Source: Flagellimonas aurea
GTDB taxonomy: Bacteria; Bacteroidota; Bacteroidia; Flavobacteriales; Flavobacteriaceae
Direction: 5' to 3'
NCBI RefSeq assembly: GCF_017313785.1
Contig: NZ_JAFLNL010000010.1
Location: 120,766 to 184,765, forward strand
DNA length: 64,000 bases
Part shown: in pieces, positions 1 to 64,000 of the stretch
Position numbering within the stretch: the first letter of the stretch is position 1
Layout of the letters: the number at the start of each line of letters is the position of its first letter
Position numbers and translations under genes: made by a program
Notes under the pieces: model-generated
Databases searched by the model: none
The model's input: the letters and a program-made list of their open reading frames with translations, nothing else
What the model was told of the DNA's origin: nothing

Positions 1-1592
1 TTTTTATCCTTTCGCCATCTTAAAATCCTGGGGAATCGTGTGGCAACACCGCTTTTATGTCGATTGGAGGGAGCAATGCCTTCAAAAGCAATTTCAAAAA
101 CGTGCTGCGGGGTAACGCTACGAACGGGACCAAAACGGTCCAAGGTATTTTTCTTGATCCAGGCATCCACTTGGCGAAATTCTTTGTCCGTTAACCCTGA
201 GTAGGCTTTGGCAAAGGTGACCAGTTCCTTTTCTCCTGCTTCGTTTTTGTCCCAGAGGGCAAAGGTGTAATCGGTAAAGAGATTACTTCGACGGCCGTGA
301 CCCCGCATGGCATAGGTGAGCACGGCATCAATGGTGAGCGGGTCGACCTTCCATTTCCACCAATCCCCTTTTTTTCTTCCTACTTGATAGGTGGAGTCAT
401 TTTTTTTGAGCATCAGGCCCTCACTGTGTTTTTCTCTGGACAATTTCTTTTCCTCTGCAACATCGTCCCAAGAATCAAATTGCATCCGTTCGGATAGAAG
501 CAAGGGTAATTCGTTTTGCAAAGTTTCGCTTCTACTCCGCTCAGCGACCCGATGATTGAGCGTAGTCGAAATCAAAGATTCGAGAATCTGTCTTCGCTCC
601 AAATAGGTTTTGTTCCTAATATCTTTTCCTTGCCATTCCAATAGGTCATAGACCTTCAGCTTGACAGGAATTTTTTCCAAAAGTGATTTTGAAATATTTT
701 TTCGGCCTATTCTCGTTTGGAGGTCTTTAAAAGTGCCGATTTCTCCTTTTGGGTAGGGGAGCAATTCCCCGTCCAACACGGTTCCATTGGGAATAACACC
801 TACAAATGCTTCGAACTCTGGATACTTGTCCGTAACAAGTTCTTCGCCGCGGCTCCAAACAAAAATTTCATCATTTCTTAGGATGACCTGTGAGCGAATT
901 CCGTCCCATTTGTGCTCCGCCGACCATTCCGAAACATCGCCCAAATCAGAAACATCATCTTCAACAGCATACGCCAAAAAGAAAGGGTAGGGCTTGGAGA
1001 GGTAGTCGCTCTCTTTTTCCTCCAATAAAAGGTCTTGAAAGCTGATTTCGTTCGGGTCCCAATTGCCCATTAATTTATAGGCGAGAATATCCTCTTCGAT
1101 ACCCGTAGCCTTGGAAAGTGCCCTGGTCATTAATTTTTGACTCACCCCAATCCTAAAGCTACCCGTGATTAGTTTGTTGAAGACAAAACGCTCGTAGTAA
1201 TCCAATACGGACCAATGCTGAAACAGGTATTTCTTTTTTTCTTCCTCTGATTTTTGCTTCAATGCGATCATCTCCTGCAAAAAGGCCGTCAGTGATTTTT
1301 CGGTTCCCTTTTCTGATGATGGGACAACCAAAGCGATGGTCTCGGCTAGATCACCTACAATATGATAGCTTTCCTCAAAAAGCCACATGGGGATATTGGA
1401 AAGTTCAGCAGCCCAAGTGCGCAGCAATGTCGTGTTCACGGGGCGTGGCGGTCTTCTGTGGGATAGGATGGCGATGGTCCACACTTTATCCTCATCGTTT
1501 GCTGCTTTGAAATATTGGGAGAGTGCCTCTACCTTTACGTTGGTTTTGTTGGTGCCGTCCAAGGTTTTTATGAGTTGGGCAAACTGCTTCAT
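1..1592 (-). CDS. ATP-dependent DNA ligase, C-terminus cut by window edge
   Basis: ATP-dependent DNA ligase that seals nicks, here of the bacterial repair type linked to an MBL exonuclease. About 530 codons are present from the ATG at 1592. The adenylation motif KWDGIR (motif I, active lysine, near residue 227) and the later EGLMLKK motif are visible. The N-terminal part matches the ligase DNA-binding domain and the C-terminal part the OB fold. The reading frame is still open at position 1, so only a few residues should be missing. The start overlaps the stop of the exonuclease gene by four bases (ATGA), which indicates translational coupling. An unusual in-frame insertion containing VAERSRS, derived from a palindromic repeat, lies near residues 340-357. 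In related genomes a Lhr-like helicase often follows, so one may lie to the left of the window. Confidence 0.93.
   Translation of the reverse strand, partial: MKQFAQLIKTLDGTNKTNVKVEALSQYFKAANDEDKVWTIAILSHRRPPRPVNTTLLRTWAAELSNIPMWLFEESYHIVGDLAETIALVVPSSEKGTEKSLTAFLQEMIALKQKSEEEKKKYLFQHWSVLDYYERFVFNKLITGSFRIGVSQKLMTRALSKATGIEEDILAYKLMGNWDPNEISFQDLLLEEKESDYLSKPYPFFLAYAVEDDVSDLGDVSEWSAEHKWDGIRSQVILRNDEIFVWSRGEELVTDKYPEFEAFVGVIPNGTVLDGELLPYPKGEIGTFKDLQTRIGRKNISKSLLEKIPVKLKVYDLLEWQGKDIRNKTYLERRQILESLISTTLNHRVAERSRSETLQNELPLLLSERMQFDSWDDVAEEKKLSREKHSEGLMLKKNDSTYQVGRKKGDWWKWKVDPLTIDAVLTYAMRGHGRRSNLFTDYTFALWDKNEAGEKELVTFAKAYSGLTDKEFRQVDAWIKKNTLDRFGPVRSVTPQHVFEIAFEGIAPSNRHKSGVATRFPRILRWRKDK
521..575. 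repeat. Palindromic repeat inserted in frame in the ligase gene
   Basis: An imperfect inverted repeat: the left arm contains CTCCGCTCAGC and the right arm GATTGAGCGTAGTCGAA, resembling the short dispersed palindromic repeats of flavobacterial intergenic DNA. It is read through in frame and adds about 18 residues including VAERSRS to the ligase. Assignment to a dispersed repeat family is from memory, not from a search. Confidence 0.5.
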
Positions 1593-2617
1593 TCCGCTTC
1601 CGATTTTTCCTGTTCGTTGGCATTGATTTCAGATAGTTCGCCTTCGTATTGTGTAGCTTCAGTTCGGGCATCGTAGCCCAGTTCCATCAAATATTTGGAG
1701 AAAATATCGGTGTAGCCATGGGTGCAGATTATTTTTTCCGCTCCCGTAGCTTTCACCGTCTCCAATAACCCTTTCCAATCACAATGGTCGCTTAGCACAA
1801 AACCTTTATCTATGGCTCTACGCCTACGTGCACCTCTAAAAGCCATCCAACCACTCGCGGTCGCAGTGACATACGGCACCATTTTTTTGATCCATGGGCT
1901 TCCGTGGGCACTGGGCGGGGCAACCACAATATTGCCCAAAATCTCGTCTTTCTTGGTTTCTTTAGTAATCAGATGGGTTGGTGGGAGATTGGTCAGGGGT
2001 CGGAGCACCTCCGTCATGTTTTCCACGGCACCATGGGTGTAGATTTTCCCAATAGAAGTATCCAAATGTTTGATAAGACGTTGTGCCTTGCCCAGTGAGT
2101 ACCCAAAAAGTACGGAGGTTTTTCCTTCCGATTGGTTCTGTGCCCACCATTGGTTGATGTCATTGAAAACTTCTTGTTGCGGTCGCCACCGAAAAGCTGG
2201 CAATCCAAAAGTGCATTCGGTAATGAAGGTGTTGCATTTTATAAGCTCAAAAGGCGTGGTTAGCCCGTCATCTTCAATTTTATAATCACCTGTGAATACC
2301 CAGACCTCACCTTTATGTTCTACCCGTATTTGTGAAGAGCCCACAATGTGCCCTGCAGGATGCAAGCTAAATTTCACATTATTGACCGTGAACGTTTCGC
2401 CCCAATCTTTTCCAGAAATGTTGACTTCGCCAAGCCGATGCTGTACTATGGGAACGTTGAGATGGTGGGTAATATAGTTTTTATGCCCCCATCTACTGTG
2501 ATCGGCATGGCCGTGCGATATAATGGCCTTGTCCACGGGTTTCCAGGGGTCCAAATAAACATCTGCCTTTTTGCAATAGATTCCTTTGGAGGTAAATTCG
2601 AGCAAAGGTGTTTTCAT
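1589..2617 (-). CDS. Ligase-associated DNA exonuclease, metallo-beta-lactamase fold
   Basis: Predicted DNA exonuclease of the metallo-beta-lactamase/beta-CASP superfamily (342 residues) that works with an ATP-dependent ligase in DNA damage repair. The metal-binding signature SHGHADHSRWG is near residue 35, and later ligand-type motifs FTGDYK and SDHCDW are present. Length and motifs fit the ligase-associated exonuclease family. It is the upstream gene of a two-gene operon, its stop overlapping the ligase start by 4 bp. The 3' tail is rich in Glu and probably unstructured. No odd features. Substrate preference (5' or 3', single or double strand) cannot be told from the sequence. Confidence 0.9.
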   Translation of the reverse strand: MKTPLLEFTSKGIYCKKADVYLDPWKPVDKAIISHGHADHSRWGHKNYITHHLNVPIVQHRLGEVNISGKDWGETFTVNNVKFSLHPAGHIVGSSQIRVEHKGEVWVFTGDYKIEDDGLTTPFELIKCNTFITECTFGLPAFRWRPQQEVFNDINQWWAQNQSEGKTSVLFGYSLGKAQRLIKHLDTSIGKIYTHGAVENMTEVLRPLTNLPPTHLITKETKKDEILGNIVVAPPSAHGSPWIKKMVPYVTATASGWMAFRGARRRRAIDKGFVLSDHCDWKGLLETVKATGAEKIICTHGYTDIFSKYLMELGYDARTEATQYEGELSEINANEQEKSEAE

Positions 2618-2681
2618 AGCAGTGGTAAATTACAAATTTCTTTTGGTGCCCTTTTTAATATTTAAATCTCTTTTAAAGATT

Positions 2682-2689
2682 TATATTTG
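2682..2689 (+). promoter_or_regulatory. -10 box (TATATTTG) of the TerB-like gene
   Basis: Matches the Bacteroidetes primary-sigma -10 consensus TAnnTTTG and lies 18 bp before the ATG at 2708. Confidence 0.55.
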
Positions 2690-2707
2690 TGCCACAAATT
2701 TTGAGAT

Positions 2708-3136
2708 ATGCCGATTTTAGATCTTTACGAGCACGGAGACCATAGGAAAAACTTGGCCCATTTTGCCACATTGGCAAGTTTGGCGGCAGTGGATGGTGAA
2801 ATCAATCCGAAAGAGATGGCCATTTTGGAAAAATTTGCCTTCAAACTGAATATCAGCGAAGATGAATTTAAGGTGGTGATGAAGAAGGAGAACAAGTACC
2901 CCATAGAGACTCCGCACAGTGGCGAGCAAAGGTATAAAAGGCTATTTGAGTTTTTTCAGATGATTTTCTCCGATCATGACATCGATGACGAGGAGCGCAG
3001 AATTGTTGAAAAATATGCCATTGGACTTGGTTTTTCGCCAAAATCCGCTGCTGAGATTATCGACAAATCCATTAAGATCTTTACAGGAAGAATCCCATTT
3101 GAGGATTATCACGAATTGGTGAAAAGGAAGAGCTAG
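2708..3136 (+). CDS. TerB-like tellurite-resistance-family protein
   Basis: Small all-helical cytoplasmic protein of 142 residues resembling the TerB fold: two acidic helix-loop-helix segments, around DGEINPKEM (residues 30-38) and [10 protein letters not shown] (residues 89-98), are arranged as in TerB metal-binding domains. It has no signal peptide or membrane segment. The gene is monocistronic with its own TAnnTTTG box, and its stop codon overlaps the convergent fbp stop within the tetranucleotide CTAG. A specific role cannot be inferred: TerB-like domains occur in tellurite/stress proteins and as single-domain proteins of unknown job in Bacteroidetes. Confidence 0.75.
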
Positions 3137-4140
3137 GCCCTTGCCATAAATTCTTCCGCCTTTTCCACCATTTTTTTGCTTCCGCAGAAAAAAGGAACCC
3201 GTTCATGCAGTTCGGTTGGCTGTATATCCATGATGCGTTGGTATCCATTGCTTGCTTTGCCATTGGCCTGTTCTGCCAAAAATGCCATGGGATTGCACTC
3301 GTACAACAACCTTAGCTTACCGTTTTGGGCCTTGCTGCTTTTCGGATACATATAAATGCCTCCTTTGATCATGTTTCGGTGAAAATCGGAAACCAGCGAA
3401 CCAATGTAACGTGAAGTGTACGGTCTATCCCCTTCTTCCATTTGGCAATACTTAATGTAATCCTTCACTCCTTGCGGAAAATGGATGTAGTTTCCTTCAT
3501 TGACCGAGTAAATCTGACCCGTTTCTGGAAATTGCATATTGGGATGTGATAGATAAAAGGTTCCCAAAGCCGGATTCAAAGTAAATCCGTTCACGCCATC
3601 GCCCGTTGTATAGACGAGCATGGTAGATGTACCATAAATGATATAGCCCGCGGCAATCTGGTTTTTTCCGGGTTGAAGAAAATCTTCCAAAGTAACGGGT
3701 GTCCCAACAGGTGTTACCCTCCTGTAAATGGAAAAAATGGTTCCTACGGAAACGTTCACGTCAATGTTGGAAGAACCGTCCAAAGGGTCTATCAAAACCA
3801 CATACTTGTTCTGGTGCTGTTTGTCAAAACTATTGATGCTGATAAAATCATCTTCTTCTTCGGAGGCGATTCCACATACGATTTCCCGGTTTTTTAGGGT
3901 TTGAATAAATTTGTCGTTGGCAAGAACATCCAGTTTTTGTTGGTTTTCCCCTTGGATATTGGTATCCCCTGCCGCCCCGATAATGTCCACCAGGCCTGCT
4001 TTGTTCACCTCATGGTTCACTACTTTTGCGGCCAGTCGAATGCCGTTCAGTAATCTCGATAGTTCCCCGGAAGTGTATTGAAAAGAATTTTGATTGGCGA
4101 TTATAAATTCACCGAGTGTGCGATGCTGCTTCTCAAACAT
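3133..4140 (-). CDS. fbp: Fructose-1,6-bisphosphatase, class I
   Basis: Hydrolyses fructose-1,6-bisphosphate to fructose-6-phosphate in gluconeogenesis. The 335-residue length is normal for class I FBPases. The metal-binding and catalytic motif [12 protein letters not shown] lies near residues 116-127, and the substrate-side segments [13 protein letters not shown] and GGIYMYP are present. It is a single gene on the minus strand with convergent, overlapping stops with the TerB-like gene, so transcription of the two may interfere. No signal or membrane segments; cytoplasmic. High confidence from near full-length motif agreement. Confidence 0.97.
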
Positions 4141-4224
4141 GGAAGTACTGTTTTATTTATGGACAAATATCGGGCATTTTGTGAAACTACAACGTTTTCG
4201 AAAGAGCTTAATTATGTAATTTTA

Positions 4225-4232
4225 TAACTTTG
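4225..4232 (+). promoter_or_regulatory. -10 box (TAACTTTG) of the GNAT-lysC pair
   Basis: TAnnTTTG match 19 bp before the ATG at 4252. Confidence 0.5.
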
Positions 4233-4251
4233 AGTTTTATTTGTAACAATT

Positions 4252-4734
4252 ATGGAATATACAATCAGAGATGCCCGACCGGAGGACATGGAACAAGTGC
4301 TTAGCTTGGTCCAAGAACTGGCCAATTATGAAAAAGAACCGGATGCCGTTGAAATTACCAAGGAAGACTTGGTGAAGCATGGTTTTGGCGATCAAAGGAT
4401 GTTCCATTGTTTTGTTGCCGATACCCAAGATGGCATTGCAGGCATTGCCTTGGTCTATCCTAGATATTCAACTTGGAAAGGGCCGGCGATTCATTTGGAA
4501 GATTTGATCGTATTGGAAAGAATGCGCGGAAGTGGTCTGGGAACAGCTTTGTTGGATGAGGTTGTAAAGTATGGGAACAGTCTTGGTGTAAAAAGGATTT
4601 GTTGGGAAGTTCTGGATTGGAACGAGCCCGCCATTCAGTTTTATGAAAAAAAGGGAGCCCATGTACTTAGGGATTGGGATGTGGTACAATTGGACGAGAA
4701 AGGAATCAAAAATTATATAGAAAGTCTAAACTAG
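4252..4734 (+). CDS. GNAT family N-acetyltransferase
   Basis: Acetyl-CoA-dependent N-acetyltransferase of 160 residues. The GNAT fold is recognised from the N-terminal TIRDARPEDMEQVL, the acetyl-CoA pyrophosphate-binding loop RMRGSGLGTALL (near residues 85-96) and the C-terminal NEPAIQFYEKKGA. It resembles the diamine/polyamine acetyltransferase-like branch (EDLIVLERMRGSGLG), but the substrate is unknown. It lies 28 bp upstream of the aspartate kinase gene on the same strand and is probably co-transcribed with it; whether that has functional meaning is unclear. Confidence 0.88.
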   Translation: MEYTIRDARPEDMEQVLSLVQELANYEKEPDAVEITKEDLVKHGFGDQRMFHCFVADTQDGIAGIALVYPRYSTWKGPAIHLEDLIVLERMRGSGLGTALLDEVVKYGNSLGVKRICWEVLDWNEPAIQFYEKKGAHVLRDWDVVQLDEKGIKNYIESLN

Positions 4735-4762
4735 ACTTTGTAATCAAAGAATATGAAAATAC

Positions 4763-6013
4763 ATGAGGGTATTTAAGTTTGGAGGAGCATCGGTTAAGGA
4801 TGCAGATGCAGTAAAGAATGTGGTGAACGTTTTACAGGAGGTAGGTTATGCTGATACTTTGCTGGTGATATCCGCCATGGGCAAAACTACCAATGCCATG
4901 GAAAAGGTGGTGGAATCCTATTTTAATGATAAGGATGACGTAAACGCATCAATTCAAGAGGTTGTGGATTACCATAATGGAATTTTGTCCGACCTTTTTC
5001 AAAACCCGAGTCATCCCGTTTATGCCAAGGTGAAAGTCCTTTTTGAAGAGGTAAAGGGTTTTTTGGCTTGGAACAAATCCCCCAAGTATGCTTTTGTTTA
5101 CGACCAAGTGGTTTGCTACGGGGAATTATTGTCGACCACCATAGTAAGTGCATACTTGAATGAAATAGGTATTTCCAATGAATGGTTGGATGTGAGAACG
5201 CTTATCAAGACGGATAACAGCAACAGGGATGCTCAAGTAAATTGGGAACGAACCCAACAAGAAGTACAGTCTCGTGTAGATGTTTCCAAATTGAACATTA
5301 CCCAAGGTTTTTTGGGAAGCGACGACAACAACTTTACCACAACCCTTGGTAGAGAGGGTTCGGATTATTCAGCGGCCATCTTGGCGTATTGCCTCAATGC
5401 GGAATCGGTGACCATTTGGAAGGACGTTCCCGGAGTATTGAACGCCGACCCCAGAAACTTTGAGAATGCCCAATTGTTGGATAAAATATCCTACCGTGAG
5501 GCCATTGAGCTTGCATTTTACGGAGCATCCGTAATCCACCCGAAAACTCTGCAGCCTTTACAGCGCAAGGAGATTCCCTTAAAGGTAAAATCCTTCGTCA
5601 ACCCTACGGACAAGGGAACCACAGTAGGAAAGGGCAATGGTATTGAACCAAAAGTCCCTTGTTTTATCGTGAAGAAGAATCAGGTGTTACTGAAATTATC
5701 CTCACTGGACTTTTCGTTCATAGTCGAGGACAACATCAGCGAAATATTCAAACTGTTTCACGACCACAGGCTCAAGGTGGACCTTATCCAGAATTCCGCC
5801 ATTAGTTTTTCCGTCTGTTTGGACAATAAGTTCAGGGGACTTCAACCTTTGTTGGAAGAACTTAAGCGGAAATTTAAAGTGGTTTGCCACGAGGACGTTT
5901 CACTCTATACCATTCGCCATTTTAATGATGATTCGGTCAAATCGCTTCAAAACGGGAAATCCGTTTTGGTGGAGCAAAGGGGCAAGGAAACTGTGCAACT
6001 TGTTGTAAAATAA
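4763..6013 (+). CDS. lysC: Aspartate kinase (monofunctional)
   Basis: Phosphorylates aspartate, the first step towards lysine, threonine and methionine (and diaminopimelate for cell wall). 416 residues. The N-terminal FKFGGASVKDA is the kinase ATP-binding signature, GREGSDYSAAILA is the second kinase motif, and residues from about 300 form the regulatory ACT region. The start MRVFKFGGAS is fixed by the conserved N-terminus; an ATG ten bases upstream is out of frame. It probably shares a transcript with the GNAT gene before it. The ACT part implies feedback control by an aspartate-family amino acid, but which one cannot be read from sequence. Confidence 0.95.
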   Translation: MRVFKFGGASVKDADAVKNVVNVLQEVGYADTLLVISAMGKTTNAMEKVVESYFNDKDDVNASIQEVVDYHNGILSDLFQNPSHPVYAKVKVLFEEVKGFLAWNKSPKYAFVYDQVVCYGELLSTTIVSAYLNEIGISNEWLDVRTLIKTDNSNRDAQVNWERTQQEVQSRVDVSKLNITQGFLGSDDNNFTTTLGREGSDYSAAILAYCLNAESVTIWKDVPGVLNADPRNFENAQLLDKISYREAIELAFYGASVIHPKTLQPLQRKEIPLKVKSFVNPTDKGTTVGKGNGIEPKVPCFIVKKNQVLLKLSSLDFSFIVEDNISEIFKLFHDHRLKVDLIQNSAISFSVCLDNKFRGLQPLLEELKRKFKVVCHEDVSLYTIRHFNDDSVKSLQNGKSVLVEQRGKETVQLVVK

Positions 6014-6091
6014 AGGTTTCCGCCGAATATTTAGGTAAAAAGTGCTATAGGGTTTATTTTCTATCTTTACACGTACCTAAATACATTTTCT

Positions 6092-7912
6092 ATGGGCTTG
6101 GTTTCTGCTAAAGAGGTGGCGAAAGTCATCCATCTGGACAAATATGGCTTTTTGGGCACTTTTGTAGGATGGCTTTTAATGGTGGCTACCAGGATTAGTA
6201 CCATCAATAGATTTTACGATAAGAATAAAGACCTTTCCGGTCCAGAATTCCTGGATGCCATTTTAGATCACTACGAAATCGATTTTGACATTCCCGAGGA
6301 GGATATCAAACGTTTGCCGAAATCCGGGCCTTACATTACGATCAGTAATCACCCCTTAGGAGGTATTGATGGAGTTTTGTTGCTCAAATTATTGCTGAAC
6401 GAGCGACCCGATTATAAAATAATCGCCAACTTTTTATTGCACCGTATAGAGCCGTTGAAACCCTATATTATGCCCGTGAACCCTTTTGAAGGACATAAGG
6501 ATGCTAAGAGCAGTATCGTTGGTTTCAAGAATGCGTTGCAGCATCTTCGGGATGGTCATCCGTTGGGTATTTTCCCTGCGGGAGAGGTATCTACCTACCG
6601 TGACGGAAAATTGGTCGTGGACCGACCTTGGGAAGAAGCTGCCATCAAATTGATACGAAAGGCCGAAGTTCCGGTGGTGCCCATTTATTTTCATGCCAAA
6701 AATAGCCGCTTGTTTTATCGATTGTCAAAAATCGATGATGTGTTCCGAACGGCAAAATTGCCTTCTGAGCTTACCTCGCAAAGCCGACGTCCCATCAAGG
6801 TAAGGATAGGGCAACCTATATCGGTAAACACACAGAACGAGGAGGAAACTTTGGAAGGTTTTGCGGAACTGCTCCGAAAAAAGACTTATTTATTGGCCAA
6901 TGTTTTTGAAAAAGAACGGTTTTTGGACAAAGTGCCGACCTCTCTAAAAATTCCAAAACCGCCCAAGAAAATTGCCACTGCGATTAGTGCAAAGGTGCTG
7001 GAAGGTGAGATTGAAAAGCTGAGGGAAAAGGATTGCCGTATGCTGCAGAGCAAAAACTACGAGGTGTTCCTTGCACAGGCCCAGGATATGCCCTTTTGCC
7101 TAAATGAAATAGGCCGCCAGCGGGAAGTGACGTTCCGTGAAGTGGGGGAGGGGACAAACAACGCCATCGACCTTGACAAGTTCGATTCTTATTACCATCA
7201 TTTGTTCTTGTGGGACGATGATTCCAAGGCCATCGTGGGAGCCTATCGAATGGGATTGGGGTCGGAAATCTTCAAAAAATACGGTATTGATGGTTTTTAC
7301 CTTCAGGACCTTTTCCGTTTTGAGCCCGAACTGTATGGAATGATGGAGAAATCCATCGAAATGGGCCGTGCCTATATCATAAAGGAATATCAGCAAAAAC
7401 CTATGCCCCTGTTCTTGCTTTGGAAGGGGATTGTACATACCACGTTAAGGCACCCAGAGCACCGATATTTGATTGGTGGGGTGAGTATCAGCAACCAATT
7501 TTCCAATTTCTCCAAATCGTTGATGATCGAGTTTATGAAATCCAATTATTGGGACCCCTACGTGGCACAATATATCCGGCCTAAAAAAGAGTTCAAGGTA
7601 AAGTTGAAGGATGCCGACAAGGAATTTGTATTTGACGAAACGCAGGCTGATCTGAACAAGTTCGATAAATTAATCAGTGAAGTGGAACCAGGAAGTTTGC
7701 GATTGCCCGTTTTGATCAAAAAATACATCAAGCAAAATGCAAAAGTTGTGGCCTTCAACGTTGACCCCTTGTTCAATAATTCGGTGGACGGTTTAATGTA
7801 CATCAGAATAGCAGATTTGCCCGAAAGCACCGTAAAGCCCGTTATGGAAGAGTTCCAAGCAGAACTGGAACGCAAAGTGGCCGAAGGCAATGGAACTATT
7901 GAGGAGGACTAA
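6092..7912 (+). CDS. OlsF-like bifunctional acyltransferase (PlsC-type plus OlsB/GNAT-type)
   Basis: 606-residue fusion of two acyltransferases. The N-terminal half (about residues 60-280) is a glycerophospholipid-type acyltransferase with the NHPLGGID box (HX4D motif) and the substrate motif FPAGEVS. The C-terminal half (about 320-560) resembles the OlsB/hemolysin-type N-acyltransferase that attaches 3-hydroxy fatty acids to amino acids. This arrangement is that of OlsF, which makes ornithine lipids by N- then O-acylation; related enzymes in Bacteroidetes make glycine or serine-glycine lipids. The head-group amino acid cannot be deduced. Membrane-associated, no signal peptide. The stop overlaps that of the convergent acetyltransferase gene by three bases. 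Confidence 0.85.
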   Translation: MGLVSAKEVAKVIHLDKYGFLGTFVGWLLMVATRISTINRFYDKNKDLSGPEFLDAILDHYEIDFDIPEEDIKRLPKSGPYITISNHPLGGIDGVLLLKLLLNERPDYKIIANFLLHRIEPLKPYIMPVNPFEGHKDAKSSIVGFKNALQHLRDGHPLGIFPAGEVSTYRDGKLVVDRPWEEAAIKLIRKAEVPVVPIYFHAKNSRLFYRLSKIDDVFRTAKLPSELTSQSRRPIKVRIGQPISVNTQNEEETLEGFAELLRKKTYLLANVFEKERFLDKVPTSLKIPKPPKKIATAISAKVLEGEIEKLREKDCRMLQSKNYEVFLAQAQDMPFCLNEIGRQREVTFREVGEGTNNAIDLDKFDSYYHHLFLWDDDSKAIVGAYRMGLGSEIFKKYGIDGFYLQDLFRFEPELYGMMEKSIEMGRAYIIKEYQQKPMPLFLLWKGIVHTTLRHPEHRYLIGGVSISNQFSNFSKSLMIEFMKSNYWDPYVAQYIRPKKEFKVKLKDADKEFVFDETQADLNKFDKLISEVEPGSLRLPVLIKKYIKQNAKVVAFNVDPLFNNSVDGLMYIRIADLPESTVKPVMEEFQAELERKVAEGNGTIEED

Positions 7913-8400
7913 TCCGTTCCGATAGTAGGGCTGCGTTTTTCAAAAAGGAGGTTGTCTTTCCAAACCCCGTGGATCTTACCAACACGTTCGCGTTTGCCAA
8001 TATATCGGAACCCTACTTTTTCATGTAGTTTTATGCTTGCCATGTTCTCAGGGAATATGCCAGATTGTATGGTCCAATAGCCAGCCTTTTCACTTTCTTC
8101 GATCAAGTGTTGCATCAGTAGTTTACCGACACCTTTGCCGCGACTTTTGTCCGAAATATAGACGCTCACCTCGCCGACCCCGCCATATACGCAACGACTG
8201 GATACCGGGGAAAGTGCTGCCCATCCCAAAATTTCACCATCGTTTTCAGCGACCAAGCGGCATTCCTTGATGTGGGCCCTGTCCCAATCTTCATACTTGG
8301 GAACTTGGGTCTCGAAAGTGGCAAATCCTGTAGAAATACCTTCAAGATATATTCTGGAAACATGCTCCCAATCTGAGGGGGCCATACTTCTGATAACCAT
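7909..8400 (-). CDS. Phosphinothricin-acetyltransferase-like GNAT protein
   Basis: 163-residue GNAT N-acetyltransferase. IRSMAPSDWEHVSRIYLEGI at the N-terminus, VSVYISDKSRGKGVGKLLM (acetyl-CoA loop) and GFRYIGKRERVGKIHGVW place it in the Pat/MnaT branch, whose members acetylate phosphinothricin, methionine sulfoximine/sulfone or related amino acid analogues. The natural substrate is uncertain; a detoxification or amino-acid modification role is the usual inference. It is a single gene, convergent with and overlapping the end of the OlsF-like gene by three bases. Confidence 0.85.
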   Translation of the reverse strand: MVIRSMAPSDWEHVSRIYLEGISTGFATFETQVPKYEDWDRAHIKECRLVAENDGEILGWAALSPVSSRCVYGGVGEVSVYISDKSRGKGVGKLLMQHLIEESEKAGYWTIQSGIFPENMASIKLHEKVGFRYIGKRERVGKIHGVWKDNLLFEKRSPTIGTD

Positions 8401-8443
8401 ATTTTATTTGGGTATTTATTGTAATATTACGATGAACAAATAT

Positions 8444-8477
8444 TAAAAAAAAGCCGGATTATGTCCGGCTTTTAAAA
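8444..8477 (-). terminator. Rho-independent terminator after the DUF4870 gene
   Basis: Perfect 10-bp stem AAAAGCCGGA/TCCGGCTTTT (8449-8458 and 8464-8473) with a 5-nt loop. On the minus strand it is followed by a T run, so it ends the DUF4870 gene; being nearly symmetric it could act in both directions. Confidence 0.85.
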
Positions 8478-8482
8478 AGTTA

Positions 8483-8869
8483 TTATAAGCTTTTGAACCA
8501 ATCTTGAAAATATTCTCCTACCAAGAATACGGGTTTATGGCTGGCGTTAATGGAACCAATCAAACTAACGATCCAAAGAACTACCCCCAATAACCATCCG
8601 ATAAGGTTTACGAAAGGAATAAAAGAGGTCACAATTAGGAGAAGGAAAATACCTAGCGTTTGCCTTATGTAAAAGGAACCGATTTCCGTTTTGTTACTAC
8701 TGTTCATTATAATCGCAATGATCCACCCAATAAAAGTTAAGTGGGCAATAATGGCCACTGTTTTTCCACTTTCAGGATTTGCAGGGTCAAATGCTTTGTT
8801 TACATCCTCCTTGAAATCTTTAGCAGCTTCTTCGGCCCTGTCTCCAAAGTCTTTTTTTTCTTCTGACAT
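8483..8869 (-). CDS. DUF4870-like small membrane protein
   Basis: 128-residue integral membrane protein. A charged N-terminal tail (residues 1-38, rich in Glu/Lys/Asp) is followed by three hydrophobic segments around residues 39-57, 70-90 and 91-108. The pattern AIIAHLTFIGWIIAI, FYIRQTLGIFLL and NLIGWLLGVVLWI matches the DUF4870/Tic20-like family of bacterial membrane proteins of unknown function. It is monocistronic with a strong downstream terminator. No function can be assigned. Confidence 0.8.
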   Translation of the reverse strand: MSEEKKDFGDRAEEAAKDFKEDVNKAFDPANPESGKTVAIIAHLTFIGWIIAIIMNSSNKTEIGSFYIRQTLGIFLLLIVTSFIPFVNLIGWLLGVVLWIVSLIGSINASHKPVFLVGEYFQDWFKSL

Positions 8870-8922
8870 GTTTATTTAATGTGTTGGTTAATGAAGGTTA
8901 AATGTAGCAAATAATTCAATAG

Positions 8923-9309
8923 CTACAGAAATGCTTTATCAACAGGTTCCCACAGTTCCAACTTGTTTCCTTCAGGATCCAATATCCAACCAAATTTTCC
9001 GTATTCGTACTCCTCGATTTCCCCTACCACCGTGACTCCTTCTTTTTTCAGGACTTCAAGCAGTTTTACCAAGTTTTCCACTCTAAAGTTCATCATGAAT
9101 TGTTTCTCGCTCGGTTTAAAGTATTCGGTTTTTTCGTCCATTGGACTCCATTGGGTGGAACAATCGTTGCCATCCTTGTCCTTCCACCAAAAGGTATAGC
9201 CATATCGGTCAGTATTTAGTCCCAGATGATTTTTGTACCATTCCTTAATGCCATCGGGATCTTTGCTTTTAAAGAAAAAGCCCCCTAATCCGGTCACTCT
9301 ATTTTTCAT
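8923..9309 (-). CDS. VOC superfamily (glyoxalase/bleomycin-resistance-like) protein
   Basis: 128 residues with the vicinal-oxygen-chelate fold: an N-terminal GLGGFFFKSKDPDGIKEWY, a central TFWWKDKDGN and the C-terminal GWILDPEGNKLELWEP, where the Glu of KLELWEP is the usual metal ligand. The enzyme activity is unknown; single-domain VOC proteins of this size are often annotated as glyoxalases without proof. It is a separate gene between DUF4870 and DUF4199 genes on the same strand. Confidence 0.85.
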   Translation of the reverse strand: MKNRVTGLGGFFFKSKDPDGIKEWYKNHLGLNTDRYGYTFWWKDKDGNDCSTQWSPMDEKTEYFKPSEKQFMMNFRVENLVKLLEVLKKEGVTVVGEIEEYEYGKFGWILDPEGNKLELWEPVDKAFL

Positions 9310-9363
9310 TTTTTTGCTTGTTAAATTTTGTTGGTTTATTAGACATCCATCATTTTGGCATTT

Positions 9364-9870
9364 CTATTTTCGTTGGAGTATCAAGGAAGATAGCAGCGTG
9401 ACTATACATCCAATAATAAAGACCGTTGCCGACATGATGGTAAACGATACAAATGGATTGGAAAACTGTTCGCGCTCCGCTTCCAGTTGCGCCAATTGCG
9501 CATCCAATTCGGCAGCGGGGAGGTTTGCTCTCATGGTTTCGACTACTTCACCGTAATAGTCATCCATAAAATCCGGATTCAGCACTTCGGTGTACAGCAC
9601 GTCCAATAGGCCAAAGGTCAAGGCCGTGATCAAACTGATCAAGATACCGATGGTCAGGGCTTTTTTGAAACTTACCTTTCCGTCGTTTTCTTTGTCCCTA
9701 AAATGTCTGATACCAAAATACACAAAGCTGAGTGATACCACTATGGAGACATACCCCATGACCTCTTGTGTGGACATGGGCAGGTGGTCCAAAACGAACC
9801 AACTGATCATAAAAAGGACACAAATTGTAATGGCACCATAGGCACCAAACCTTAAAACTGTTTTTTTCAT
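9364..9870 (-). CDS. DUF4199 domain membrane protein
   Basis: 168-residue integral membrane protein with four hydrophobic segments (about residues 8-28, 38-56, 70-92 and 142-164) and a soluble helical loop between segments three and four that is rich in Ala/Gln/Glu. Layout and the segment VYFGIRHFRDKENDGKVSF match DUF4199, a family common in Flavobacteriia and of unknown function. It has its own TAnnTTTG box just upstream. Confidence 0.85.
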   Translation of the reverse strand: MKKTVLRFGAYGAITICVLFMISWFVLDHLPMSTQEVMGYVSIVVSLSFVYFGIRHFRDKENDGKVSFKKALTIGILISLITALTFGLLDVLYTEVLNPDFMDDYYGEVVETMRANLPAAELDAQLAQLEAEREQFSNPFVSFTIMSATVFIIGCIVTLLSSLILQRK

Positions 9871-9892
9871 TTCAATTGATTAAGAATTGAAC

Positions 9893-9900
9893 CAAAAGTA
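9893..9900 (-). promoter_or_regulatory. -10 box (TACTTTTG) of the DUF4199 gene
   Basis: Reads TACTTTTG on the minus strand, 22 bp before the ATG at 9870; matches TAnnTTTG. Confidence 0.5.
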
Positions 9901-9966
9901 GCTCTGGCGGTATTTTTGCCACTCATACTAAAGTACCAAAAACACCATTTACTTGATAAAAAATGA

Positions 9967-10377
9967 TTAAACCGGAAGAATGTGAAGGTCTTTTGCCTTT
10001 TGAATGGCCTGGGTCCTACGTTTGGAGTCGAGTTTTACCAAAAGATTGGATACATGGGTCTTTATCGTGCTTTCGGATAAAAAAAGGACATCTGCTATTT
10101 CTTTGTTGGAAAACCCTTTTGAAATTTGGACCAAAACTTCGTATTCCCTTTTACTGATGCCCAATTCCTCTATTTTTTGATGGTCTATGAAGTCGATTTT
10201 TTCTTTTTTCAGCGATTTCTTGTTAATGTAGATACCAACGATAAAGAAGACAATCGCAACGGTCCCGATTGCAATTTCTATGGAAATATTACCGGATAGA
10301 TAGGTATACTCGCTCAACTTGAAGAGCAGCAACAAGGCGACTATTAGTGCCGAAAAAACAAAAACGGTCTTTTTCAC
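9967..10377 (-). CDS. Membrane-anchored LuxR-type HTH regulator
   Basis: 136 residues. Two membrane segments (about residues 5-18 and 30-48) precede a LuxR/NarL-type helix-turn-helix (residues 75-130) containing GISKREYEVLVQISKGFSN and LFLSESTIKTHVSNLL. There is no receiver domain, so control is not by phosphorylation in the usual way; membrane tethering of the DNA-binding domain suggests signal sensing or release at the membrane (inference). The start is a GTG, since an overlapping ATG is out of frame. It begins 9 bp after the 2-hydroxyacid dehydrogenase gene and is probably in its operon. Similar short HTH proteins are common in Flavobacteriaceae, with targets unknown. Confidence 0.8.
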   Translation of the reverse strand: MKKTVFVFSALIVALLLLFKLSEYTYLSGNISIEIAIGTVAIVFFIVGIYINKKSLKKEKIDFIDHQKIEELGISKREYEVLVQISKGFSNKEIADVLFLSESTIKTHVSNLLVKLDSKRRTQAIQKAKDLHILPV

Positions 10378-10386
10378 CCATTAAAA

Positions 10387-11319
10387 TTAGGAAAATCTTG
10401 CTTTGACTTTATCTACAATGGTCTGGGCCAGTTTTTCCTTGCTCTCTACAGTCCATCCTGCAACATGGGGCGTAAGCAATACATTTTTGGCCTTGCGCAG
10501 GTATTTGAAAGCCTTAGGTTTTTGGGCGAACATATTTTCAAAGGATTTTTTCTCGTATTCCAGCACATCCAATCCAGCACCGAGCACTTTTCCCGATTTT
10601 AAGACTTCCACCAAATCATCGGTCACCACACATTTTCCACGGGCGGTGTTCAACAACCAAAAAGGTTTGTGGAACTTTCCGATAAATTCGGAGTTGATCA
10701 TCCCCATGGTCTGCTCGGTCTGCGGAACGTGCAAACTGACCACGTCCGAGCGTTGTTGGAATTCCATGATTCCTACCTGACGGGCATTTTCGTCACCGAC
10801 ACCACCTATGATATCATAACAAATGACCTCTACATCAAACCCCCGCAATTTTTTGGCGAAGGATTTTCCCATGTTTCCGTAGCCTATGATCCCAACGGTC
10901 TTGCCATCCAGTTCAACTCCTCTGTTCTGTTCACGTTTCCACTTGCCTTTTCGCACTTGACGGTCGGCCCTGCCCATGTGGTTCATTAAGGAAAGCAACA
11001 TGCCCAAGGTATGTTCACCTACGGCATTTCTGTTACCTTCGGGTGCGGATGCCAAAAAAACTTCCTTGTATTTGGCGTATTCAATATCGATGTTTTCCAG
11101 TCCGGCGCCCACTCTTCCTATAAATTTTAGGTTGGCGGCTTTTTCCAAAAATTGTCGGTCTATGGTAAACCTGCTTCGGATAATGATTCCATCGTAGTCG
11201 TGGATTTTCTTTTCCACTTCTTCTTTGGTTGAGGTATAGTCTTCGTGGTTTTCAAACCCAAGCTCGGCAAATTGCTCAATAAGCAGGGAATGATTGGTGT
11301 CTAGGTGGAGAACTTTCAT
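10387..11319 (-). CDS. D-2-hydroxyacid dehydrogenase, phosphoglycerate-dehydrogenase-like
   Basis: NAD-dependent dehydrogenase of the D-isomer-specific 2-hydroxyacid family, about 310 residues. Visible are the NAD-binding motif GIIGYGNMGKSFAKKL, the catalytic Arg in LLNTARGKCV, Glu in GLDVLEYE and His in LTPHVAGWT. It may be a 3-phosphoglycerate dehydrogenase (serA-like), but it lacks the ACT domain and the substrate is uncertain. I chose the ATG at 11319 (MKVLHLDTN): a TATATTTG -10 box lies 5 bp before it, and a more upstream ATG at 11382 would add 21 residues lying across that promoter and overlap the cupin gene. A LuxR-type regulator follows 9 bp downstream. Confidence 0.88.
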   Translation of the reverse strand: MKVLHLDTNHSLLIEQFAELGFENHEDYTSTKEEVEKKIHDYDGIIIRSRFTIDRQFLEKAANLKFIGRVGAGLENIDIEYAKYKEVFLASAPEGNRNAVGEHTLGMLLSLMNHMGRADRQVRKGKWKREQNRGVELDGKTVGIIGYGNMGKSFAKKLRGFDVEVICYDIIGGVGDENARQVGIMEFQQRSDVVSLHVPQTEQTMGMINSEFIGKFHKPFWLLNTARGKCVVTDDLVEVLKSGKVLGAGLDVLEYEKKSFENMFAQKPKAFKYLRKAKNVLLTPHVAGWTVESKEKLAQTIVDKVKARFS

Positions 11320-11324
11320 AGGGG

Positions 11325-11332
11325 CAAATATA
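11325..11332 (-). promoter_or_regulatory. -10 box (TATATTTG) abutting the dehydrogenase start codon
   Basis: TAnnTTTG match ending 5 bp before the ATG at 11319, implying a leaderless or nearly leaderless mRNA. It supports the shorter start. Confidence 0.55.
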
Positions 11333-11338
11333 CAACTC

Positions 11339-11704
11339 CTAGATTTTTGGATAGTGGGTCTGCGTTTTTTCATCAAGCACATTGCCTGTATGTGCCGTGC
11401 TCATTTTTTCAAAAAGAAGCACATGTACCTCTTCGTCATTTTTGGTCATGGGATTGTGCTCTACGCCTTTGGGTACTACTATGATTTCGCCTTCTTTCAC
11501 TTCTTCGGTCCTGTCCCTAAATTGCATGTAGAGGGTTCCTTTGATGACCTGAAAAAGTTCATCCTCGTTTTCATGGGCATGCCAAACAAACTCTCCCTGA
11601 AGTTTGGCCAGAAGGACTTGCATATCGTCCACCACGGCAATTTGATGTGGATGCCATTGTTTTGTGAACTCTGCGTGTTTTTGTTTTAGGTTGATGGGTT
11701 TCAT
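11339..11704 (-). CDS. Cupin domain protein
   Basis: 121-residue single-domain cupin. The first cupin motif is seen in VWHAHENEDELFQVIKGTL (His, His and Glu ligands) and the second in PKGVEHNPM (His ligand), so it probably binds a divalent metal. Such small cupins include isomerases, dioxygenases and sugar-binding proteins; no substrate can be named. It lies 9 bp downstream of mgtE on the same strand and may be read from the rsmA-mgtE transcript. Confidence 0.85.
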   Translation of the reverse strand: MKPINLKQKHAEFTKQWHPHQIAVVDDMQVLLAKLQGEFVWHAHENEDELFQVIKGTLYMQFRDRTEEVKEGEIIVVPKGVEHNPMTKNDEEVHVLLFEKMSTAHTGNVLDEKTQTHYPKI

Positions 11705-11713
11705 TGTGATGGA

Positions 11714-13066
11714 TTAAATTCCCAAGATTATCTTGGCTATCGAAAAATAGATAAGGATTCCAAAAATATCGTTGCTTGTGGTAATAAAAGGACCAGTGGC
11801 AATGGCGGGGTCAATGTTTCTTTTATGGAGAAACAATGGGACAAAAGTACCTATGAAGCCTGCCACAACAATTACTACGATCAAGGAGAGTGAAATGGCC
11901 AGAGCCGTGGCAAAGGTACCTTTCCACACCCAGGTAAAGAACAAAAGTAAAATGGCAAGTATCAAGCCGTTCAATAGGGCCAATAACATTTCCTTTAATA
12001 AATGGTTCCTAACACTGCCTTTTAGATCATCGTTCGCAAGGCCTTGCACTACAATGGCACTGGATTGCACACCCACGTTTCCCGCCATTGCAGCAATAAG
12101 TGGAGTGAAAAAGAACAATATGGCGTGTTTGGAAATCATATCTTCAAAGGTGCCCATGATCGCTGCAGCGCCCAGTCCTCCTAAAAGACCAAGTATCAGC
12201 CATGGGAGTCGTGCGCGTGTTAGTATCCAAATACTATCGCTTACCTCAACATCTTGTGAGATACCTGCTGCCATTTGGTAATCCTTGTCGGCTTCCTCAC
12301 GGATTACATCCACAATGTCATCGATGGTGATACGGCCCACTAAGCGTCCTATTTCGTCTATCACGGGAATGGCCTCCAAGTCGTACTTGGACATGATTCT
12401 GGCTACTTCCTCACCTCGTTCGTTGACGTTGACCGAATCCACTTTTGGAATGTAAATATCCTTTATATGGCTTTTGGTAGAGGCGGTAAGCAAATCTTTA
12501 AGGGATAGTCGGCCCTTTAGCTTGCCCTCGTCATCCACTACGTAAATGGAATGCACCCGGGTCACATTTTCCGCTTGGGCACGCATCTCCTTGACGCAGG
12601 TGGTCACGGTCCAATTTTCGTTCACCTTTACGAGCTCTTTTGCCATGAGACCCCCAGCGGAATCCTCTTCGTAGCGCAAAAGGTCCACAATGTCCTTGGC
12701 GTGTTCACGGTCCTCGATTTCAGAGATAACCTCCTGAACAAGTTCTTTCGGGAGTTCGTTGATGATATCCGCAGCATCATCGGTATCCAGTTCTGAGAGC
12801 TCAACCGCGATTTCCTTGGCGGTAAGGTTTTTAAGTACCGCCTCACGGATGTCTTCGTGCATTTCAGCAAGAATGTCCGAGGTTTTTTCACTATCCAGAA
12901 GTTTGATCAAATAGGTCGCCTCTTCCACCTCCATTTCGTCCGCTATCTCCGCAATATCGGCATAGTGGAACTCCTTCATCATGGATTGAAGCTCGGCGTC
13001 CTTATTCTCGGCGATCAGTTGCCTGATTTCTTCTAAAAGTTCTTCTGTGAGTTTAAACGGGGTCAT
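11714..13066 (-). CDS. mgtE: Magnesium transporter MgtE
   Basis: Mg2+ channel/transporter of 450 residues in the inner membrane. Domain order: N-terminal superhelical MgtE_N domain (about 1-130, with [13 protein letters not shown]), a CBS pair (about 135-255), a connecting helix, and five membrane segments from about residue 280, with the pore-family motif [17 protein letters not shown]. The cytosolic N and CBS domains sense intracellular Mg2+ and close the pore in known homologues. The start overlaps the end of rsmA by 14 bp, so the two are translationally coupled. Confidence 0.95.
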
Positions 13067-13925
13067 CGGCTATCTTCTGTGTCAACGTTACAAAGTCAGC
13101 TACGCTTAACTGTTCGGGGCGTTGGTCAAAGATAGCATCTTCTTTTAGATTATCGGAAAGGTTGAAGGTTTTAAGACTGTTACGAATGGTTTTTCGTCTT
13201 TGGTTAAACGATGATTTCACCACTTTAAAGAAAAGACGTTCATCACAAGGAAGTTTGAGTTCTTTTTTACGGGTCAATCGGAGCACACCGGAATCCACCT
13301 TTGGTGGAGGATCAAATACTCCGGGCGGAACGGTGAACAAATATTCCGCATCATAATACGCTTGGACCAATACAGAAAGGATTCCGTAGGTTTTGTTCCC
13401 TGGTCCTTCGCAAATACGTTTGGCCACTTCTTTTTGGAACATTCCGGAAAACTCGGGTACCTGGTGCCGCATTTCCAGCATTTTAAAAACTATCTGACTG
13501 GAAATGTTGTAGGGAAAGTTGCCGGTAATTGCAAATTCCTCTTCACCATAAAGCTCGGTAAGGTCAAATCTTAGGAAGTCCGCCTCTATAATGTTGAGCC
13601 GCTTGTTTTGTTTCAAAATTGCGGCGTGTTCCAATGGAAAACTGTGGTTGAGGTAGACGATGGATTCTTCGTCCAGGTCCATGGCCACCAGATCAAGATC
13701 ACGTTGCAATAGGTGTTTGGTGAGCACCCCCATGCCAGGGCCTATTTCCAACACATTTTTGTATCCTTTCAGCGATAAGGTCTGGGCAATTTTTTCAGCT
13801 ACGGATTCATCTTTAAGAAAATGCTGCCCTAAATGTTTCTTTGCTTTTACCGCGCCATCGTCCTGCGCCGGTCTATGATTGTGCGGGGAACTGTTCGAGT
13901 ACTTCTTTCGCTTCTTTTTGGACAC
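13053..13925 (-). CDS. rsmA: 16S rRNA (adenine1518/1519-N6)-dimethyltransferase
   Basis: Dimethylates two adjacent adenines in the 3' hairpin of 16S rRNA (KsgA/RsmA), 290 residues. Motifs: [14 protein letters not shown] at the substrate side, SAM-binding [12 protein letters not shown] and the catalytic GNFPYNIS (NxPY type). The N-terminal 30 residues are basic and poorly conserved. A GTG at 13925 is the best start, with no in-frame ATG close to the conserved region. It is first in a coupled unit with mgtE, a combination often seen in Bacteroidetes. Confidence 0.95.
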
Positions 13926-13946
13926 TACTGGCGGTTTTTTTGCAAG

Positions 13947-14255
13947 TTAGTTGGAATTTTCGATATAGATCCAAGCCTCATCGCCCGATTCCAATTGGAA
14001 TTTTTCACGTTTGTAGGCGCTGGTTTCGTAAATATCCGCCTTTTTCAGGTCAGTTTCGTTCACTTCATAGGCCATTCCAGCTACCTTGTCTTCGGGATTA
14101 TTGGTATTGATGACCAAAGGATACCGACCATACACGGCATTTTCCAGTTTTTTGAAACCCAATGCAGCATCGGCTTTTCCCTTGAGCAGGCGACCAAAAA
14201 TATATTCCTGTACTTGCAGGTCTTGGAGCGTTCCGTAGGAAAAAAGATATTCCAA
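13947..14255 (-). CDS. Gamma-glutamylcyclotransferase-like (AIG2) protein
   Basis: 102 residues with the cyclotransferase-like substrate loop YLFSYGTLQD (YGxL motif, residues 3-12) and Glu in ADIYETSAYKR as likely catalytic acid. Members cleave gamma-glutamyl or related amine bonds; the exact substrate is unknown. The start is a TTG three bases after the DUF4286 stop, since no in-frame ATG precedes the conserved YGTL, so the two genes are probably co-translated. Confidence 0.82.
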   Translation of the reverse strand: MEYLFSYGTLQDLQVQEYIFGRLLKGKADAALGFKKLENAVYGRYPLVINTNNPEDKVAGMAYEVNETDLKKADIYETSAYKREKFQLESGDEAWIYIENSN

Positions 14256-14258
14256 TGG

Positions 14259-14576
14259 CTATGGTATTTGTTGACTGATGACTTCCAGTTCGGTTCTAAA
14301 GGCCACGAATTTGTTTGGAAACATTTTTTGCGCATCCGCTCGTAAACGCTCAGCGTCCTCTTTGTAATAGGATTCCAAGGTGCCCCTGTCCTGCGTGGTG
14401 TATTGAATGGAGTAGGTAATGCCGCCCATGTCTTCTTCCACCAAAACCTTGACCATTTTGGCGTGGGTAAATTTTCCCGTGGCCAGCATATCGGGCAGGT
14501 GCTTGTCCTTCATCCACTCCAACCATTGGTCATGGACACTTTCGTCTATATTGATGGTAACGTTGTATATGAGCAT
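14259..14576 (-). CDS. DUF4286 family protein
   Basis: 105-residue cytoplasmic protein beginning MLIYNVTINIDESVHDQWLE and containing HLPDMLATGKFTHAKMVKVL, matching the DUF4286 family (dimeric ferredoxin-like fold proteins of unknown function common in Bacteroidetes). It precedes the gamma-glutamylcyclotransferase-like gene with a three-base gap. No catalytic residues can be named. Confidence 0.82.
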   Translation of the reverse strand: MLIYNVTINIDESVHDQWLEWMKDKHLPDMLATGKFTHAKMVKVLVEEDMGGITYSIQYTTQDRGTLESYYKEDAERLRADAQKMFPNKFVAFRTELEVISQQIP

Positions 14577-14639
14577 GCGCTTCTTTTGTTTGATTGTGGG
14601 GTGAAATTACTGTAATTTTTAAAATCAGGTAGTTCTGAG

Positions 14640-14700
14640 TGTTATTTCTAAATGAAGACCGAAGACTTTCGGTACGATTGAGAAATCTGTCCATAAGATT
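14640..14700. repeat. Palindromic intergenic repeat
   Basis: Contains ATTTCT...AGAAAT flanking a compact inner hairpin ACCGAA/TTCGGT (14658-14663 and 14668-14673). It resembles the dispersed palindromes seen at 16543-16626 and inside the ligase gene. Confidence 0.45.
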
Positions 14701-14723
14701 CCCGCCTTTGCGGCAATAAAGAA

Positions 14724-16520
14724 TTAGTTAATGGCGTCCCCTCGTAACCTCCTAAAATTTTTACGGGCTTGGGGAAAATAATAGCTATCCTGATAATTGT
14801 ATATGATTTTCTCGTAATGGCTCTTCGCCTTTTCGGGTTCGTTCAGGATATTCTCGTACAGTTCTCCGAGGGCAAAGTGGGCATCGTCCGCTAGAATGCC
14901 ATCAGCATAGAACTCTACAATTTTTTGATAGTTGAACTCGGCACTCTCGTAGTTTTTCTGCTCTACTAAAAGTTCTGCTTGCTTCAACAAGGCTTCGTCC
15001 TCGATTTTTTCGCCTTTATGGTTTTGTAAAATATCTTCAAGCACTTCAATGGCCTCGGTATTTTTATTTTGATAGGCCAACAAGTCAGCCCTGGCATATT
15101 TTTTTAACGCCGTCTGTGTGGAATCTTCCAGTGAATTGTCGGAAATCAACAAGCTCAATTGCATGGCATCGTTGGCGATAAGTTGGGATGTGGAGCTTCG
15201 TAATACCTTCAATTGGGTAAGGGCCCAGTCAAAATCACCCTTATAAAAACTGGTCTGCGCCACCTTGAACCGCGCATCTTGGCCCAATACATCGTTTTTG
15301 ACGCTTTTTTGTACTTGGGTGAACAGTATCAAGGCTTCGTTGAATCTTTGGTCGAACACCAGAATATCGCCCAACGCCAATTTTACATAGGCCATGGTCA
15401 TCCGTCCCATGGGGAGTTCCAAGCTTTCCTTGAGCATGGCAATTGCGGGTTCTGGCTCTTCTTTTTTGAAGGTGAGGAAGTTTGCATAGGCAATCTGAAG
15501 CTGCAAGGTGATGCTCTGGTTGCCATATTCTCCCACTAGGTCATCAAACTTTTTTTGTACATCTTCCAGAACCTTTTCCGTGGGATTTTCCAGGGCAATA
15601 TCGATGAGGTTGAGCTCGGCATTGAGTTTAGTTCTTGGGTTTTCTGTATTGTCAACGATATATGTGTAGATCTCGGTCGCGGTTTCCAGGTCTTTGTCCT
15701 CCAAAGCTATGCTTCCCAAGTTTTCCAATCGGTCCACGGATTGGCCCTCGCTACGTTTATAAATGGCCTTTTCCTGACTAAAGGCACTGTTGTATTGTTT
15801 TTGCTGAACAAAAAGCCAGCTCAAAAGTTCGTTCCAAAGAATGTCGGGAGCTTTTTGCGCATTTTGAAGCAGCACTTTTCGCAATAGGACATTGTTTTCG
15901 TCGGCGGGGTCTTCGGAGATAAAATCATCGATGTTGCGCAGTACATTGGAGCGTGAGGTGCGTCCCTCCCAAATAAGGTTAAGATAGGATTGATACATTT
16001 TAGCGATATCGCCCTGTTCGCCATAAATACGCGCCAATTGAAAATCGTAGTTGAGATCGGGCTTTAGTTCCATGGCCCGGGTATAGGCTTGGACGGCATA
16101 ATCCAACAGAGCATATTTTTGGAAGCGATACCCGACACTGTACCCATAATTGGGATTGTCCTCTATTTTACTGATGGCCTTATCGTAATAGGCATTGGCC
16201 TTTTCCGCTTCGTTTTTGAGGGTGAAATTGTAACCCAGTTCAATGTAAAATGTGGGAAAAGCGTAGCTGTCCTCTATTTTTTGAAGTAAAAACGCCTCGG
16301 CCTCGTCATAGCGTTCCAATTGCTGGTAACAGGCCACCAGACCCTCGGCATAATCTGTGCGTCTTGGGTTGGTCTCCACCAATTTTTCGTAGAACACCAC
16401 AGCTTTCTCGTAATCGCCATCCTGAAAGTATTGTTTGGCCAAGAAATCCTCTTGGGCCGCTCCAATAAAACTGGAAAGCAATACTATAAGAAATAAAAGA
16501 CGTCTCAAAGGGATGTTCAT
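14724..16520 (-). CDS. Secreted or periplasmic TPR-repeat protein
   Basis: About 598 residues. A signal peptide (MNIPLRRLLFLIVLLSSFIGAAQ) is followed by tetratricopeptide repeats along nearly the whole length, for example FLAKQYFQDGDYEKAVVFYEKLV at the start and NEPEKAKSHYEKIIYNYQDSYYFPQARKNF at the end. The ATG at 16520 is preferred to a TTG nine bases upstream. TPR proteins of this type are scaffolds for envelope complexes; the partner is unknown. The C-terminal repeats resemble YbgF/BamD-like TPRs. The gene is monocistronic, with palindromic repeats on both sides. Confidence 0.85.
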   Translation of the reverse strand: MNIPLRRLLFLIVLLSSFIGAAQEDFLAKQYFQDGDYEKAVVFYEKLVETNPRRTDYAEGLVACYQQLERYDEAEAFLLQKIEDSYAFPTFYIELGYNFTLKNEAEKANAYYDKAISKIEDNPNYGYSVGYRFQKYALLDYAVQAYTRAMELKPDLNYDFQLARIYGEQGDIAKMYQSYLNLIWEGRTSRSNVLRNIDDFISEDPADENNVLLRKVLLQNAQKAPDILWNELLSWLFVQQKQYNSAFSQEKAIYKRSEGQSVDRLENLGSIALEDKDLETATEIYTYIVDNTENPRTKLNAELNLIDIALENPTEKVLEDVQKKFDDLVGEYGNQSITLQLQIAYANFLTFKKEEPEPAIAMLKESLELPMGRMTMAYVKLALGDILVFDQRFNEALILFTQVQKSVKNDVLGQDARFKVAQTSFYKGDFDWALTQLKVLRSSTSQLIANDAMQLSLLISDNSLEDSTQTALKKYARADLLAYQNKNTEAIEVLEDILQNHKGEKIEDEALLKQAELLVEQKNYESAEFNYQKIVEFYADGILADDAHFALGELYENILNEPEKAKSHYEKIIYNYQDSYYFPQARKNFRRLRGDAIN

Positions 16521-16542
16521 TAGTAACAATTAATAAGAGTGT

Positions 16543-16626
16543 CCTGTCATTTCGAACGTAGTGAGAAATCCCATTTCAAGTTTAGGGTTGTGAGATTCCT
16601 CGTCACTTCGCTTTGTCGGAATGACA
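16543..16626. repeat. Dispersed palindromic intergenic repeat
   Basis: Begins TGTCATTTCGAACGTAGTG and ends CGCTTTGTCGGAATGACA, so its ends form an imperfect inverted repeat (TGTCATTtCGA / TCGGAATGACA) with internal AGAAATC and GAGATTCC segments. This is the usual look of a short palindromic repeat of flavobacterial intergenic regions. It lies between serS and the TPR gene. Confidence 0.6.
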
Positions 16627-16737
16627 ATTGCACTTAAAATAAACACGGTGGATTTTAACCCATGGTGTTTTATTTCAAATATAACGCAGAAATGTGGGGG
16701 ATTCTGTTAAGCGAATCCAAATTAATGGTGGAAAACC

Positions 16738-18009
16738 TTAATCGATGGTGTCAAAACCGCAATAGGGAACCAGCACTTCGGGTATTTTTATCCCTTCGTC
16801 GGTCTGATAGTTTTCCAAGATCCCGGCCAATACCCTTGGCAAAGCCAACGAACTTCCGTTCAAGGTGTGGGCCAATTGGCTTTTTCCATTTTCGTCCTTG
16901 TACCGCAATTTTAGGCGATTGGCCTGGAAGGTTTCAAAGTTGGATACGGAACTGATTTCCAACCAACGGTCTTGCGCGGTCGAGAACACTTCAAAATCGA
17001 AGGTCAGGGCAGAAGTGAAACCTAAATCTCCTCCGCAAAGACGAAGGATTCGGTAAGGCAATTTCAATTCACGTAGAATATTTTTTACGTGCTCCACCAT
17101 TTCATCCAAGGCTTGGTATGAATTGTTGGGGTGCTCCAATCGCACGATTTCCACTTTGTCAAACTGATGCAAACGGTTCAAACCGCGAACGTGTGCCCCG
17201 TAGCTACCTGCTTCACGACGGAAACAAGGGGTGTAGCCAGTGTATTTGATGGGGAAATCGCTTTCTGCCAAAATATCGCCTCGGTGCAAGTTGGTCACGG
17301 GTACTTCGGCTGTTGGAATCAGGTACAAATCATCAGCTTGGACGTGGTACATTTGACCTTCCTTGTCGGGTAACTGACCTGTGCCGTAGCCTGAATCTTC
17401 GTTCACCATAAGCGGCACTTGCATCTCGGTATAACCAGCTTCGGCATTTTTATCCAAGAAATAGGCGATAAGGGCACGTTGCAAACGAGCACCTTTCCCT
17501 TTGTAAACAGGAAACCCAGCTCCAGTGATCTTCACACCTAGCTCAAAATCGATAATGTCGTATTTCTTGGCCAATTCCCAGTGTGGAAGTGCCCCATCTG
17601 ACAAGGTTGGGATATCACCTTCTTTAAAAACCTCTTCATTGTCCTCCTCAGAATTACCTGCGGGAACAGACTCGTGGGGAACGTTCGGAATCAAATACAA
17701 TTGCTGCTGAAGTTCTTCGGCAGTTGTATTTAGGTCGTCACCCAATTTTTTGGATGCTTCTTTGAGTCCAGCTGTTTTTTCCTTCAGGACATTGGCCTCT
17801 TGCGCTTTTCCAGTTTTGAAAAGGATGCCGATTTCCTTGGAAATTTTGTTGGATTCGGCCAGCGTAGCGTCCAGTTCGGTTTGGATGGAACGTCTTTTTT
17901 CATCGAGTTCCAAAACCTTTGAAATCATAGGTGCTGCATCGATGTTTCGCTTTTTTAGAGCGGTTATGATGGTTTCCTGGTTTTCCCTGATGTTCTGTAA
18001 TTGAAGCAT
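16738..18009 (-). CDS. serS: Seryl-tRNA synthetase
   Basis: Charges tRNA-Ser with serine; 423 residues. The N-terminal 110 residues form the coiled-coil tRNA-binding arm. The class II core shows motif 2 (TPCFRREAGSYGAHVRGLNR) and motif 3 (GSSLALPRVLAGILENYQ). Length and motifs are typical. It has its own TAnnTTTG box and is followed by a palindromic repeat. Confidence 0.97.
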   Translation of the reverse strand: MLQLQNIRENQETIITALKKRNIDAAPMISKVLELDEKRRSIQTELDATLAESNKISKEIGILFKTGKAQEANVLKEKTAGLKEASKKLGDDLNTTAEELQQQLYLIPNVPHESVPAGNSEEDNEEVFKEGDIPTLSDGALPHWELAKKYDIIDFELGVKITGAGFPVYKGKGARLQRALIAYFLDKNAEAGYTEMQVPLMVNEDSGYGTGQLPDKEGQMYHVQADDLYLIPTAEVPVTNLHRGDILAESDFPIKYTGYTPCFRREAGSYGAHVRGLNRLHQFDKVEIVRLEHPNNSYQALDEMVEHVKNILRELKLPYRILRLCGGDLGFTSALTFDFEVFSTAQDRWLEISSVSNFETFQANRLKLRYKDENGKSQLAHTLNGSSLALPRVLAGILENYQTDEGIKIPEVLVPYCGFDTID

Positions 18010-18026
18010 GGCCTTGTTTTGAGGCG

Positions 18027-18034
18027 CAAATTTA
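18027..18034 (-). promoter_or_regulatory. -10 box (TAAATTTG) of serS
   Basis: Minus-strand TAnnTTTG match 17 bp before the serS ATG at 18009. Confidence 0.55.
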
Positions 18035-18059
18035 ATTTAATCTGGAGAAGTGCCCAACT

Positions 18060-19376
18060 TTATTCCTTGGGAGAGGGCAGAATCCAATCATTATGGGCAA
18101 AATGTTTCCATGGAACGCTGGCCAAATCCACTTTGGGGTCAATAAATTGTTGATAGGGACTTTGGTTGATCTTGACCCTGTTGTTCACATAAACCTCAAT
18201 TTCCTCTCCTTTTTGGGCATATTCTTTTTTAAGGCGTTGTGCAAACTGCCAAGTAAAGTCGGGGTAGCAGGATACTCGCTGCTGTTGTTTTTCGGTCAGA
18301 TAATTTTCCAGGTCGATTTCGACCGTATCCTTGGTTTGGGAGTTCACTACTTTGTAGGTAATTCTTCCTCCACGGCTGCGGAGCATCATACGCCAGCTCA
18401 AACGGTGGCCTTCTTCGTTCCAAAGCACATCATCTTCAAAAAAATGGTGACGAAGCGGCAAAGCCAATTGAAACAAAAAATAAATCCCAAGGACCGTCAA
18501 AATCGCATTCTTGGTTTTGGGGATGATAATCTTCGTTTCTGGAATGATTTTTTTTGTCCTTAAAAAGATGTTTCGAATGGTCTGCGGTTCAAAAAAGAAG
18601 ACGATAAACGCTAGCGACAGGTATGGAAAAATACCGATCTGAAACACGATGCTATTGAACAAGTGAAAGAAAATGGAGAATATAAAGGCCATTTTCCGTG
18701 TAGGTTTCCAAAGTAGGGCAGGTACAATCAGCAGGTCAAAACAAATACCAAACACCGCTATGATCTTATGGACCCATTTTTGTTGTAAAAAATCACCGAT
18801 CAAATAATAGTCCTTTTTGGAACTCATCAATACATCGATCATGCTAAAATCCAACCAATCTGCATATAGTTTGGCCACCGATGCATAGGTGTAGACAATA
18901 AAAAGTTGCAGGATAATGACCCATCGAACCCAATTGTACATGGATTGTGAACGTAGCCCAGGGTTTAATCTTGCATCCAACGAAGCATCGCGATGGGCTG
19001 GCAAAAAGGCCATAATGTAAGCGAGCAGCATCAACAAATAATAGTGGTTGTTGTAGCTTGTTTTCTGCATCAAATACACGCCTGACCACAATATGGCAAA
19101 TGCCAAAGCGCTAAATCGGTACTTGTATCCAAATGCTATCAAAAGCCCCAAAGTGCCCATCACAGCGAAGTAGATGTACATACCATTCCCGGGCAATGGC
19201 TGCAACCATTCAAACCAGATAAAGGAAAAGGTGAATTCAGGCTCCACCAAGGTTCGGCGCACCCATCCCGTGGCTATGGCGCCATAACATTCGGCACTGA
19301 CCAAAAGGCCATAAAATACCCTGAAAACCACAAGTTGTGCGTTGTCAATCTTCTTAAAAAGAAATTGGTCGAGCAT
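18060..19376 (-). CDS. HTTM domain membrane protein (gamma-carboxylase-like)
   Basis: 438 residues. The N-terminal 290 residues contain six or more membrane segments and match the HTTM (horizontally transferred transmembrane) domain related to vitamin-K-dependent gamma-carboxylase, including FFHLFNSIVFQIGIFPYLS and QLALPLRHHF. The C-terminal 120 residues are soluble and probably exported. Bacterial members have no proven reaction. Its ATG follows the ribF stop with no gap (TAA then ATG), so it is in an operon with ribF. Confidence 0.85.
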   Translation of the reverse strand: MLDQFLFKKIDNAQLVVFRVFYGLLVSAECYGAIATGWVRRTLVEPEFTFSFIWFEWLQPLPGNGMYIYFAVMGTLGLLIAFGYKYRFSALAFAILWSGVYLMQKTSYNNHYYLLMLLAYIMAFLPAHRDASLDARLNPGLRSQSMYNWVRWVIILQLFIVYTYASVAKLYADWLDFSMIDVLMSSKKDYYLIGDFLQQKWVHKIIAVFGICFDLLIVPALLWKPTRKMAFIFSIFFHLFNSIVFQIGIFPYLSLAFIVFFFEPQTIRNIFLRTKKIIPETKIIIPKTKNAILTVLGIYFLFQLALPLRHHFFEDDVLWNEEGHRLSWRMMLRSRGGRITYKVVNSQTKDTVEIDLENYLTEKQQQRVSCYPDFTWQFAQRLKKEYAQKGEEIEVYVNNRVKINQSPYQQFIDPKVDLASVPWKHFAHNDWILPSPKE

Positions 19377-20306
19377 TTATTTGGAGATTAGGTCCAAAGA
19401 GTGGCTTTTGTCTTTTTTCAACTGTTCCTTAAGTTCTTCGATTGACTTGAACTTGTGCTCGTCACGTATTCGGTGCAGCAGTTGTACCTGGATTTTTTTA
19501 TCGTACAGGTCACCATCAAAATCAAAAAAATTGACTTCGATACTTTTTTGTGAACCGTCCACGGTGGGGTTGAAACCAATATTCATCATTCCAAAATACT
19601 CTTTCCCGTTAAGTTGACTTTTGACCACGTAGGCACCATTTTTGGGAATGAGCTTATATTCTTCGGCAATATGAAGATTGGCGGTCGGAAAACCAAAATC
19701 CCTGCCAAGGCCTTTTCCTTTTCTTACTGTTCCTGTAAGCATGTAAGCATAGCTCAGGTAATTGTTGGCGGTCTCTACATCTCCTTCCAAAAGCGCCTTT
19801 CTGATCTTAGTGGAACTTACGGAAACATCATCGATTTCTTGGGCGGGAATCTCTTCAACCTCAAAATCGAAGGTATTGCCGAATGTGGTCAGGTCCTGAA
19901 TATTGGCATTTCGGTTGCGGCCAAACCTGTGGTCGTAACCAATGATTATTCTCTTGCTCTTTATGTTGTTCACCAAAATGTCACGAACAAAATCGACAGC
20001 GGAAAGTCTGGAGAATTGTTTGGTAAACGGATGTATGATCAAATAGTCCAATCCCAAAGTTTCCAGAATCTGCTTTTTTTCTTCAAGGGTGTTCAACAAT
20101 TTTATGTCCACATCTTTTTGAAGTACCATGCGCGGATGCGGGAAAAAAGTGAGCACTGTTGACTTAAGACCTGTGTTTTTGGCACTATTTGTGAGACGTT
20201 GTAGTATCTGGCGGTGTCCCAAATGTACACCGTCGAATGTACCGATGGTCACCACAGTGTGGTGCGGAATGTCCTTAAAATCAGAAATGTTGTGGATTGT
20301 TTCCAA
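19377..20306 (-). CDS. ribF: Bifunctional riboflavin kinase / FAD synthetase
   Basis: Converts riboflavin to FMN and then FAD; 309 residues. The N-terminal nucleotidyltransferase domain (1-160) shows TIGTFDGVHLGHRQIL and IIGYDHRFGRNR. The C-terminal flavokinase domain (185-300) shows GKGLGRDFGFPTAN and NIGFNPTVDG. The start is a TTG at 20306, chosen because it is the first start before the conserved region and no ATG lies in frame. It is directly followed by the HTTM gene. Confidence 0.95.
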   Translation of the reverse strand: METIHNISDFKDIPHHTVVTIGTFDGVHLGHRQILQRLTNSAKNTGLKSTVLTFFPHPRMVLQKDVDIKLLNTLEEKKQILETLGLDYLIIHPFTKQFSRLSAVDFVRDILVNNIKSKRIIIGYDHRFGRNRNANIQDLTTFGNTFDFEVEEIPAQEIDDVSVSSTKIRKALLEGDVETANNYLSYAYMLTGTVRKGKGLGRDFGFPTANLHIAEEYKLIPKNGAYVVKSQLNGKEYFGMMNIGFNPTVDGSQKSIEVNFFDFDGDLYDKKIQVQLLHRIRDEHKFKSIEELKEQLKKDKSHSLDLISK

Positions 20307-20331
20307 CTCAAATAAAGAAATAAAAAAGGCT

Positions 20332-20339
20332 TACATTTG
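20332..20339 (+). promoter_or_regulatory. -10 box (TACATTTG) of the metallopeptidase gene
   Basis: TAnnTTTG match 25 bp before the ATG at 20365. Confidence 0.5.
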
Positions 20340-20364
20340 AAAATATACTATGCCCTAACCGTGT

Positions 20365-23300
20365 ATGAAAGCTAAATTACATCTTGTTTTTTCAATAACC
20401 ATATTTTTTAGCTGCTTTTGCATTTTTGGGCAGCAAGGTTATTGGAAAGCAGTGCCCAAACAGTCCAATCTACGAAGTGCTTCCCTTGCGGATATTTCGG
20501 GAGCTACAAAGGTTTTGTCGTTGGATAAAACCGCGTTTTCAACCCAGATAAAATCTTTTTCTGCTGCAAAGTCGGTGGGTAAAATAGTATATCTTCCCGA
20601 TGGCGAAGGTGTCATTGTTCCCTTTAATTTGAAAGAGACATCGGTGCTGCACCCAGATCTGGCCAAAAAATATCCCAACATAAAATCCTATACCGGGGTA
20701 AGTTTGGATGGAAGATACAAGGTAAAGTTGAGCAGTTCCCATAAAGGCTTGCAATCTATGGTCGTGGATGTACAGAATAACAAAACGGCTTTTATGGAGC
20801 CGGTTTCCAATAAGCCCAACACTTATGTTGTTTATGATAAGGAGGATGGGCTTTCCTCCAAAATGGATTTTATCTGTGCAACGGCAAAGGATTTGTTTGG
20901 TTCCGGAAGCAAATCATCGGGAGGTACTCTCAAGACAATTGTTCCTTTGATAGATGATCAGGTGCTTCGAAAGTATAGAATCGCAGTCTCAGCCTCCGGG
21001 GAGTATACCCAAAAACTTGGTGGTACCGTGGCCGATGCCCTGGCGGGAATCAATGCAACATTGACACGCGTAAATGAAGTTTTTGAAACGGATTTAGGGG
21101 TTACATTGGAGCTTGTGTCCAATAATGATCAGATTATTTTTACCAATCCCAATACGGACCCGTACGGAAACAGTTTAAATTCCGAAGTACAGTCCACTAT
21201 TACATCTAGGATAGGGGAAGCGAATTATGATGTAGGCCACCTTTTTCATCAAGTGGGAGAAGGTTTGGATAATGGAAATGCCGGATTTATAGCTTCCGTT
21301 TGTGTGGATAATAGAAAGGGGAGCGCTTTTTCTTCGGCCAATAATCCGCAGGGAGATGTATATGACTTGGATTTTGTGGCACATGAGTTGGGCCATCAAT
21401 TTGGAGCTAATCATACATGGTCCTTCGAGTCTGAGGGAACCGGCGTACAAGCAGAACCTGCAAGTGGATCTACGATAATGGGGTATGCGGGCATCGTTAC
21501 AGGAAATAATGTGGCGGCCAATGGTGATGATTATTTTCATTTTTATAGCATACTGCAAATTTCAGCTTATTTGGAAACGACTTCTTGTGCCGAAACGGTG
21601 GCATTGGTAAATTCTCCACCAGTTGTAACCCCAGTTGACGATTATATTATCCCTAAGGGTACTGCCTTTGTTTTGGAAGGTAGTGCCACAGACCCAGATG
21701 TAGGCGATGTGCTTACGTATACGTGGGAACAAATAGATGATGGTCTGGTCACTAGATCGTCGTTTGGCTCCATCAATCCCAGTGGTGCCAACTTTAGATC
21801 TCTCAGGCCAACTACATCTCCAATACGATATTTTCCGCGACTATCACGGGTGGCACAGGGTAACCTAACACAGACCAATCCAAATGTAGGGGCGGCGTGG
21901 GAGACCGTTTCTGATATTGAACGGAATCTTGGTTTTGCTTTTACCGTTCGGGATAATGCAGATGGAGGAGGGCAAGTGGTCTCAGATGTCCTCAATGTTA
22001 GGGTCATAAAAGCATCAGGGCCTTTTTCGGTGACTTCCCAAACCGAGGCTCAAGTGTATCAAGCGGGGTCTGTTCAAGAAGTTACATGGGATGTTGCAAA
22101 TACTGATGTTGCCCCCATTAATGCCCAAAATGTGGACATATTCCTCTCTTTGGATGGGGGGCTTACCTTTCCGATAACACTTTTGGAGAACACCCTTAAC
22201 GATGGTTCGGAGGAAATCCTTTTGCCTGGAAATACCACAAATACAGCGAGGATTATGGTAAAGGCAAGCGAAAATATATTCTTTGCTGTCAATAGCACGA
22301 ACTTTGTCATAGAGCAATCCGAAGTAGTCTTGAACTTTGAATCGTTGGAGTATGAAGTATGTCAACCAGATGACATCATAATTCCTTTTACATACGAAAC
22401 CTATGCTGGTTTCAATGAAAACTCTACATTTTCGGCGGATGTGCCGGCGGGATTAACGGCAAACTTTTCCCCGATTGACGCAAGTGTTGATGAAACTGTC
22501 GTTGAGTTGACGCTGTCCAACACGGACAATATTGCTCCGGGTGTATACGATATTACGGTTTCTTCGGAATCAACATCGGCAACTAAAAGTGTAGTTCTTT
22601 CCCTTACCGTACAGGATGGTACTTTTTCTGATGTTGCCTTGCTCTCCCCGGCCAATGGTGAGGTAGGGGTTTCTTTGGATGCTGAACTCAGTTGGCAGGA
22701 GAGCCCCCTGTACTCTAACTACGATGTTGAAGTGGCCACTGATGCAGGGTTTACGGATATTGTACAATCTGCATCAACTCCTTCCACAACTTTTAAAACC
22801 AATAGTTTGGAAGCCGAAACCGAGTATTTTTGGAGGGTTAGGCCCAACAATGGCTGTGGGACGGGAACATTTGGCACGCCTTTCAGTTTTATAACATCAC
22901 AAGTAAATTGTAAGAATAGGGAATCCAATGATTTGCCCATCAGCATATCTTCATCAGGTACCCCAACAATTACCACATCTGTTTTGTTTGTGGAAGATTT
23001 ACCGATATCCGATGTAAACGTGAACTTGCAGTTGGACCATACCTATCTGGAAGATTTAATAGTCACCCTTATTTCTCCCATGGGTACAAGGGTAACCCTG
23101 ATTTCTAACTCCTGTGGTGATTTAAGAAATATAAATGCCGTTTTTGATGACGAAGGAGACCCTATTGCATGTTCGGGAAATCCGGCTATTTCTGGAACCG
23201 TAGCTCCAATCGGTTTTTTATCGTCCTTAAAAGGAGAGTCCATTTTGGGCCAGTGGGTTTTAGAAATTCAAGATACAGCAGCGAGCGACGGAGGAAGTTT

Positions 23301-24159
23301 AATAGATTTTTCGTTGGATATATGTATTGAAGGGAACTATAGGCCAGATGAAGACGATGATGGTGTTTTTGATGATGGAGACGATCTATGTCTTGGAACT
23401 CCCAAAGGTGTTGAAGTGGATACCAACGGATGTGCAATATATAGGTTTGCTTCGGATAATTTTGAAATAGAAATAGATAGTGAAACTTGCCGAAGCAATG
23501 ATGATGGCTCCATAACAATTGTTCCTGTTGATACTTCCATTAACTATACGGCCGTTTTGGATGGCCCTGGCGGTGCAGATTCGTTTGATTTTACGGATAC
23601 CCTGACCTTTGACAGCCTTGTTTCTGGAGAATATTCGATTTGCATTACCGGTACCAATGGTTTGATAACGTATGAGGAAGTGTGCTTCAATGCTATGGTT
23701 TCCCAGCCAGATGTGCTGGATATCAATGCATTGATGGACTCTGGCATTTTAAGTGTTGAATTGAGCGGTGCCACCCTTTACAATGTGGAACTGAATGGTC
23801 TGGTCACCCAAACTGAAGAATCAAGGGTCCAGCTTGCACTTAAAGAAGGCTCTAACACCCTGAAAGTATATTCCAATCTGCCTTGTCAAGGTGTGATAGA
23901 GGAAACCCTGTTCTATTCTTCAAGACCAATAATTTCGCCAAACCCTGTGGATGCCATTACCTCGGTGTACATGGCTGGTTATGAGGGCGATGTAGCTGTA
24001 CAGATTTTTACATCAAATGGTAGATTGGTTCGAACGGAGAACCGAAAGGTTGCGGGAGATGATTTACAATTAGATCTATCAGGTCTTCCCAAGGGTATTT
24101 ATTATCTAGGTATACAAAAGGCAGGTGCAAAAGAAATATTCAAACTCATAAAAAAATGA
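20365..24159 (+). CDS. Secreted reprolysin-like metallopeptidase with T9SS sorting domain
   Basis: 1264-residue exported zinc protease. Order: signal peptide (1-23); propeptide-like region; M12B/reprolysin-type catalytic domain with HELGHQFGANH (HExxHxxGxxH, near residues 341-351) and Met-turn STIMGYAG; fibronectin-type segments (about 750-840); a proprotein-convertase P domain (about 850-990); a short Asp-rich calcium-binding stretch with DEDDDGVFDDGDD; and a C-terminal type A T9SS sorting domain starting ISPNPVDA and ending KEIFKLIKK. It is therefore secreted through the outer membrane by T9SS and surface-bound or released. Its stop overlaps the next lipoprotein start by four bases (ATGA). 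Substrate unknown. Confidence 0.93.
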   Translation: MKAKLHLVFSITIFFSCFCIFGQQGYWKAVPKQSNLRSASLADISGATKVLSLDKTAFSTQIKSFSAAKSVGKIVYLPDGEGVIVPFNLKETSVLHPDLAKKYPNIKSYTGVSLDGRYKVKLSSSHKGLQSMVVDVQNNKTAFMEPVSNKPNTYVVYDKEDGLSSKMDFICATAKDLFGSGSKSSGGTLKTIVPLIDDQVLRKYRIAVSASGEYTQKLGGTVADALAGINATLTRVNEVFETDLGVTLELVSNNDQIIFTNPNTDPYGNSLNSEVQSTITSRIGEANYDVGHLFHQVGEGLDNGNAGFIASVCVDNRKGSAFSSANNPQGDVYDLDFVAHELGHQFGANHTWSFESEGTGVQAEPASGSTIMGYAGIVTGNNVAANGDDYFHFYSILQISAYLETTSCAETVALVNSPPVVTPVDDYIIPKGTAFVLEGSATDPDVGDVLTYTWEQIDDGLVTRSSFGSINPSGANFRSLRPTTSPIRYFPRLSRVAQGNLTQTNPNVGAAWETVSDIERNLGFAFTVRDNADGGGQVVSDVLNVRVIKASGPFSVTSQTEAQVYQAGSVQEVTWDVANTDVAPINAQNVDIFLSLDGGLTFPITLLENTLNDGSEEILLPGNTTNTARIMVKASENIFFAVNSTNFVIEQSEVVLNFESLEYEVCQPDDIIIPFTYETYAGFNENSTFSADVPAGLTANFSPIDASVDETVVELTLSNTDNIAPGVYDITVSSESTSATKSVVLSLTVQDGTFSDVALLSPANGEVGVSLDAELSWQESPLYSNYDVEVATDAGFTDIVQSASTPSTTFKTNSLEAETEYFWRVRPNNGCGTGTFGTPFSFITSQVNCKNRESNDLPISISSSGTPTITTSVLFVEDLPISDVNVNLQLDHTYLEDLIVTLISPMGTRVTLISNSCGDLRNINAVFDDEGDPIACSGNPAISGTVAPIGFLSSLKGESILGQWVLEIQDTAASDGGSLIDFSLDICIEGNYRPDEDDDGVFDDGDDLCLGTPKGVEVDTNGCAIYRFASDNFEIEIDSETCRSNDDGSITIVPVDTSINYTAVLDGPGGADSFDFTDTLTFDSLVSGEYSICITGTNGLITYEEVCFNAMVSQPDVLDINALMDSGILSVELSGATLYNVELNGLVTQTEESRVQLALKEGSNTLKVYSNLPCQGVIEETLFYSSRPIISPNPVDAITSVYMAGYEGDVAVQIFTSNGRLVRTENRKVAGDDLQLDLSGLPKGIYYLGIQKAGAKEIFKLIKK

Positions 24160-24842
24160 TTCGAAATATAATTTGGCTATCCATTTTAATTTTGTTGGTC
24201 GGTTGTGGTGGGGACGATGGGCCACCTCCAGCACCACAGGGGGCTCAATTGGTGTTTCCCGAAGAAAATTCTGAGTGTACCACCGGTACGGATGTCAATC
24301 AAAATGCTACGCAGATTACATTTAGGTGGACGGCATCCAACAATACGGATAGTTATACGCTCACCGTGGTCAACTTGAACACCAATGTGCCCCAAAATAT
24401 TTCTACGGCATCAACCTCCGCTAGTTTGACCATTTCCAAGGGAACACCGTATGCTTGGTCAGTGACCTCACGAAACTCTCGTTCTGACCAAGTGGCATCA
24501 AGCCCTACATGGTTGTTCTACAATGCAGGGGCGCAGACCACCTACGCACCTTTTCCCGCTCAATTGATGCGGCCAATGTCCGGAGCAACGGTCCAAAAGA
24601 GCATTGCGAACGAAATACTATTGGAGTGGTCCGGTGCCGATGTTGACGGGGATATCGATTCTTTTGAGGTTTTTTTCTCGGAGAGCAATCCGCCTACCAC
24701 CTCTGTTGGTATTGCCAACGCCACAACTATGGAATTGCCGGTTGGAGTTGAGTCCGGAACAGTGTATTATTGGAGGGTGGTTACCACCGATTTGGAAGGT
24801 AACACTTCAATATCTTCGGTGTTCGATTTTAAAGTGCTTTAG
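24156..24842 (+). CDS. Fibronectin-type-III-like lipoprotein
   Basis: 228 residues. The N-terminus MIRNIIWLSILILLVGCGGDDG is a type II signal with lipobox LVGC, so it is anchored by a lipidated Cys. The rest holds two fibronectin-type-III-like repeats (about 30-115 and 125-228), each with a Trp-Thr/Ser-Asn strand (FRWTASNNTDSY; YYWRVVTTDLEGN) that resembles a repeat inside the preceding protease. Co-translated with that protease (4 bp overlap), it may help its surface attachment or folding (inference). Confidence 0.82.
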   Translation: MIRNIIWLSILILLVGCGGDDGPPPAPQGAQLVFPEENSECTTGTDVNQNATQITFRWTASNNTDSYTLTVVNLNTNVPQNISTASTSASLTISKGTPYAWSVTSRNSRSDQVASSPTWLFYNAGAQTTYAPFPAQLMRPMSGATVQKSIANEILLEWSGADVDGDIDSFEVFFSESNPPTTSVGIANATTMELPVGVESGTVYYWRVVTTDLEGNTSISSVFDFKVL

Positions 24843-24844
24843 AC

Positions 24845-25474
24845 TTATTTCCCGTTAAATTGATTCATAGTGTTTTTTGCACCTGCAAAAATAAAGGAGC
24901 GAATAAGGTCAGTTGATATTTTTAAACGTTCGGGCATAGCTTTTTGTTGGTCGGTATCCCATTTGCCCAAAACATAATCCACTTGTTGGCCTTTCCCAAA
25001 ATCGGAACCTACACCAAACCTAAATCGATTATAGGAAGTAGTCTGTAAAACGTTCTGAATATCTTTTAAGCCGTTGTGCCCACCATTACTTCCTTTCCCT
25101 TTCAGCCGAATGGTGCCAAAGGGTAAGTTGAGGTCATCAGTGATTATCAATATGTTGTCAAAACCTATATTTTCTTTGTCCATCCAATATTTTACGGCCT
25201 TCCCACTTAAGTTCATATAGGTGGATGGTTTTAGGCAGACCACGCTTTTTCCTTTATGTTTAAACGTTGCAACGGCTCCGAGCTTGGCGTTTTCAAAAGT
25301 GAAATCTTCCTGTTCGGCCAAAAAATCAAGGATTTTGAACCCAATGTTGTGGCGTGTCTCATCGTATTCGGAACCAATGTTTCCAAGGCCAACGATCAAA
25401 AATTTTTTCATAGGGTCGGTTTCTTGTAGTAGTTGTTTTGGTTTGCCAAAAAGTTTTTCTATAAAGTTGGGCAT
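24845..25474 (-). CDS. pth: Peptidyl-tRNA hydrolase
   Basis: Recycles tRNA by hydrolysing peptidyl-tRNA; about 209 residues. The conserved core starts at KKFLIVGLGNIGSEYDETRHNIGF (catalytic His in RHNIGF), with STYMNLSGKAV and TDDLNLPFG (catalytic Asp) following. I start at the ATG at 25474 (MPNFIEKLFGKPK), because a TATTTTTG -10 box at 25494-25501 lies inside the longer frame that begins at 25510. The first 20 residues are a flavobacteria-typical extension before the core. The stop is three bases from the convergent lipoprotein stop. Confidence 0.93.
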   Translation of the reverse strand: MPNFIEKLFGKPKQLLQETDPMKKFLIVGLGNIGSEYDETRHNIGFKILDFLAEQEDFTFENAKLGAVATFKHKGKSVVCLKPSTYMNLSGKAVKYWMDKENIGFDNILIITDDLNLPFGTIRLKGKGSNGGHNGLKDIQNVLQTTSYNRFRFGVGSDFGKGQQVDYVLGKWDTDQQKAMPERLKISTDLIRSFIFAGAKNTMNQFNGK

Positions 25475-25493
25475 TGGCTGTTTATGGTTTGCC

Positions 25494-25501
25494 CAAAAAT
25501 A
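25494..25501 (-). promoter_or_regulatory. -10 box (TATTTTTG) of pth
   Basis: TAnnTTTG on the minus strand 19 bp before the chosen ATG; it rules against the more upstream start. Confidence 0.5.
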
Positions 25502-25564
25502 CAAAAGCATCCCAAATTTTTACCTAGGTAAAAACGGGATGCTCTTATAAAAATCTTCAGAGTG

Positions 25565-26206
25565 CTATTCCGCAGCTTCTGCTTCTGGAGCTTCACCACC
25601 TTCGGTAGCTTCTCCTTCTACTCCTTCTTCATCTTCGTCTTCTAGCTCTTCATCAACAGAGGTTCTAGAAGCTTTAACTTGAACGATAGCGGTGCTATCT
25701 GGGTGAAGGAAAGTGTAATCATCACTTAGGATGGTTTCCACCGCAATAGTTTGACCGATTCTCAACTTGGAAATGTCCACAGTGATAAAATCGGGAAGCA
25801 AAGCGGGCAATGCTCTAATGGAAAGTTTTCTCTTTCTGAAAAGCAAACGTCCACCGTTTCTAACACCGGGAGAGTTTCCTTCCAAACGTACTGGAATATT
25901 CATGGTGATAGGCTTGTCCTCGAACAACTGGTAGAAATCTACGTGTAGGATGCTATCCGTTACAGGGTGAAATTGGATGTCCTGCAAAACGGCATCAAAT
26001 TTTTGACCATCCGCCAATTCAATTACCGCGGTGTAGGCATTTGGGGTGTACACCAAGTCTTTGAATGCGATTTCATCAGCTGAAAAATGCACTGGTTTAT
26101 CCCCTCCGTACAGTACGCAAGGGACCTTTCCAGCATTACGTAAGGCTTTGGTAGAAACCTTGCCCACGCTTTCTCTTTGGGATCCATTGATTGTAATTGA
26201 CTTCAT
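25565..26206 (-). CDS. rplY: 50S ribosomal protein L25 (Ctc form)
   Basis: 5S-rRNA-binding large subunit protein, 213 residues, the two-domain Ctc-type: an L25 domain (about 1-90, with [21 protein letters not shown]) plus a C-terminal TL5-like beta domain (about 90-180) and a Glu/Ala-rich acidic tail. It lies 19 bp downstream of prs, the usual neighbour in Bacteroidetes, and is probably transcribed with it. Confidence 0.96.
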
Positions 26207-26225
26207 TGTTATATATTAAATTGAT

Positions 26226-27167
26226 TTACATTAAAAATTTTGATGATATGGATGTGTTGTGGTGAACTCTGTGCATTACATCTGCAAACAAATCAGCACA
26301 GGACAACACTTTGATTTTCTTTTGCTCGTGGTCTACGGGAATGGAATCGGTTACGATCAATTCCGACAATTTTGACTCTTCTATTCTTTGGTATGCTTTG
26401 CCCGAAAGTAATCCGTGTGTCGTTACGGCGCGTACGCTTTCGGCACCTCTCTCCATCATCAAATCGGCAGCTTTGGTTAGAGTTCCGGCGGTATCCACCA
26501 TATCATCTACCAACACTACATTTTTCCCCTGAACATCCCCTATAAGTTCCATGTGGGAGATAACGTTCGCTTTGGCCCTTTGCTTATAACAGATGACCAC
26601 TTCGCACTCCAAAGCCTTGGAATAGGCGTAAGCTCTTTTGGAACCGCCCATGTCGGGAGATGCAATGCACAAGTTGTCAAGATTCAAACCTCTTAAATAA
26701 GGTAAGAAAAGGGTAGAGGCGAACAAATGGTCCACAGGCTTTTCGAAAAAGCCTTGGATTTGGTCCGCGTGCAAGTCCATTGTAATAATCCTAGTGGCAC
26801 CTGCGGTCTCCAACATTTTCGCTACCAATTTGGCCGCTATAGGAACACGGGGCTTATCCTTTCTATCTTGTCTGGCCCAGCCAAAGTAGGGCATAACCGC
26901 GGTAATGTGTCTTGCGGATGCTCTTTTGGCGGCATCCAGCATCAACAACATTTCCATCAAATTTTCCGAACTTGGGTTAGTGGAGCCTATGATAAATATT
27001 CGGGCCCCCCGAATAGATTCTTCGAACGAAGGCTGGAATTCACCATCACTATAACGGGAGAACTGGATTTTTCCCAATTCCGCACCATAGGAAGCGGCTA
27101 TTTTCTTGCCCAGCTCAACACTTTGGGTGCAAGCAAAAATTTTAGGTTCGGGAACTTGATAGGCCAT
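26226..27167 (-). CDS. prs: Ribose-phosphate pyrophosphokinase
   Basis: Makes PRPP from ribose-5-phosphate and ATP for nucleotide, His and Trp synthesis; 313 residues. Visible are the flexible-loop/ATP site YFGWARQDRKDKPR, HADQIQGFF (Mg binding), and the PRPP loop NVVLVDDMVDTAGTLTKA. First gene of a prs-rplY unit with a TAAATTTG box upstream. Typical length. Confidence 0.97.
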   Translation of the reverse strand: MAYQVPEPKIFACTQSVELGKKIAASYGAELGKIQFSRYSDGEFQPSFEESIRGARIFIIGSTNPSSENLMEMLLMLDAAKRASARHITAVMPYFGWARQDRKDKPRVPIAAKLVAKMLETAGATRIITMDLHADQIQGFFEKPVDHLFASTLFLPYLRGLNLDNLCIASPDMGGSKRAYAYSKALECEVVICYKQRAKANVISHMELIGDVQGKNVVLVDDMVDTAGTLTKAADLMMERGAESVRAVTTHGLLSGKAYQRIEESKLSELIVTDSIPVDHEQKKIKVLSCADLFADVMHRVHHNTSISSKFLM

Positions 27168-27218
27168 TACAAATTCTTGTTAACTAGCGTTTTAAAGTAC
27201 TTTAAAATAAAGAGGTGC

Positions 27219-27226
27219 AAATTTAA
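27219..27226 (-). promoter_or_regulatory. -10 box (TAAATTTG) of prs-rplY
   Basis: TAnnTTTG on the minus strand, 51 bp before the prs ATG. Confidence 0.5.
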
Positions 27227-27291
27227 AAATTAAATTGGGTTGCTCAAGGATAAATCAAAGTATTTTTTGGTGATAAATAAAAAATATTTTT

Positions 27292-27299
27292 TAGCTTTG
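27292..27299 (+). promoter_or_regulatory. -10 box (TAGCTTTG) of tRNA-Leu
   Basis: TAnnTTTG match 28 bp before the tRNA 5' end, with a TTG at 27267-27269 as possible -33 element. Confidence 0.5.
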
Positions 27300-27327
27300 C
27301 ACTCGCATTTGAAAATGTGTGCCAAAT

Positions 27328-27409
27328 GCCTTGGTGGCGGAATTGGTAGACGCGCTGGATTCAAAATCCAGTGTCTTCGGACGTGTGGGTTCGATTCCCA
27401 CCCAAGGTA
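27328..27409 (+). tRNA. tRNA-Leu (anticodon CAA)
   Basis: 82-nt class II tRNA. Acceptor stem GCCTTGG/CCAAGGT (with a G-U at the first pair), anticodon stem CTGGA/TCCAG with loop TTCAAAA giving anticodon CAA at 27362-27364, a long variable arm GTGTCTTCGGACGT, and T arm GTGGGTTCGATTCCCAC. CCA is not encoded. A strong terminator follows. The DNA just downstream is accessory, as is common behind tRNA genes. Confidence 0.96.
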
Positions 27410-27417
27410 CTTAAGAG

Positions 27418-27450
27418 CCCTGATAACAGATTTGTTGTCAGGGTTTTGTA
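27418..27450 (+). terminator. Terminator after tRNA-Leu
   Basis: 11-bp stem CCCTGATAACA/TGTTGTCAGGG (one G-U pair) with loop GATT, followed by TTTTGTATTTTTTT. Confidence 0.88.
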
Positions 27451-27962
27451 TTTTTTTGAAGTGTTTTTAACATTCTCCAAGAGATGTATAAATGATCAAA
27501 TCATAATCTATCTGATCCGTCAACCTTAAACTCAAAGCTTCACATTTGACCTAATTCCCTCTATATAAATTGTAATGTAATTCTTGAGGATGTGTTTTTA
27601 ATTTTATTGTCCGGTAGGGTGAATATGAAACAATACACCAAAAAACATTTGTCGTGGACTCAAAATAAATAGTACAAACCAGTTGGTTTTCAATATAAAT
27701 GCTTTCCTTTACCGTACAATATGGACAATGATTGTTCCAATCCCAGAATAAAAAAGATAGCCTTCTCCTATTGCCCATTTCCGATTAACAGAGGGACACT
27801 TCTTAGTTGTTTTTTGCTTGAATCAATAATTTCTTTTTAAAGGCTTTATAGTCCAAAGTCGTATTGGCTCGGGAGTCCCATTTCCCATACAGCGGCAATG
27901 TTTGACCATTGGCTCTGAAAAGGGCTGTATTTTAAAATAATCCTTAAAAATAAGTAAAGCGT
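27451..27962. other. Gene-poor stretch after tRNA-Leu with a relic coding fragment
   Basis: No complete gene is convincing here. A minus-strand frame at 27551-27778 (75 codons) has no recognisable family and looks spurious. The only coding-like signal is the 42-codon startless piece at 27806-27931, annotated separately. Consistent with decayed accessory DNA behind a tRNA. Confidence 0.5.
27806..27931 (-). pseudogene. Startless 3' relic of an unknown gene
   Basis: A 42-codon open stretch between two stops on the minus strand (terminal stop TAA at 27803-27805) with protein-like composition: it includes RANGQTLPLYGKWDSRANTT and ends KKKLLIQAKNN. There is no ATG or GTG start. I do not recognise the family. 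It may be the 3' end left from a larger gene after deletion or after integration next to tRNA-Leu. Confidence 0.35.
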
Positions 27963-28157
27963 ATGTTGATAATAAAATTGGTTCCTGGAGAGAATATTGA
28001 AAGAGCTTTAAAAAGGTACCGGAACAAAGTGCGGAGCACCCAACAATTAAAACGTATCCGGAACAACCAGGAGTTTACAAAAAAATCAGAGGAGAAGAGG
28101 GAGAACCTAAAAAAGGCAATCCATAAGAACGAATATTTAAAAAGGAACGAGGAGTGA
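27963..28157 (+). CDS. Divergent ribosomal protein bS21 paralogue
   Basis: 64 residues, strongly basic. Matches bS21 along its length: GENIERALKRYRNKVR at residues 9-24, then RIRNNQEFTKKSEEKRENLKKA. bS21 sits near the 3' end of 16S rRNA on the small subunit. The sequence is less canonical than the second paralogue at 52680-52874, for example QQLKRIRNNQEF in place of RLDQIRSRQEY. It starts an operon: four bases after its stop an NYN-domain gene begins, and a sigma factor follows. A role in altering ribosome initiation is inferred; it could also act outside the ribosome. Confidence 0.9.
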   Translation: MLIIKLVPGENIERALKRYRNKVRSTQQLKRIRNNQEFTKKSEEKRENLKKAIHKNEYLKRNEE

Positions 28158-28161
28158 TTTT

Positions 28162-28896
28162 ATGGACAAAGATTTAAACTTGGCGGTCCTGATAGACGGG
28201 GACAATATCCCTTCCAAATACGTAAAGGAAATGTTGGAAGAAATTGCCAAATATGGAAATCCGAGCATTAAGAGGATTTATGGAGATTGGACGAAGCCCA
28301 GCTTGACAAAATGGAAAGATGTCCTGTTGAAAAACGCTATTACCCCCATACAACAATATGGGTATACTACCGGCAAAAATTCAACGGACAGTGCCATGAT
28401 CATTGATGCAATGGATATTCTCTATTCTGGTAAGGTGAATGGGTTTTCGTTGGTTTCCAGTGACAGCGATTTTACTCGGTTGGCCATACGGTTAAGAGAA
28501 GCGGGAATGACCGTTTTTGGTATTGGGGAGCGAAAGACCCCAGACCCCTTTATAGTTTCATGTGACAAGTTCATATATCTCGAAATACTCCATAAGACCC
28601 AAATAGGGGAGACCAATGCCCCGGAGAAAAATGAGAAAAGCAAAATTGACAAAATCACCCCAAAGGTTATCAATCTCATACTTTCAACCATTGCAGATGT
28701 GGAAGATGAGGAAGGATGGGCCTTCTTGGGCGAGGTGGGGACATTATTGCAAAAGAAACAGCCCAACTTTGATGCACGAAATTACGGATTCAAAAAACTG
28801 ACCCCTTTGGTCAAGTCCATAGGTCAAATTGAAATAGGGTCCAGAAAAAATCCAAAGGGCAATGGGAACTTGATCTATGTAAGGACGATGGTCTAA
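28162..28896 (+). CDS. NYN-domain (PIN-like nuclease) protein with C-terminal OST-HTH/LOTUS domain
   Basis: 244 residues. Residues 6-145 form a LabA/NYN-type PIN-like fold with the acidic residues expected for a Mg2+-dependent RNase: LIDGDNIP, STDSAMIIDAMD and SSDSDFTRLA. Residues about 168-244 match an OST-HTH (LOTUS) winged helix, a probable RNA-binding module (GWAFLGEVGTLLQKKQPNF; YGFKKLTPLVKSIGQIEI). It lies 4 bp after the S21 paralogue and 15 bp before the sigma factor gene, clearly one operon. An RNA-processing role on rRNA or mRNA is inferred. NYN-LOTUS proteins occur in many bacteria with few known targets. Confidence 0.88.
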   Translation: MDKDLNLAVLIDGDNIPSKYVKEMLEEIAKYGNPSIKRIYGDWTKPSLTKWKDVLLKNAITPIQQYGYTTGKNSTDSAMIIDAMDILYSGKVNGFSLVSSDSDFTRLAIRLREAGMTVFGIGERKTPDPFIVSCDKFIYLEILHKTQIGETNAPEKNEKSKIDKITPKVINLILSTIADVEDEEGWAFLGEVGTLLQKKQPNFDARNYGFKKLTPLVKSIGQIEIGSRKNPKGNGNLIYVRTMV

Positions 28897-28911
28897 TGAA
28901 AAACAAAACCT

Positions 28912-29778
28912 ATGAGATCTCTTACCATATCAAAGCAAATAACAACAAGGGATACCCTTTCCCTAAACAAGTATCTTAGCGATATAAGCCGTATCCCAAT
29001 GATCACCGCAGAGGAAGAGGTTGATCTGGCAGTTCGCATAAGGCAAGGAGATAACAAAGCTCTGGAAAAGCTAGTATCGGCCAATTTGCGATTTGTTGTT
29101 TCCGTGGCGAAACAATACCAATCAAAGGGACTAAATTTGCATGATCTCATTAATGAAGGGAATGTTGGGCTGGTCAGGGCGGCGTCCAAATTTGATGAGA
29201 CGCGTGGTTTCAAGTTCATTTCCTATGCAGTATGGTGGATACGCCAAGGGATAATACAGGCACTTACGGAAAAATCAAGGATGGTCAGATTGCCCTTGAA
29301 CAAAATAAACGTAATCAACAAGATAAACAGCATCTCTTCCCATTTCGAGCAAGTGCATCAAAGACCACCAACCGCGGAAGAAATAGCTGAACTGATCGAT
29401 TTCTCGCTATCAGAGATCCAAACATGCTTAAAACATTCTTCTTGGCCCCTTTCAATGGATGAGCCATTGGGGATTGGGGATGGAGGACTAAACTTACATG
29501 ACGTAATGCGTTCCGATGAGTTTGGCAGTCCAGAACAGAAGTTGATCAATAGCTCGTTACAATTGGAAATTGATGGTATTTTGAGTATCCTGTCCTACCG
29601 CGAAGCCTTTGTGGTTAAAATGTATTTTGGTATAGGAGCGAATGATTCCATGGGATTGGAAGAAATTGCTTTTAATTTAAATCTTACAAAAGAAAGGGTC
29701 AGACAAATAAAAGTAAGAGCCTTGGCCAGGTTAAGGAGCTCCTCTAAAATAGAATTTTTAAAGGAGTATTTAAATTAA
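28912..29778 (+). CDS. Second primary-type sigma-70 factor (RpoD paralogue)
   Basis: 288 residues, the size of the flavobacterial housekeeping sigma. Region 1.2 LNKYLSDISRIPMITAEEEV; region 2 LRFVVSVAKQYQ, DLINEGNVGLVRAASKFDETRGFKFISYAVWWIRQ; region 4.2 LEEIAFNLNLTKERVRQIK. Region 2 is nearly canonical, so the -10 box recognised may be like TAnnTTTG. Region 3, the region 3-4 linker and region 4 diverge: YREAFVVKMYFGIG replaces the usual PREADVIRLYFGLG. It is therefore probably an alternative group 2-like sigma. Third gene of the S21-NYN-sigma operon. Target promoters unknown. Confidence 0.9.
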   Translation: MRSLTISKQITTRDTLSLNKYLSDISRIPMITAEEEVDLAVRIRQGDNKALEKLVSANLRFVVSVAKQYQSKGLNLHDLINEGNVGLVRAASKFDETRGFKFISYAVWWIRQGIIQALTEKSRMVRLPLNKINVINKINSISSHFEQVHQRPPTAEEIAELIDFSLSEIQTCLKHSSWPLSMDEPLGIGDGGLNLHDVMRSDEFGSPEQKLINSSLQLEIDGILSILSYREAFVVKMYFGIGANDSMGLEEIAFNLNLTKERVRQIKVRALARLRSSSKIEFLKEYLN

Positions 29779-29840
29779 GGTCAAAAGAGCAAGGCAACAG
29801 TTACATGGTTTGCGCCAAAACCATATTGGATTGTTTTTAA

Positions 29841-29848
29841 TACATTTG
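29841..29848 (+). promoter_or_regulatory. -10 box (TACATTTG) of the DUF6660-like / TonB unit
   Basis: TAnnTTTG ending 4 bp before the ATG at 29853; implies a leaderless transcript. Confidence 0.5.
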
Positions 29849-29852
29849 AAAC

Positions 29853-30182
29853 ATGAAGTTTTTGGCTGTTTTTCTATCCTTGTTCACAGTCCTATTGTCA
29901 TCATATCCATGTTGTCAAGAGAAAGGTTCATGTTCTGAAACGTTTCTTGCAGACTCATGCGGACACGATGATTCGGAGGAGTCTCCACATGATAAGGAAA
30001 AGCCATGCTCGCCATTCTATACCTGTGGAAGATGCCCAGGGTTTACCATTGCTTATGAGAACTTGCTTAATATAAGTATAATGGAGCTTGACCTTAAAAT
30101 GGATCAGGTGCCATACCAGGAGTTTGTCTCCGAAGAAGTGTACTTTTTATCCTTGAAACCACCACGCTCATTTGAAGTATAA
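29853..30182 (+). CDS. Small Cys/His-rich exported protein, DUF6660-like
   Basis: 109 residues with an N-terminal signal peptide (MKFLAVFLSLFTVLLSS), then CCQEKGSCSE, HDDSEESPHDKE and a CSPFYTCGRCPGF motif, giving seven Cys and several His/Asp, and a C-terminal KPPR motif. This resembles the DUF6660 family that sits before TonB receptors. The Cys/His content suggests metal binding (inferred). It precedes a TonB-dependent receptor by 66 bp on the same strand, matching the layout of the small protein plus receptor at 41.8/41.6 kb. Confidence 0.75.
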   Translation: MKFLAVFLSLFTVLLSSYPCCQEKGSCSETFLADSCGHDDSEESPHDKEKPCSPFYTCGRCPGFTIAYENLLNISIMELDLKMDQVPYQEFVSEEVYFLSLKPPRSFEV

Positions 30183-30248
30183 TTAACGATAAAACTTAGG
30201 CTCTTGCCTTGTTTCATGGTAAGAGAATCATACTTCAAACTTCATAAA

Positions 30249-32426
30249 ATGAAAATAAAATTAATTGTGCTGCTTTCCCTTTTGGGAATCGGGCCTGTTT
30301 TGGCACAGAACACCCTTGACATTGTGGTCAAGGACTCCATTGACAAAGAACCCTTGATCGGCGTGACCGCCGTTTTACCCTCATTGGATATTGGGGCTAT
30401 ATCCAATGAATCCGGTAAAATTCATATTCAAGACATTCCCAACGGAACGTTTCAATTGCAACTGAGTTATGTTGGATACGCGAAACTTGAGCGAAGCTTT
30501 CGTTTTCCCTTGAATGCCACACAACAAAATCAGACCCTTTATCTAGTTCCCCAGACCGAGGAAATAGAAGAAATCACCCTGGTGTCCACCAGAAGTACCC
30601 GCACCATTGAGGATATACCAACACGGGTAGAGGTCATTGCAGGGGAAGAGCTGTCCGAAAAGGGCAATATGAAACCTGGAGACATCCGTATGTTGCTCAA
30701 CGAAAGCACGGGAATCCGAACCCAACAGACCTCTGCTACCAGTTATAATTCCAGTATCCGTATCCAGGGGCTCGACGGTAAGTATACCCAACTTCTCCGG
30801 GATGGATTCCCGTTGTATTCCGGATTTGCGAGCGGTTTGAGCTTGATGCAAATAGCACCTTTGGACCTTAAACAGGTAGAGGTGATCAAGGGTTCTAGTT
30901 CTACCCTTTATGGAGGAGGGGCGATAGCTGGTTTGGTAAATTTGATTTCTAAAACACCTGAAGGTGAACCCGAACTTAGTTTTATGGCCAATGGTACCTC
31001 TGCTCTTGGATTGGACTTGAGTGGCTTTTATTCCCAGAAACTCAAAAAGTTGGGGACTACTGTGTTTGCTTCCTACAATTTGGGGTCACCCTATGATCCC
31101 GCCGATATCGGCCTAACGGCAATTCCGGAGTTCGACCGATTTACATTGAACCCCAAACTGTATTGGTATCTAGGGGAGCAAACTGAACTATTGTTGGGAG
31201 TCAATGCCATTTGGGAGGACAGACTTGGTGGGAATTTGGACTATGTTAAGGGAGAACCTGTAGACGACCCATATTTCGAATCCAATAAAACCGAACGTGT
31301 TTCCACTCAATTGGGATTCAAACATGTTTTTAATGAAGAAAATCGATTGGAACTAAAGAACAGTTTCAGTTTTTACGATCGTACGATCCAGATTCCGGAT
31401 TTTACCTTTTCGGGCTATCAACGTTCCTCCATTAGTGAGCTGAACTTTTCAACCAGTTCGGAAAACGGTCTTGAATGGGTGTTCGGGACCAATCTTTGGA
31501 CGGAATATTTTAACGATACCAGGGAAGATCAGGCCATAGCACTGGACCAATCCTATCAAATTTTTGGATTGTTCGCCCAAAACGTTTGGCAAATCAATGA
31601 AGGGCTCAGTTTGGAAACAGGTCTTCGTACCGATTTTCATTCGGATTACGGAGCTTTGGCATTGCCTAGATTATCCATACTGTATGAGCCAAGTCAAAAA
31701 TTGACATTTCGACTGGGGGGAGGAATGGGCTATAAGACCCCTACGGTTTTTACGGAGGATGCAGAACGGTTACAGTTTAGGAACGTGCTCCCCATTGATA
31801 TTGATCAAATGGATTTGGAACGTTCTTTGGGCGGTAATTTTGATGTAAATTATAAATGGGTGCCCATGCCCGGTATGACCATGTCCATCAATACGCTATT
31901 ATTTTATACCAGAATAGATGACCCCATGGTGTTGGAATCGGAAGGGAACGGCTTCTATTCCTTTCAACAACCCAATGGATTCGTGGATACACGTGGTGCG
32001 GAGATCAATCTCAAAGTCAAATACGGGGATTTCAAGTTGTTTACGGGCTATACCCATGCCAATGTTAAGCAACATCAAAGCGGAACAGTGTCCGACTTTC
32101 CACTGGTTGCGAAGCATCGTTTGAACAATGTGCTGATGTATGAGAAAGAGGGTGACCTTTGGGTCGGTCTGGAGGGCTATTATTACAGTCCCCAAAAGCT
32201 CTCTTCAGGGGAAACAGGTCAATCCTATTGGATCGTGGGCTTAATGAGCGAAAAGAAGATAAGTGATAAATTCTCTATTTTCCTGAATTTTGAAAACTTT
32301 TTGGATACTCGGCAAACACGATTCGATACCATATATTCAGGCAATTTAAGTGACCCACAATTTTCTGAGATATATGCACCCGTAGATGGTTTTGTGATCA
32401 ATGGTGGTTTTAAGGTTAAAATTTAA
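30249..32426 (+). CDS. TonB-dependent receptor, carboxypeptidase-regulatory N-terminus
   Basis: Outer-membrane active transporter of 725 residues from the ATG at 30249 (a TTG 45 bases upstream is unlikely, since the signal peptide MKIKLIVLLSLLGIGPVLAQ starts at the ATG). Order: signal peptide; carboxypeptidase-regulatory-like beta domain (about 22-105); plug domain (about 110-235, with IRIQGLDGKYTQLLRDGFPL and GSSSTLYGGGAIAGLVNLIS); 22-strand barrel ending in GGFKVKI. The substrate is not evident; the Cys-rich protein upstream points to metal or metal-complex uptake. Confidence 0.9.
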   Translation: MKIKLIVLLSLLGIGPVLAQNTLDIVVKDSIDKEPLIGVTAVLPSLDIGAISNESGKIHIQDIPNGTFQLQLSYVGYAKLERSFRFPLNATQQNQTLYLVPQTEEIEEITLVSTRSTRTIEDIPTRVEVIAGEELSEKGNMKPGDIRMLLNESTGIRTQQTSATSYNSSIRIQGLDGKYTQLLRDGFPLYSGFASGLSLMQIAPLDLKQVEVIKGSSSTLYGGGAIAGLVNLISKTPEGEPELSFMANGTSALGLDLSGFYSQKLKKLGTTVFASYNLGSPYDPADIGLTAIPEFDRFTLNPKLYWYLGEQTELLLGVNAIWEDRLGGNLDYVKGEPVDDPYFESNKTERVSTQLGFKHVFNEENRLELKNSFSFYDRTIQIPDFTFSGYQRSSISELNFSTSSENGLEWVFGTNLWTEYFNDTREDQAIALDQSYQIFGLFAQNVWQINEGLSLETGLRTDFHSDYGALALPRLSILYEPSQKLTFRLGGGMGYKTPTVFTEDAERLQFRNVLPIDIDQMDLERSLGGNFDVNYKWVPMPGMTMSINTLLFYTRIDDPMVLESEGNGFYSFQQPNGFVDTRGAEINLKVKYGDFKLFTGYTHANVKQHQSGTVSDFPLVAKHRLNNVLMYEKEGDLWVGLEGYYYSPQKLSSGETGQSYWIVGLMSEKKISDKFSIFLNFENFLDTRQTRFDTIYSGNLSDPQFSEIYAPVDGFVINGGFKVKI

Positions 32427-32460
32427 AGTTCATTTGTCTTGAAGGCTATGATATAAATTC

Positions 32461-34317
32461 TTAGTTTACCCTGTATGTTACTTTCCTGTTGGTGATGATC
32501 GTTTGTACTCTAATATCCAATGTAATGCTATTGGAGGTTGATGAAGGTGAGCAAGTATAGGCATCGTTGAATAATTCCACTCGATACAAATATCCGTTCA
32601 TGCTCATATCCGGATTGTTGATGGTCAAGGTATCCGTGTCCGTTCCTGAGTACATCCCAAGATCAGAAATGTCGGTAAAGTTTGCGCCACCGTCTGTGCT
32701 CACTTGCCATTGATATTGTGTGGTATTGGTCGTTGTGACGTTGAGGTTGCCCGGATGTCCATCAAAAATAACGGCGTTTGTCGGAATTGCCGAAACAGCG
32801 GGACTGTTTCCGGTTTCGGTATAATCATAAACGGTGTTGCCGTCACCATCTGCAGGAGGGGAATATCCACCTTGTCCCACGACCATCCCGGAAGAATTGA
32901 TAGTTACTGGGGAGTTGCCCAGAAGACCATCACCATCAGGGTCGGCAAAGCCGGCCTCCACAACATCATAACATCCATCCGAGTCACTATCAATGGATGT
33001 GTAGTTTAAAAATGCATCGTTATCAGAATCGGCTATGTTGTAATTGATGGTTCCATTATTGTACTGTGATGGAGCTTGTACGGCATCTGGAATACCATCT
33101 GTGCCTACCGGACCGGGGATGCGCCCATTTACTGTGGCAACACCGTGACCGGCTTCCACGGCATCCAAAATTCCATCGTTGTCACTATCAAGGTCTAATC
33201 CATTGGCGAGGCCGTCCCCATCACTGTCCGTTGGGGAACAACCTGTGCTAAAACTATCATCGTTAACCGCAAAAAAAACAGGATCTGCGTTGGCGGAAAT
33301 TTCCAATCTAAAGATGACGGCTTCTGTTCTCTCGGCGGCTGTCAACCCAAATTCAGAGAGTTCAACGGCGGCCAATCTAATATTCTTTTTTACGTTTTTA
33401 TTGTTAGGGGTGTCGTTCACATTATATTGGTCGATCATTGAATTGCCTACAATGGGTGTGTTGTTCCAGTTTACTTCCACCCCATTGCCAAGGTAGTTTC
33501 CATCTTTGTCCAATAAATGCAATCTATTATAATTAGATCCCCCGGATAGTTGAGCGCCCTGGGTCAAAAGAATGTCCATGATGCCATCACCATATGCCGG
33601 GGTATTGGTGCCCCCTAATCTAAAATACCACGCATTGCCGATATTGGCAATGGCATAGGCCATGTCCAGTCCTCGTTCTCCTTGGTATAAATAAGGGTTG
33701 AAGGGAATTCCTCCGGTTGTCAACAAAGGACCTGCAGCTTGTCCGTTGTTCCCATCAATGGACCTTCCTTCCAGGCGTATTCCGGATAGGATTTTTGTAA
33801 CCGGTTTAAGTGCCCTCCAAGAAGTTTCTTCCACATTTAGGTCACCGATTCCGTTGCCGTCAGTGTCGATTTGGTCATAATAACTGTTGTTGTCACTGTC
33901 TATCATTCTTGTAGATGCCACTCCGGTCGCGTACGTGTTGCTTCCAACTGTAAAGCCCAACAGGGTGGAAACGTTATCATAGGCTTTCGGGTTCAAGCTT
34001 CCTACGGATGATGTCCAGAAGCCATTGTAGTCTGTATAAATGGAGGTGACATAGTTTGTAGTGCTATTGGATGGTGTGGGAGAACCAAATCCAACATTGG
34101 TCTCACAGCTATCTTCGTAAATATCGGGAATACCGTCGTTGTCATCATCTTGGTCAATATCGTCAGGGATGCCATCACCATCGCTATCTAGACTGGGGTG
34201 GTTCATGTGAGGACTTTTTTTTGATGAATTGCCAAGAACGTCAATTTTGTCAAGCTCGGTATTGGACAAGACTAAAGCAAGCACGATTATACCGAGAAGA
34301 AAGCGTGTGTATGTCAA
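32461..34317 (-). CDS. Thrombospondin-type-3-repeat exported surface protein
   Basis: 618 residues. A TTG start at 34317 gives an N-terminal membrane/signal segment (TRFLLGIIVLALVLSN); no upstream ATG fits. Calcium-binding DxDxDG-type repeats occur at residues about 43-70 (DSDGDGIPDDIDQDDDNDG) and 365-480. A C-terminal Ig-like region (WQVSTDGGANFTDISD) ends TIITNRKVTYRVN, a tail seen in exported flavobacterial proteins. No standard T9SS type A or B sorting domain is recognised. Probable extracellular adhesion or matrix role (inferred). Monocistronic, divergent from nrdB. Confidence 0.8.
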   Translation of the reverse strand: MTYTRFLLGIIVLALVLSNTELDKIDVLGNSSKKSPHMNHPSLDSDGDGIPDDIDQDDDNDGIPDIYEDSCETNVGFGSPTPSNSTTNYVTSIYTDYNGFWTSSVGSLNPKAYDNVSTLLGFTVGSNTYATGVASTRMIDSDNNSYYDQIDTDGNGIGDLNVEETSWRALKPVTKILSGIRLEGRSIDGNNGQAAGPLLTTGGIPFNPYLYQGERGLDMAYAIANIGNAWYFRLGGTNTPAYGDGIMDILLTQGAQLSGGSNYNRLHLLDKDGNYLGNGVEVNWNNTPIVGNSMIDQYNVNDTPNNKNVKKNIRLAAVELSEFGLTAAERTEAVIFRLEISANADPVFFAVNDDSFSTGCSPTDSDGDGLANGLDLDSDNDGILDAVEAGHGVATVNGRIPGPVGTDGIPDAVQAPSQYNNGTINYNIADSDNDAFLNYTSIDSDSDGCYDVVEAGFADPDGDGLLGNSPVTINSSGMVVGQGGYSPPADGDGNTVYDYTETGNSPAVSAIPTNAVIFDGHPGNLNVTTTNTTQYQWQVSTDGGANFTDISDLGMYSGTDTDTLTINNPDMSMNGYLYRVELFNDAYTCSPSSTSNSITLDIRVQTIITNRKVTYRVN

Positions 34318-34740
34318 AATACAATTATAGGTTTAGTTTGTAGATCGATCATCGATTGGATAATCAAAGGCAAATTAGATGTGTTTGAGGTTTCAGTATA
34401 TTTTTTGTTGTTAATCTGCTGTAAAGTATGGTGTAGTTCGTCGATTGCGTGGTTCGCTTGTTGCGGATACACTGGGTCTAACCTTGTTTTGAAAACTTCT
34501 TGTGGGAGTTGGGTCTTAAAAATTGTTAAAAAACTGTGAAAAACTATTTTGAACAATTCGCGACGAGTGTGATTTTTTTGGAGACCTTACTATACGTTTG
34601 TTCGCAAGGTTTTTGACTCTTAAAAATCTCGAATGTTGATAAAAGTGTTAAGAACCTAATAGGTCAAACCTTAAATCCAAGTAAAGAAAATATGAATTTT
34701 ACAGTCAAGCTATTTTTTACAACTCCAAACCGTTTTCTTC
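34318..34740. other. Intergenic region upstream of nrdB
   Basis: 423 bp between divergent genes. Holds a TACGTTTG box (34593-34600) that would give a roughly 135-nt leader for nrdBA. I see no NrdR-box-like palindrome and no convincing small gene; the minus-strand frame at 34314-34556 looks spurious. Confidence 0.5.
34593..34600 (+). promoter_or_regulatory. Possible -10 box (TACGTTTG) of nrdBA
   Basis: TAnnTTTG match about 140 bp before the nrdB ATG. Confidence 0.4.
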
Positions 34741-36015
34741 ATGCAGATTACTCATATAACTAAGAGGGATTTTAGTACGCAAGAATTTGATTTACACAAG
34801 ATTACAAATGCAATCTTGAAGGCCATGACAGCAGTGGAGCATGGTCAGATCACTGATGCGCAGACCATTGCCAACAACGTTAACGAGGTGTTGTTGGAGA
34901 GAAAAAGTCAAGACGAACATTATTTGCCGACCGTTGAGGAAGTACAAGATGTTGTTGAGAACGAACTTATGGATAGTGAGTTCCACGATGCGGCAAAAGC
35001 ATACATTATTTACAGGAATAAAAGGGCTCAAATGCGCGAGTCGGACATTTTCGAGAAGCGCATCAATTTAAAGCCGTACGAGTACCCACAATTGTATGAG
35101 TATGTCCCGGCAATCAGACATTCGTATTGGATTCATACCGAATTTAATTTCACCAGTGATATCCAGGACTTTAAATCTGGATTGAACGAAGTGGAGCGTA
35201 GCGCCATTAAAAACACCATGCTTGCGATTTCTCAAATAGAGGTGGCCGTGAAATCTTTCTGGGGAGACATTTACCATAGAATGCCCAAACCAGAAATTGG
35301 TTCTGTTGGTGCTACGTTTGCAGAAAGTGAAGTGCGTCACCACGATGCCTATTCCCATCTTTTAGAGATCTTGGGATTGAACAAGGAGTTCGAAAACCTG
35401 AAGAAAAAACCCGTGATCATGAAGAGGGTGCAGTATTTGGAGACTGCACTTAAAAATGCAAAGAGCGAGAACAATAAGGACTATGCGGAATCTGTATTGC
35501 TATTCTCTCTTTTCATAGAGCATGTATCCCTATTCTCCCAGTTTTTGATCATTATGGCGTTCAACAAGCACAAGAATGTGCTTAAAGGAATTTCCAATGT
35601 TGTTGAGGCGACTTCCAAAGAAGAACAGATTCATGGAGACTTTGGAATCGATATCATAAACATTATCAAAAAAGAACATCCAGAATGGTTCGATGATGCC
35701 TATAAAGAAATGATTCAGGATATCTGCGAGAAAGCATTTGAAGCAGAAAGTAAGATAGTAGATTGGATCTTTGAAGATGGCGAATTGGATTTTTTACCAA
35801 AAAACTTGGTGAACGAATTCATCAAAAACAGATTCAACAACTCATTGGAGAGCATTGGCATCTCCAAAATATTCGACGTCGACCAAAAACTATTGGAACA
35901 GACCGAGTGGTTCGACGACGAGATTATTGGAACAAAACACGGAGACTTTTTTGTAAAAAGATCCATCAACTATAGCAAAAGAACACAAAGTATAACAAGC
36001 GACGACCTTTTTTAA
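34741..36015 (+). CDS. nrdB: Ribonucleotide reductase beta subunit with N-terminal ATP-cone
   Basis: Radical-generating subunit of class I ribonucleotide reductase, 424 residues. The first 95 residues are an ATP-cone (ITHITKRDFSTQEFDLHKI...AYIIYRNKRAQ), an allosteric domain normally found on the alpha subunit. The beta core follows, with metal ligands in FAESEVRHHDAYSHLLE, HVSLFSQF and EEQIHGDFG; the Tyr of HHDAY sits at the E. coli Tyr122 position. Beta-borne ATP-cones are known from the flavobacterium Leeuwenhoekiella blandensis, where dATP promotes inactive beta tetramers; those enzymes are class Id with a manganese centre. The four-base gap to nrdA shows one operon. Confidence 0.95.
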   Translation: MQITHITKRDFSTQEFDLHKITNAILKAMTAVEHGQITDAQTIANNVNEVLLERKSQDEHYLPTVEEVQDVVENELMDSEFHDAAKAYIIYRNKRAQMRESDIFEKRINLKPYEYPQLYEYVPAIRHSYWIHTEFNFTSDIQDFKSGLNEVERSAIKNTMLAISQIEVAVKSFWGDIYHRMPKPEIGSVGATFAESEVRHHDAYSHLLEILGLNKEFENLKKKPVIMKRVQYLETALKNAKSENNKDYAESVLLFSLFIEHVSLFSQFLIIMAFNKHKNVLKGISNVVEATSKEEQIHGDFGIDIINIIKKEHPEWFDDAYKEMIQDICEKAFEAESKIVDWIFEDGELDFLPKNLVNEFIKNRFNNSLESIGISKIFDVDQKLLEQTEWFDDEIIGTKHGDFFVKRSINYSKRTQSITSDDLF

Positions 36016-36018
36016 ATT

Positions 36019-37806
36019 ATGGAGAAGAGAACACAAACCCCGACCACTGACCAAAAGCAAGATTACAAAACACAGGAACTTGTAAATGCAAGAAAGGACA
36101 CTTTGTCCAAACTCAAGAACGAGGAGGATAAAGGCTTTGAATGGTTGAACGAGTATAGCCGAAAGTTTTTGGCATCTGGATATCTTACCGAGGGGGTTAC
36201 CCCAGAGGGGCGTATCCGTGAGATAGGCGATAGGGCAGAGGAGATTTTGCAGATTCCGGGGTACTCGGACAAGTTCTACGGTTACATGTCCGAAGGTTTT
36301 TTCTCTTTGGCTTCCCCTGTTTGGTCCAACTTTGGTAAAAAGCGCGGGTTGCCCATTAGTTGCTTTGGTTCCCATATCGATGATGACATGGGGAACATAC
36401 TTTACACCCAATCGGAGGTAGGGATGATGTCGAAGCTTGGTGGTGGAACATCCGGATACTTTGGAAAAATTAGGCACAGAGGTGCGCCTGTTAAAAATAA
36501 TGGTCAAGCTTCGGGAGCTGTCCACATTATGCAGTTGTTCGAATCCATGGTGGATGTGGTGAGCCAAGGCTCCGTTCGTCGAGGTCGTTTTTCTCCATAT
36601 TTGCCCATTGACCACAAGGATATTTTGGAATTCTTGGAAATCGGGACCGAAGGAAATCCTATCCAACAATTGACCCATGGCGTTACCGTGACCAACCAAT
36701 GGATGCAGGAAATGATCGAGGGAGATGTTGATAAAAGAACCGTTTGGGCAAAAGTGTTGCAACGTAGAGGTGAGATGGGATATCCGTATGTATTCTTTAC
36801 CGACAATGCCAACGATGGTGCAGTGGATGTGTACAAGGACAAAAACCATCGTATCCACGCCAGTAACCTTTGTACCGAGATTATGTTGCCATCCAATGAT
36901 GACTGGTCGTTTGTATGTGTACTTTCCAGTATAAACCTATTGCATTACGATAAATGGAAGAAGACCGATGCCGTTGAGACGATGGTTCATTTCTTGGATG
37001 CTGTAATTACCGAGTTTATCGAAAAATTGGAAGCTTACAGGGATTCTTCCGACAGGGACGACCAACAAACTTTCCTATTTATGGAAAGAGCATACAACTT
37101 TGCAAAGCAAAATCGTGCATTGGGCCTTGGAGCCTTGGGTTGGCACTCTCTATTACAGTCCAAGAGATATGCATTCAATAGTCAGGAAGCCTATAACTTG
37201 AACAGTGAGATATTCAAAGAAATCAAAGAACGCTCTTATAAGGCATCCGAGCAATTGGCCGAACGTTTTGGTGAGCCCGAAGTATTGAAGGGTTATGGTA
37301 GACGTAACGCTACGTTGAACGCCATTGCACCAACTACATCCTCAGCATTTATTTTGGGACAGGTATCACAGGGAATCGAGCCTATCTGGTCCAATTGCTA
37401 TGTGAAGGATATTGCAAAAATAAAAACGACCATCAAGAATCCATTCTTAATGGACCTATTGGAGGAAAAAGGCCAGAATACTGCTGAAGTTTGGAAGAGC
37501 ATCCGTGATATGGATGGATCCGTACAGCATTTGGACTTTTTGACCGAAGCAGAGAAAGCTGTCTTTTTGACCTATTCGGAATTAGATCAGTTGGATATCA
37601 TCTATCAAGCTGCAAACAGACAAAACCATATTGATCAAGGACAGTCAGTGAATATCATTGTACACCCTGATATGCCTACAAAGGAGGTCAATAAAATCCA
37701 CGTTACCGCATGGAAACTGGGTCTAAAATCCTTGTACTATCAACACAGTATGAATGCTGCACAAAAATTCAAACAAAAGAAAGATTGTGTAAGCTGCGAG
37801 GCATAA
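36019..37806 (+). CDS. nrdA: Ribonucleotide reductase alpha subunit lacking the ATP-cone
   Basis: Catalytic subunit that reduces ribonucleoside diphosphates, 595 residues. It starts directly at the reductase core; the usual N-terminal ATP-cone is absent and sits on NrdB instead. Catalytic residues visible: Cys in GLPISCFGS and FVCVLSSINL (redox pair), and NLCTEI (Asn, thiyl Cys, Glu). The C-terminal CVSCEA is the thioredoxin-accepting CxxC. Short size (about 600) agrees with cone loss. Terminator 20 bp downstream. Confidence 0.96.
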   Translation: MEKRTQTPTTDQKQDYKTQELVNARKDTLSKLKNEEDKGFEWLNEYSRKFLASGYLTEGVTPEGRIREIGDRAEEILQIPGYSDKFYGYMSEGFFSLASPVWSNFGKKRGLPISCFGSHIDDDMGNILYTQSEVGMMSKLGGGTSGYFGKIRHRGAPVKNNGQASGAVHIMQLFESMVDVVSQGSVRRGRFSPYLPIDHKDILEFLEIGTEGNPIQQLTHGVTVTNQWMQEMIEGDVDKRTVWAKVLQRRGEMGYPYVFFTDNANDGAVDVYKDKNHRIHASNLCTEIMLPSNDDWSFVCVLSSINLLHYDKWKKTDAVETMVHFLDAVITEFIEKLEAYRDSSDRDDQQTFLFMERAYNFAKQNRALGLGALGWHSLLQSKRYAFNSQEAYNLNSEIFKEIKERSYKASEQLAERFGEPEVLKGYGRRNATLNAIAPTTSSAFILGQVSQGIEPIWSNCYVKDIAKIKTTIKNPFLMDLLEEKGQNTAEVWKSIRDMDGSVQHLDFLTEAEKAVFLTYSELDQLDIIYQAANRQNHIDQGQSVNIIVHPDMPTKEVNKIHVTAWKLGLKSLYYQHSMNAAQKFKQKKDCVSCEA

Positions 37807-37824
37807 AAGCAAATAACAACCAAT

Positions 37825-37863
37825 AAAAAAAGGAGGTTCGAACTAACGAAGCCTCCTTTTTTC
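37825..37863 (+). terminator. Terminator after nrdBA
   Basis: Stem AAAGGAGGTTCG / CGAAGCCTCCTTT with one bulged G and loop AACTAA, then TTTTTT. Confidence 0.85.
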
Positions 37864-37884
37864 TTCAAACTAACTAGAAAAAGA

Positions 37885-38367
37885 TTATAGTATCTTAATG
37901 TCTACGGAGGTTCTGCTTTGCCAACCGGTAACATCGGTTACGGAGAATGAACAGTGGTAATCCCCTGGGTCAATATCTTCTGGAATGTCAATTGAAACGT
38001 TGATTTCATAGGAAGTGGCACCCTCTTCAATATCAAAATGCGCTATATATATCATGGGGTTTACAGCATCTTTAGTAGGCTTCAGTTCGCATTGGGCACC
38101 TTGGTCATCGTGTGTGTGATGGTCAAAATTGTGATGGATGTTCAAACTGTAAGCCGCAAGCGAGAGATTATCTGTCACTCGAGCCTTAAAGGTGTAGGTG
38201 TTGCCTCTTTCCAGTACTTCACAGGCTTGGGGGAATCCAGTGTCGTAATTAATTGTTATGGATGGTTTTTCCTCATCAACCCCACTATCGTCACTACTGG
38301 AACAAGATACTAGCAACATTATCAAAGGAAGAATCTGTAAGTATTTGATAATCGATTTCATATTCAT
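37885..38367 (-). CDS. DUF4625-like lipoprotein
   Basis: About 160 residues from the ATG at 38367 (an alternative ATG lies two codons later; the ATG at 38406 adds a non-signal stretch). The signal peptide with lipobox LLVSC shows a lipid-anchored protein. The mature part has one DUF4625-like beta domain with a His/Asp-rich loop HHNFDHHTHDDQGAQ, which looks made for metal binding. Last gene of a putative operon with a second DUF4625 lipoprotein and a TonB receptor. Metal uptake is inferred. Confidence 0.8.
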   Translation of the reverse strand: MNMKSIIKYLQILPLIMLLVSCSSSDDSGVDEEKPSITINYDTGFPQACEVLERGNTYTFKARVTDNLSLAAYSLNIHHNFDHHTHDDQGAQCELKPTKDAVNPMIYIAHFDIEEGATSYEINVSIDIPEDIDPGDYHCSFSVTDVTGWQSRTSVDIKIL

Positions 38368-38419
38368 TTTTTTAGAATAATTAGCCGCATGGCACTTGGA
38401 TACCATGCGGCAATTGGTT

Positions 38420-39199
38420 TTATGATGCAGTTACATCAATATGTGTTTCGTATGCAACGGTATTCCCATCTTCATCCTCTATCGTAAAAAGAATATGGTA
38501 TTCACCAGCTGGTGCAGTTGCAGGAACATCGATATGCTCATGGAACTCTGCTTCGGACAGTTCGTGATATCCTTCGGAATATGTCTGCTCAAAGTCCCAT
38601 TCCACTTCTCCTTCACCTACGGGCAAATCATGTCCGTGAATGTCCACTGTAATTTCATGGATTCCGTTTACCGCATCGATCATAAATTCTGCATGCATAT
38701 CTGTACCGCGAACCACAGTCTCATCAATGGAAAAAGCACTTAATGAGATGGCCTCCATGATGTCCACATGCCCTTCGACCTCGGTGCTGTTGCCCAATTC
38801 ATCTGTAACGGTCAAAGTAATATGGTATTCACCGGATGGAATATCCGAAGGGATGTCCACATGCTCGTGAAATGTTGGGTTGATTACCAAATAGCTGGCA
38901 TCGGTATAGGTTTGCTCAAAATCCCATTCCACTTCACCTTCTCCTACTTCAAGGTCGTGTCCGTGAATGCTCAATTCGATACTGCTTACCGTTCCGGGAG
39001 CATTGATTTCCGCTTCCAAATGGATATCGGAACCTTTATAGGCCACTTGCTCTGTTGAGTGTGAACTCCCCTCGCCATACTCGAAATTCGAAATTTCGGG
39101 AGCAGTTACAGAAGAGCCTCCGTCATCGTCACTGCTACAAGAATGTAAAGCGAAGGCTCCCAATGCGATAATTGCCAAAGATTTAAAATTAGTTTTCAT
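38420..39199 (-). CDS. Lipoprotein with two DUF4625 domains
   Basis: About 259 residues from the ATG at 39199 (MKTNFKSLAIIALGAFALHSC, lipobox LHSC); the ATG ten codons upstream precedes this signal and is unlikely. Two tandem DUF4625 domains (about 30-140 and 145-259) share the near-identical stretch VGEGEVEWDFEQTY and paired HGHDL / EFHEH motifs. The regular His-x-His spacing suggests metal ligands (inferred). It sits 40 bp downstream of the TonB receptor gene and could be its outer-face metal-binding partner. Confidence 0.85.
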   Translation of the reverse strand: MKTNFKSLAIIALGAFALHSCSSDDDGGSSVTAPEISNFEYGEGSSHSTEQVAYKGSDIHLEAEINAPGTVSSIELSIHGHDLEVGEGEVEWDFEQTYTDASYLVINPTFHEHVDIPSDIPSGEYHITLTVTDELGNSTEVEGHVDIMEAISLSAFSIDETVVRGTDMHAEFMIDAVNGIHEITVDIHGHDLPVGEGEVEWDFEQTYSEGYHELSEAEFHEHIDVPATAPAGEYHILFTIEDEDGNTVAYETHIDVTAS

Positions 39200-39238
39200 G
39201 TTGTTTCTGTTTTTGGTGTTAAACTTCATTTGATTTAA

Positions 39239-41611
39239 TTAAAATGGTACGGTCATCGAAATCGAAAAGTTCCTGCCAGGTTCAGGAACATCGATGAGCC
39301 TATAAAAACTGGTATGATCGTAGTATTCGGTATTGAATACATTGTTTAATTTGATGCGTAATTGAGCTGGTTTCCCCTTGCCAAAGAGTTGGATTTTTGT
39401 GTTGGCCGAGAGATTGAGCGCTTGGTACCCATCGGTAACTTCTTCTGGAGGTACTATGTCGTTTTGCGCAGCTGTTACCCTAAAATCCGCTGTAACCTGA
39501 GGCGATTGCATAAATGCGATATCCTTGAATTGATAGCTGGCCGAGAACAATCCCGAAAGCGGTGGTGAAAACGGAATGGTAAAATCTTTTTTGGGCCCAC
39601 TGGTCTGTCTGGAATACACATATTCGGCAGACGCATTCAACCGCAGCATCGGAGTTACGTTGATCCCGGCACGAGCTTCACCGCCAAACCGGAAAACCTT
39701 GCTTTGGGTGTACTCGTAAATTTGCAAGGTTTCATAATAATTAGGGGTTGGGTTCAGGTAAATGAAATTCTCAAAGAAATTCACGAATGGACTTATCCCA
39801 ATGTTGAATTTTGAAGTGGAATGATCAATATCGATATCTAACTGATAGGATTGCTCAGGATCAAGGTTCATATTTCCCCTCTCGTATCGGTACATATGAT
39901 AGTTTACCCCATCAGAGGCGAGTTCGTTGGCCAATGGCATTCTAAAACTTTTGCCAAGGTTTGCCTTAAATGTGGTGTTTTGATGGATATAACTCAATCC
40001 AAAAGAGCCACTTAGGTTACCGAATTCAAGGCTCTTGCCTTGTGAGCGTTGCAAATACATATAAGAGGTTGAGCCATCGGGGTTCTTGATTGGTGTTTGG
40101 AACCAATCAAAATGGGCCTTGGTCTCCATCAGGCCTGCATCATAACGTAGCCCCCCTTGAAGGTGGAAATTCTCATTTATCTTAAAATGATCGTAAACAA
40201 AAACTCCTGCGGAGTATCTGTTGTATGCTGGGATCAAGAAACCCCAACCACCAATATTGTTGTTCTGTAATTCGGTGTTTATTCCAAGGACTACATTGTG
40301 CTTGTCATTGGGGCTAAAGGTATCTTTAAGGTTTAGGGAGTATGTATTTTTAGTGAATATCCGTTCCCTGCTATTGGAGGGTGTTGGCATGTATCCATGT
40401 GGTACGGGTTCCGAATTTTCATCCCGTTGGTTGTTTTGATAGCCGAAATCAAGCTCCAAAATATGTTGGTCCAAATACAGGGTAGTGTTGTTGGTTACCT
40501 TAAAATGGTTCACACGATGATAAGGAAGGTCTACATCACGATTCGAGCGGTCATAATCAATACTGGAGGAGCGAACTTCAAGACCATGGGCATTGGCAAA
40601 AAAACCATTCTTGGCATTGACATTGCTAAAAAAGGTTTCGGATTTTACTTTTTCAGAGATAAACCCAAAGCTGAAACTGGCGTTTATTTCCTCGCCCGCT
40701 GTGTTTCTGAGGTTGTTTTCGTGAAGCTCAAAAATGTAGTTTTCATAGTTGATTCTGTCCGTGGGAACTTTATAATCAGCATAATCCCTATAGGTTAAAC
40801 GACCTCTGTAGAACCAATGCTGCTTTCGTCCCTGTACACCGGTAGATATGCCGATCAGGTCGTTGTTGGTCTCTCCCAATAGATTGACCTCCCCGCTGAA
40901 CGAATTCGGCAATGGAACTTTAGACGGTTGAATGTCCACGACACCTGCAATGGCATCAGACCCATAGACCAAGGATGCGGGACCTTTGACAATCTGAATA
41001 CTTTCTATTCCGTATTGGTCAATTTCAAGGCCGTGATCATTGCCCCATTGCTGAGCTTCGTGCTTAATACCGTTCTGGACCACACTGACCCGGTTGAAGC
41101 CCAAACCACGGATTACAGGTTTTGATTGTCCAGAACCAATGGTAATAGTACTCACCCCGGGAATCTTTTTTAGGGTCTGCATTAAGCTGTTTTCCCGATT
41201 CTTGTTCAGGAATTCTTCATCCACCCCAACAGTTATGGTGGAGAGTTCTTGGGCTTTTCGTTTTTCCGTTTTTCCAAGAAGTTCCACACCATCCAAATTT
41301 GTGATGGATTCCTTTAATCGGATGGTCAGTCCTTTGACATCGTTTTGACCTATTTCCACGGTAAAATGTTCGTGGCCGTACCCGATATGGGTAATTTCAA
41401 AGCGGTGTTTTCCTGCGGTCACATTTTTGATGACGAACTCGCCATTGTCCGCAGAAATTGCATATAAATATTTTCCGATTATGTTTACTCCAGCTATGGG
41501 TGCCGAAGTATTTGCATCCACTACAATACCTTTTATAGTGTGGTATTCTTGAGCGGATGCCGAAACGCACAGACTGATGAACAGCCATGCGAATAGCATG
41601 TGTTTAATCAT
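39239..41611 (-). CDS. TonB-dependent receptor, probable metal transporter
   Basis: 790-residue outer-membrane receptor: signal peptide (MLFAWLFISLCVSASAQ; start at 41611 or the ATG at 41599), carboxypeptidase-regulatory-like domain (25-105), plug (115-230, with GQSKPVIRGLGFNRVSVVQ and GPASLVYGSDAIAGVVDI), barrel to the C-terminal Phe. The plug stretch QQWGNDHGLEID is His/Asp-bearing as in ZnuD-like metal receptors. Flanked by a Cys/His small protein upstream and two DUF4625 lipoproteins downstream, all minus strand. Zinc or copper uptake is the best inference, not proven. Confidence 0.88.
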   Translation of the reverse strand: MIKHMLFAWLFISLCVSASAQEYHTIKGIVVDANTSAPIAGVNIIGKYLYAISADNGEFVIKNVTAGKHRFEITHIGYGHEHFTVEIGQNDVKGLTIRLKESITNLDGVELLGKTEKRKAQELSTITVGVDEEFLNKNRENSLMQTLKKIPGVSTITIGSGQSKPVIRGLGFNRVSVVQNGIKHEAQQWGNDHGLEIDQYGIESIQIVKGPASLVYGSDAIAGVVDIQPSKVPLPNSFSGEVNLLGETNNDLIGISTGVQGRKQHWFYRGRLTYRDYADYKVPTDRINYENYIFELHENNLRNTAGEEINASFSFGFISEKVKSETFFSNVNAKNGFFANAHGLEVRSSSIDYDRSNRDVDLPYHRVNHFKVTNNTTLYLDQHILELDFGYQNNQRDENSEPVPHGYMPTPSNSRERIFTKNTYSLNLKDTFSPNDKHNVVLGINTELQNNNIGGWGFLIPAYNRYSAGVFVYDHFKINENFHLQGGLRYDAGLMETKAHFDWFQTPIKNPDGSTSYMYLQRSQGKSLEFGNLSGSFGLSYIHQNTTFKANLGKSFRMPLANELASDGVNYHMYRYERGNMNLDPEQSYQLDIDIDHSTSKFNIGISPFVNFFENFIYLNPTPNYYETLQIYEYTQSKVFRFGGEARAGINVTPMLRLNASAEYVYSRQTSGPKKDFTIPFSPPLSGLFSASYQFKDIAFMQSPQVTADFRVTAAQNDIVPPEEVTDGYQALNLSANTKIQLFGKGKPAQLRIKLNNVFNTEYYDHTSFYRLIDVPEPGRNFSISMTVPF

Positions 41612-41829
41612 TTTAGGGAATACTATGGGATTCTCAAATTGCCTCCAGAGAGGAAGCTTCTAGACTATTCCCCCATTGCATTGTTTCAGAAAAGTTTGAA
41701 TGAATCCATCAATGGACAGTTGGTAAAGCTATGCGATTACAGCACGCTTTTGTACATATTGAATACAGTCAAATTTCTTTAGTCCTTAAAACAGACCAAG
41801 ACTTTTTGTTGAAAAAAATGAATGGGTTT

Positions 41830-42138
41830 TTAGATTGTAGGCGGAGGCCGAGAGAAGAGCTGGCTTGTTGCCAAGGTGCCAGAAACCTGGAAATCGTATT
41901 TGGAATCGACTTTCTTTTGAACAGCTATTTCAATTTGCTCGGAAATAGGTTCGGTAGAATCGGTTAAAATACCGGGTGCATGAGTATCGGAGGCAATGTT
42001 GTGACAAATGGCACAATGGTCCAAATATCCTTCCGAGTCGTCATGATGGGTAAGCACATGAAGTCCAACAAGCTTCGTTGCCAAAAACAGGGCAAGAAAC
42101 GCGAAGGTGATGCTATTTAAAAAACGACTGTTTTTCAT
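41830..42138 (-). CDS. Small exported His/Cys-motif protein
   Basis: 102 residues. A single N-terminal hydrophobic segment (residues 8-28) acts as signal or anchor. It is followed by a HHDD and DHCAICH motif, then a Ser/Glu-rich middle and a C-terminal RPPP tail. It recalls small copper/zinc-associated proteins that precede TonB receptors and often end in a Pro-Pro motif. It lies 218 bp upstream of the receptor gene on the same strand with its own TAGATTTG box. Metal sensing or binding is inferred. Confidence 0.65.
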   Translation of the reverse strand: MKNSRFLNSITFAFLALFLATKLVGLHVLTHHDDSEGYLDHCAICHNIASDTHAPGILTDSTEPISEQIEIAVQKKVDSKYDFQVSGTLATSQLFSRPPPTI

Positions 42139-42145
42139 TCAAGAA

Positions 42146-42153
42146 CAAATCTA
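42146..42153 (-). promoter_or_regulatory. -10 box (TAGATTTG) of the second metal-uptake-like unit
   Basis: TAnnTTTG on the minus strand 7 bp before the ATG at 42138. Confidence 0.5.
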
Positions 42154-42453
42154 TTAAAAAACATTGTTATGCAAGGTTAATTTCCATGATGTCCATATTT
42201 TTTTAGCATTTCCTTAATAGCGGATGGTAATTTTGTCAATTGTGAAAGTATATACAAAGATTCAATAAAGTTGGCAATTGAAGAGGTGTATTTCTTTTTG
42301 GATTTATAATTAAAGGAGGATATTTTTTCCATCATTAAAGTGCCATTTCACAACAAAACCATCTCGCCATACAACATAACTTCCCCATTCTATATTGTTC
42401 TTGATAAGTTTGGGTATGCCTTACTACGTAAGGAATACCTCATCATTCAAACT
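42154..42453. other. Intergenic region before the DUF11 protein gene
   Basis: About 300 bp between divergent genes. I see no exact TAnnTTTG for the plus strand and no hairpin terminator; the leader near 42310-42440 holds a purine-rich AAAGGAGG at 42313-42320 far from the start. Confidence 0.4.
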
Positions 42454-45400
42454 ATGAACAAACCTCAATCCTCCCTAATTTTTAGGTGTTTTTTAGTGTT
42501 GACCTTTCTTGGTATAGCTTCGGTTCAAGTGGGATATGCACAGGATTGTGTTGCTATCGCAGGACCCAATCAGGTCGTTTCACAGGTCAATGCCGTTTTT
42601 ATGGATGCCAATGCCGCACCTGTTGACGGTTTGGGAACTTGGAGCCGTCTATCTGGCCCACCTTCTGTAACCATTGCTGATGTAAATGACCCCCAAACCC
42701 AATTATTGGATTTGGTGCCGGGAGATTACATTTTTGAATGGACCGTTTCCGGTTCTAGCTGTGATACAGCCTCCGATGTTGTCGGGATTACGGTTCAGGG
42801 CATTGACTTGGAAATGGAAATTGTGGCAAGCAATACCGAACCTGATATTGGCGAAGTGGTCACCTTCACCGTAAACATGAGCAATTTTGGAGATATCGAT
42901 GCAACAAATGTCGTGGTTGAATACTTCGTGCCCTCAGGCTATTCCAATATTGCCGCAATCGATAATGCCGGTTCTGTGGATGGTTCACAGAAAATCACAT
43001 GGTCAAGCATTAGTGTTCCAGTTGGAAGCAATACAGTTTCTTTGAGTTTTAATGCCACGGTGCAAACTCCAACAGGAACCATTGGGGAATATACCCATAT
43101 TGCGGAAGTGATCTACGCCGATCAAATGGATGTGGACAGTTCGGCCAACAATGATGATGGAGACCAAAGTGAAGATGATGAAGACAATATTGATGCTGCT
43201 CCGGTTCAAGCTGATCTATCTCTTAGTAAATCCGTAGTAGGAGGGAACATGTCCCCTTATGTGGACTCACAAACCAGTTTTGAGATATCCGTAACCAACA
43301 ACGGACCTCATGATGCTACTAATGTCCAGGTTCAAGACCAATTGATGTCAGGGTTCAGTTTTGATTCTTATTCGTCGACATCGGGGACCTATGATCCCAT
43401 CACAGGAATTTGGGAAATAGGAACTGTGGGCAATGGAACAACAGAGACCCTTACCATACTGGTCGATGTAAATGCTTCGGGAAATTATACGAATACATCA
43501 CAAGTAATCGCTTCCGATGCTTTTGATATAGATTCAACCCCTAATAATACTATTCCAGCTGAAGACGATCAAGATAATATTGTTCTGACACCAGAGCCTG
43601 TTATTGACCTATCATTGACCAAAACCATTGATAAATCACCGCCATTGGTGAGTGATAATGTTAGGTTTACTCTTACTGTGACCAACGATGGTCCTAGTGT
43701 AGCCACCTCGGTACAGGTCATGGACTTATTGCCATCAGGTTATACCTATGTTTCCGATGATGGAGGGGGCGCTTACAATGAAATTACCGGGATTTGGAGC
43801 TTAGGTCCTTTGGCAAGTGGAGATAACGCTAGTTTGAATATCCTTGCCAATGTAAATGCTTCCGGGGATTATGATAATATGGCGGAAATAATAGGTCATG
43901 ATCAGACTGATATTGATTCAAGCCCCAACAACAATATACTAGGCGAAGACGACCAAGATGAAGTATCCGTTGTACCCGAACCCTTGGTCGATATCTCAGT
44001 CACCAAAGCGGTAGATCAAATAATCCCGGAAGTGGGAGAGGAGATACTTTTTACGGTAACCGTTCAGAATGATGGTCCCAGTGATGCCACCAATATTGTG
44101 GTCACGGATGTTTTGTCCACTGGTTATCAATTGGTGAGTTCCAACCCTTCCATTGGAACTTATAATTCTACCAACGGCTCATGGGTTGTGGGTGATTTGG
44201 CCAATGGAGCTTCCGAAACTTTGGAAATTACTGTGGAGGTTTTGCCAACAGGAAATTATACCAATACCGCCGAATTGACCAATGTCTCGGAAATGGATGT
44301 GGATTCCAGCCCAAACAACAACAACGAGTCGGAAGATGACCAGCAGACCATTGAACCCATAGTTATTCCAGTGGCCGATTTGCTATTGCAAAAATCTGTT
44401 AATGTTCTGAGTCCGTATGTGGGTCAAGATGTGATCTTTACCATCAACATTACCAATTTGGGCCCAAGTGAAGCCACAGGGGTCGCAGTAATGGATTTGC
44501 TGCCCGATGGATATACCTATGTTTCCCACGGAACCACGGCAGGCAACTACAATGAAAGCTCGGGAATGTGGAATCTCAACGGGAATTTGGAAGATACCAC
44601 TACGGAAACCCTTACCATTGTGGCCACCGTAAACAACACAGGAGATCATTTTAACGTGACCGAGGTGTTTTCTTCCGATCAGTACGACCCAAATTCTATC
44701 CCCAATAACAATAACATTTTTGAAAATGACCAAGATAATGCTGGGACGACGCCCGTTCCGTCCGCAGATTTAAATTTGGACATAAGTGTTGACAATGCAA
44801 GCCCTGATGTTGGAACAGAGATTGTTTTCACCATCACACTGACCAATGAAGGGCCAAGTGATGCCATCGGAATTGTTGTGGAAAACACGTTACCGGATGG
44901 ATTTACCTATGTTTCCGATAATTCAGGGGGACTGTTTAATTCATCAAACGGAATTTGGAGCGTGGGCAATCTGGCTTTGGAGTCACAGATAGAGCTTCAA
45001 TTAATTGCCGAAGTAAATCCTTCGGGTGATTATACAGCGAGTACCGAGTTGATCAATGCCATTTTTTTCGATATAGATTCCACGCCTGGCAACAATGTAC
45101 TTTCAGAAGATGATCAGGATGAACAAACGGTCGTGCCAAGACATGTTGCCGATATTTCCGTTTTCAAAACTGTAAGCGATATGAACCCAGAAGTTGGTGA
45201 AGAAATCTTTTTTACTGTTGAGGTGAACAATGATGGGCCGAACGATGCTTTCGGATTGATTATTGAAGATGAGTTGAGAAACGGTTACCAATTTGTTTCG
45301 GCAACAACATCGGCCGGAAATTATGATGAAATTGCTGGTTCTTGGGATTTACCATCTTTAACGAACGCCTCGACCGAAACATTGGAGATACGGGTGATTG

Positions 45401-46599
45401 TACTTGCTAGTGGTGAATATCGGAATAGGGCCGAACTGATTGCTTCGGATACTTTTGACCCGGATTCCACTCCCAACAATAACTTAGGCTCCGAGGACGA
45501 TCAATCAATAGTGATACCCGTTCCAGGAGGCTTGAGCGATTTGTCGCTTTCCAAAACCGTGGACAACACAAACCCCAACGTTGGTGACGTGGTTCGCTTT
45601 GTGCTGAGCGTTACCAATAATGGCCCGTCCGATGCAAGAAATGTGGAAGTAACCGATATGCTTCCAATGGGTTACACATACCAGTCACACACCTCCACTG
45701 CTGGAATATACAATCAGGCTACCGGAATTTGGCGCATAAACAGGACCATTCTGAATCTGGACACTGAAAGTTTAGAGATTTTGGCCGTTGTAAATGCGCC
45801 AACAGGTGCAGAAAACGAATATTTGAACGAGGCTTTTGTTTCTTCAAGTTTATATCCTGACCCTGATAGCGACCCATCAACCGGAATCGGGGAAGATGAT
45901 TTTGCAGACAGTATTGCGGACGATGACGAGGCATCAGTTTTTGTAGTGCCTCAAACCGCGGATATTGCCATTACAAAAAGCGTAAACAATGCAATGCCCA
46001 ATATAGGGGATGAGGTTGTTTTTGAAATAACGGTGACCAATCAAGGTCTGGATGATGCCACACATATCGGCATACAGGAAGAATTGCCCTTGGGCTATCA
46101 ATTTATCAGTTCGGAGACCACCGTGGGAACCTATGATTTCGAGAATTCATTTTGGGAAATTGAATCCCTTGCGGTTACCGAAACAGCAACCCTATTGCTT
46201 ACTGTTGAGGTTATGGATATTGATGATTATGTGAATAGGGCAAGCCTTGTCTTTGTAGATCAGTGGGACACTAGTGAAACCAATAATGAAGCAGAGGCGT
46301 TTGTAGATCCAAGTTGTCTTGTTGTTTATAACGAGTTTTCCCCTAACGGAGATGGGATCAACGATTATTTTAAGATTGATTGCTTAGGCCATTACCCGAA
46401 TAATACGCTTCAGGTTTATAACCGTTGGGGAAACATCGTTTTCCAGACAAAATCCTATAAAAATAATTGGAATGGTACGCCAAACGGACGCGCTATGGTA
46501 CAGCCCGAAGACCAGTTGCCCGTGGGTACCTATTATTATGTATTGGATTTAGGGGATGGTTCGGAGCCAAGAACGGACTGGTTGTATTTAAACAGATAA
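42454..46599 (+). CDS. Giant DUF11-repeat surface protein with T9SS type B sorting domain
   Basis: About 1381 residues from the ATG at 42454 (MNKPQSSLIF...VGYAQ signal peptide); the frame is open further upstream without a signal peptide. After an Ig/PKD-like N-terminal domain come nine DUF11 repeats of about 130 residues, each opening with ADLSLSKSV-like and VTNNGPSDA-like motifs and ending DSTPNNN..EDDQD. The C-terminal 95 residues are a gliding-motility/CHU_C-type (type B) T9SS domain: YNEFSPNGDGINDYFKI and VYNRWGNIVF. Surface adhesin-like role inferred. Three bases after its stop starts a PorP/SprF-family gene, its likely partner. Confidence 0.92.
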   Translation: MNKPQSSLIFRCFLVLTFLGIASVQVGYAQDCVAIAGPNQVVSQVNAVFMDANAAPVDGLGTWSRLSGPPSVTIADVNDPQTQLLDLVPGDYIFEWTVSGSSCDTASDVVGITVQGIDLEMEIVASNTEPDIGEVVTFTVNMSNFGDIDATNVVVEYFVPSGYSNIAAIDNAGSVDGSQKITWSSISVPVGSNTVSLSFNATVQTPTGTIGEYTHIAEVIYADQMDVDSSANNDDGDQSEDDEDNIDAAPVQADLSLSKSVVGGNMSPYVDSQTSFEISVTNNGPHDATNVQVQDQLMSGFSFDSYSSTSGTYDPITGIWEIGTVGNGTTETLTILVDVNASGNYTNTSQVIASDAFDIDSTPNNTIPAEDDQDNIVLTPEPVIDLSLTKTIDKSPPLVSDNVRFTLTVTNDGPSVATSVQVMDLLPSGYTYVSDDGGGAYNEITGIWSLGPLASGDNASLNILANVNASGDYDNMAEIIGHDQTDIDSSPNNNILGEDDQDEVSVVPEPLVDISVTKAVDQIIPEVGEEILFTVTVQNDGPSDATNIVVTDVLSTGYQLVSSNPSIGTYNSTNGSWVVGDLANGASETLEITVEVLPTGNYTNTAELTNVSEMDVDSSPNNNNESEDDQQTIEPIVIPVADLLLQKSVNVLSPYVGQDVIFTINITNLGPSEATGVAVMDLLPDGYTYVSHGTTAGNYNESSGMWNLNGNLEDTTTETLTIVATVNNTGDHFNVTEVFSSDQYDPNSIPNNNNIFENDQDNAGTTPVPSADLNLDISVDNASPDVGTEIVFTITLTNEGPSDAIGIVVENTLPDGFTYVSDNSGGLFNSSNGIWSVGNLALESQIELQLIAEVNPSGDYTASTELINAIFFDIDSTPGNNVLSEDDQDEQTVVPRHVADISVFKTVSDMNPEVGEEIFFTVEVNNDGPNDAFGLIIEDELRNGYQFVSATTSAGNYDEIAGSWDLPSLTNASTETLEIRVIVLASGEYRNRAELIASDTFDPDSTPNNNLGSEDDQSIVIPVPGGLSDLSLSKTVDNTNPNVGDVVRFVLSVTNNGPSDARNVEVTDMLPMGYTYQSHTSTAGIYNQATGIWRINRTILNLDTESLEILAVVNAPTGAENEYLNEAFVSSSLYPDPDSDPSTGIGEDDFADSIADDDEASVFVVPQTADIAITKSVNNAMPNIGDEVVFEITVTNQGLDDATHIGIQEELPLGYQFISSETTVGTYDFENSFWEIESLAVTETATLLLTVEVMDIDDYVNRASLVFVDQWDTSETNNEAEAFVDPSCLVVYNEFSPNGDGINDYFKIDCLGHYPNNTLQVYNRWGNIVFQTKSYKNNWNGTPNGRAMVQPEDQLPVGTYYYVLDLGDGSEPRTDWLYLNR
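42802..46316 (+). repeat. Nine tandem repeats of about 385-390 bp (DUF11 units)
   Basis: Repeat starts near 42802, 43210, 43603, 43987, 44374, 44763, 45147, 45534 and 45957. Units are similar at protein level (D-[LI]-S-x-x-K opening; GP[SN]DA; EDDQ[DE] acidic end) but diverged in DNA. Confidence 0.8.
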
Positions 46600-46602
46600 A
46601 AA

Positions 46603-47544
46603 ATGGAGATGATTTCATCAAAAGATAGAACAAAGAGATATAGGCAATTGTGTTTGTCGCTACTCTTCTTATGCTCCATTTCCATGTATGGGCAACAGGA
46701 CCCACAGTTCACGCAATATATGTACAACACTATGAGTGTCAATCCCGCATTTGCTGGCAACAACGGGCATTTAACCGCCTTGTTGTTGCACCGGTCGCAA
46801 TGGGTGGGGGTAAATGGTGCTCCCAATACGCAGGTGTTGGCGGTAGATACACCTTTAGAAAATAAACTTGGGGTAGGAGGAATCATATCGCGCGATGCCT
46901 TGGGTCCGTCATCCGAAATATCATTGGACGGAAACGTTTCGTATACCATTCAGTTGGATAGTGCCCATAGCAAACTATCCTTTGGTATGAAGCTCGGCGG
47001 GCGTATTTTTGATGTGGATTTTTCCAAGGGACTTACCGAAGATTCCGATGTGGCTTTCCAGAACAACATCAAGAGCAAGTTTTTCCCCACCATTGGAGCA
47101 GGACTTTATTATGATACAAAAAAGGGGTATTTGGGCTTTGCCATACCCAACTTTTTTTCGCAAAAGCATTATGATGGCGAGGAACAGGAAATCGCAGCAG
47201 AACGCTTGCACTATTATTTTATCGGAGGAAAAGTGGTGGATTTGACCCCAGATGTGAAACTAAAGTCAGCTTTCTTTGTAAAATGGGTGCCCGGTGCTCC
47301 GATTATTGCCGATTTATCGGTGAATGCTATGCTCAGGGAAACCTTCACTTTTGGATTGGCCTACCGTTGGGACGATTCATTTTCCACATTGTTGGGTATG
47401 CAGATCAATCCAAACTTTAGTGCTGGGTATGCTTATGATCTTACCACTTCAAACTTGGCCAGCTATACGGGCGGTTCCCACGAATTATTTGTGCGATATG
47501 AGTTTAAATCTTCCCAAAAACAAAAGGAAGAACCTACATTTTAG
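46603..47544 (+). CDS. PorP/SprF family type IX secretion membrane protein
   Basis: 313 residues with a signal peptide (about 10-28, ending SMYGQ) followed by DPQFTQYMYNTMSVNPAFAG, the hallmark N-terminus of the PorP/SprF family, and a beta-barrel-like remainder. SprF-like proteins help T9SS type B substrates (such as SprB) reach the surface, and are usually encoded just downstream of the substrate, as here with a three-base gap. Confidence 0.93.
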   Translation: MEMISSKDRTKRYRQLCLSLLFLCSISMYGQQDPQFTQYMYNTMSVNPAFAGNNGHLTALLLHRSQWVGVNGAPNTQVLAVDTPLENKLGVGGIISRDALGPSSEISLDGNVSYTIQLDSAHSKLSFGMKLGGRIFDVDFSKGLTEDSDVAFQNNIKSKFFPTIGAGLYYDTKKGYLGFAIPNFFSQKHYDGEEQEIAAERLHYYFIGGKVVDLTPDVKLKSAFFVKWVPGAPIIADLSVNAMLRETFTFGLAYRWDDSFSTLLGMQINPNFSAGYAYDLTTSNLASYTGGSHELFVRYEFKSSQKQKEEPTF

Positions 47545-47613
47545 TTAAGGGTAGGCTTGGCCCGAAAATAGTGGTTAACTTTACAACGATAATCGCTTAT
47601 AAATCGATATGTT

Positions 47614-48195
47614 ATGGAAAGGAATGAGCTGTATCCCGTTTTTTTGAAGGTAAACAACTTAAATGTACTCATTGTTGGGGGTGGAAATGTTGGATTGGAA
47701 AAACTGACTTTTTTATTGAAGTCAAGTCCCAATGCGCAGGTACAAATGGTTGCACCTGAATTTTTGCCTGAAACATTAAAGTTGGCGGGAAATCATAATG
47801 TAGAGATTACAAAAGATGTTTATCAAGAAAAGTATCTGGAAGGAAAGCATATGGTCGTGGCCTGTACGGATAAACCCGAAGTGAACGAGCAGGTGTACCA
47901 CGATTGCAGAAAGTTGAGCAAATTGGTAAATGTGGCGGATAATCCACCGTTCTGTGATTTTTATATGGGCGGTATTGTTACCAAGGGAAATGTAAAGGTG
48001 GCCATTTCGACTAACGGACATTCTCCGACAACGGCAAAAAGATTGAGACAGTTCTTTGAGGACGTGCTCCCAGAAAACATTGATGACTTGGTCAAGAACT
48101 TGAACGAATACCGAAAAACCCTTAAGGGTGACTTTGAACAAAAGGTCGAGGCATTGAACGAGTTTACCAAAGGCTTGGTCAACAAGAAAGGTTGA
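47614..48195 (+). CDS. Precorrin-2 dehydrogenase / siroheme synthase N-domain
   Basis: 193 residues with NAD-binding Rossmann motif LIVGGGNVGLEKLTFLL (residues 20-36), VVACTDKPEVN and the CysG-N-type NPPFCDFYMGGIVTKGNVKVAISTNG. Oxidises precorrin-2 to sirohydrochlorin and may insert iron, to give siroheme for sulfite/nitrite reductases. The uroporphyrinogen methyltransferase part of CysG is missing, so a separate SUMT is expected elsewhere. It is not in an operon with sulfur genes here. Confidence 0.9.
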   Translation: MERNELYPVFLKVNNLNVLIVGGGNVGLEKLTFLLKSSPNAQVQMVAPEFLPETLKLAGNHNVEITKDVYQEKYLEGKHMVVACTDKPEVNEQVYHDCRKLSKLVNVADNPPFCDFYMGGIVTKGNVKVAISTNGHSPTTAKRLRQFFEDVLPENIDDLVKNLNEYRKTLKGDFEQKVEALNEFTKGLVNKKG

Positions 48196-48200
48196 TAAGG

Positions 48201-48662
48201 CTATAAACGTTTCATCGCCTCTATCAAATCATCTCTTTTTCTTGGTGAAATATTCACCTGCATATCATTGCTCATGATAAGGTGCCCTCCATCAGATTTA
48301 ACATATTTCTTTACCTTCTTCAAGTTGATAAGGAAACTGTTGTGTACCCGCATAAAGTTGTGTTCGGAAAGTAGTATTTCGTATTCCTTTAGATGCTTGC
48401 TCACCAAGAGCATACTTTCATCTTGCAACATAAAACAAGTGTACGAGCCATCCGCTTTGCAGGCCACTATGTCATCTAAGGCAATAAACTCCATTCCAGC
48501 CGTGGTGGCCAAGCAAATTTTTTCGGGACGTACTTTTCCGCGAGAAATGCTTTGCATTAATATATCTAGCTGTTCTCTGTAAACATTGGTGTCCATTCGG
48601 TTTCTTGCCTTTTCCACCGCTTGCTGAAGTTCGTCCAAATCTATAGGTTTTAGTAAATGCAT
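48201..48662 (-). CDS. LytTR DNA-binding protein without a receiver domain (truncated regulator?)
   Basis: 153 residues. Starts MHLLKPIDLDELQQAVEKA, which matches the very end of a response-regulator receiver (the LLKPID helix), then a LytTR DNA-binding domain (about 50-153: CLATTAGMEFIALDDIVACKADGSY, HNFMRVHNSFLINLKKVKKYVKSDGGHL). The aspartate-bearing receiver is missing; upstream DNA in this frame meets a stop (TAG) about 15 codons before, and other frames show no receiver. Probably a 5'-deleted remnant of a response regulator; if expressed it would be phosphorylation-independent. No sensor kinase is nearby. Confidence 0.7.
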   Translation of the reverse strand: MHLLKPIDLDELQQAVEKARNRMDTNVYREQLDILMQSISRGKVRPEKICLATTAGMEFIALDDIVACKADGSYTCFMLQDESMLLVSKHLKEYEILLSEHNFMRVHNSFLINLKKVKKYVKSDGGHLIMSNDMQVNISPRKRDDLIEAMKRL

Positions 48663-48817
48663 GAATGCGGGTTTTGAATTGACGGATGGGCCAGTTGAGT
48701 TTATCTAGGTTTTTTTGAAGCCCCTTTTTTTGCCGAAATATGAGATCTTGATGGTTACCTGAACAAGCCAATAATTCTCTGGATTGATAAATTATGGAGA
48801 AGGTGGGTTACAAATAA

Positions 48818-48976
48818 AAAAAACCATTAAAACCAAGGAACTTTTGTAGTTCCTTGGCGTAACGGAAACCTCAACTAAACTAAACACTTTTTTGACCAAC
48901 AGTCGCCAAAAGTGAATTGCTATCTGTGCATGCGTTATATTGATCTTGCTTATCAATATGCACTAACGCTTTATTG
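48818..48976 (-). ncRNA. Candidate small RNA with 5' hairpin and terminator
   Basis: On the minus strand a TATTTTTG -10 box (48982-48989) is followed by a structured segment: stem GCGTT...AACGC enclosing ATATTGAT/ATCAATAT (48932-48969). About 80 nt later comes a terminator-like hairpin CCAAGGAACT/AGTTCCTTGG (48833-48857) with a T-rich tail. The predicted length is about 150-160 nt. No known family recognised and no clear -33 element, so this is a proposal. Confidence 0.35.
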
Positions 48977-49083
48977 CAGGACAAAAATAGAATCAATAAA
49001 TGAGATTTTAGGACCCCAATTAACGGATGCCCCTTTTGAACCAATGAATGGCCCAATTGAATTGGTGGGTGAAAATTTGACAT

Positions 49084-49110
49084 AAAAAAACAGCCCTTTA
49101 AGGCTGTCTT
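49084..49110 (-). terminator. Terminator after the YegP-like gene
   Basis: Stem ACAGCC/GGCTGT with a 6-nt loop; on the minus strand followed by TTTTTTT. Confidence 0.75.
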
Positions 49111-49136
49111 AATCGTTGTAAAATGATACCAGTTTT

Positions 49137-49466
49137 TTAGGAAATTTCTTCCACTGATGCGTCTGGTGCATTTTTTTTGACGGATGCAATGCCATTTTCC
49201 ATAGCAGAATCGCTGGAATACATTTCGCTATTTCCGATAACTTGTCCGTTGGATGCTTTTAGGTTAAAGTATGGACTGCCATCTTTCGCTGTGTTTCTTT
49301 CAAAATTATCATCGTCCTGTGAATGTTTTTTTACAGATTCGATACCATTTTCGCAAGCAGATTTGGTGGTGTACCCTTGGCTGCTCAAAATAACTTGGCC
49401 ATTTCCAGCTTTTAAATTAAACCTGAACTTTCCGGCTTTATCCGTGTTAATCTCAAATTTTCCCAT
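49137..49466 (-). CDS. YegP-like protein with two DUF1508 repeats
   Basis: 109 residues made of two DUF1508 units (about 1-48 and 52-100). Each has FNLKA.NGQVI and S.A.ENGI.SVKK (KFRFNLKAGNGQVILSSQGY; PYFNLKASNGQVIGNSEMY). YegP family proteins are small, often strongly expressed and of unknown function. Monocistronic with a terminator. Confidence 0.9.
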   Translation of the reverse strand: MGKFEINTDKAGKFRFNLKAGNGQVILSSQGYTTKSACENGIESVKKHSQDDDNFERNTAKDGSPYFNLKASNGQVIGNSEMYSSDSAMENGIASVKKNAPDASVEEIS

Positions 49467-49576
49467 ATTTTATATATTTTAAGTAATAAATCTAGAGATT
49501 TTCTTAAAAAACTACCAATAAATACGTTGAAATTTGATAATAAAATAAAGTTTCAGACCTTGCTGGATGTGCCTTA

Positions 49577-49608
49577 TAAAAAAAGGAGACCAATGGCCTC
49601 CCTTTTTA
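49577..49608 (-). terminator. Terminator after proA
   Basis: AAAAAGGAG ... CTCCCTTTTT hairpin (one unpaired C); the minus strand reads into a T run. Confidence 0.75.
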
Positions 49609-49627
49609 GTTTGATGAAATATATAGG

Positions 49628-50827
49628 TTATACCCTGATCTGCCCATCGCCAAATACATAGTATTTGTTGGTGACCAATTGTTTTAGTCCGAGTGGCCCT
49701 CGGTGGTGCAATTTGTCCGTACTGATTGCGAGCTCAGCACCAACGCCCATTTGTCCACCATCAGTGAAACGGGTGGATGCGTTTTGGTATACCGCAGCAC
49801 AGTCCACATTTTCCATGAACGTTTTGGCTACACTATTGTTCTCCGTCATTATGGATGCTGAGTGACCTCCAGAGTTCTTGTTGATTTTCTCCATGGCTTC
49901 GTCGATGTTGTCGACTGCACCAATTACGCACTTCATGGCCAAAAACTCTTCTTGCCAGATGGACTCATCGGTAATTGCGTTCTCATTGGTCAATGTTTTT
50001 TTGACTTCATTATCCACGATTATGGATACATTGTTTGCCGTGAGTACTTGTTGTAATTCCTTGAGCTTGTCTTCATAACCATCAATTTGAGTATCAACCA
50101 AAATTTTGTCCAAGGCATTACAGGCCGAAATCTTATGGGTTTTTGCGTTCAAAATCACTTTCAAACTTTTTTCCCAATCGGCTTCTTTGTGCACATATAG
50201 GAAATTGTTCCCTCTACCGCTAATGAGCACCGCGCATTTGGCGTGTTCTTTTACAAAATTGATCAAGCGCTCGCCGCCACGGGGAACAATAAGGTCTAGC
50301 TCTTGGTCCGGATTCCTAAGGAACTCTTGTGTTTGGGTCCTGTCCATCTCCATAAACTGGATATAATCTTTGGATAGACCATTTTCGGTCAGGGCTTGAT
50401 GCCAGAACTTAACCAAGGCTTTGTTGCTGTGGTAAGCTTCCTTACCTCCTTTGAGCAATATTTTATTATTCGCCTTAAATGCAAGTACGGCTGCCTCAAT
50501 GGTTACATCGGGGCGGGACTCGTAAATAATCATTATGGTGCCAAAAGGAGCAGTTCTGTTGATGATTTTGAGTCCGTTGTCCAATTCCCTTGTGGAGATT
50601 TCCTTATTGACAGGGTCATCTTGCAAGCGAACTTCTTTCACGGCCTGAATCATTTGATCCACTTTCTTTTGGTCCACCACCAAACGATCGTACAATGCTT
50701 GATCGTCACGGTTGAATGCATCTAGATCTTTTTTGTTTGCTTGGAGCAATTCGTCCCGATTTTCATCAAGGATTCGCTCCATATCTTGTAATACTTTATT
50801 TTTTAAATCTGTTTTTAATAATTTCAT
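49628..50827 (-). CDS. proA: Glutamate-5-semialdehyde dehydrogenase
   Basis: Second step of proline synthesis: reduces glutamyl-5-phosphate to the semialdehyde with NADPH. 399 residues with catalytic Cys in KISACNALDKILV and NADP-side motif GTIMIIYESRPDVT; the C-terminal TDGGQMGVGAELAIST is typical. Third gene of proC-proB-proA; proB stop is 5 bp upstream of its ATG. Terminator follows. Confidence 0.96.
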   Translation of the reverse strand: MKLLKTDLKNKVLQDMERILDENRDELLQANKKDLDAFNRDDQALYDRLVVDQKKVDQMIQAVKEVRLQDDPVNKEISTRELDNGLKIINRTAPFGTIMIIYESRPDVTIEAAVLAFKANNKILLKGGKEAYHSNKALVKFWHQALTENGLSKDYIQFMEMDRTQTQEFLRNPDQELDLIVPRGGERLINFVKEHAKCAVLISGRGNNFLYVHKEADWEKSLKVILNAKTHKISACNALDKILVDTQIDGYEDKLKELQQVLTANNVSIIVDNEVKKTLTNENAITDESIWQEEFLAMKCVIGAVDNIDEAMEKINKNSGGHSASIMTENNSVAKTFMENVDCAAVYQNASTRFTDGGQMGVGAELAISTDKLHHRGPLGLKQLVTNKYYVFGDGQIRV

Positions 50828-50832
50828 TGTTG

Positions 50833-51603
50833 TTATTTTGAAACTTCTGTTCCTACGTTCTTTCCTTCTACAACATCCAAGATTACGTTATCTCGTTTAC
50901 CGTTTACAATGTAGGATGGAATATCGGCTGCTGCTGCTTTTTGGGCATAGTTTAATTTTGATCCCATACCACCGCGGCCTTCGCCTTCTTGTTTGTTTCC
51001 TTCTTCTATATACTTGTCCAAGTCTTCTTTTGGCTCGACTTTGTCGATTACCTTAGAATCCGCTTTTTCTGGATGTCCATCGTAAAGGCCATCAATATCC
51101 GTCATTAGGATCAGTTTATCGGCCTTCATCAATTGCGCCAGCAAAGTGGCCAATTCATCATTGTCCGAAAACATGGACATGGATACGGAAACGGCATCAT
51201 CCTCATTGGCAATCGGAATCACTCCTTCGGAAAGGAGTCCTTCCAAGCAATTGATCATGTTGTCGCGGTGTACACCAGGATTAAAATCCCTTTTTGTTGG
51301 GAGTACCTGGGCACATTTCATTCCGTAATCATTAAAAATATTGTAATAATGTCTCATCATTCTGGGTTGCCCAATGGCGGAATATACCTGCCTACGTTGG
51401 GTCTTATCTTTGATCTTTGCTTTTCCCAGAACCTCTTTACCGGCGATTACCGATCCAGAGGAGACCAATATGGTCATGATGTCTCGTTCGTACAGCTCTG
51501 CAATTTGTTGTACCAAATTGTTAAGAACTGGTCTTACAATTCTGTTGTCTTTGTTGGTCATCACATTTGTACCTACTTTGACGACCACTAGTTCTTTATA
51601 CAT
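50833..51603 (-). CDS. proB: Glutamate 5-kinase (short form without PUA)
   Basis: First step of proline synthesis: phosphorylates glutamate. 256 residues: the amino-acid-kinase domain only, with VVKVGTNVMTNKD, ILVSSGSVIAGKEVL, NDELATLLAQLM and GRGGMGSKLNYAQKA. The C-terminal PUA domain of many ProB proteins is absent, as in other Bacteroidetes. Lies between proC (3 bp gap) and proA (5 bp gap). Confidence 0.95.
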   Translation of the reverse strand: MYKELVVVKVGTNVMTNKDNRIVRPVLNNLVQQIAELYERDIMTILVSSGSVIAGKEVLGKAKIKDKTQRRQVYSAIGQPRMMRHYYNIFNDYGMKCAQVLPTKRDFNPGVHRDNMINCLEGLLSEGVIPIANEDDAVSVSMSMFSDNDELATLLAQLMKADKLILMTDIDGLYDGHPEKADSKVIDKVEPKEDLDKYIEEGNKQEGEGRGGMGSKLNYAQKAAAADIPSYIVNGKRDNVILDVVEGKNVGTEVSK

Positions 51604-51606
51604 GTT

Positions 51607-52413
51607 TTAGTATTCTTCGCCCAGTTCCACAGCTCTACCGAATGCTGCAAAGGCGGCTTCTTTGATTAATTCGTTTACATTGTTGTCTTCCATGGAGTCC
51701 AAGGCGGCCCTGGTGGTTCCTCCTTTGGAGGCTACCATCTCCATCCAAGTGTCGGGATTTAGGTTGTTCTGGTTGAACAATTCCACGGCACCGGTAAAGG
51801 TTTGGCTCACGAGTACTTTGGATACATTTTCGGAGAATCCCATTTGTAGTGCGGCTTCCATCATACTTTGCATAAAATAGAATACGTAGGCCGGTCCACT
51901 TCCGGAAATTCCGGTGGATGCATCAATATATTTCTCACTTTTCACTCTAAGCGATTTACCCGTTGTATCCAACAGCCCTTCGACCATAAAAAGTTCCAAT
52001 CGGGAAACCTCCTCGGCGGACACGTAGCTGGTCAAACCTTTACCAACCTGAGCTGGCAGATTAGGCATGGCCCTCACCACTTTTTTGATACCAAGGGCTT
52101 CCTGTATATAGTTGATAGTGACCCCTGCCATTATGGAAATGAACAATTGTTCTGGGTTAACCAATGATTTCATGCGCCCAAAAAGTTCTTCGGCATGATA
52201 GGGTTTTACGGCCAAAAAGATGATATCCGCTTGTGGTACACAATCTTCGATTTTGTCAATGGCATCGAAATAGGCTATTTTACCTACTTCTTCCAATTTT
52301 TCTTTTGATTTGTCCAGCACCATGATGTTGCGTTTTTTCAACAATTTGGATTTAGACATACCTGTGGCATAGGTAAGCCCCATGTTACCTGCGCCAATAA
52401 CCAATACTTTCAT
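51607..52413 (-). CDS. proC: Pyrroline-5-carboxylate reductase
   Basis: Last step of proline synthesis, reducing P5C to proline with NAD(P)H. 268 residues with Rossmann GAGNMGLTYATGM, FLAVKPYHAEELF, RAMPNLPAQVGKGLT, and the P5C site STGISGSGPAYVFYFMQSM. First of the proCBA run; 40 bp upstream lies the 63-residue basic protein gene, so a longer transcript that includes the S21 paralogue is possible. Confidence 0.96.
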   Translation of the reverse strand: MKVLVIGAGNMGLTYATGMSKSKLLKKRNIMVLDKSKEKLEEVGKIAYFDAIDKIEDCVPQADIIFLAVKPYHAEELFGRMKSLVNPEQLFISIMAGVTINYIQEALGIKKVVRAMPNLPAQVGKGLTSYVSAEEVSRLELFMVEGLLDTTGKSLRVKSEKYIDASTGISGSGPAYVFYFMQSMMEAALQMGFSENVSKVLVSQTFTGAVELFNQNNLNPDTWMEMVASKGGTTRAALDSMEDNNVNELIKEAAFAAFGRAVELGEEY

Positions 52414-52453
52414 TGTTTATATTAAAAGGTTTATATAAAAAGTTCTAATGATG

Positions 52454-52645
52454 TTATGATAATACGTTGCAATCGTGGCAATCTTTGACCTTGCCGTAGT
52501 ATGTTGAACGGTATCTGTGCAAAGTGCGTACTGGAAGTCCCATTATGTACCTTCTTATATAGGTGACACGGGTAGTAAGTTCTCCCATTTTAACGCTATA
52601 GCGTTTTTCATATCTTGTTTCCCTTTTAATTCTTGAAAGTCTCAT
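52454..52645 (-). CDS. Small very basic protein of unknown function
   Basis: 63 residues, about one quarter Arg/Lys with many Tyr, ending in a Cys-rich KDCHDCNVLS tail (C-x-x-C with His). Not a recognised family. The basic character and position 34 bp after an S21 paralogue suggest nucleic-acid or ribosome binding (inferred). Could be a zinc-binding small protein. Confidence 0.55.
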   Translation of the reverse strand: MRLSRIKRETRYEKRYSVKMGELTTRVTYIRRYIMGLPVRTLHRYRSTYYGKVKDCHDCNVLS

Positions 52646-52679
52646 TTTATTGTTATTGATACTTTAATTTTTGATGTTA

Positions 52680-52874
52680 TTAGTCTTCCTGTTCGTTCAG
52701 GAATTGCTCTTTATATTGTGCCTTTTTAAGTGTTTTTCGGCGTTCTACTGATTTTTTGGTATACTCTTGCCGGCTGCGTATTTGGTCCAAACGCTTTGTG
52801 TTTCTATATTTCCTTTTATAGCGTTTTAGAGCCCTTTCAATACTTTCACCTGGCTTAACTTCTATTTTTAACAT
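52680..52874 (-). CDS. rpsU: Ribosomal protein bS21 paralogue
   Basis: 64 residues: IEVKPGESIERALKRYKRKYR at the start, then RSRQEYTKKSVERRKTLKKAQYKEQF, a clear bS21. It is closer to canonical bS21 than the copy at 27963-28157; about half the residues agree between the two. It may be the housekeeping copy or another variant. Its context is not the usual one: an acetyltransferase gene ends 8 bp upstream and a 63-residue basic protein gene follows, suggesting a special regulon. Confidence 0.9.
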   Translation of the reverse strand: MLKIEVKPGESIERALKRYKRKYRNTKRLDQIRSRQEYTKKSVERRKTLKKAQYKEQFLNEQED

Positions 52875-52882
52875 ATAATGGT

Positions 52883-53326
52883 TTATCTGTTCAATCTCAT
52901 TTCTAAATGGGTTGCGCTGAACCCTTTATCTTCAAAAAATTTTTTATTCGGATATTGGTTTTCACCTGTAATGTGAACGGCAACGTCTCCTTTACAATAT
53001 TGCAGGGTGTAGTCCAATAGTTTTTGCTCTATATCGTTGTTTCTGTGGTCTCTGTGAATCACAAAGAATACCAAGAAGTTTTCCGGTATATAATCTCCCA
53101 TGCCTGTTTTGTTTACAACTGCCAAACCTAAAATTTCATTTTTGTCCTCCATGGCGAACACATATCCGCCAAGTCCGGGAATATCTTTGGTAGAATATTG
53201 TATAGCCTTTCTAATGGCTTTTTTTGTAGCTCTCTTGCCCTCTTGGTGGTCAAAGAGAAAATTGGCAAACCGGTCGGCTTCCATGGTAGAAAGCCTTGTA
53301 TAGGCATCGTAGGTCTTAATTACCAT
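52883..53326 (-). CDS. GNAT-like acetyltransferase upstream of S21
   Basis: 147 residues with GNAT-like strands YVFAMEDKNEILGLAVVNKT, LVFFVIHRDHRNNDIEQKLLDYTL (acetyl-CoA loop region, degenerate) and NQYPNKKFFEDKGFSATHLEMR. The acetyl-CoA-binding Q/R-x-x-G-x-G/A motif is poor (RDHRNNDIEQK), so activity is uncertain. It ends 8 bp before the S21 start. Modification of a ribosomal protein, as RimI/RimJ/RimL do, is a possible role (inferred). Confidence 0.7.
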   Translation of the reverse strand: MVIKTYDAYTRLSTMEADRFANFLFDHQEGKRATKKAIRKAIQYSTKDIPGLGGYVFAMEDKNEILGLAVVNKTGMGDYIPENFLVFFVIHRDHRNNDIEQKLLDYTLQYCKGDVAVHITGENQYPNKKFFEDKGFSATHLEMRLNR

Positions 53327-53964
53327 GCTTTTGTTTTGAACGATAACGGATTAATTTTTAAGTTTTTAGTTTATTTAAAGCTTCGATTAGGGCTAAATGG
53401 AAAAGGATGGACGAAATGTCCTTAAGTTCCATAGTAATAGGGTCTACTTCCCGGATAAGGGGAAGGTAATTAAAAGGTAGGCGGAATGAACTTATCTGAC
53501 TGGTTTCTGAATACCAGATAATTAAAACTTAGGATTCTACAGTTTTTTCTCTCGTGGAGCTTAACGTTCATCGAGACAAAGGTAAGAAAATCAGGCCTTA
53601 AATCCCAATAATACTGGGTGTTTATGCTTTTCGTAACGTTGTGGCCACTAATTTGGGCCATGTCGAAAACGATATAGTTTTTAATGTACCTGGGTTTAAA
53701 GGGACGATAAGCAGATATATCTAATTGGTATATAAATGTCCACTGGATAACCCGTGAACTCCCCTTGAACTTTACTGATGCGGGCCCCTTTACCCCTTTA
53801 CAATTAGAGAGAGTTTATATGGAAGAACCGCCGATTTTGTTGTTATTGTACTTTCATGGTTCTACAGATTAACTGCTTTTGCATTTTTTTAACATATTAA
53901 ACCAAACCACTTTGGATATACCTCGTAGGTAAGGGTGTATTAACCTTTTAAAACAAATCGCCTT
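53327..53964. other. Gene-poor stretch of about 640 bp
   Basis: No recognisable gene. A minus-strand frame stays open from about 53814 down to 53470 (about 115 codons) and has protein-like content (QLDISAYRPFKPRYIK, DMAQISGHNVTKSINTQYYW), but its only ATG is at 53661; it may be a decayed gene or chance. No TAnnTTTG box is visible directly before the ferritin-like genes, so those may use another sigma factor. Confidence 0.4.
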
Positions 53965-54702
53965 ATGAGAAAAAGTATAGTCAAAGTAGAACCGGTAAAA
54001 AAGGCAACAAACCGCCGGCAGTTTCTAAAATTGGGAGGCATGGGTGTTGTTGGCGCAGGTCTTCTGGTAGCCTGTAGTAATGATGACAATGGAATGGGAA
54101 TGATGCCCGATCCTAATCCCAATTCAGATATTTTTGATCTTGGTCAAGGGGATCTAGGGGTTCTTAATTATGCGTATGCACTGGAACAGTTGGAAGCTGA
54201 TTTCTACACCAAGGTCGTAAACTCCTTTTATGCAAACATATCCGATGAGGAAATGCAAGTCCTGACCGACCTTTATTATCATGAGGTAAACCATAGGGAT
54301 TTTTTCAAGACCGCTATCACAGCAGCTGTTGACGGGAATACCGACTTAGTACTTCCAACACTGGAATTTGACTACGGTGATTTGGATTTCAACAACAGGG
54401 AGCAAGTGCTTACCACGGCAAGTGTATTGGAAGATACTGGAGTAGCAGCCTACAATGGTGCAGGCCGCCTGATCAGTAACCCTGGATATCTGCTATTGGC
54501 AGGAAAAATTGTATCCGTGGAAGCAAGGCATGCATCAGCTATTAGAACACTGCTAAACCCAGGTTCTGCTGATTTTGCCGGAGATGATTATGTAACTACG
54601 GACACCGGACTGGCGGCAGCTTTGGACCCATCAGTGGTTCTTTCCGCAGTAGGAGATACGGGATTCATACAGACTCCTTTCACAGCAAACAATTTACCTT
54701 AA
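53965..54702 (+). CDS. Exported ferritin-like domain protein (Tat-type lipoprotein)
   Basis: 245 residues. The N-terminus has a twin-arginine motif RRQFLKLGGMGVV followed by a lipobox-like LLVAC, so it is probably exported folded by Tat and lipidated. The mature part (about 58-220) is a ferritin-like four-helix bundle with ALEQLEADFY, YYHEVNHRDFFK, LEDTGVAAYNGAG and VEARHASAIR, carrying the Glu and His residues for a di-metal site. Periplasmic or surface metal/oxidative-stress role inferred. Pairs with the next gene (22 bp gap). Confidence 0.85.
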   Translation: MRKSIVKVEPVKKATNRRQFLKLGGMGVVGAGLLVACSNDDNGMGMMPDPNPNSDIFDLGQGDLGVLNYAYALEQLEADFYTKVVNSFYANISDEEMQVLTDLYYHEVNHRDFFKTAITAAVDGNTDLVLPTLEFDYGDLDFNNREQVLTTASVLEDTGVAAYNGAGRLISNPGYLLLAGKIVSVEARHASAIRTLLNPGSADFAGDDYVTTDTGLAAALDPSVVLSAVGDTGFIQTPFTANNLP

Positions 54703-54724
54703 ACTTTAAAAAAAGATATACGAT

Positions 54725-55555
54725 ATGGATATTATAAAATTTTTGGACGGATTTACCAATGAATCATTGCTTAATGAGAAACCCTCTCGACGAGATATGT
54801 TCGGGACCTTAGGTTCCCTTGGTAAAAAAGCGGTTCTAAGTGCAATTCCATTTGGTTTGGCCACAATGCCGAACAAAACCTTTGCCCAAGATTCGGGTAG
54901 TGACCCCGTGAGTGCATTGCAATTGGCATTGACCTTGGAGTATTTGGAGGGCGAGTTTTACGATTTGGCACTACAGTCAGGAGTATTGCCAAGTGGTAGG
55001 CCAGAAACAGTTTACATGCAGATTTCCAAGCACGAACAGGCGCATGTTGATTTTCTGATTGCTGGATTGGAAGGCGCAGGAGTCACTCCTGTAGAAAAGC
55101 CTACTTTCGATTTTACCGCAGGAGGCGCTTTTGACCCATTCAATGATAATGGCGTTGGTCAGGAAACCGCTTATGCCCAATTGTTGGCACTGGCCCAGGC
55201 GTTTGAAGATACTGGAGTAAGGGCTTACAAAGGGCAGGCAGGAAACTTGTTGGGGTCTGACTTCTTGACCCCTGCTTTGCAGATACATGCCGTGGAAGCC
55301 ATGCACGCCTCAGAAGTAAGAAGGCTTAGAGGGCTGAAAGGATGGATTACCAACAACGAACGTGGTGCCGGTATGCCAGAAGCTACGCAAGCGGTATACA
55401 ACGGAGAAGAAAACGTAACCCAGGGGGGAGTGGATGTAACCACGCTTGGAAATGGTGCTGCTTTTAGTATGGAAGCTTCTACAGAAGCATATGACGAAGC
55501 ATTATCAGGAGATGATGCAGTTGCTATTGCAAGTCTTTTTATTGTTTCAGAATAA
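54725..55555 (+). CDS. Second exported ferritin-like domain protein
   Basis: 276 residues with an RRDMFGTLGSLGKKA twin-arginine-like start and a signal ending near NKTFAQ (about residue 55). The ferritin-like bundle shows LTLEYLEGEFYDLAL, ISKHEQAHVDFL, AFEDTGVRAYKGQA and IHAVEAMHASEVRRL, the same Glu/His plan as the preceding protein. The pair is frequent in Flavobacteriaceae and resembles desiccation-related ferritin-like proteins. Function not established. Confidence 0.85.
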   Translation: MDIIKFLDGFTNESLLNEKPSRRDMFGTLGSLGKKAVLSAIPFGLATMPNKTFAQDSGSDPVSALQLALTLEYLEGEFYDLALQSGVLPSGRPETVYMQISKHEQAHVDFLIAGLEGAGVTPVEKPTFDFTAGGAFDPFNDNGVGQETAYAQLLALAQAFEDTGVRAYKGQAGNLLGSDFLTPALQIHAVEAMHASEVRRLRGLKGWITNNERGAGMPEATQAVYNGEENVTQGGVDVTTLGNGAAFSMEASTEAYDEALSGDDAVAIASLFIVSE

Positions 55556-55579
55556 CAATAATATTTAAATTGAAAAATA

Positions 55580-55611
55580 AGCCCTATTGCCTTGGTAATG
55601 GGGCTTTTTTT
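55580..55611 (+). terminator. Terminator after the ferritin-like pair
   Basis: AGCCCTATT/AATGGGGCT stem followed by TTTTTTT. Confidence 0.85.
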
Positions 55612-55636
55612 GTTGGAACAAAAAGATATAAAACCA

Positions 55637-55663
55637 AAAAAGCTCCGAGAAATCGGAGCTTTT
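55637..55663. terminator. Perfect hairpin next to the att-like site
   Basis: AAAAAGCTCCGA, GAAA loop, TCGGAGCTTTTT: symmetric 12-bp stem able to terminate both ways. Its position is right for the original terminator of a minus-strand tRNA-Asp whose 3' end begins at 55664. Confidence 0.8.
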
Positions 55664-55679
55664 TGCGGTCTGGACGGGA
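55664..55679 (-). other. Candidate att site: 16 nt identical to a tRNA-Asp 3' end
   Basis: On the minus strand it reads TCCCGTCCAGACCGCA, which matches (from memory) the T-stem end, acceptor stem and discriminator of Bacteroidetes tRNA-Asp; the rest of the tRNA is not here. It lies 113 bp before the integrase, with the likely tRNA terminator hairpin on the other side. Confidence 0.5.
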
Positions 55680-55792
55680 TGCCACCCTGCATTTTTAACA
55701 TTTCATTAACTTACATTATTTTATTGATTATCAATTAATTAAATGTATGTTGATTTTTATTTTACATCATAAAACACTACTTTTCATGAAAA

Positions 55793-57055
55793 ATGCAGCA
55801 CGAATGCAGCACGCAAATGTATAATTACAACTTTTATATTTCAGAATCACCAAACAAAAATGGAACCCATAGTATCAAATTAAGATACTATGAAAATCGT
55901 CATGTAAGAATCCAAATCGATACGGGAATTGAAATTGCAATGAAGTATTGGAACAAGGATAAATCGTTCCTTAAAAAATCAAAGGAAGTGGGTTCTGAAT
56001 TTGTTCAACTTACCCAAATGGACAGCTTGGCCAATCAAATTGTTTCCAGCTATCGAAATCAAGGCAGGCCACTTTCAAAAAAGATGTTCAAGAAACAATT
56101 TGAAGAAGGTGAACCGTCCATCAATTCAAAACCTGTCCAAGACTTTTTTACTGAATTTGACCATTATCTAGAAAGCAAAAAGAGCAAGGTGGTCAAAGAT
56201 GTTATCAAGGATTATAATTCACTTAGAAAGCATTTGGAGGGTTTCCAGGAATTTTCGGGAATCATCATCGATTTCAATGCTTTTGATTATCATTTCTACC
56301 AAGAATGGACGGACTACCTAGCCTACCATGCTCCATTAAAAAATGGAGGTGTCGGAATGAAGAATAACACGATAGGCAAGTTAGTGAAAAACTTAAAGGC
56401 CTTCTTAAATGACCGTATGCGTAGAAACCGTATCAAGCCCATAGATCTTTCGGCATTCAAGGTAGTTCAAGAAGAAGTGGACCACATCTATTTGTCCGAT
56501 GATGAAATTCAGGCTATTGCAGCCGTTGATTGTAAAGCCGACAAAGAATTGGAGAAAGTAAAAGACTTCTTTGTAATTGGGTGTTTGACAGGGCTTCGGT
56601 TTTCCGATATTTCGAGGATTCGACCTGAGTATTTGGATGATAATGGGTTTTTGAATATCCGACAAAAGAAGACTTCTGGCCGAATTGTAGTGCCACTTCG
56701 TTCCCAAGTCAAGAGCATTTTGGGAAAATATGATGGATATGCCCCGGATATTGATTCGTTCACTTTCAACAAGCGCATAAAGGAACTTGGGGATTCAGCC
56801 AAACTTCACCAAAAAGTGGAAATTGAGCATAAACGGGGAACCATTAAAGAAGCACAACTTTTGGAGAAATATAAATTGATAAGTTCCCATACCTGTAGGC
56901 GTTCCTTTTGTACCAATGCTTACCTAAATGGTATTGATGTGCAACTCATCATGAAGATTTCCGGCCATAAATCAGAAAAGGCTTTCCGTCGTTATCTCAA
57001 AATTTCAAATTATGAGGCCGCCCAAAAATTGAAAGAGGCCTGGGGAATTTCATAA
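55793..57055 (+). CDS. Tyrosine-type site-specific integrase
   Basis: 420 residues. N-terminal arm-binding domain (about 10-90, NKNGTHSIKLRYYENRHVRIQ), SAM-like core-binding domain (about 110-210), catalytic domain from about 225. The tyrosine recombinase residues are visible: Arg in TGLRFSDISRI, His-x-x-Arg in SSHTCRRSF, the second His in KISGHKSEKAF and the nucleophile Tyr in RRYLKIS. This is the Bacteroidetes conjugative-element/island integrase type. An ATG at 55786 is out of frame and leads to a short peptide ending at TAA. Next to the att-like site. Confidence 0.95.
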   Translation: MQHECSTQMYNYNFYISESPNKNGTHSIKLRYYENRHVRIQIDTGIEIAMKYWNKDKSFLKKSKEVGSEFVQLTQMDSLANQIVSSYRNQGRPLSKKMFKKQFEEGEPSINSKPVQDFFTEFDHYLESKKSKVVKDVIKDYNSLRKHLEGFQEFSGIIIDFNAFDYHFYQEWTDYLAYHAPLKNGGVGMKNNTIGKLVKNLKAFLNDRMRRNRIKPIDLSAFKVVQEEVDHIYLSDDEIQAIAAVDCKADKELEKVKDFFVIGCLTGLRFSDISRIRPEYLDDNGFLNIRQKKTSGRIVVPLRSQVKSILGKYDGYAPDIDSFTFNKRIKELGDSAKLHQKVEIEHKRGTIKEAQLLEKYKLISSHTCRRSFCTNAYLNGIDVQLIMKISGHKSEKAFRRYLKISNYEAAQKLKEAWGIS

Positions 57056-57086
57056 AAACGAAATCTTTCTTGCTTGTCAGGTAAAA

Positions 57087-58214
57087 TCAAACTTCGTTTT
57101 TGAATTTTAAGTTTAGTGAGTACCGTGTGCTTTTGAGTTCCCCAGATTTGACTAATATGGATTTGTTGACCAAATCCTTTAAATCACGTGTGGCTGTTGA
57201 TGCTGATGTTCGGGCAATACGGATATAATTATCCGCACTAAGGCCTCCTTTAAATCCATTATATCCAGCTTTGAACATACGTTGGACTACTTTTAGCTGG
57301 CGTTCGTTCATCAAACGGGAGTATTGATCAAAGAATCTGGCTTTTTGAATCAAAAAGTCAATGGTTTTGATGGTGTGTTGTTGTGATGAAAGTATAGTTT
57401 CCCCAAAGTATAGTAGGAATTCAGTAAGGTCTAGTTTGAAATTATGGGCTTCGATGGAAGAATAGTATTCTTTTTTGTTTGACTCGATGGTCTGTGATAG
57501 GGATATAAGTGCTGGTCTTCCCAAATCCATGGAAATGGATTTTTCGGAAAGCCCTCTAGCAATACGTCCATTTCCATCTTCAAAGGGGTGGATGGCCAAA
57601 AAGTAATAATGTGCCAATCCTGACTTGGCCAATGGAAGCATTTTGGATTTGTTTGTCGTATGGGTTTCGTTGAACCAACGAATATAAGCTTCCATTTCAT
57701 TTGTCATTATTGATGAGGGGGGTGCCTCATAATGTACCGTCGGCTTGTCGAGGCGTCCTGAAACAACCTGCATAGGATCTTCATGGGTACGATATCTTCC
57801 AATATCCACTAAATCCCTTCTACCATTGGCGAGCATCTGATGCCACTCAAAAAGTTGTTCATGGGTCAATGGTACTGCATATGTTCGATATAGATTGACC
57901 ATCATTTCAGATATTCCATATTCAGCTTGGGGAAGTTTCTTTCTTTCCGTTTCAAGTCCCAGGTTTTTTTTGATGGATTCCTGAATACTCCCACGGTCAA
58001 GATATTCCCCTTCAATTGCCGAAGTAGTTAGTGCCTCATTCGACAAAACCTCAATTAAAAGCTCATTTTTGTCTTCCTCATCAATATGTTTAATGGAACC
58101 TATTGCCACTCCACTAGTTTGGACAAACTGATATTCCAAGTCCTCCAAAGCTGCTTCATCATATCTGAAATTGGGCCAGTCTTGTTGTTGCCAGTTCCAT
58201 TTAAAAGCTGTCAT
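57087..58214 (-). CDS. Fic family protein with DUF4172-type N-domain and wHTH
   Basis: 375 residues. The Fic core (about 120-250) carries HPFEDGNGRIAR, the complete HPFxDGNGRxxR AMP-transferase motif. An N-terminal inhibitory helix TSAIEGE fits the (S/T)xxxE(G/N) class II motif, so the enzyme is likely autoinhibited. The C-terminus (about 305-375) is a winged-helix domain, possibly autoregulatory. Fic proteins transfer AMP to targets, and the target here is unknown. Convergent with the integrase gene, with three operator-like repeats upstream. Possibly an addiction or stress module of the element (inferred). Confidence 0.9.
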   Translation of the reverse strand: MTAFKWNWQQQDWPNFRYDEAALEDLEYQFVQTSGVAIGSIKHIDEEDKNELLIEVLSNEALTTSAIEGEYLDRGSIQESIKKNLGLETERKKLPQAEYGISEMMVNLYRTYAVPLTHEQLFEWHQMLANGRRDLVDIGRYRTHEDPMQVVSGRLDKPTVHYEAPPSSIMTNEMEAYIRWFNETHTTNKSKMLPLAKSGLAHYYFLAIHPFEDGNGRIARGLSEKSISMDLGRPALISLSQTIESNKKEYYSSIEAHNFKLDLTEFLLYFGETILSSQQHTIKTIDFLIQKARFFDQYSRLMNERQLKVVQRMFKAGYNGFKGGLSADNYIRIARTSASTATRDLKDLVNKSILVKSGELKSTRYSLNLKFKNEV

Positions 58215-58231
58215 GAGTTAAATGATTAAGT

Positions 58232-58286
58232 TTTATAGCTCAAAAATAACAAAAAAATGAGCTATAAATTAAATTTTTATAGCTCA
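58232..58286. promoter_or_regulatory. Three operator-like copies of TTTATAGCTCA before the Fic gene
   Basis: TTTATAGCTCA at 58232-58242 and 58276-58286, and its exact inverse TGAGCTATAAA at 58258-58268. They sit 18-72 bp upstream of the Fic start, where a repressor such as its own winged helix could bind. Confidence 0.6.
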
Positions 58287-58513
58287 AAAGAGAAAAATGG
58301 AAGAAACGGTCACTGAGAACAACTAAAAAACGGATTATTTGAACTATCGTAAGTTTTGATATAGAAGCTTTGTTTTTTAGTTGTTTATTGGTACTTGTAA
58401 TGCGTGTAAATGACAATTTAAAAGGTATAATCTGATATTTTAATGTACAATTAACGTAGAACTGAAACTCTAACCACATGAATGTGTTAAGAGAAGTTGT
58501 TATTGAGATACCA

Positions 58514-58521
58514 TAATTTTG
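58514..58521 (+). promoter_or_regulatory. -10 box (TAATTTTG) of the tetR gene
   Basis: TAnnTTTG match 19 bp before the tetR ATG. Confidence 0.5.
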
Positions 58522-58540
58522 TATTAATTCAAAAACGCCC

Positions 58541-59104
58541 ATGGATAAAAAAAACAAGATCATCAGTGCCGGGCTTGCCCTTATAGAGGAAAGGGGCCTC
58601 CATAGAACACCCATGTCCATGATCGCTGAAAGGGCCGATGTGGGGATGGGAACCGTTTATAGATACTTTGAAAATAAGGAGGACATCATAAACGCGATCT
58701 ATATCAGGATAAAGGAAGAGGAAGCGGCCATTGTATTTGTTAACAACTCCATCCACAAGGATGTGGAATCTACCTTCTTTGATTACTATACAAGGATGGT
58801 GCACTATTTTGTGGAAAACCCCGTCCGTTTCAATTTCATAAGCCAATATGCTTTTTCCCCCATCATTAACGAAAACACCCAGAAGGAAGCGATGTCCAAT
58901 TTTCATCATTTTGATGAGATGTACCAGAAAGGCCTAGACCAGGGCATTTTCAAGGACATCAAGGCGGAGCACTTGACCTTTTTTGTGTTCAGTGCCATTG
59001 CTGGATGGCTGAAATCCGCATCTGAACTGGGCATAAAGGTGACCAAAAAATATAGGGAAACACTTGTTAAAATGGCGTGGGATTCGGTACTGAAAACCTC
59101 TTAA
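58541..59104 (+). CDS. TetR/AcrR family regulator
   Basis: 187 residues. The N-terminal HTH (residues 1-50: KIISAGLALIEERGLHRTPMSMIAERADVGMGTVYRYFENK) is a classic TetR DNA-binding domain, followed by a helical ligand domain. A TetR-type palindrome lies between this gene and the SDR gene. It likely represses the seven-gene downstream operon; the inducer is unknown. Confidence 0.92.
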   Translation: MDKKNKIISAGLALIEERGLHRTPMSMIAERADVGMGTVYRYFENKEDIINAIYIRIKEEEAAIVFVNNSIHKDVESTFFDYYTRMVHYFVENPVRFNFISQYAFSPIINENTQKEAMSNFHHFDEMYQKGLDQGIFKDIKAEHLTFFVFSAIAGWLKSASELGIKVTKKYRETLVKMAWDSVLKTS

Positions 59105-59120
59105 GTTTTTTTTAACAAAT

Positions 59121-59138
59121 ACTGAATGAATATTCAGT
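59121..59138. promoter_or_regulatory. TetR-type operator before the SDR operon
   Basis: ACTGAATGAATATTCAGT, a near-perfect inverted repeat of the TGAATGA/TATTCA type bound by many TetR proteins. It lies in the -33 zone of the TAGATTTG box at 59149-59156. Confidence 0.7.
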
Positions 59139-59148
59139 CACGGAAAAA

Positions 59149-59156
59149 TAGATTTG
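59149..59156 (+). promoter_or_regulatory. -10 box (TAGATTTG) of the SDR operon
   Basis: TAnnTTTG 25 bp before the SDR ATG, just downstream of the TetR operator. Confidence 0.6.
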
Positions 59157-59181
59157 GCCCGTTAACTATAAAATCCATGTT

Positions 59182-59937
59182 ATGGGCAAAATCGATTTAA
59201 AGGACAAAGTGGTCCTAATAGCCGGAGGCGGCAAAAACCTTGGGGGCCTTTTGAGCAGAAACTTTGCGGCCAAAGGGGCAAAATTGGCAATCCATTATAA
59301 TAGTGACAGTTCCAAAGCTGCCAGTGAAGAAACACTGAAGGCGATCAAGGCAGCAGGAGGGGAAGGGTTTCTCTACCAAGCGGACTTGACCAAGGTAGGG
59401 AACATCACCAAATTCTTCGACGAGACCATTGCCAGATATGGCGGTGTGGACATAGCCATCAATACCGTGGGAATGGTATTGAAAAAACCTTTTGTCGATA
59501 CTTCCGAGGAGGAATATGATACCATGTCGGAAATCAATTCCAAGGTCGCTTACTTCTTCATCAAGGAAGCAGGCAAAAAATTGAACGACAACGGTAAGAT
59601 ATGTACCATAGTGACATCGTTGTTGGCGGCCTATACGGGACTGTATTCCACTTATGAGGGTATGAAGGCACCCGTGGAGCATTTTACCAGGGCCGCATCC
59701 AAGGAATTTGGCAATAGGGGCATTTCCGTCACTGCTGTGGGACCTGGGCCCATGGACACACCTTTCTTCTATGGTCAGGAATCCGATGATGCCGTGGCCT
59801 ACCATAAATCCGCATCCGCTTTGGGAGGATTGACAGATATCAAGGACATAGCGCCGTTAATCGAGTTTTTGGTCACGGATGGATGGTGGATCACGGGACA
59901 GACCATCTTCGCCAACGGAGGGTATACAACACGATAA
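59182..59937 (+). CDS. SDR family oxidoreductase
   Basis: 251-residue short-chain dehydrogenase/reductase. Dinucleotide-binding AGGGKNLGG (residues 14-22, slightly atypical TGxxxGxG), INTVGMV (NNAG-like, atypical) and the catalytic set Ser in IVTSLLAAY, Tyr and Lys in STYEGMKAPVEHF; PGPMDTPFF after it. It resembles 3-ketoacyl-ACP reductase-like SDRs; the substrate is unknown. First gene after the TetR operator. Confidence 0.9.
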   Translation: MGKIDLKDKVVLIAGGGKNLGGLLSRNFAAKGAKLAIHYNSDSSKAASEETLKAIKAAGGEGFLYQADLTKVGNITKFFDETIARYGGVDIAINTVGMVLKKPFVDTSEEEYDTMSEINSKVAYFFIKEAGKKLNDNGKICTIVTSLLAAYTGLYSTYEGMKAPVEHFTRAASKEFGNRGISVTAVGPGPMDTPFFYGQESDDAVAYHKSASALGGLTDIKDIAPLIEFLVTDGWWITGQTIFANGGYTTR

Positions 59938-59996
59938 CCAGTTGAACGGGGCCCATTTACCGTTTTAGGTCAAATGGGCTTTAATATAGTATTAAA

Positions 59997-60344
59997 ATGG
60001 TAACAAAAATCGGCAGTGCGGCATTGCTTTTGACCATTGTCTTTATGGGGGTCAAGCAAGGTATGGCCATGATGACGGGAAAACCAGAAATGTTGGAAAT
60101 GTTCGGCAAGTGGGACTTTGGAAAGTTAGGGGTAATGGTCTTTGGTGCATTGACCTTATTGAGCACAGTATTGATCATCGTGCCCAAAACATTTGTGTGG
60201 GGCAATTTTTTGATGGCTGCGACCATTTTATTTATCATTTGTTTCCAACTGTTCCATGGGAATTTAAAGGGAGCGGCAGTGGAAGTGCCTTTTTTGCTCC
60301 TTAACCTGATCGTACTCTACTTAAGACACCCTTTGAACAGTTAA
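59997..60344 (+). CDS. Small four-helix membrane protein, DoxX-like
   Basis: 115 residues with hydrophobic segments at about 5-20, 42-62, 68-86 and 92-108 and a loop MMTGKPEMLEMFGKWDFGKLG. Looks like a DoxX-type or DUF4267-like small membrane protein, but family assignment is weak. Part of the TetR-controlled run (59 bp after SDR). Confidence 0.7.
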   Translation: MVTKIGSAALLLTIVFMGVKQGMAMMTGKPEMLEMFGKWDFGKLGVMVFGALTLLSTVLIIVPKTFVWGNFLMAATILFIICFQLFHGNLKGAAVEVPFLLLNLIVLYLRHPLNS

Positions 60345-60413
60345 TCGTATATTGTATTACCTGTATTTGGGAAAGGCCGGAATCAAAAAATTGAACGACT
60401 CAATAAGGAAACA

Positions 60414-60734
60414 ATGGATATGGACATCATAACCAACGAAACCGTAAGGGGTGCCATAACAGCACTCCAGGACAAGGACCCGAAGAAATGGTCGTCCTAT
60501 TTTACAACGGACGCCAAAATGACCGATGATGGGAACCCAAGGAATCTTTGGAGCTTTTCCAGAAATGCGGTCGGTGAGGAATGGTTCACCGAAATACACC
60601 GTGTGGAAAACGACGGGAAGGACATCTATGGACATCTTACCACAAAACAGTGGGGTGCCTTCAACGTGTATTTTAAGTTCCATGTGGATGCCGATGGCAA
60701 AATATACCAACTGGATATAGGACAGGCCCATTGA
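60414..60734 (+). CDS. NTF2/SnoaL-like protein
   Basis: 106 residues with the cone-shaped NTF2-like pattern: ITALQDKDPKKWSSYFTTDAKMTDDG, a central IHRVENDGKDIYGHL and a C-terminal YFKFHVDADGKIYQLDIGQ. Such domains bind small molecules or catalyse isomerisations; no active residues can be named. Followed two bases later by the K+ channel ATG. Confidence 0.8.
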   Translation: MDMDIITNETVRGAITALQDKDPKKWSSYFTTDAKMTDDGNPRNLWSFSRNAVGEEWFTEIHRVENDGKDIYGHLTTKQWGAFNVYFKFHVDADGKIYQLDIGQAH

Positions 60735-60736
60735 CA

Positions 60737-61411
60737 ATGCTTCCAGGTTTATATAAAATGGCGCAAAGGTATAAGTATGAGATATTGTTGATGTCCTTAT
60801 TGGCACATCTCTATATCGGTATCATATTGAGCGACCTGCCCTTTTACACCAAAGTGATATGGCCCGTTAACATGCTTGTTATTGGCGTGGCCAGTATTGG
60901 CGTATTTATGGAGAAGGGACGTTCAAAGAACATTATCAAGAACAGCTTGTTGGCATTGGCCATCATTCTGCCCATCAGTATCCCGGTCGTGGGGCACCTT
61001 CAGTATTTCATGACCATATTGAGTGCCATGTACTGTCTGTTCTTTGGTTTTATCCTCATAGAGATCTTGCGTTATCTTGTAAGACCGAACTATATCGATA
61101 CGGACATCATCTCGGCTTCCGCCTGTGGCTTCTTCCTGCTCATTGAAATCGCCACTTTTTTGTTCCAGGCCCTCTATTATTTGGACAATACGGCCATCAA
61201 GAACATTGACGCTACACAAGCTGCGACCATCTATATGGATCTGGTGTATTTCAGTTCCATTACCGTTACCACAATTGGTTTCGGGGATATTGTCCCGAAT
61301 TCCCATGGCACCAAATTGATCGTGGCACTTTTTGGGGTGGCAAGTCAATTTTATACCGTGGTATTGATAGGCATTCTCATCAGTAAATTTGTTTCACAAC
61401 AAGAAAAATAA
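60737..61411 (+). CDS. Two-pore-helix type K+ channel (VIC-like)
   Basis: 224 residues from the ATG at 60737 (a TTG six bases earlier overlaps the previous stop). Four hydrophobic segments in the first 110 residues, one near 130-150, then a pore helix and selectivity filter TVTTIGFGD and a last membrane helix. TIGFGD is a K+ filter. There is no RCK/TrkA domain or charged S4, so gating is unclear. It is followed by the bestrophin with a 7-bp gap. Confidence 0.88.
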   Translation: MLPGLYKMAQRYKYEILLMSLLAHLYIGIILSDLPFYTKVIWPVNMLVIGVASIGVFMEKGRSKNIIKNSLLALAIILPISIPVVGHLQYFMTILSAMYCLFFGFILIEILRYLVRPNYIDTDIISASACGFFLLIEIATFLFQALYYLDNTAIKNIDATQAATIYMDLVYFSSITVTTIGFGDIVPNSHGTKLIVALFGVASQFYTVVLIGILISKFVSQQEK

Positions 61412-61418
61412 TCCAGCC

Positions 61419-62426
61419 ATGCACATAGGTAGTCATTATAGGATAGGTACTTTTTTATTCTGGACCAGAAGGAACATTCTCAAGTTGTTCCTTTGGGCCG
61501 TTTTCCCTACGGTATTGTACGGGGTATTTGATCTGAAGTGGCTGGCCATTCCTTGGCAACCTGTCGCCTTGGTGGGTACTGCCGCTGCATTCATTGCAGG
61601 GTTCAAGAACACGCAGACCTATGGACGTTTGTGGGAGGCCCGTAAAATATGGGGAGCCATAGTAAATGACAGTAGGACATGGGGGATTATGTCCAGGGAT
61701 TTCATAGTGAATACAGACTGTTCAAAGGAAGACCTGCATCCGATCCACAAGCGGCTCATATATCGCCATATTGCTTGGTTGACCGCACTACGGTTTCAGT
61801 TGCGGCAGCCAAAACCTTGGGAGAACATGGACAGGCCCCATGCCAAAGAGTTCAGAAAACGCTATAGTGTACCGGAATGGGAGTCACAGATACAGGAACA
61901 GATGAGGCCCTATCTGTCCAAAGAAGATATGGACCATGTCCTTCAAAAGAAAAACAGGGCCACACAGCTTTTGGCCCTACAATCAATGGATCTAAGGGAA
62001 TTGCGAAAGAAAGGGTTGATCGGGGAATATCCGTATGTGGGTATGGAATCGGTTTTAAAGGATTTTTTCACCCATCAGGGAAGGGCGGAGCGCATCAAAA
62101 ACTTTCCCTATCCAAGACAGTTTGCCAGTATCAACATGTTCTTCATCGTACTGTTCTCCATTTTGGTCCCTTTTGGGATGCTCGATGAGTTTGCCAAACT
62201 TGGTGAATACGGTGTTTGGCTGACCATACCCTTCAGTGTGGTCGTGGGTTGGGTGTTCACCTCCTTGGAACAAGTGGGCGAAAGCACGGAAAACCCGTTT
62301 GAGGGAGGGGCCAACGACATCCCAATGGCAGCATTGTCGCGTACCATAGAGATCGATTTGAGAGAAATGTTGGATGAAACCGACCTTCCGCCCAATGTGG
62401 AACCCGTGGATGAAATATTGATGTAG
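61419..62426 (+). CDS. Bestrophin family anion channel
   Basis: 335 residues from the ATG at 61419 (MHIGSHYRIG). Bestrophin/UPF0187 signatures: FIAGFKNTQTYGRLWEARKIWGAIVNDSR (conserved RxWEARxxWGxxVNxSR), RHIAWLTALRFQLR and the C-terminal IPFSVVVGWVFTSLEQVGESTENPFEGGANDIPM. Bestrophins form pentameric anion or bicarbonate channels. The adjacency to an LCIB-type carbonic anhydrase suggests HCO3- transport here (inference). Inner-membrane. Confidence 0.93.
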   Translation: MHIGSHYRIGTFLFWTRRNILKLFLWAVFPTVLYGVFDLKWLAIPWQPVALVGTAAAFIAGFKNTQTYGRLWEARKIWGAIVNDSRTWGIMSRDFIVNTDCSKEDLHPIHKRLIYRHIAWLTALRFQLRQPKPWENMDRPHAKEFRKRYSVPEWESQIQEQMRPYLSKEDMDHVLQKKNRATQLLALQSMDLRELRKKGLIGEYPYVGMESVLKDFFTHQGRAERIKNFPYPRQFASINMFFIVLFSILVPFGMLDEFAKLGEYGVWLTIPFSVVVGWVFTSLEQVGESTENPFEGGANDIPMAALSRTIEIDLREMLDETDLPPNVEPVDEILM

Positions 62427-62452
62427 AATAACCTATACAAACAAACGACAAC

Positions 62453-63187
62453 ATGAAAGATTTTTTGGAAACAGTAAAACAGTTTTATCCCAATGCCAAG
62501 ACCACGGAGAATACCGTGAACGACATGCTCCAAATAATAGAGGATAAATATGGTATCGGGACCCATCAGATCATGCATGCCGACAGCCTGTGCTGTGATG
62601 ATGTCAATGCCATACAATATCCTCCCAAGGCATATGAGATGTTGGGACCTTTTCATCTGGGAGGTCTGGATGGCTATCCTTTTGCAGGGTTGACGGGCAT
62701 GGGTGCGTTCGCGCACCATGTACCAGAGGATGGGGCCATCTTGATATTCTACGCACCGCATATTGGGGTGACCAAAGAGGGAAAGATCGGTGAGATCAAC
62801 AGATATGGCCAAAGTTCAAACTCTTCCTGTTGTGGGGCCGCACAAGCCGGTCTGGCAAAGCTTAGGGACAATAAGATAAAAGAAGGGGAGTTGACAAGGG
62901 ACGACTACCAACAGAACACCATTGAACAGATATTGCTGGCCGAAAAGGATAGGATATCCAGGTCGGAAAATCAGATCTTTGAGGCGACCGAGGTCATCTA
63001 TGAGGCCATTGACAAACAGATCGGTCATTTGGTCTCAAGAACAGAGTATCCGTGCGATCATTTGTTCAGGGTTGGTGGCATCTTCATCAATGGGGACAGG
63101 GATATGGGTTCATACTGTTCCTATAAAAGGTTTGAACATGTGGACCTGAACTCAGGAAAGGTAACAGATTTGATGGAATTTTTTTAA
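62453..63187 (+). CDS. LCIB-family (beta-carbonic-anhydrase-like) protein
   Basis: 244 residues. The N-terminal 130 residues match LCIB/LCIC of algae: MHADSLCCDDVN, FHLGGLDGYPFAGLTGMGAFAHHVP, APHIGV...GKIGEI and SSCCGAAQAGL. Cys (SLCC), His (FAHH) and Cys (SCCGA) fit the zinc ligands of that family, and Asp of DDVN could be the catalytic dyad partner. The C-terminal half is helical with a mixed beta end. Some LCIB homologues are active CAs and others not, so activity is unproven. It follows the bestrophin by 26 bp. No signal peptide: cytoplasmic. Confidence 0.88.
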   Translation: MKDFLETVKQFYPNAKTTENTVNDMLQIIEDKYGIGTHQIMHADSLCCDDVNAIQYPPKAYEMLGPFHLGGLDGYPFAGLTGMGAFAHHVPEDGAILIFYAPHIGVTKEGKIGEINRYGQSSNSSCCGAAQAGLAKLRDNKIKEGELTRDDYQQNTIEQILLAEKDRISRSENQIFEATEVIYEAIDKQIGHLVSRTEYPCDHLFRVGGIFINGDRDMGSYCSYKRFEHVDLNSGKVTDLMEFF

Positions 63188-63902
63188 CCGTTTTGATTGG
63201 AAAACAAAATTGGGCTATACATTTTCTGGAGAATAACAGACATTAAAATGGTGTCATCGCCACATCATATTTTTTGGAAAGAATTACTGCCATAAATGAA
63301 TATTATCCCTATGGTTTTACATTGTTTCATATTTATAAAACCGGACTATCCTATTGGGCAGAATTAAAATCTACAACATAAACCGTTAAACAGAAAGGGA
63401 ATTGTACATTTTAATTTACCATTTACATGAGCTTAAATTTTTACTGGTGAAAGGGGGGACTTTCGCCCGGTGGGGGTAATATAATATGGTTGGTGTTTTC
63501 ACTTCTTTATAGCATCAAATGACATTTATATAAAGCAATAGTTAATGCTTTATACAAATGTATAATCATACATCTGTATAAATATTTGTGGGAAGGGAGA
63601 AAGAAGACAATGGCTAGAGATTGTCCGAGTGTTGGCGTAAACTGAATTCTTTTTCTCCCTACCCATATTTATATAGCTGTTGCCAAAAACATCGTTTTTG
63701 GCAACAGCTTAGAAGGAATCGAATAGGTAAGCACCCCAGGGTGCTTACCATCCCTATCTTAGATTCGACCTCAATTCCTATACAAATTTGTTTTGAATGT
63801 TCCTTGATTTGCCATACATAAACTGATGTACGGTAAACGGGTTAAATGCTGTTCAATGTTGCTAGGTTTGTTCAATAAAGTAAATCAACAAATAACGGTA
63901 AT
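63188..63902. other. Structured non-coding region of about 700 bp
   Basis: No gene supported. Contains four inverted repeats in 230 bp: TATAAAGCA/TGCTTTATA (63529-63537, 63546-63554); an overlapping 15-bp pair at 63549-63582 (TTTATACAAATGTAT / ATACATCTGTATAAA); a perfect 16-bp pair AGCTGTTGCCAAAAAC / GTTTTTGGCAACAGCT (63675-63709, ATC loop); and GGTAAGCACCC/GGGTGCTTACC (63726-63749). None has a T run, so they are not plain terminators. Origin, operator or RNA structure are possible. Confidence 0.6.
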
Positions 63903-64000
63903 ATGAAGCGCATATTTGTCATGGACGACGATGGATTAAAGGAGTACGTTCCTGTAGAATCTCTCAAAAACAATCCAGCTCCAAAACTGGAGGATAAGGA
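63903..64000 (+). CDS. Start of an unknown gene, cut by the right edge
   Basis: ATG at 63903 opens a frame that stays open to the end (MKRIFVMDDDGLKEYVPVES...). Too short to identify; the acidic, Lys/Pro-rich start does not match a family I know. It lies 150 bp after the structured repeats. Confidence 0.45.
   Translation, partial: MKRIFVMDDDGLKEYVPVESLKNNPAPKLEDK

Follow-up and report, generated by a model that had tools for sequence, protein, structure and literature searches.

Gene content of the operon

The window analysed here is a 64,000-nt stretch of contig NZ_JAFLNL010000010.1 of Flagellimonas aurea (GCF_017313785.1), and all coordinates are window positions. Seven co-directional ORFs at 58541-63187 encode, in this order, a TetR-family regulator, a short-chain dehydrogenase/reductase (SDR), a DoxX-like membrane protein, a SnoaL/NTF2-like protein, a K+ channel, a bestrophin (BST) and an LCIB-type carbonic anhydrase (CA) (Table 1). 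The TetR and SDR genes are separated by 77 bp, and the gaps after the SDR gene measure 59, 69, 2, 7 and 26 bp; the ORF positions agree with the original observation of seven co-directional genes, the last six spaced 2–69 bp.

Table 1. Features of the operon and its surroundings in the window
Feature	Position	Strand	Basis
Left boundary, attL-like, GCGGTCTGGACGGGA	55665..55679	+	Homology with two congeners ends
Tyrosine integrase	55793..57055	+	Phage_integrase, Phage_int_SAM_5, Arm-DNA-bind_5 (Pfam)
Fic-family protein, likely element cargo, outside operon	57087..58214	-	Fic, DUF4172
TetR-family regulator	58541..59104	+	TetR_N 57.7 bits (Pfam)
TetR operator-like palindrome ACTGAATGAATATTCAGT	59121..59138	.	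Chance expectation and identical copy in L061
SDR	59182..59937	+	NF009385 436.7 bits (cut-off 296); adh_short_C2 142.9 bits
DoxX-like membrane protein	59997..60344	+	DoxX_2 25.5 bits, just below cut-off 26.3
SnoaL/NTF2-like protein	60414..60734	+	SnoaL_2 19.9 bits, weak, below cut-off 27
Predicted K+ channel, filter TTIGFGD	60737..61411	+	Ion_trans_2 41.4 bits (cut-off 22.5)
Bestrophin, Phe58 at KpBest Ile66 position	61419..62426	+	Bestrophin_2 (PF25539) 153.1 bits (cut-off 27)
LCIB-type (theta) CA	62453..63187	+	LCIB_C_CA (PF18599) 216 bits (cut-off 25)
Excisionase-like HTH_17 gene, start	63903..64000	+	L037:18669-19999

A sizeable share of the module loci carry SDR homologues with 80-85% identity, and in the loci of the best 80 of 271 LCIB relatives, 28 ORFs homologous to DoxX lie no further than 7.5 kb from LCIB. 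The AlphaFold model of the SnoaL-like protein (pLDDT 94) has NTF2-like PDB matches, and many of its relatives show a lipoprotein-like N-terminus in the alignment. Identity as an iota-CA was rejected for the SnoaL-like protein, as the alignment of relatives lacks an HHHSS-type motif and none of the 50 PDB matches listed is named iota-CA. The channel gene, noticed originally for its TIGFGD motif, is a predicted K+ channel by its pore domain and filter, and all 27 homologues examined carry a TSIGFGD filter.

The LCIB-type carbonic anhydrase and the bestrophin

The last ORF is an LCIB/theta-type CA by profile, mapped ligands and modelled fold, and is predicted to bind zinc. The zinc ligands of PtLCIB4 are given as C46, H102 and C126 (PMC6352938) and map to C47, H103 and C127 of the window protein in a phmmer alignment. 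These three residues, together with D49 and H89, are kept in 95 of 95 aligned LCIB relatives, which bears out the Cys/His/Cys zinc-ligand motif first proposed. Comparison of the AlphaFold model (pLDDT 92.5) with LCIB-family structures, a check suggested at the outset, returned an LCIB fold, with TM 0.83 to 6kfs and 0.64-0.72 to LCIB (5k5w). PtLCIB4 (PDB 5b5y) and 6kfs share this fold (TM 0.80-0.83) and the zinc ligands, but are 28-29% identical to the window protein in Foldseek alignments, and the latter is bacterial and linked to a bestrophin. An LCIB more than 41% identical to that of the window was found in the host only, among 71 genomes of the genus.

KpBest, like the window protein a bacterial bestrophin and matched to it by sequence, is a Na+ channel with the neck I62/I66/F70, and its I66F change favours chloride (PMC8496536). 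The neck of the window bestrophin is instead T/F/F, with the middle and last residues of the anion-type I/F/F neck and Thr in first place. The Phe is an anion-type pore residue, and the channel may conduct anions such as HCO3-. Phe occupies the KpBest Ile66 position in 60 of 60 LCIB-linked bestrophins whose sequence spans the neck (53 of 53 when read from an alignment); of the 61 linked proteins, 59 were read by pattern and L087 by eye, and the truncated L097 was left out. The first neck residue is Thr, not Ile, in nearly all of them. Since 14 of 51 unlinked bestrophins, a non-random set of 30 locus frames and 21 frames from 20 length-chosen regions, share the Phe, we rejected the idea that it marks linkage to LCIB as such; judged by sequence, it is a trait of a wider bestrophin subfamily.

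Bestrophin–LCIB linkage in other genomes

The bestrophin–LCIB arrangement extends far beyond the mobile element in the window. We examined the loci of the best 80 of 271 LCIB relatives from named genomes, with up to 10 kb on each side, so the counts describe near relatives. A search for the adjacency beyond this genome, also suggested originally, found a co-directional bestrophin within 400 bp of LCIB in 59 of these 80, and no bestrophin in the locus DNA of 16. In the window's clade of the LCIB tree, 42 of 44 rows have a bestrophin no further than 2.5 kb away, and the linkage state changes at least 11 times along the tree; for the tree-state counts, the window and L047 were assigned their states manually, and a bestrophin about 2 kb away was treated as adjacent in three loci. 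In a less biased sample of 395 genomes of the phylum, the bestrophin is adjacent in three of the five genomes with this LCIB type; among the other 30 LCIB genomes of the sample, one has a bestrophin elsewhere and 29 gave no bestrophin match.

Bestrophins were also found beside classical beta-CA, in at least four of 70 genomes, as judged by eye among the neighbours listed. Three of these are co-directional and one has the Phe neck, the Phe being absent, again as read by eye, from the other three. In the literature, no bacterial bestrophin–LCIB operon appeared in the titles and abstract openings of the matches listed, a scope that takes in few subscription papers.

Cation transporters next to the pair

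The gene preceding the BST–LCIB pair often encodes an Ion_trans_2 channel, a CPA1 antiporter or TMEM175, which are mutually unrelated. The nearest co-directional preceding gene matched Ion_trans_2 in 26, Na_H_Exchanger in 7 and TMEM175 in 1 of 54 loci, and none of the three in the remaining 20. This count excludes 5 of the 59 BST-adjacent loci, which have no co-directional ORF within 400 bp; it uses the gene before LCIB in the 5 of 54 loci where the bestrophin follows LCIB, and includes an antiporter ORF entered by hand for L063, where the bestrophin frame is split. Both antiporters examined in relatives are CPA1 (TIGR00831), and in L184 a TMEM175 gene touches a Phe-neck bestrophin. Within 4.5 kb, a cation transporter was recognised in 43 of 64 BST-adjacent rows and none in the other 21, with at least seven switches of type along the LCIB tree. 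The occupation of one position by three unrelated cation transporters supports the proposed role of the K+ channel as a partner for charge balance.

Regulation and the mobile element

The palindrome arms have one match in the window (at most one mismatch) against 0.02 expected, with matches in 2 of 100 shuffles, and the identical 18 bp palindrome lies between the TetR and SDR genes of Chryseobacterium candidae (L061). TetR control of the operon is supported, the palindrome noted originally being a candidate operator to which the regulator would bind. Other loci have a common AraC-associated promoter motif, AAAAGTTCACCAT, also found (1 mismatch) in L070 and L075, where it lies upstream of a Kch-BST-LCIB unit without further genes. 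Some operons contain ALDH, DJ-1/PfpI, SDR and methyltransferase genes (the identity of each taken from a single representative); such stress-gene neighbours are missing from many loci, and many retain just BST-LCIB or Kch-BST-LCIB.

Blastn homology to the congeners G796 and G822 stops at 55679. Past the window end, on the same contig, NikA/MobC and a MobA relaxase follow the excisionase-like HTH gene (L037:18669-19999). The placement of the operon on a mobile element is supported by these genes, the integrase and the left homology break; integrase and relaxase flank the operon and probably belong to one integrative mobilizable element. No second boundary copy marking a right end was found up to the contig end, and the right flank of G822 matched the host over no more than 42 bases. 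No relative of the integrase (tblastn E<=1e-5) was detected within 10 kb on each side in the 80 other loci (best of 271), a comparison confined to relatives of this integrase. Carriage of the module elsewhere on plasmids or phages was rejected, as tblastn with LCIB gave no match at 1e-5 in either collection. The idea of a transferable module draws support from the element, the patchy occurrence and the taxonomically mixed tree, but this element was seen in this genome alone.

Possible function

The module core comprises LCIB, a bestrophin and a monovalent-cation transporter, probably expressed on demand under TetR or AraC control, often with carbonyl/redox stress genes. We hold with moderate confidence that it is stress-inducible and combines CO2 hydration with HCO3-/cation efflux for cytoplasmic pH and ion balance. 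We infer the ions carried, the direction of flux, regulator binding and physiological purpose as follows. Under stress, LCIB would convert respiratory CO2 to HCO3- and H+, and HCO3- would exit through the bestrophin down the membrane potential, its charge balanced by K+ passing out through the channel or TMEM175, or by Na+/K+ through the CPA1 antiporter. The net effect would be export of K/NaHCO3 with retention of H+, that is, a controlled cytoplasmic acidification with adjustment of ions and volume. This may be of benefit at alkaline pH or under aldehyde/electrophile stress, following the logic of Kef, in which potassium efflux protects Gram-negative bacteria (PMC10224563). By analogy, the Kef K+/H+ efflux system with its electrophile-response genes likewise joins cation efflux, acidification and carbonyl detoxification; however, the window operon has no Kef protein or Na_H_Exchanger (Pfam), contains an anion channel and a CA instead, and is not a member of that system. 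Counting against the CO2-hydration and efflux reading, Chlamydomonas LCIB/LCIC are described as lacking CA activity in vitro (PMC8825250). The LCIB loci that lack a neighbouring bestrophin, a recognised cation transporter or stress genes also count against it, as do the changes of linkage on the tree, the Thr in first neck place, the Phe neck of unlinked bestrophins and the three beta-CA neighbours without the Phe.

Alternatively, the operon might supply inorganic carbon, LCIB trapping CO2 as HCO3- and the bestrophin importing or redistributing it for anaplerotic carboxylases, much as the Chlamydomonas CCM uses both BST and LCIB (PMC6708349; PMC8825250). We consider this unlikely. The host has no RuBisCO match (PF00016, matched in 5 of 14 control genomes) and, in a search for beta-type enzymes, already shows a canonical beta-CA lying 10 bp downstream of a SulP permease. 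The patchy occurrence, with an LCIB above 41% identity limited to the host among the 71 genomes of its genus, also argues against it, and a passive anion channel at negative membrane potential would probably let HCO3- escape instead of retaining it. Recapture of CO2 to feed carboxylation is thus less likely than a pH/ion efflux module: the original reading keeps its bicarbonate, ion and pH parts, and its CO2 recapture and anaplerosis are weakened. The host's SulP–beta-CA pair likewise joins an anion transporter to a CA, but with a SulP permease in place of a bestrophin and beta-CA in place of LCIB.

The bestrophin could also pass Cl- or some other anion and so help to control membrane potential or osmotic state, with LCIB just speeding CO2/HCO3- buffering in the same stress operon. 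Bestrophins have been described as Cl- channels (PMC8496536) and salt efflux fits the cation partner, but bestrophins repeatedly pair with CAs, and with those of two families, a recurrence that neither chance nor a loose stress link would predict, and we regard this explanation as improbable. That the locus is a xenobiotic/aldehyde detoxification operon (TetR/AraC, SDR, ALDH, DJ-1, SnoaL, DoxX) whose CO2 and ion genes handle by-products is very unlikely: the stress-gene neighbours occur in part of the loci, but many loci are reduced to the pair or the Kch-BST-LCIB unit, and in L070 and L075 the promoter motif lies directly upstream of Kch.

More tentatively, the efflux module may represent, across Bacteroidota, a widespread, horizontally moving and stress-inducible bicarbonate-cation efflux machine, in which an anion-type bestrophin, together with an LCIB-type CA and whichever monovalent-cation transporter is available, provides on-demand acidification of the cytoplasm. 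No generally accepted physiological role is known for bacterial bestrophins, and work on bacterial LCIB proteins has mostly treated them as structural counterparts of components of the algal CCM. The recurrent operon with interchangeable cation transporters offers a concrete, testable function for both families. It also suggests that counterparts of the bestrophin–LCIB pairing of algae exist well outside photosynthetic organisms; if the efflux reading is true, the algal CCM would have put to photosynthetic use a bestrophin–CA partnership also present in heterotrophic bacteria. The Chlamydomonas and diatom CCMs (BST1-3 with LCIB/LCIC; PtBST1) have the bestrophin and LCIB-type CA families in common with the window operon, which differs from them in being bacterial, in a host with no RuBisCO match, and in uniting both genes in a single operon with a cation transporter and TetR/AraC-type regulators.

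Composition and distribution of the module

All seven genes predicted to form a co-directional set with a bestrophin (BST), an LCIB-type protein and a K+ channel (Kch) lie on one strand, and their families were assigned with Pfam (table). An N-terminal lipoprotein-like signal is seen in the alignment of most SnoaL-like relatives and is absent from the window copy.

Coordinates of the features discussed (window positions, unless a locus in another genome or host contig is named)
Feature	Locus	Position	Strand or arrangement	Basis or gap
Tyrosine integrase	window	55793-57055		Pfam
TetR	window	58541-59104	+	Pfam profile over cut-off
Palindrome	window	59121-59138		
SDR	window	59182-59937	+	Pfam profile over cut-off
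DoxX-like	window	59997-60344	+	Pfam DoxX 25.5, below cut-off 26.3
SnoaL-like	window	60414-60734	+	Pfam SnoaL 19.9, below cut-off 27
K+ channel	window	60737-61411	+	Pfam profile over cut-off
Bestrophin	window	61419-62426	+	Pfam 153 bits, over cut-off
LCIB-type protein	window	62453-63187	+	Pfam 216 bits, over cut-off
Inverted repeat	window	63675-63709		
AbiEi/AbiEii	L038	5645-7182		
TMEM175, bestrophin	L184	4534-6170	abutting	
Bestrophin then canonical β-CA	L207	7468-9091	co-directional	gap 4 bp
Bestrophin then canonical β-CA	L204	4391-5978	co-directional	gap 16 bp
Bestrophin then canonical β-CA	L205	4152-5753	co-directional	gap 27 bp
Bestrophin–β-CA	L206		convergent	
SulP-family permease then β-CA	L208 (host contig C11)	2789-5009		gap 10 bp
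AAAAGTTCACCAT	L064, L066, L067, L068, L073, L074, L077, L081, L084, L086, L087, L088, L090, L128, L134			

The observation holds, and it reaches further than the original prediction stated. At family level 8 of 397 genomes encode LCIB, and at phylum level 35 of 395 do; scanning named genomes yielded 271 relatives. The proposed search for bestrophin–LCIB adjacency found, among the best 80 of these 271, a co-directional BST within 400 bp of LCIB in 59 loci (53 upstream, 6 downstream); BST lay within ~2 kb in three others and ~6 kb off in two, and was absent from the locus DNA examined in 16, some of which have a short upstream stretch. The phylum sample was drawn without regard to similarity; five of its genomes carry this LCIB type, and in three of them BST is adjacent. 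SDR, DoxX, SnoaL, Kch, BST and LCIB are all present in Chryseobacterium, Epilithonimonas and Siphonobacter; Foetidibacter has the set without SDR, and variant gene sets occur in Dyadobacter, Sphingobacterium, Emticicia, Runella and Chitinophaga. BST–LCIB was also found in two Acidobacteriota MAGs, which could be a binning error.

The LCIB tree, weak at 34 of its 91 inner branches, requires a minimum of 11 changes of BST linkage and of 37 changes of family label (15 labels in all); the second count is somewhat inflated because NCBI names could not be reconciled with group codes. Given these frequent changes, we read the module as having probably spread by horizontal transfer. The protein families are already known; no report of the conserved combination was found among the titles and abstract openings listed from the literature searched, which covered few subscription papers.

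LCIB fold and zinc ligands

Among solved LCIB-family structures, the window protein matched 6kfs (phmmer E 2.7e-30), PtLCIB4 (2.1e-24) and LCIB (3.7e-8). Its AlphaFold model (pLDDT 92.5) resembles the same folds, with TM scores of 0.83, 0.77-0.83 (PtLCIB4 entries) and 0.64-0.72, respectively. The zinc ligands of PtLCIB4 are given as C46, H102 and C126 in PMC6352938. By phmmer alignment and a hand-derived offset of one, these correspond to C47, H103 and C127 of the window protein, and H88, mutated in 5b5z, corresponds to H89. All 95 aligned relatives retain these four residues as well as D49.

Bestrophin pore

According to a review (PMC8496536), the Klebsiella bestrophin KpBest is a Na+ channel with an I62/I66/F70 neck in which I66F favours Cl-, eukaryotic bestrophins have an I/F/F neck and human bestrophins are readily permeable to HCO3-. 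The window bestrophin has a T/F/F neck. Phe at the I66 position (window Phe58) occurs in all 60 LCIB-linked bestrophins covering it (59 by pattern, that of L087 by eye; the truncated one of L097 was excluded), in 53 of 53 linked bestrophins by alignment and in 14 of 51 unlinked Bacteroidota bestrophins. Thirteen of these 14 are the frames closest to the window bestrophin (37-61% identity). Since unlinked bestrophins with the Phe neck exist, the predicted anion-type subfamily that LCIB partners is not confined to LCIB loci.

Cation transporters and β-carbonic anhydrase

The gene nearest before the BST–LCIB pair (n=54) encodes Ion_trans_2 in 26 cases, Na_H_Exchanger in seven, TMEM175 in one and none of these in 20. 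Within 4.5 kb, 64 BST-adjacent rows comprised 29 with an Ion_trans_2 channel, 13 with an antiporter, one with TMEM175 alone and 21 with none recognised; TIGR00831 was over cut-off in both antiporters tested. Transporter type changes at least seven times on the LCIB tree. Three unrelated monovalent-cation movers in one position are the strongest mechanistic hint that anion flux needs a cation partner. At L184, in a genome that has its LCIB elsewhere, a TMEM175 K+ channel gene also abuts a Phe-neck bestrophin at its start.

β-CA was detected in 69 of 70 bestrophin-bearing genomes searched. At least four bestrophin–β-CA neighbours were seen when coordinates were compared by eye, against a hand-estimated chance expectation of ~0.2-0.3; only the L207 bestrophin has the Phe neck. 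Because bestrophins adjoin β-CA as well as LCIB, the bestrophin–CA partnership recurs with two CA families.

Proposed function

Carbon supply is the weaker reading for the host, given that it has no RuBisCO match and already has a β-CA beside SulP. We propose instead that, the membrane being negative inside, HCO3- would leave the cell through an open channel, while LCIB would hydrate CO2, replenishing HCO3- and leaving H+ behind; the K+ channel or cation antiporter would balance charge. The cell would thereby export bicarbonate with K or Na and acidify its cytoplasm, which fits alkaline stress. PMC10224563 describes how Kef protects against electrophiles through K+ efflux and acidification, and some operons contain stress genes, SDR, ALDH and DJ-1 among them, that suggest a similar logic. 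The function of the module is directly testable.

Regulation

Chryseobacterium candidae has an identical copy of the palindrome in its TetR–SDR interval, the two TetR proteins sharing only 36% identity over 127 aligned residues. At the corresponding place a third TetR locus (L080) carries another palindrome, of 28 bp. An HTH-only AraC-type protein cluster was found in 15 of the 80 loci, mostly ahead of the operon. The motif AAAAGTTCACCAT, spotted by eye in the upstream sequences of some motif-bearing loci and counted afterwards, has 16 exact copies in 1.44 Mb (mean 0.08, maximum 1 for 60 permuted patterns) and 30 with one mismatch (mean 3.4, maximum 13). Fourteen exact copies lie just upstream of a module SDR, DoxX or AraC gene; the other two precede a distant AraC gene at L073 and, by ~0.6 kb, the L087 BST. 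One-mismatch copies lie ahead of bare Kch–BST–LCIB units at L070 and L075. The motif sits upstream of TTTGT-like boxes similar to the Bacteroidota -7 element and is a candidate operator of the small HTH-only AraC regulator.

Mobile element

The predicted mobile element holds for the host genome, as indicated by the integrase, the genes downstream of LCIB (an excisionase-like HTH, NikA/MobC and a MobA relaxase), the end of DNA-level homology to two congeners at one shared base (window 55679) and the identity of at most 41% of every LCIB match outside the host (10 of 71 genus genomes have any match). It could not be extended to other loci: no relatives of the window integrase, the only one used as query, were found in the 80 other loci. 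No second copy of the 55679 junction was found up to the contig end, so the right end of the element was not located. Shortly past the junction (window 55560-55680, L151/L152) the two congeners differ between themselves too, and the site may therefore be an integration hot spot. The operon is followed, ahead of the excisionase-like gene, by a perfect 16-bp inverted repeat with a 3-bp loop. Close to the contig end, L038 carries an AbiEi/AbiEii toxin-antitoxin pair, possibly part of the same element as the operon.
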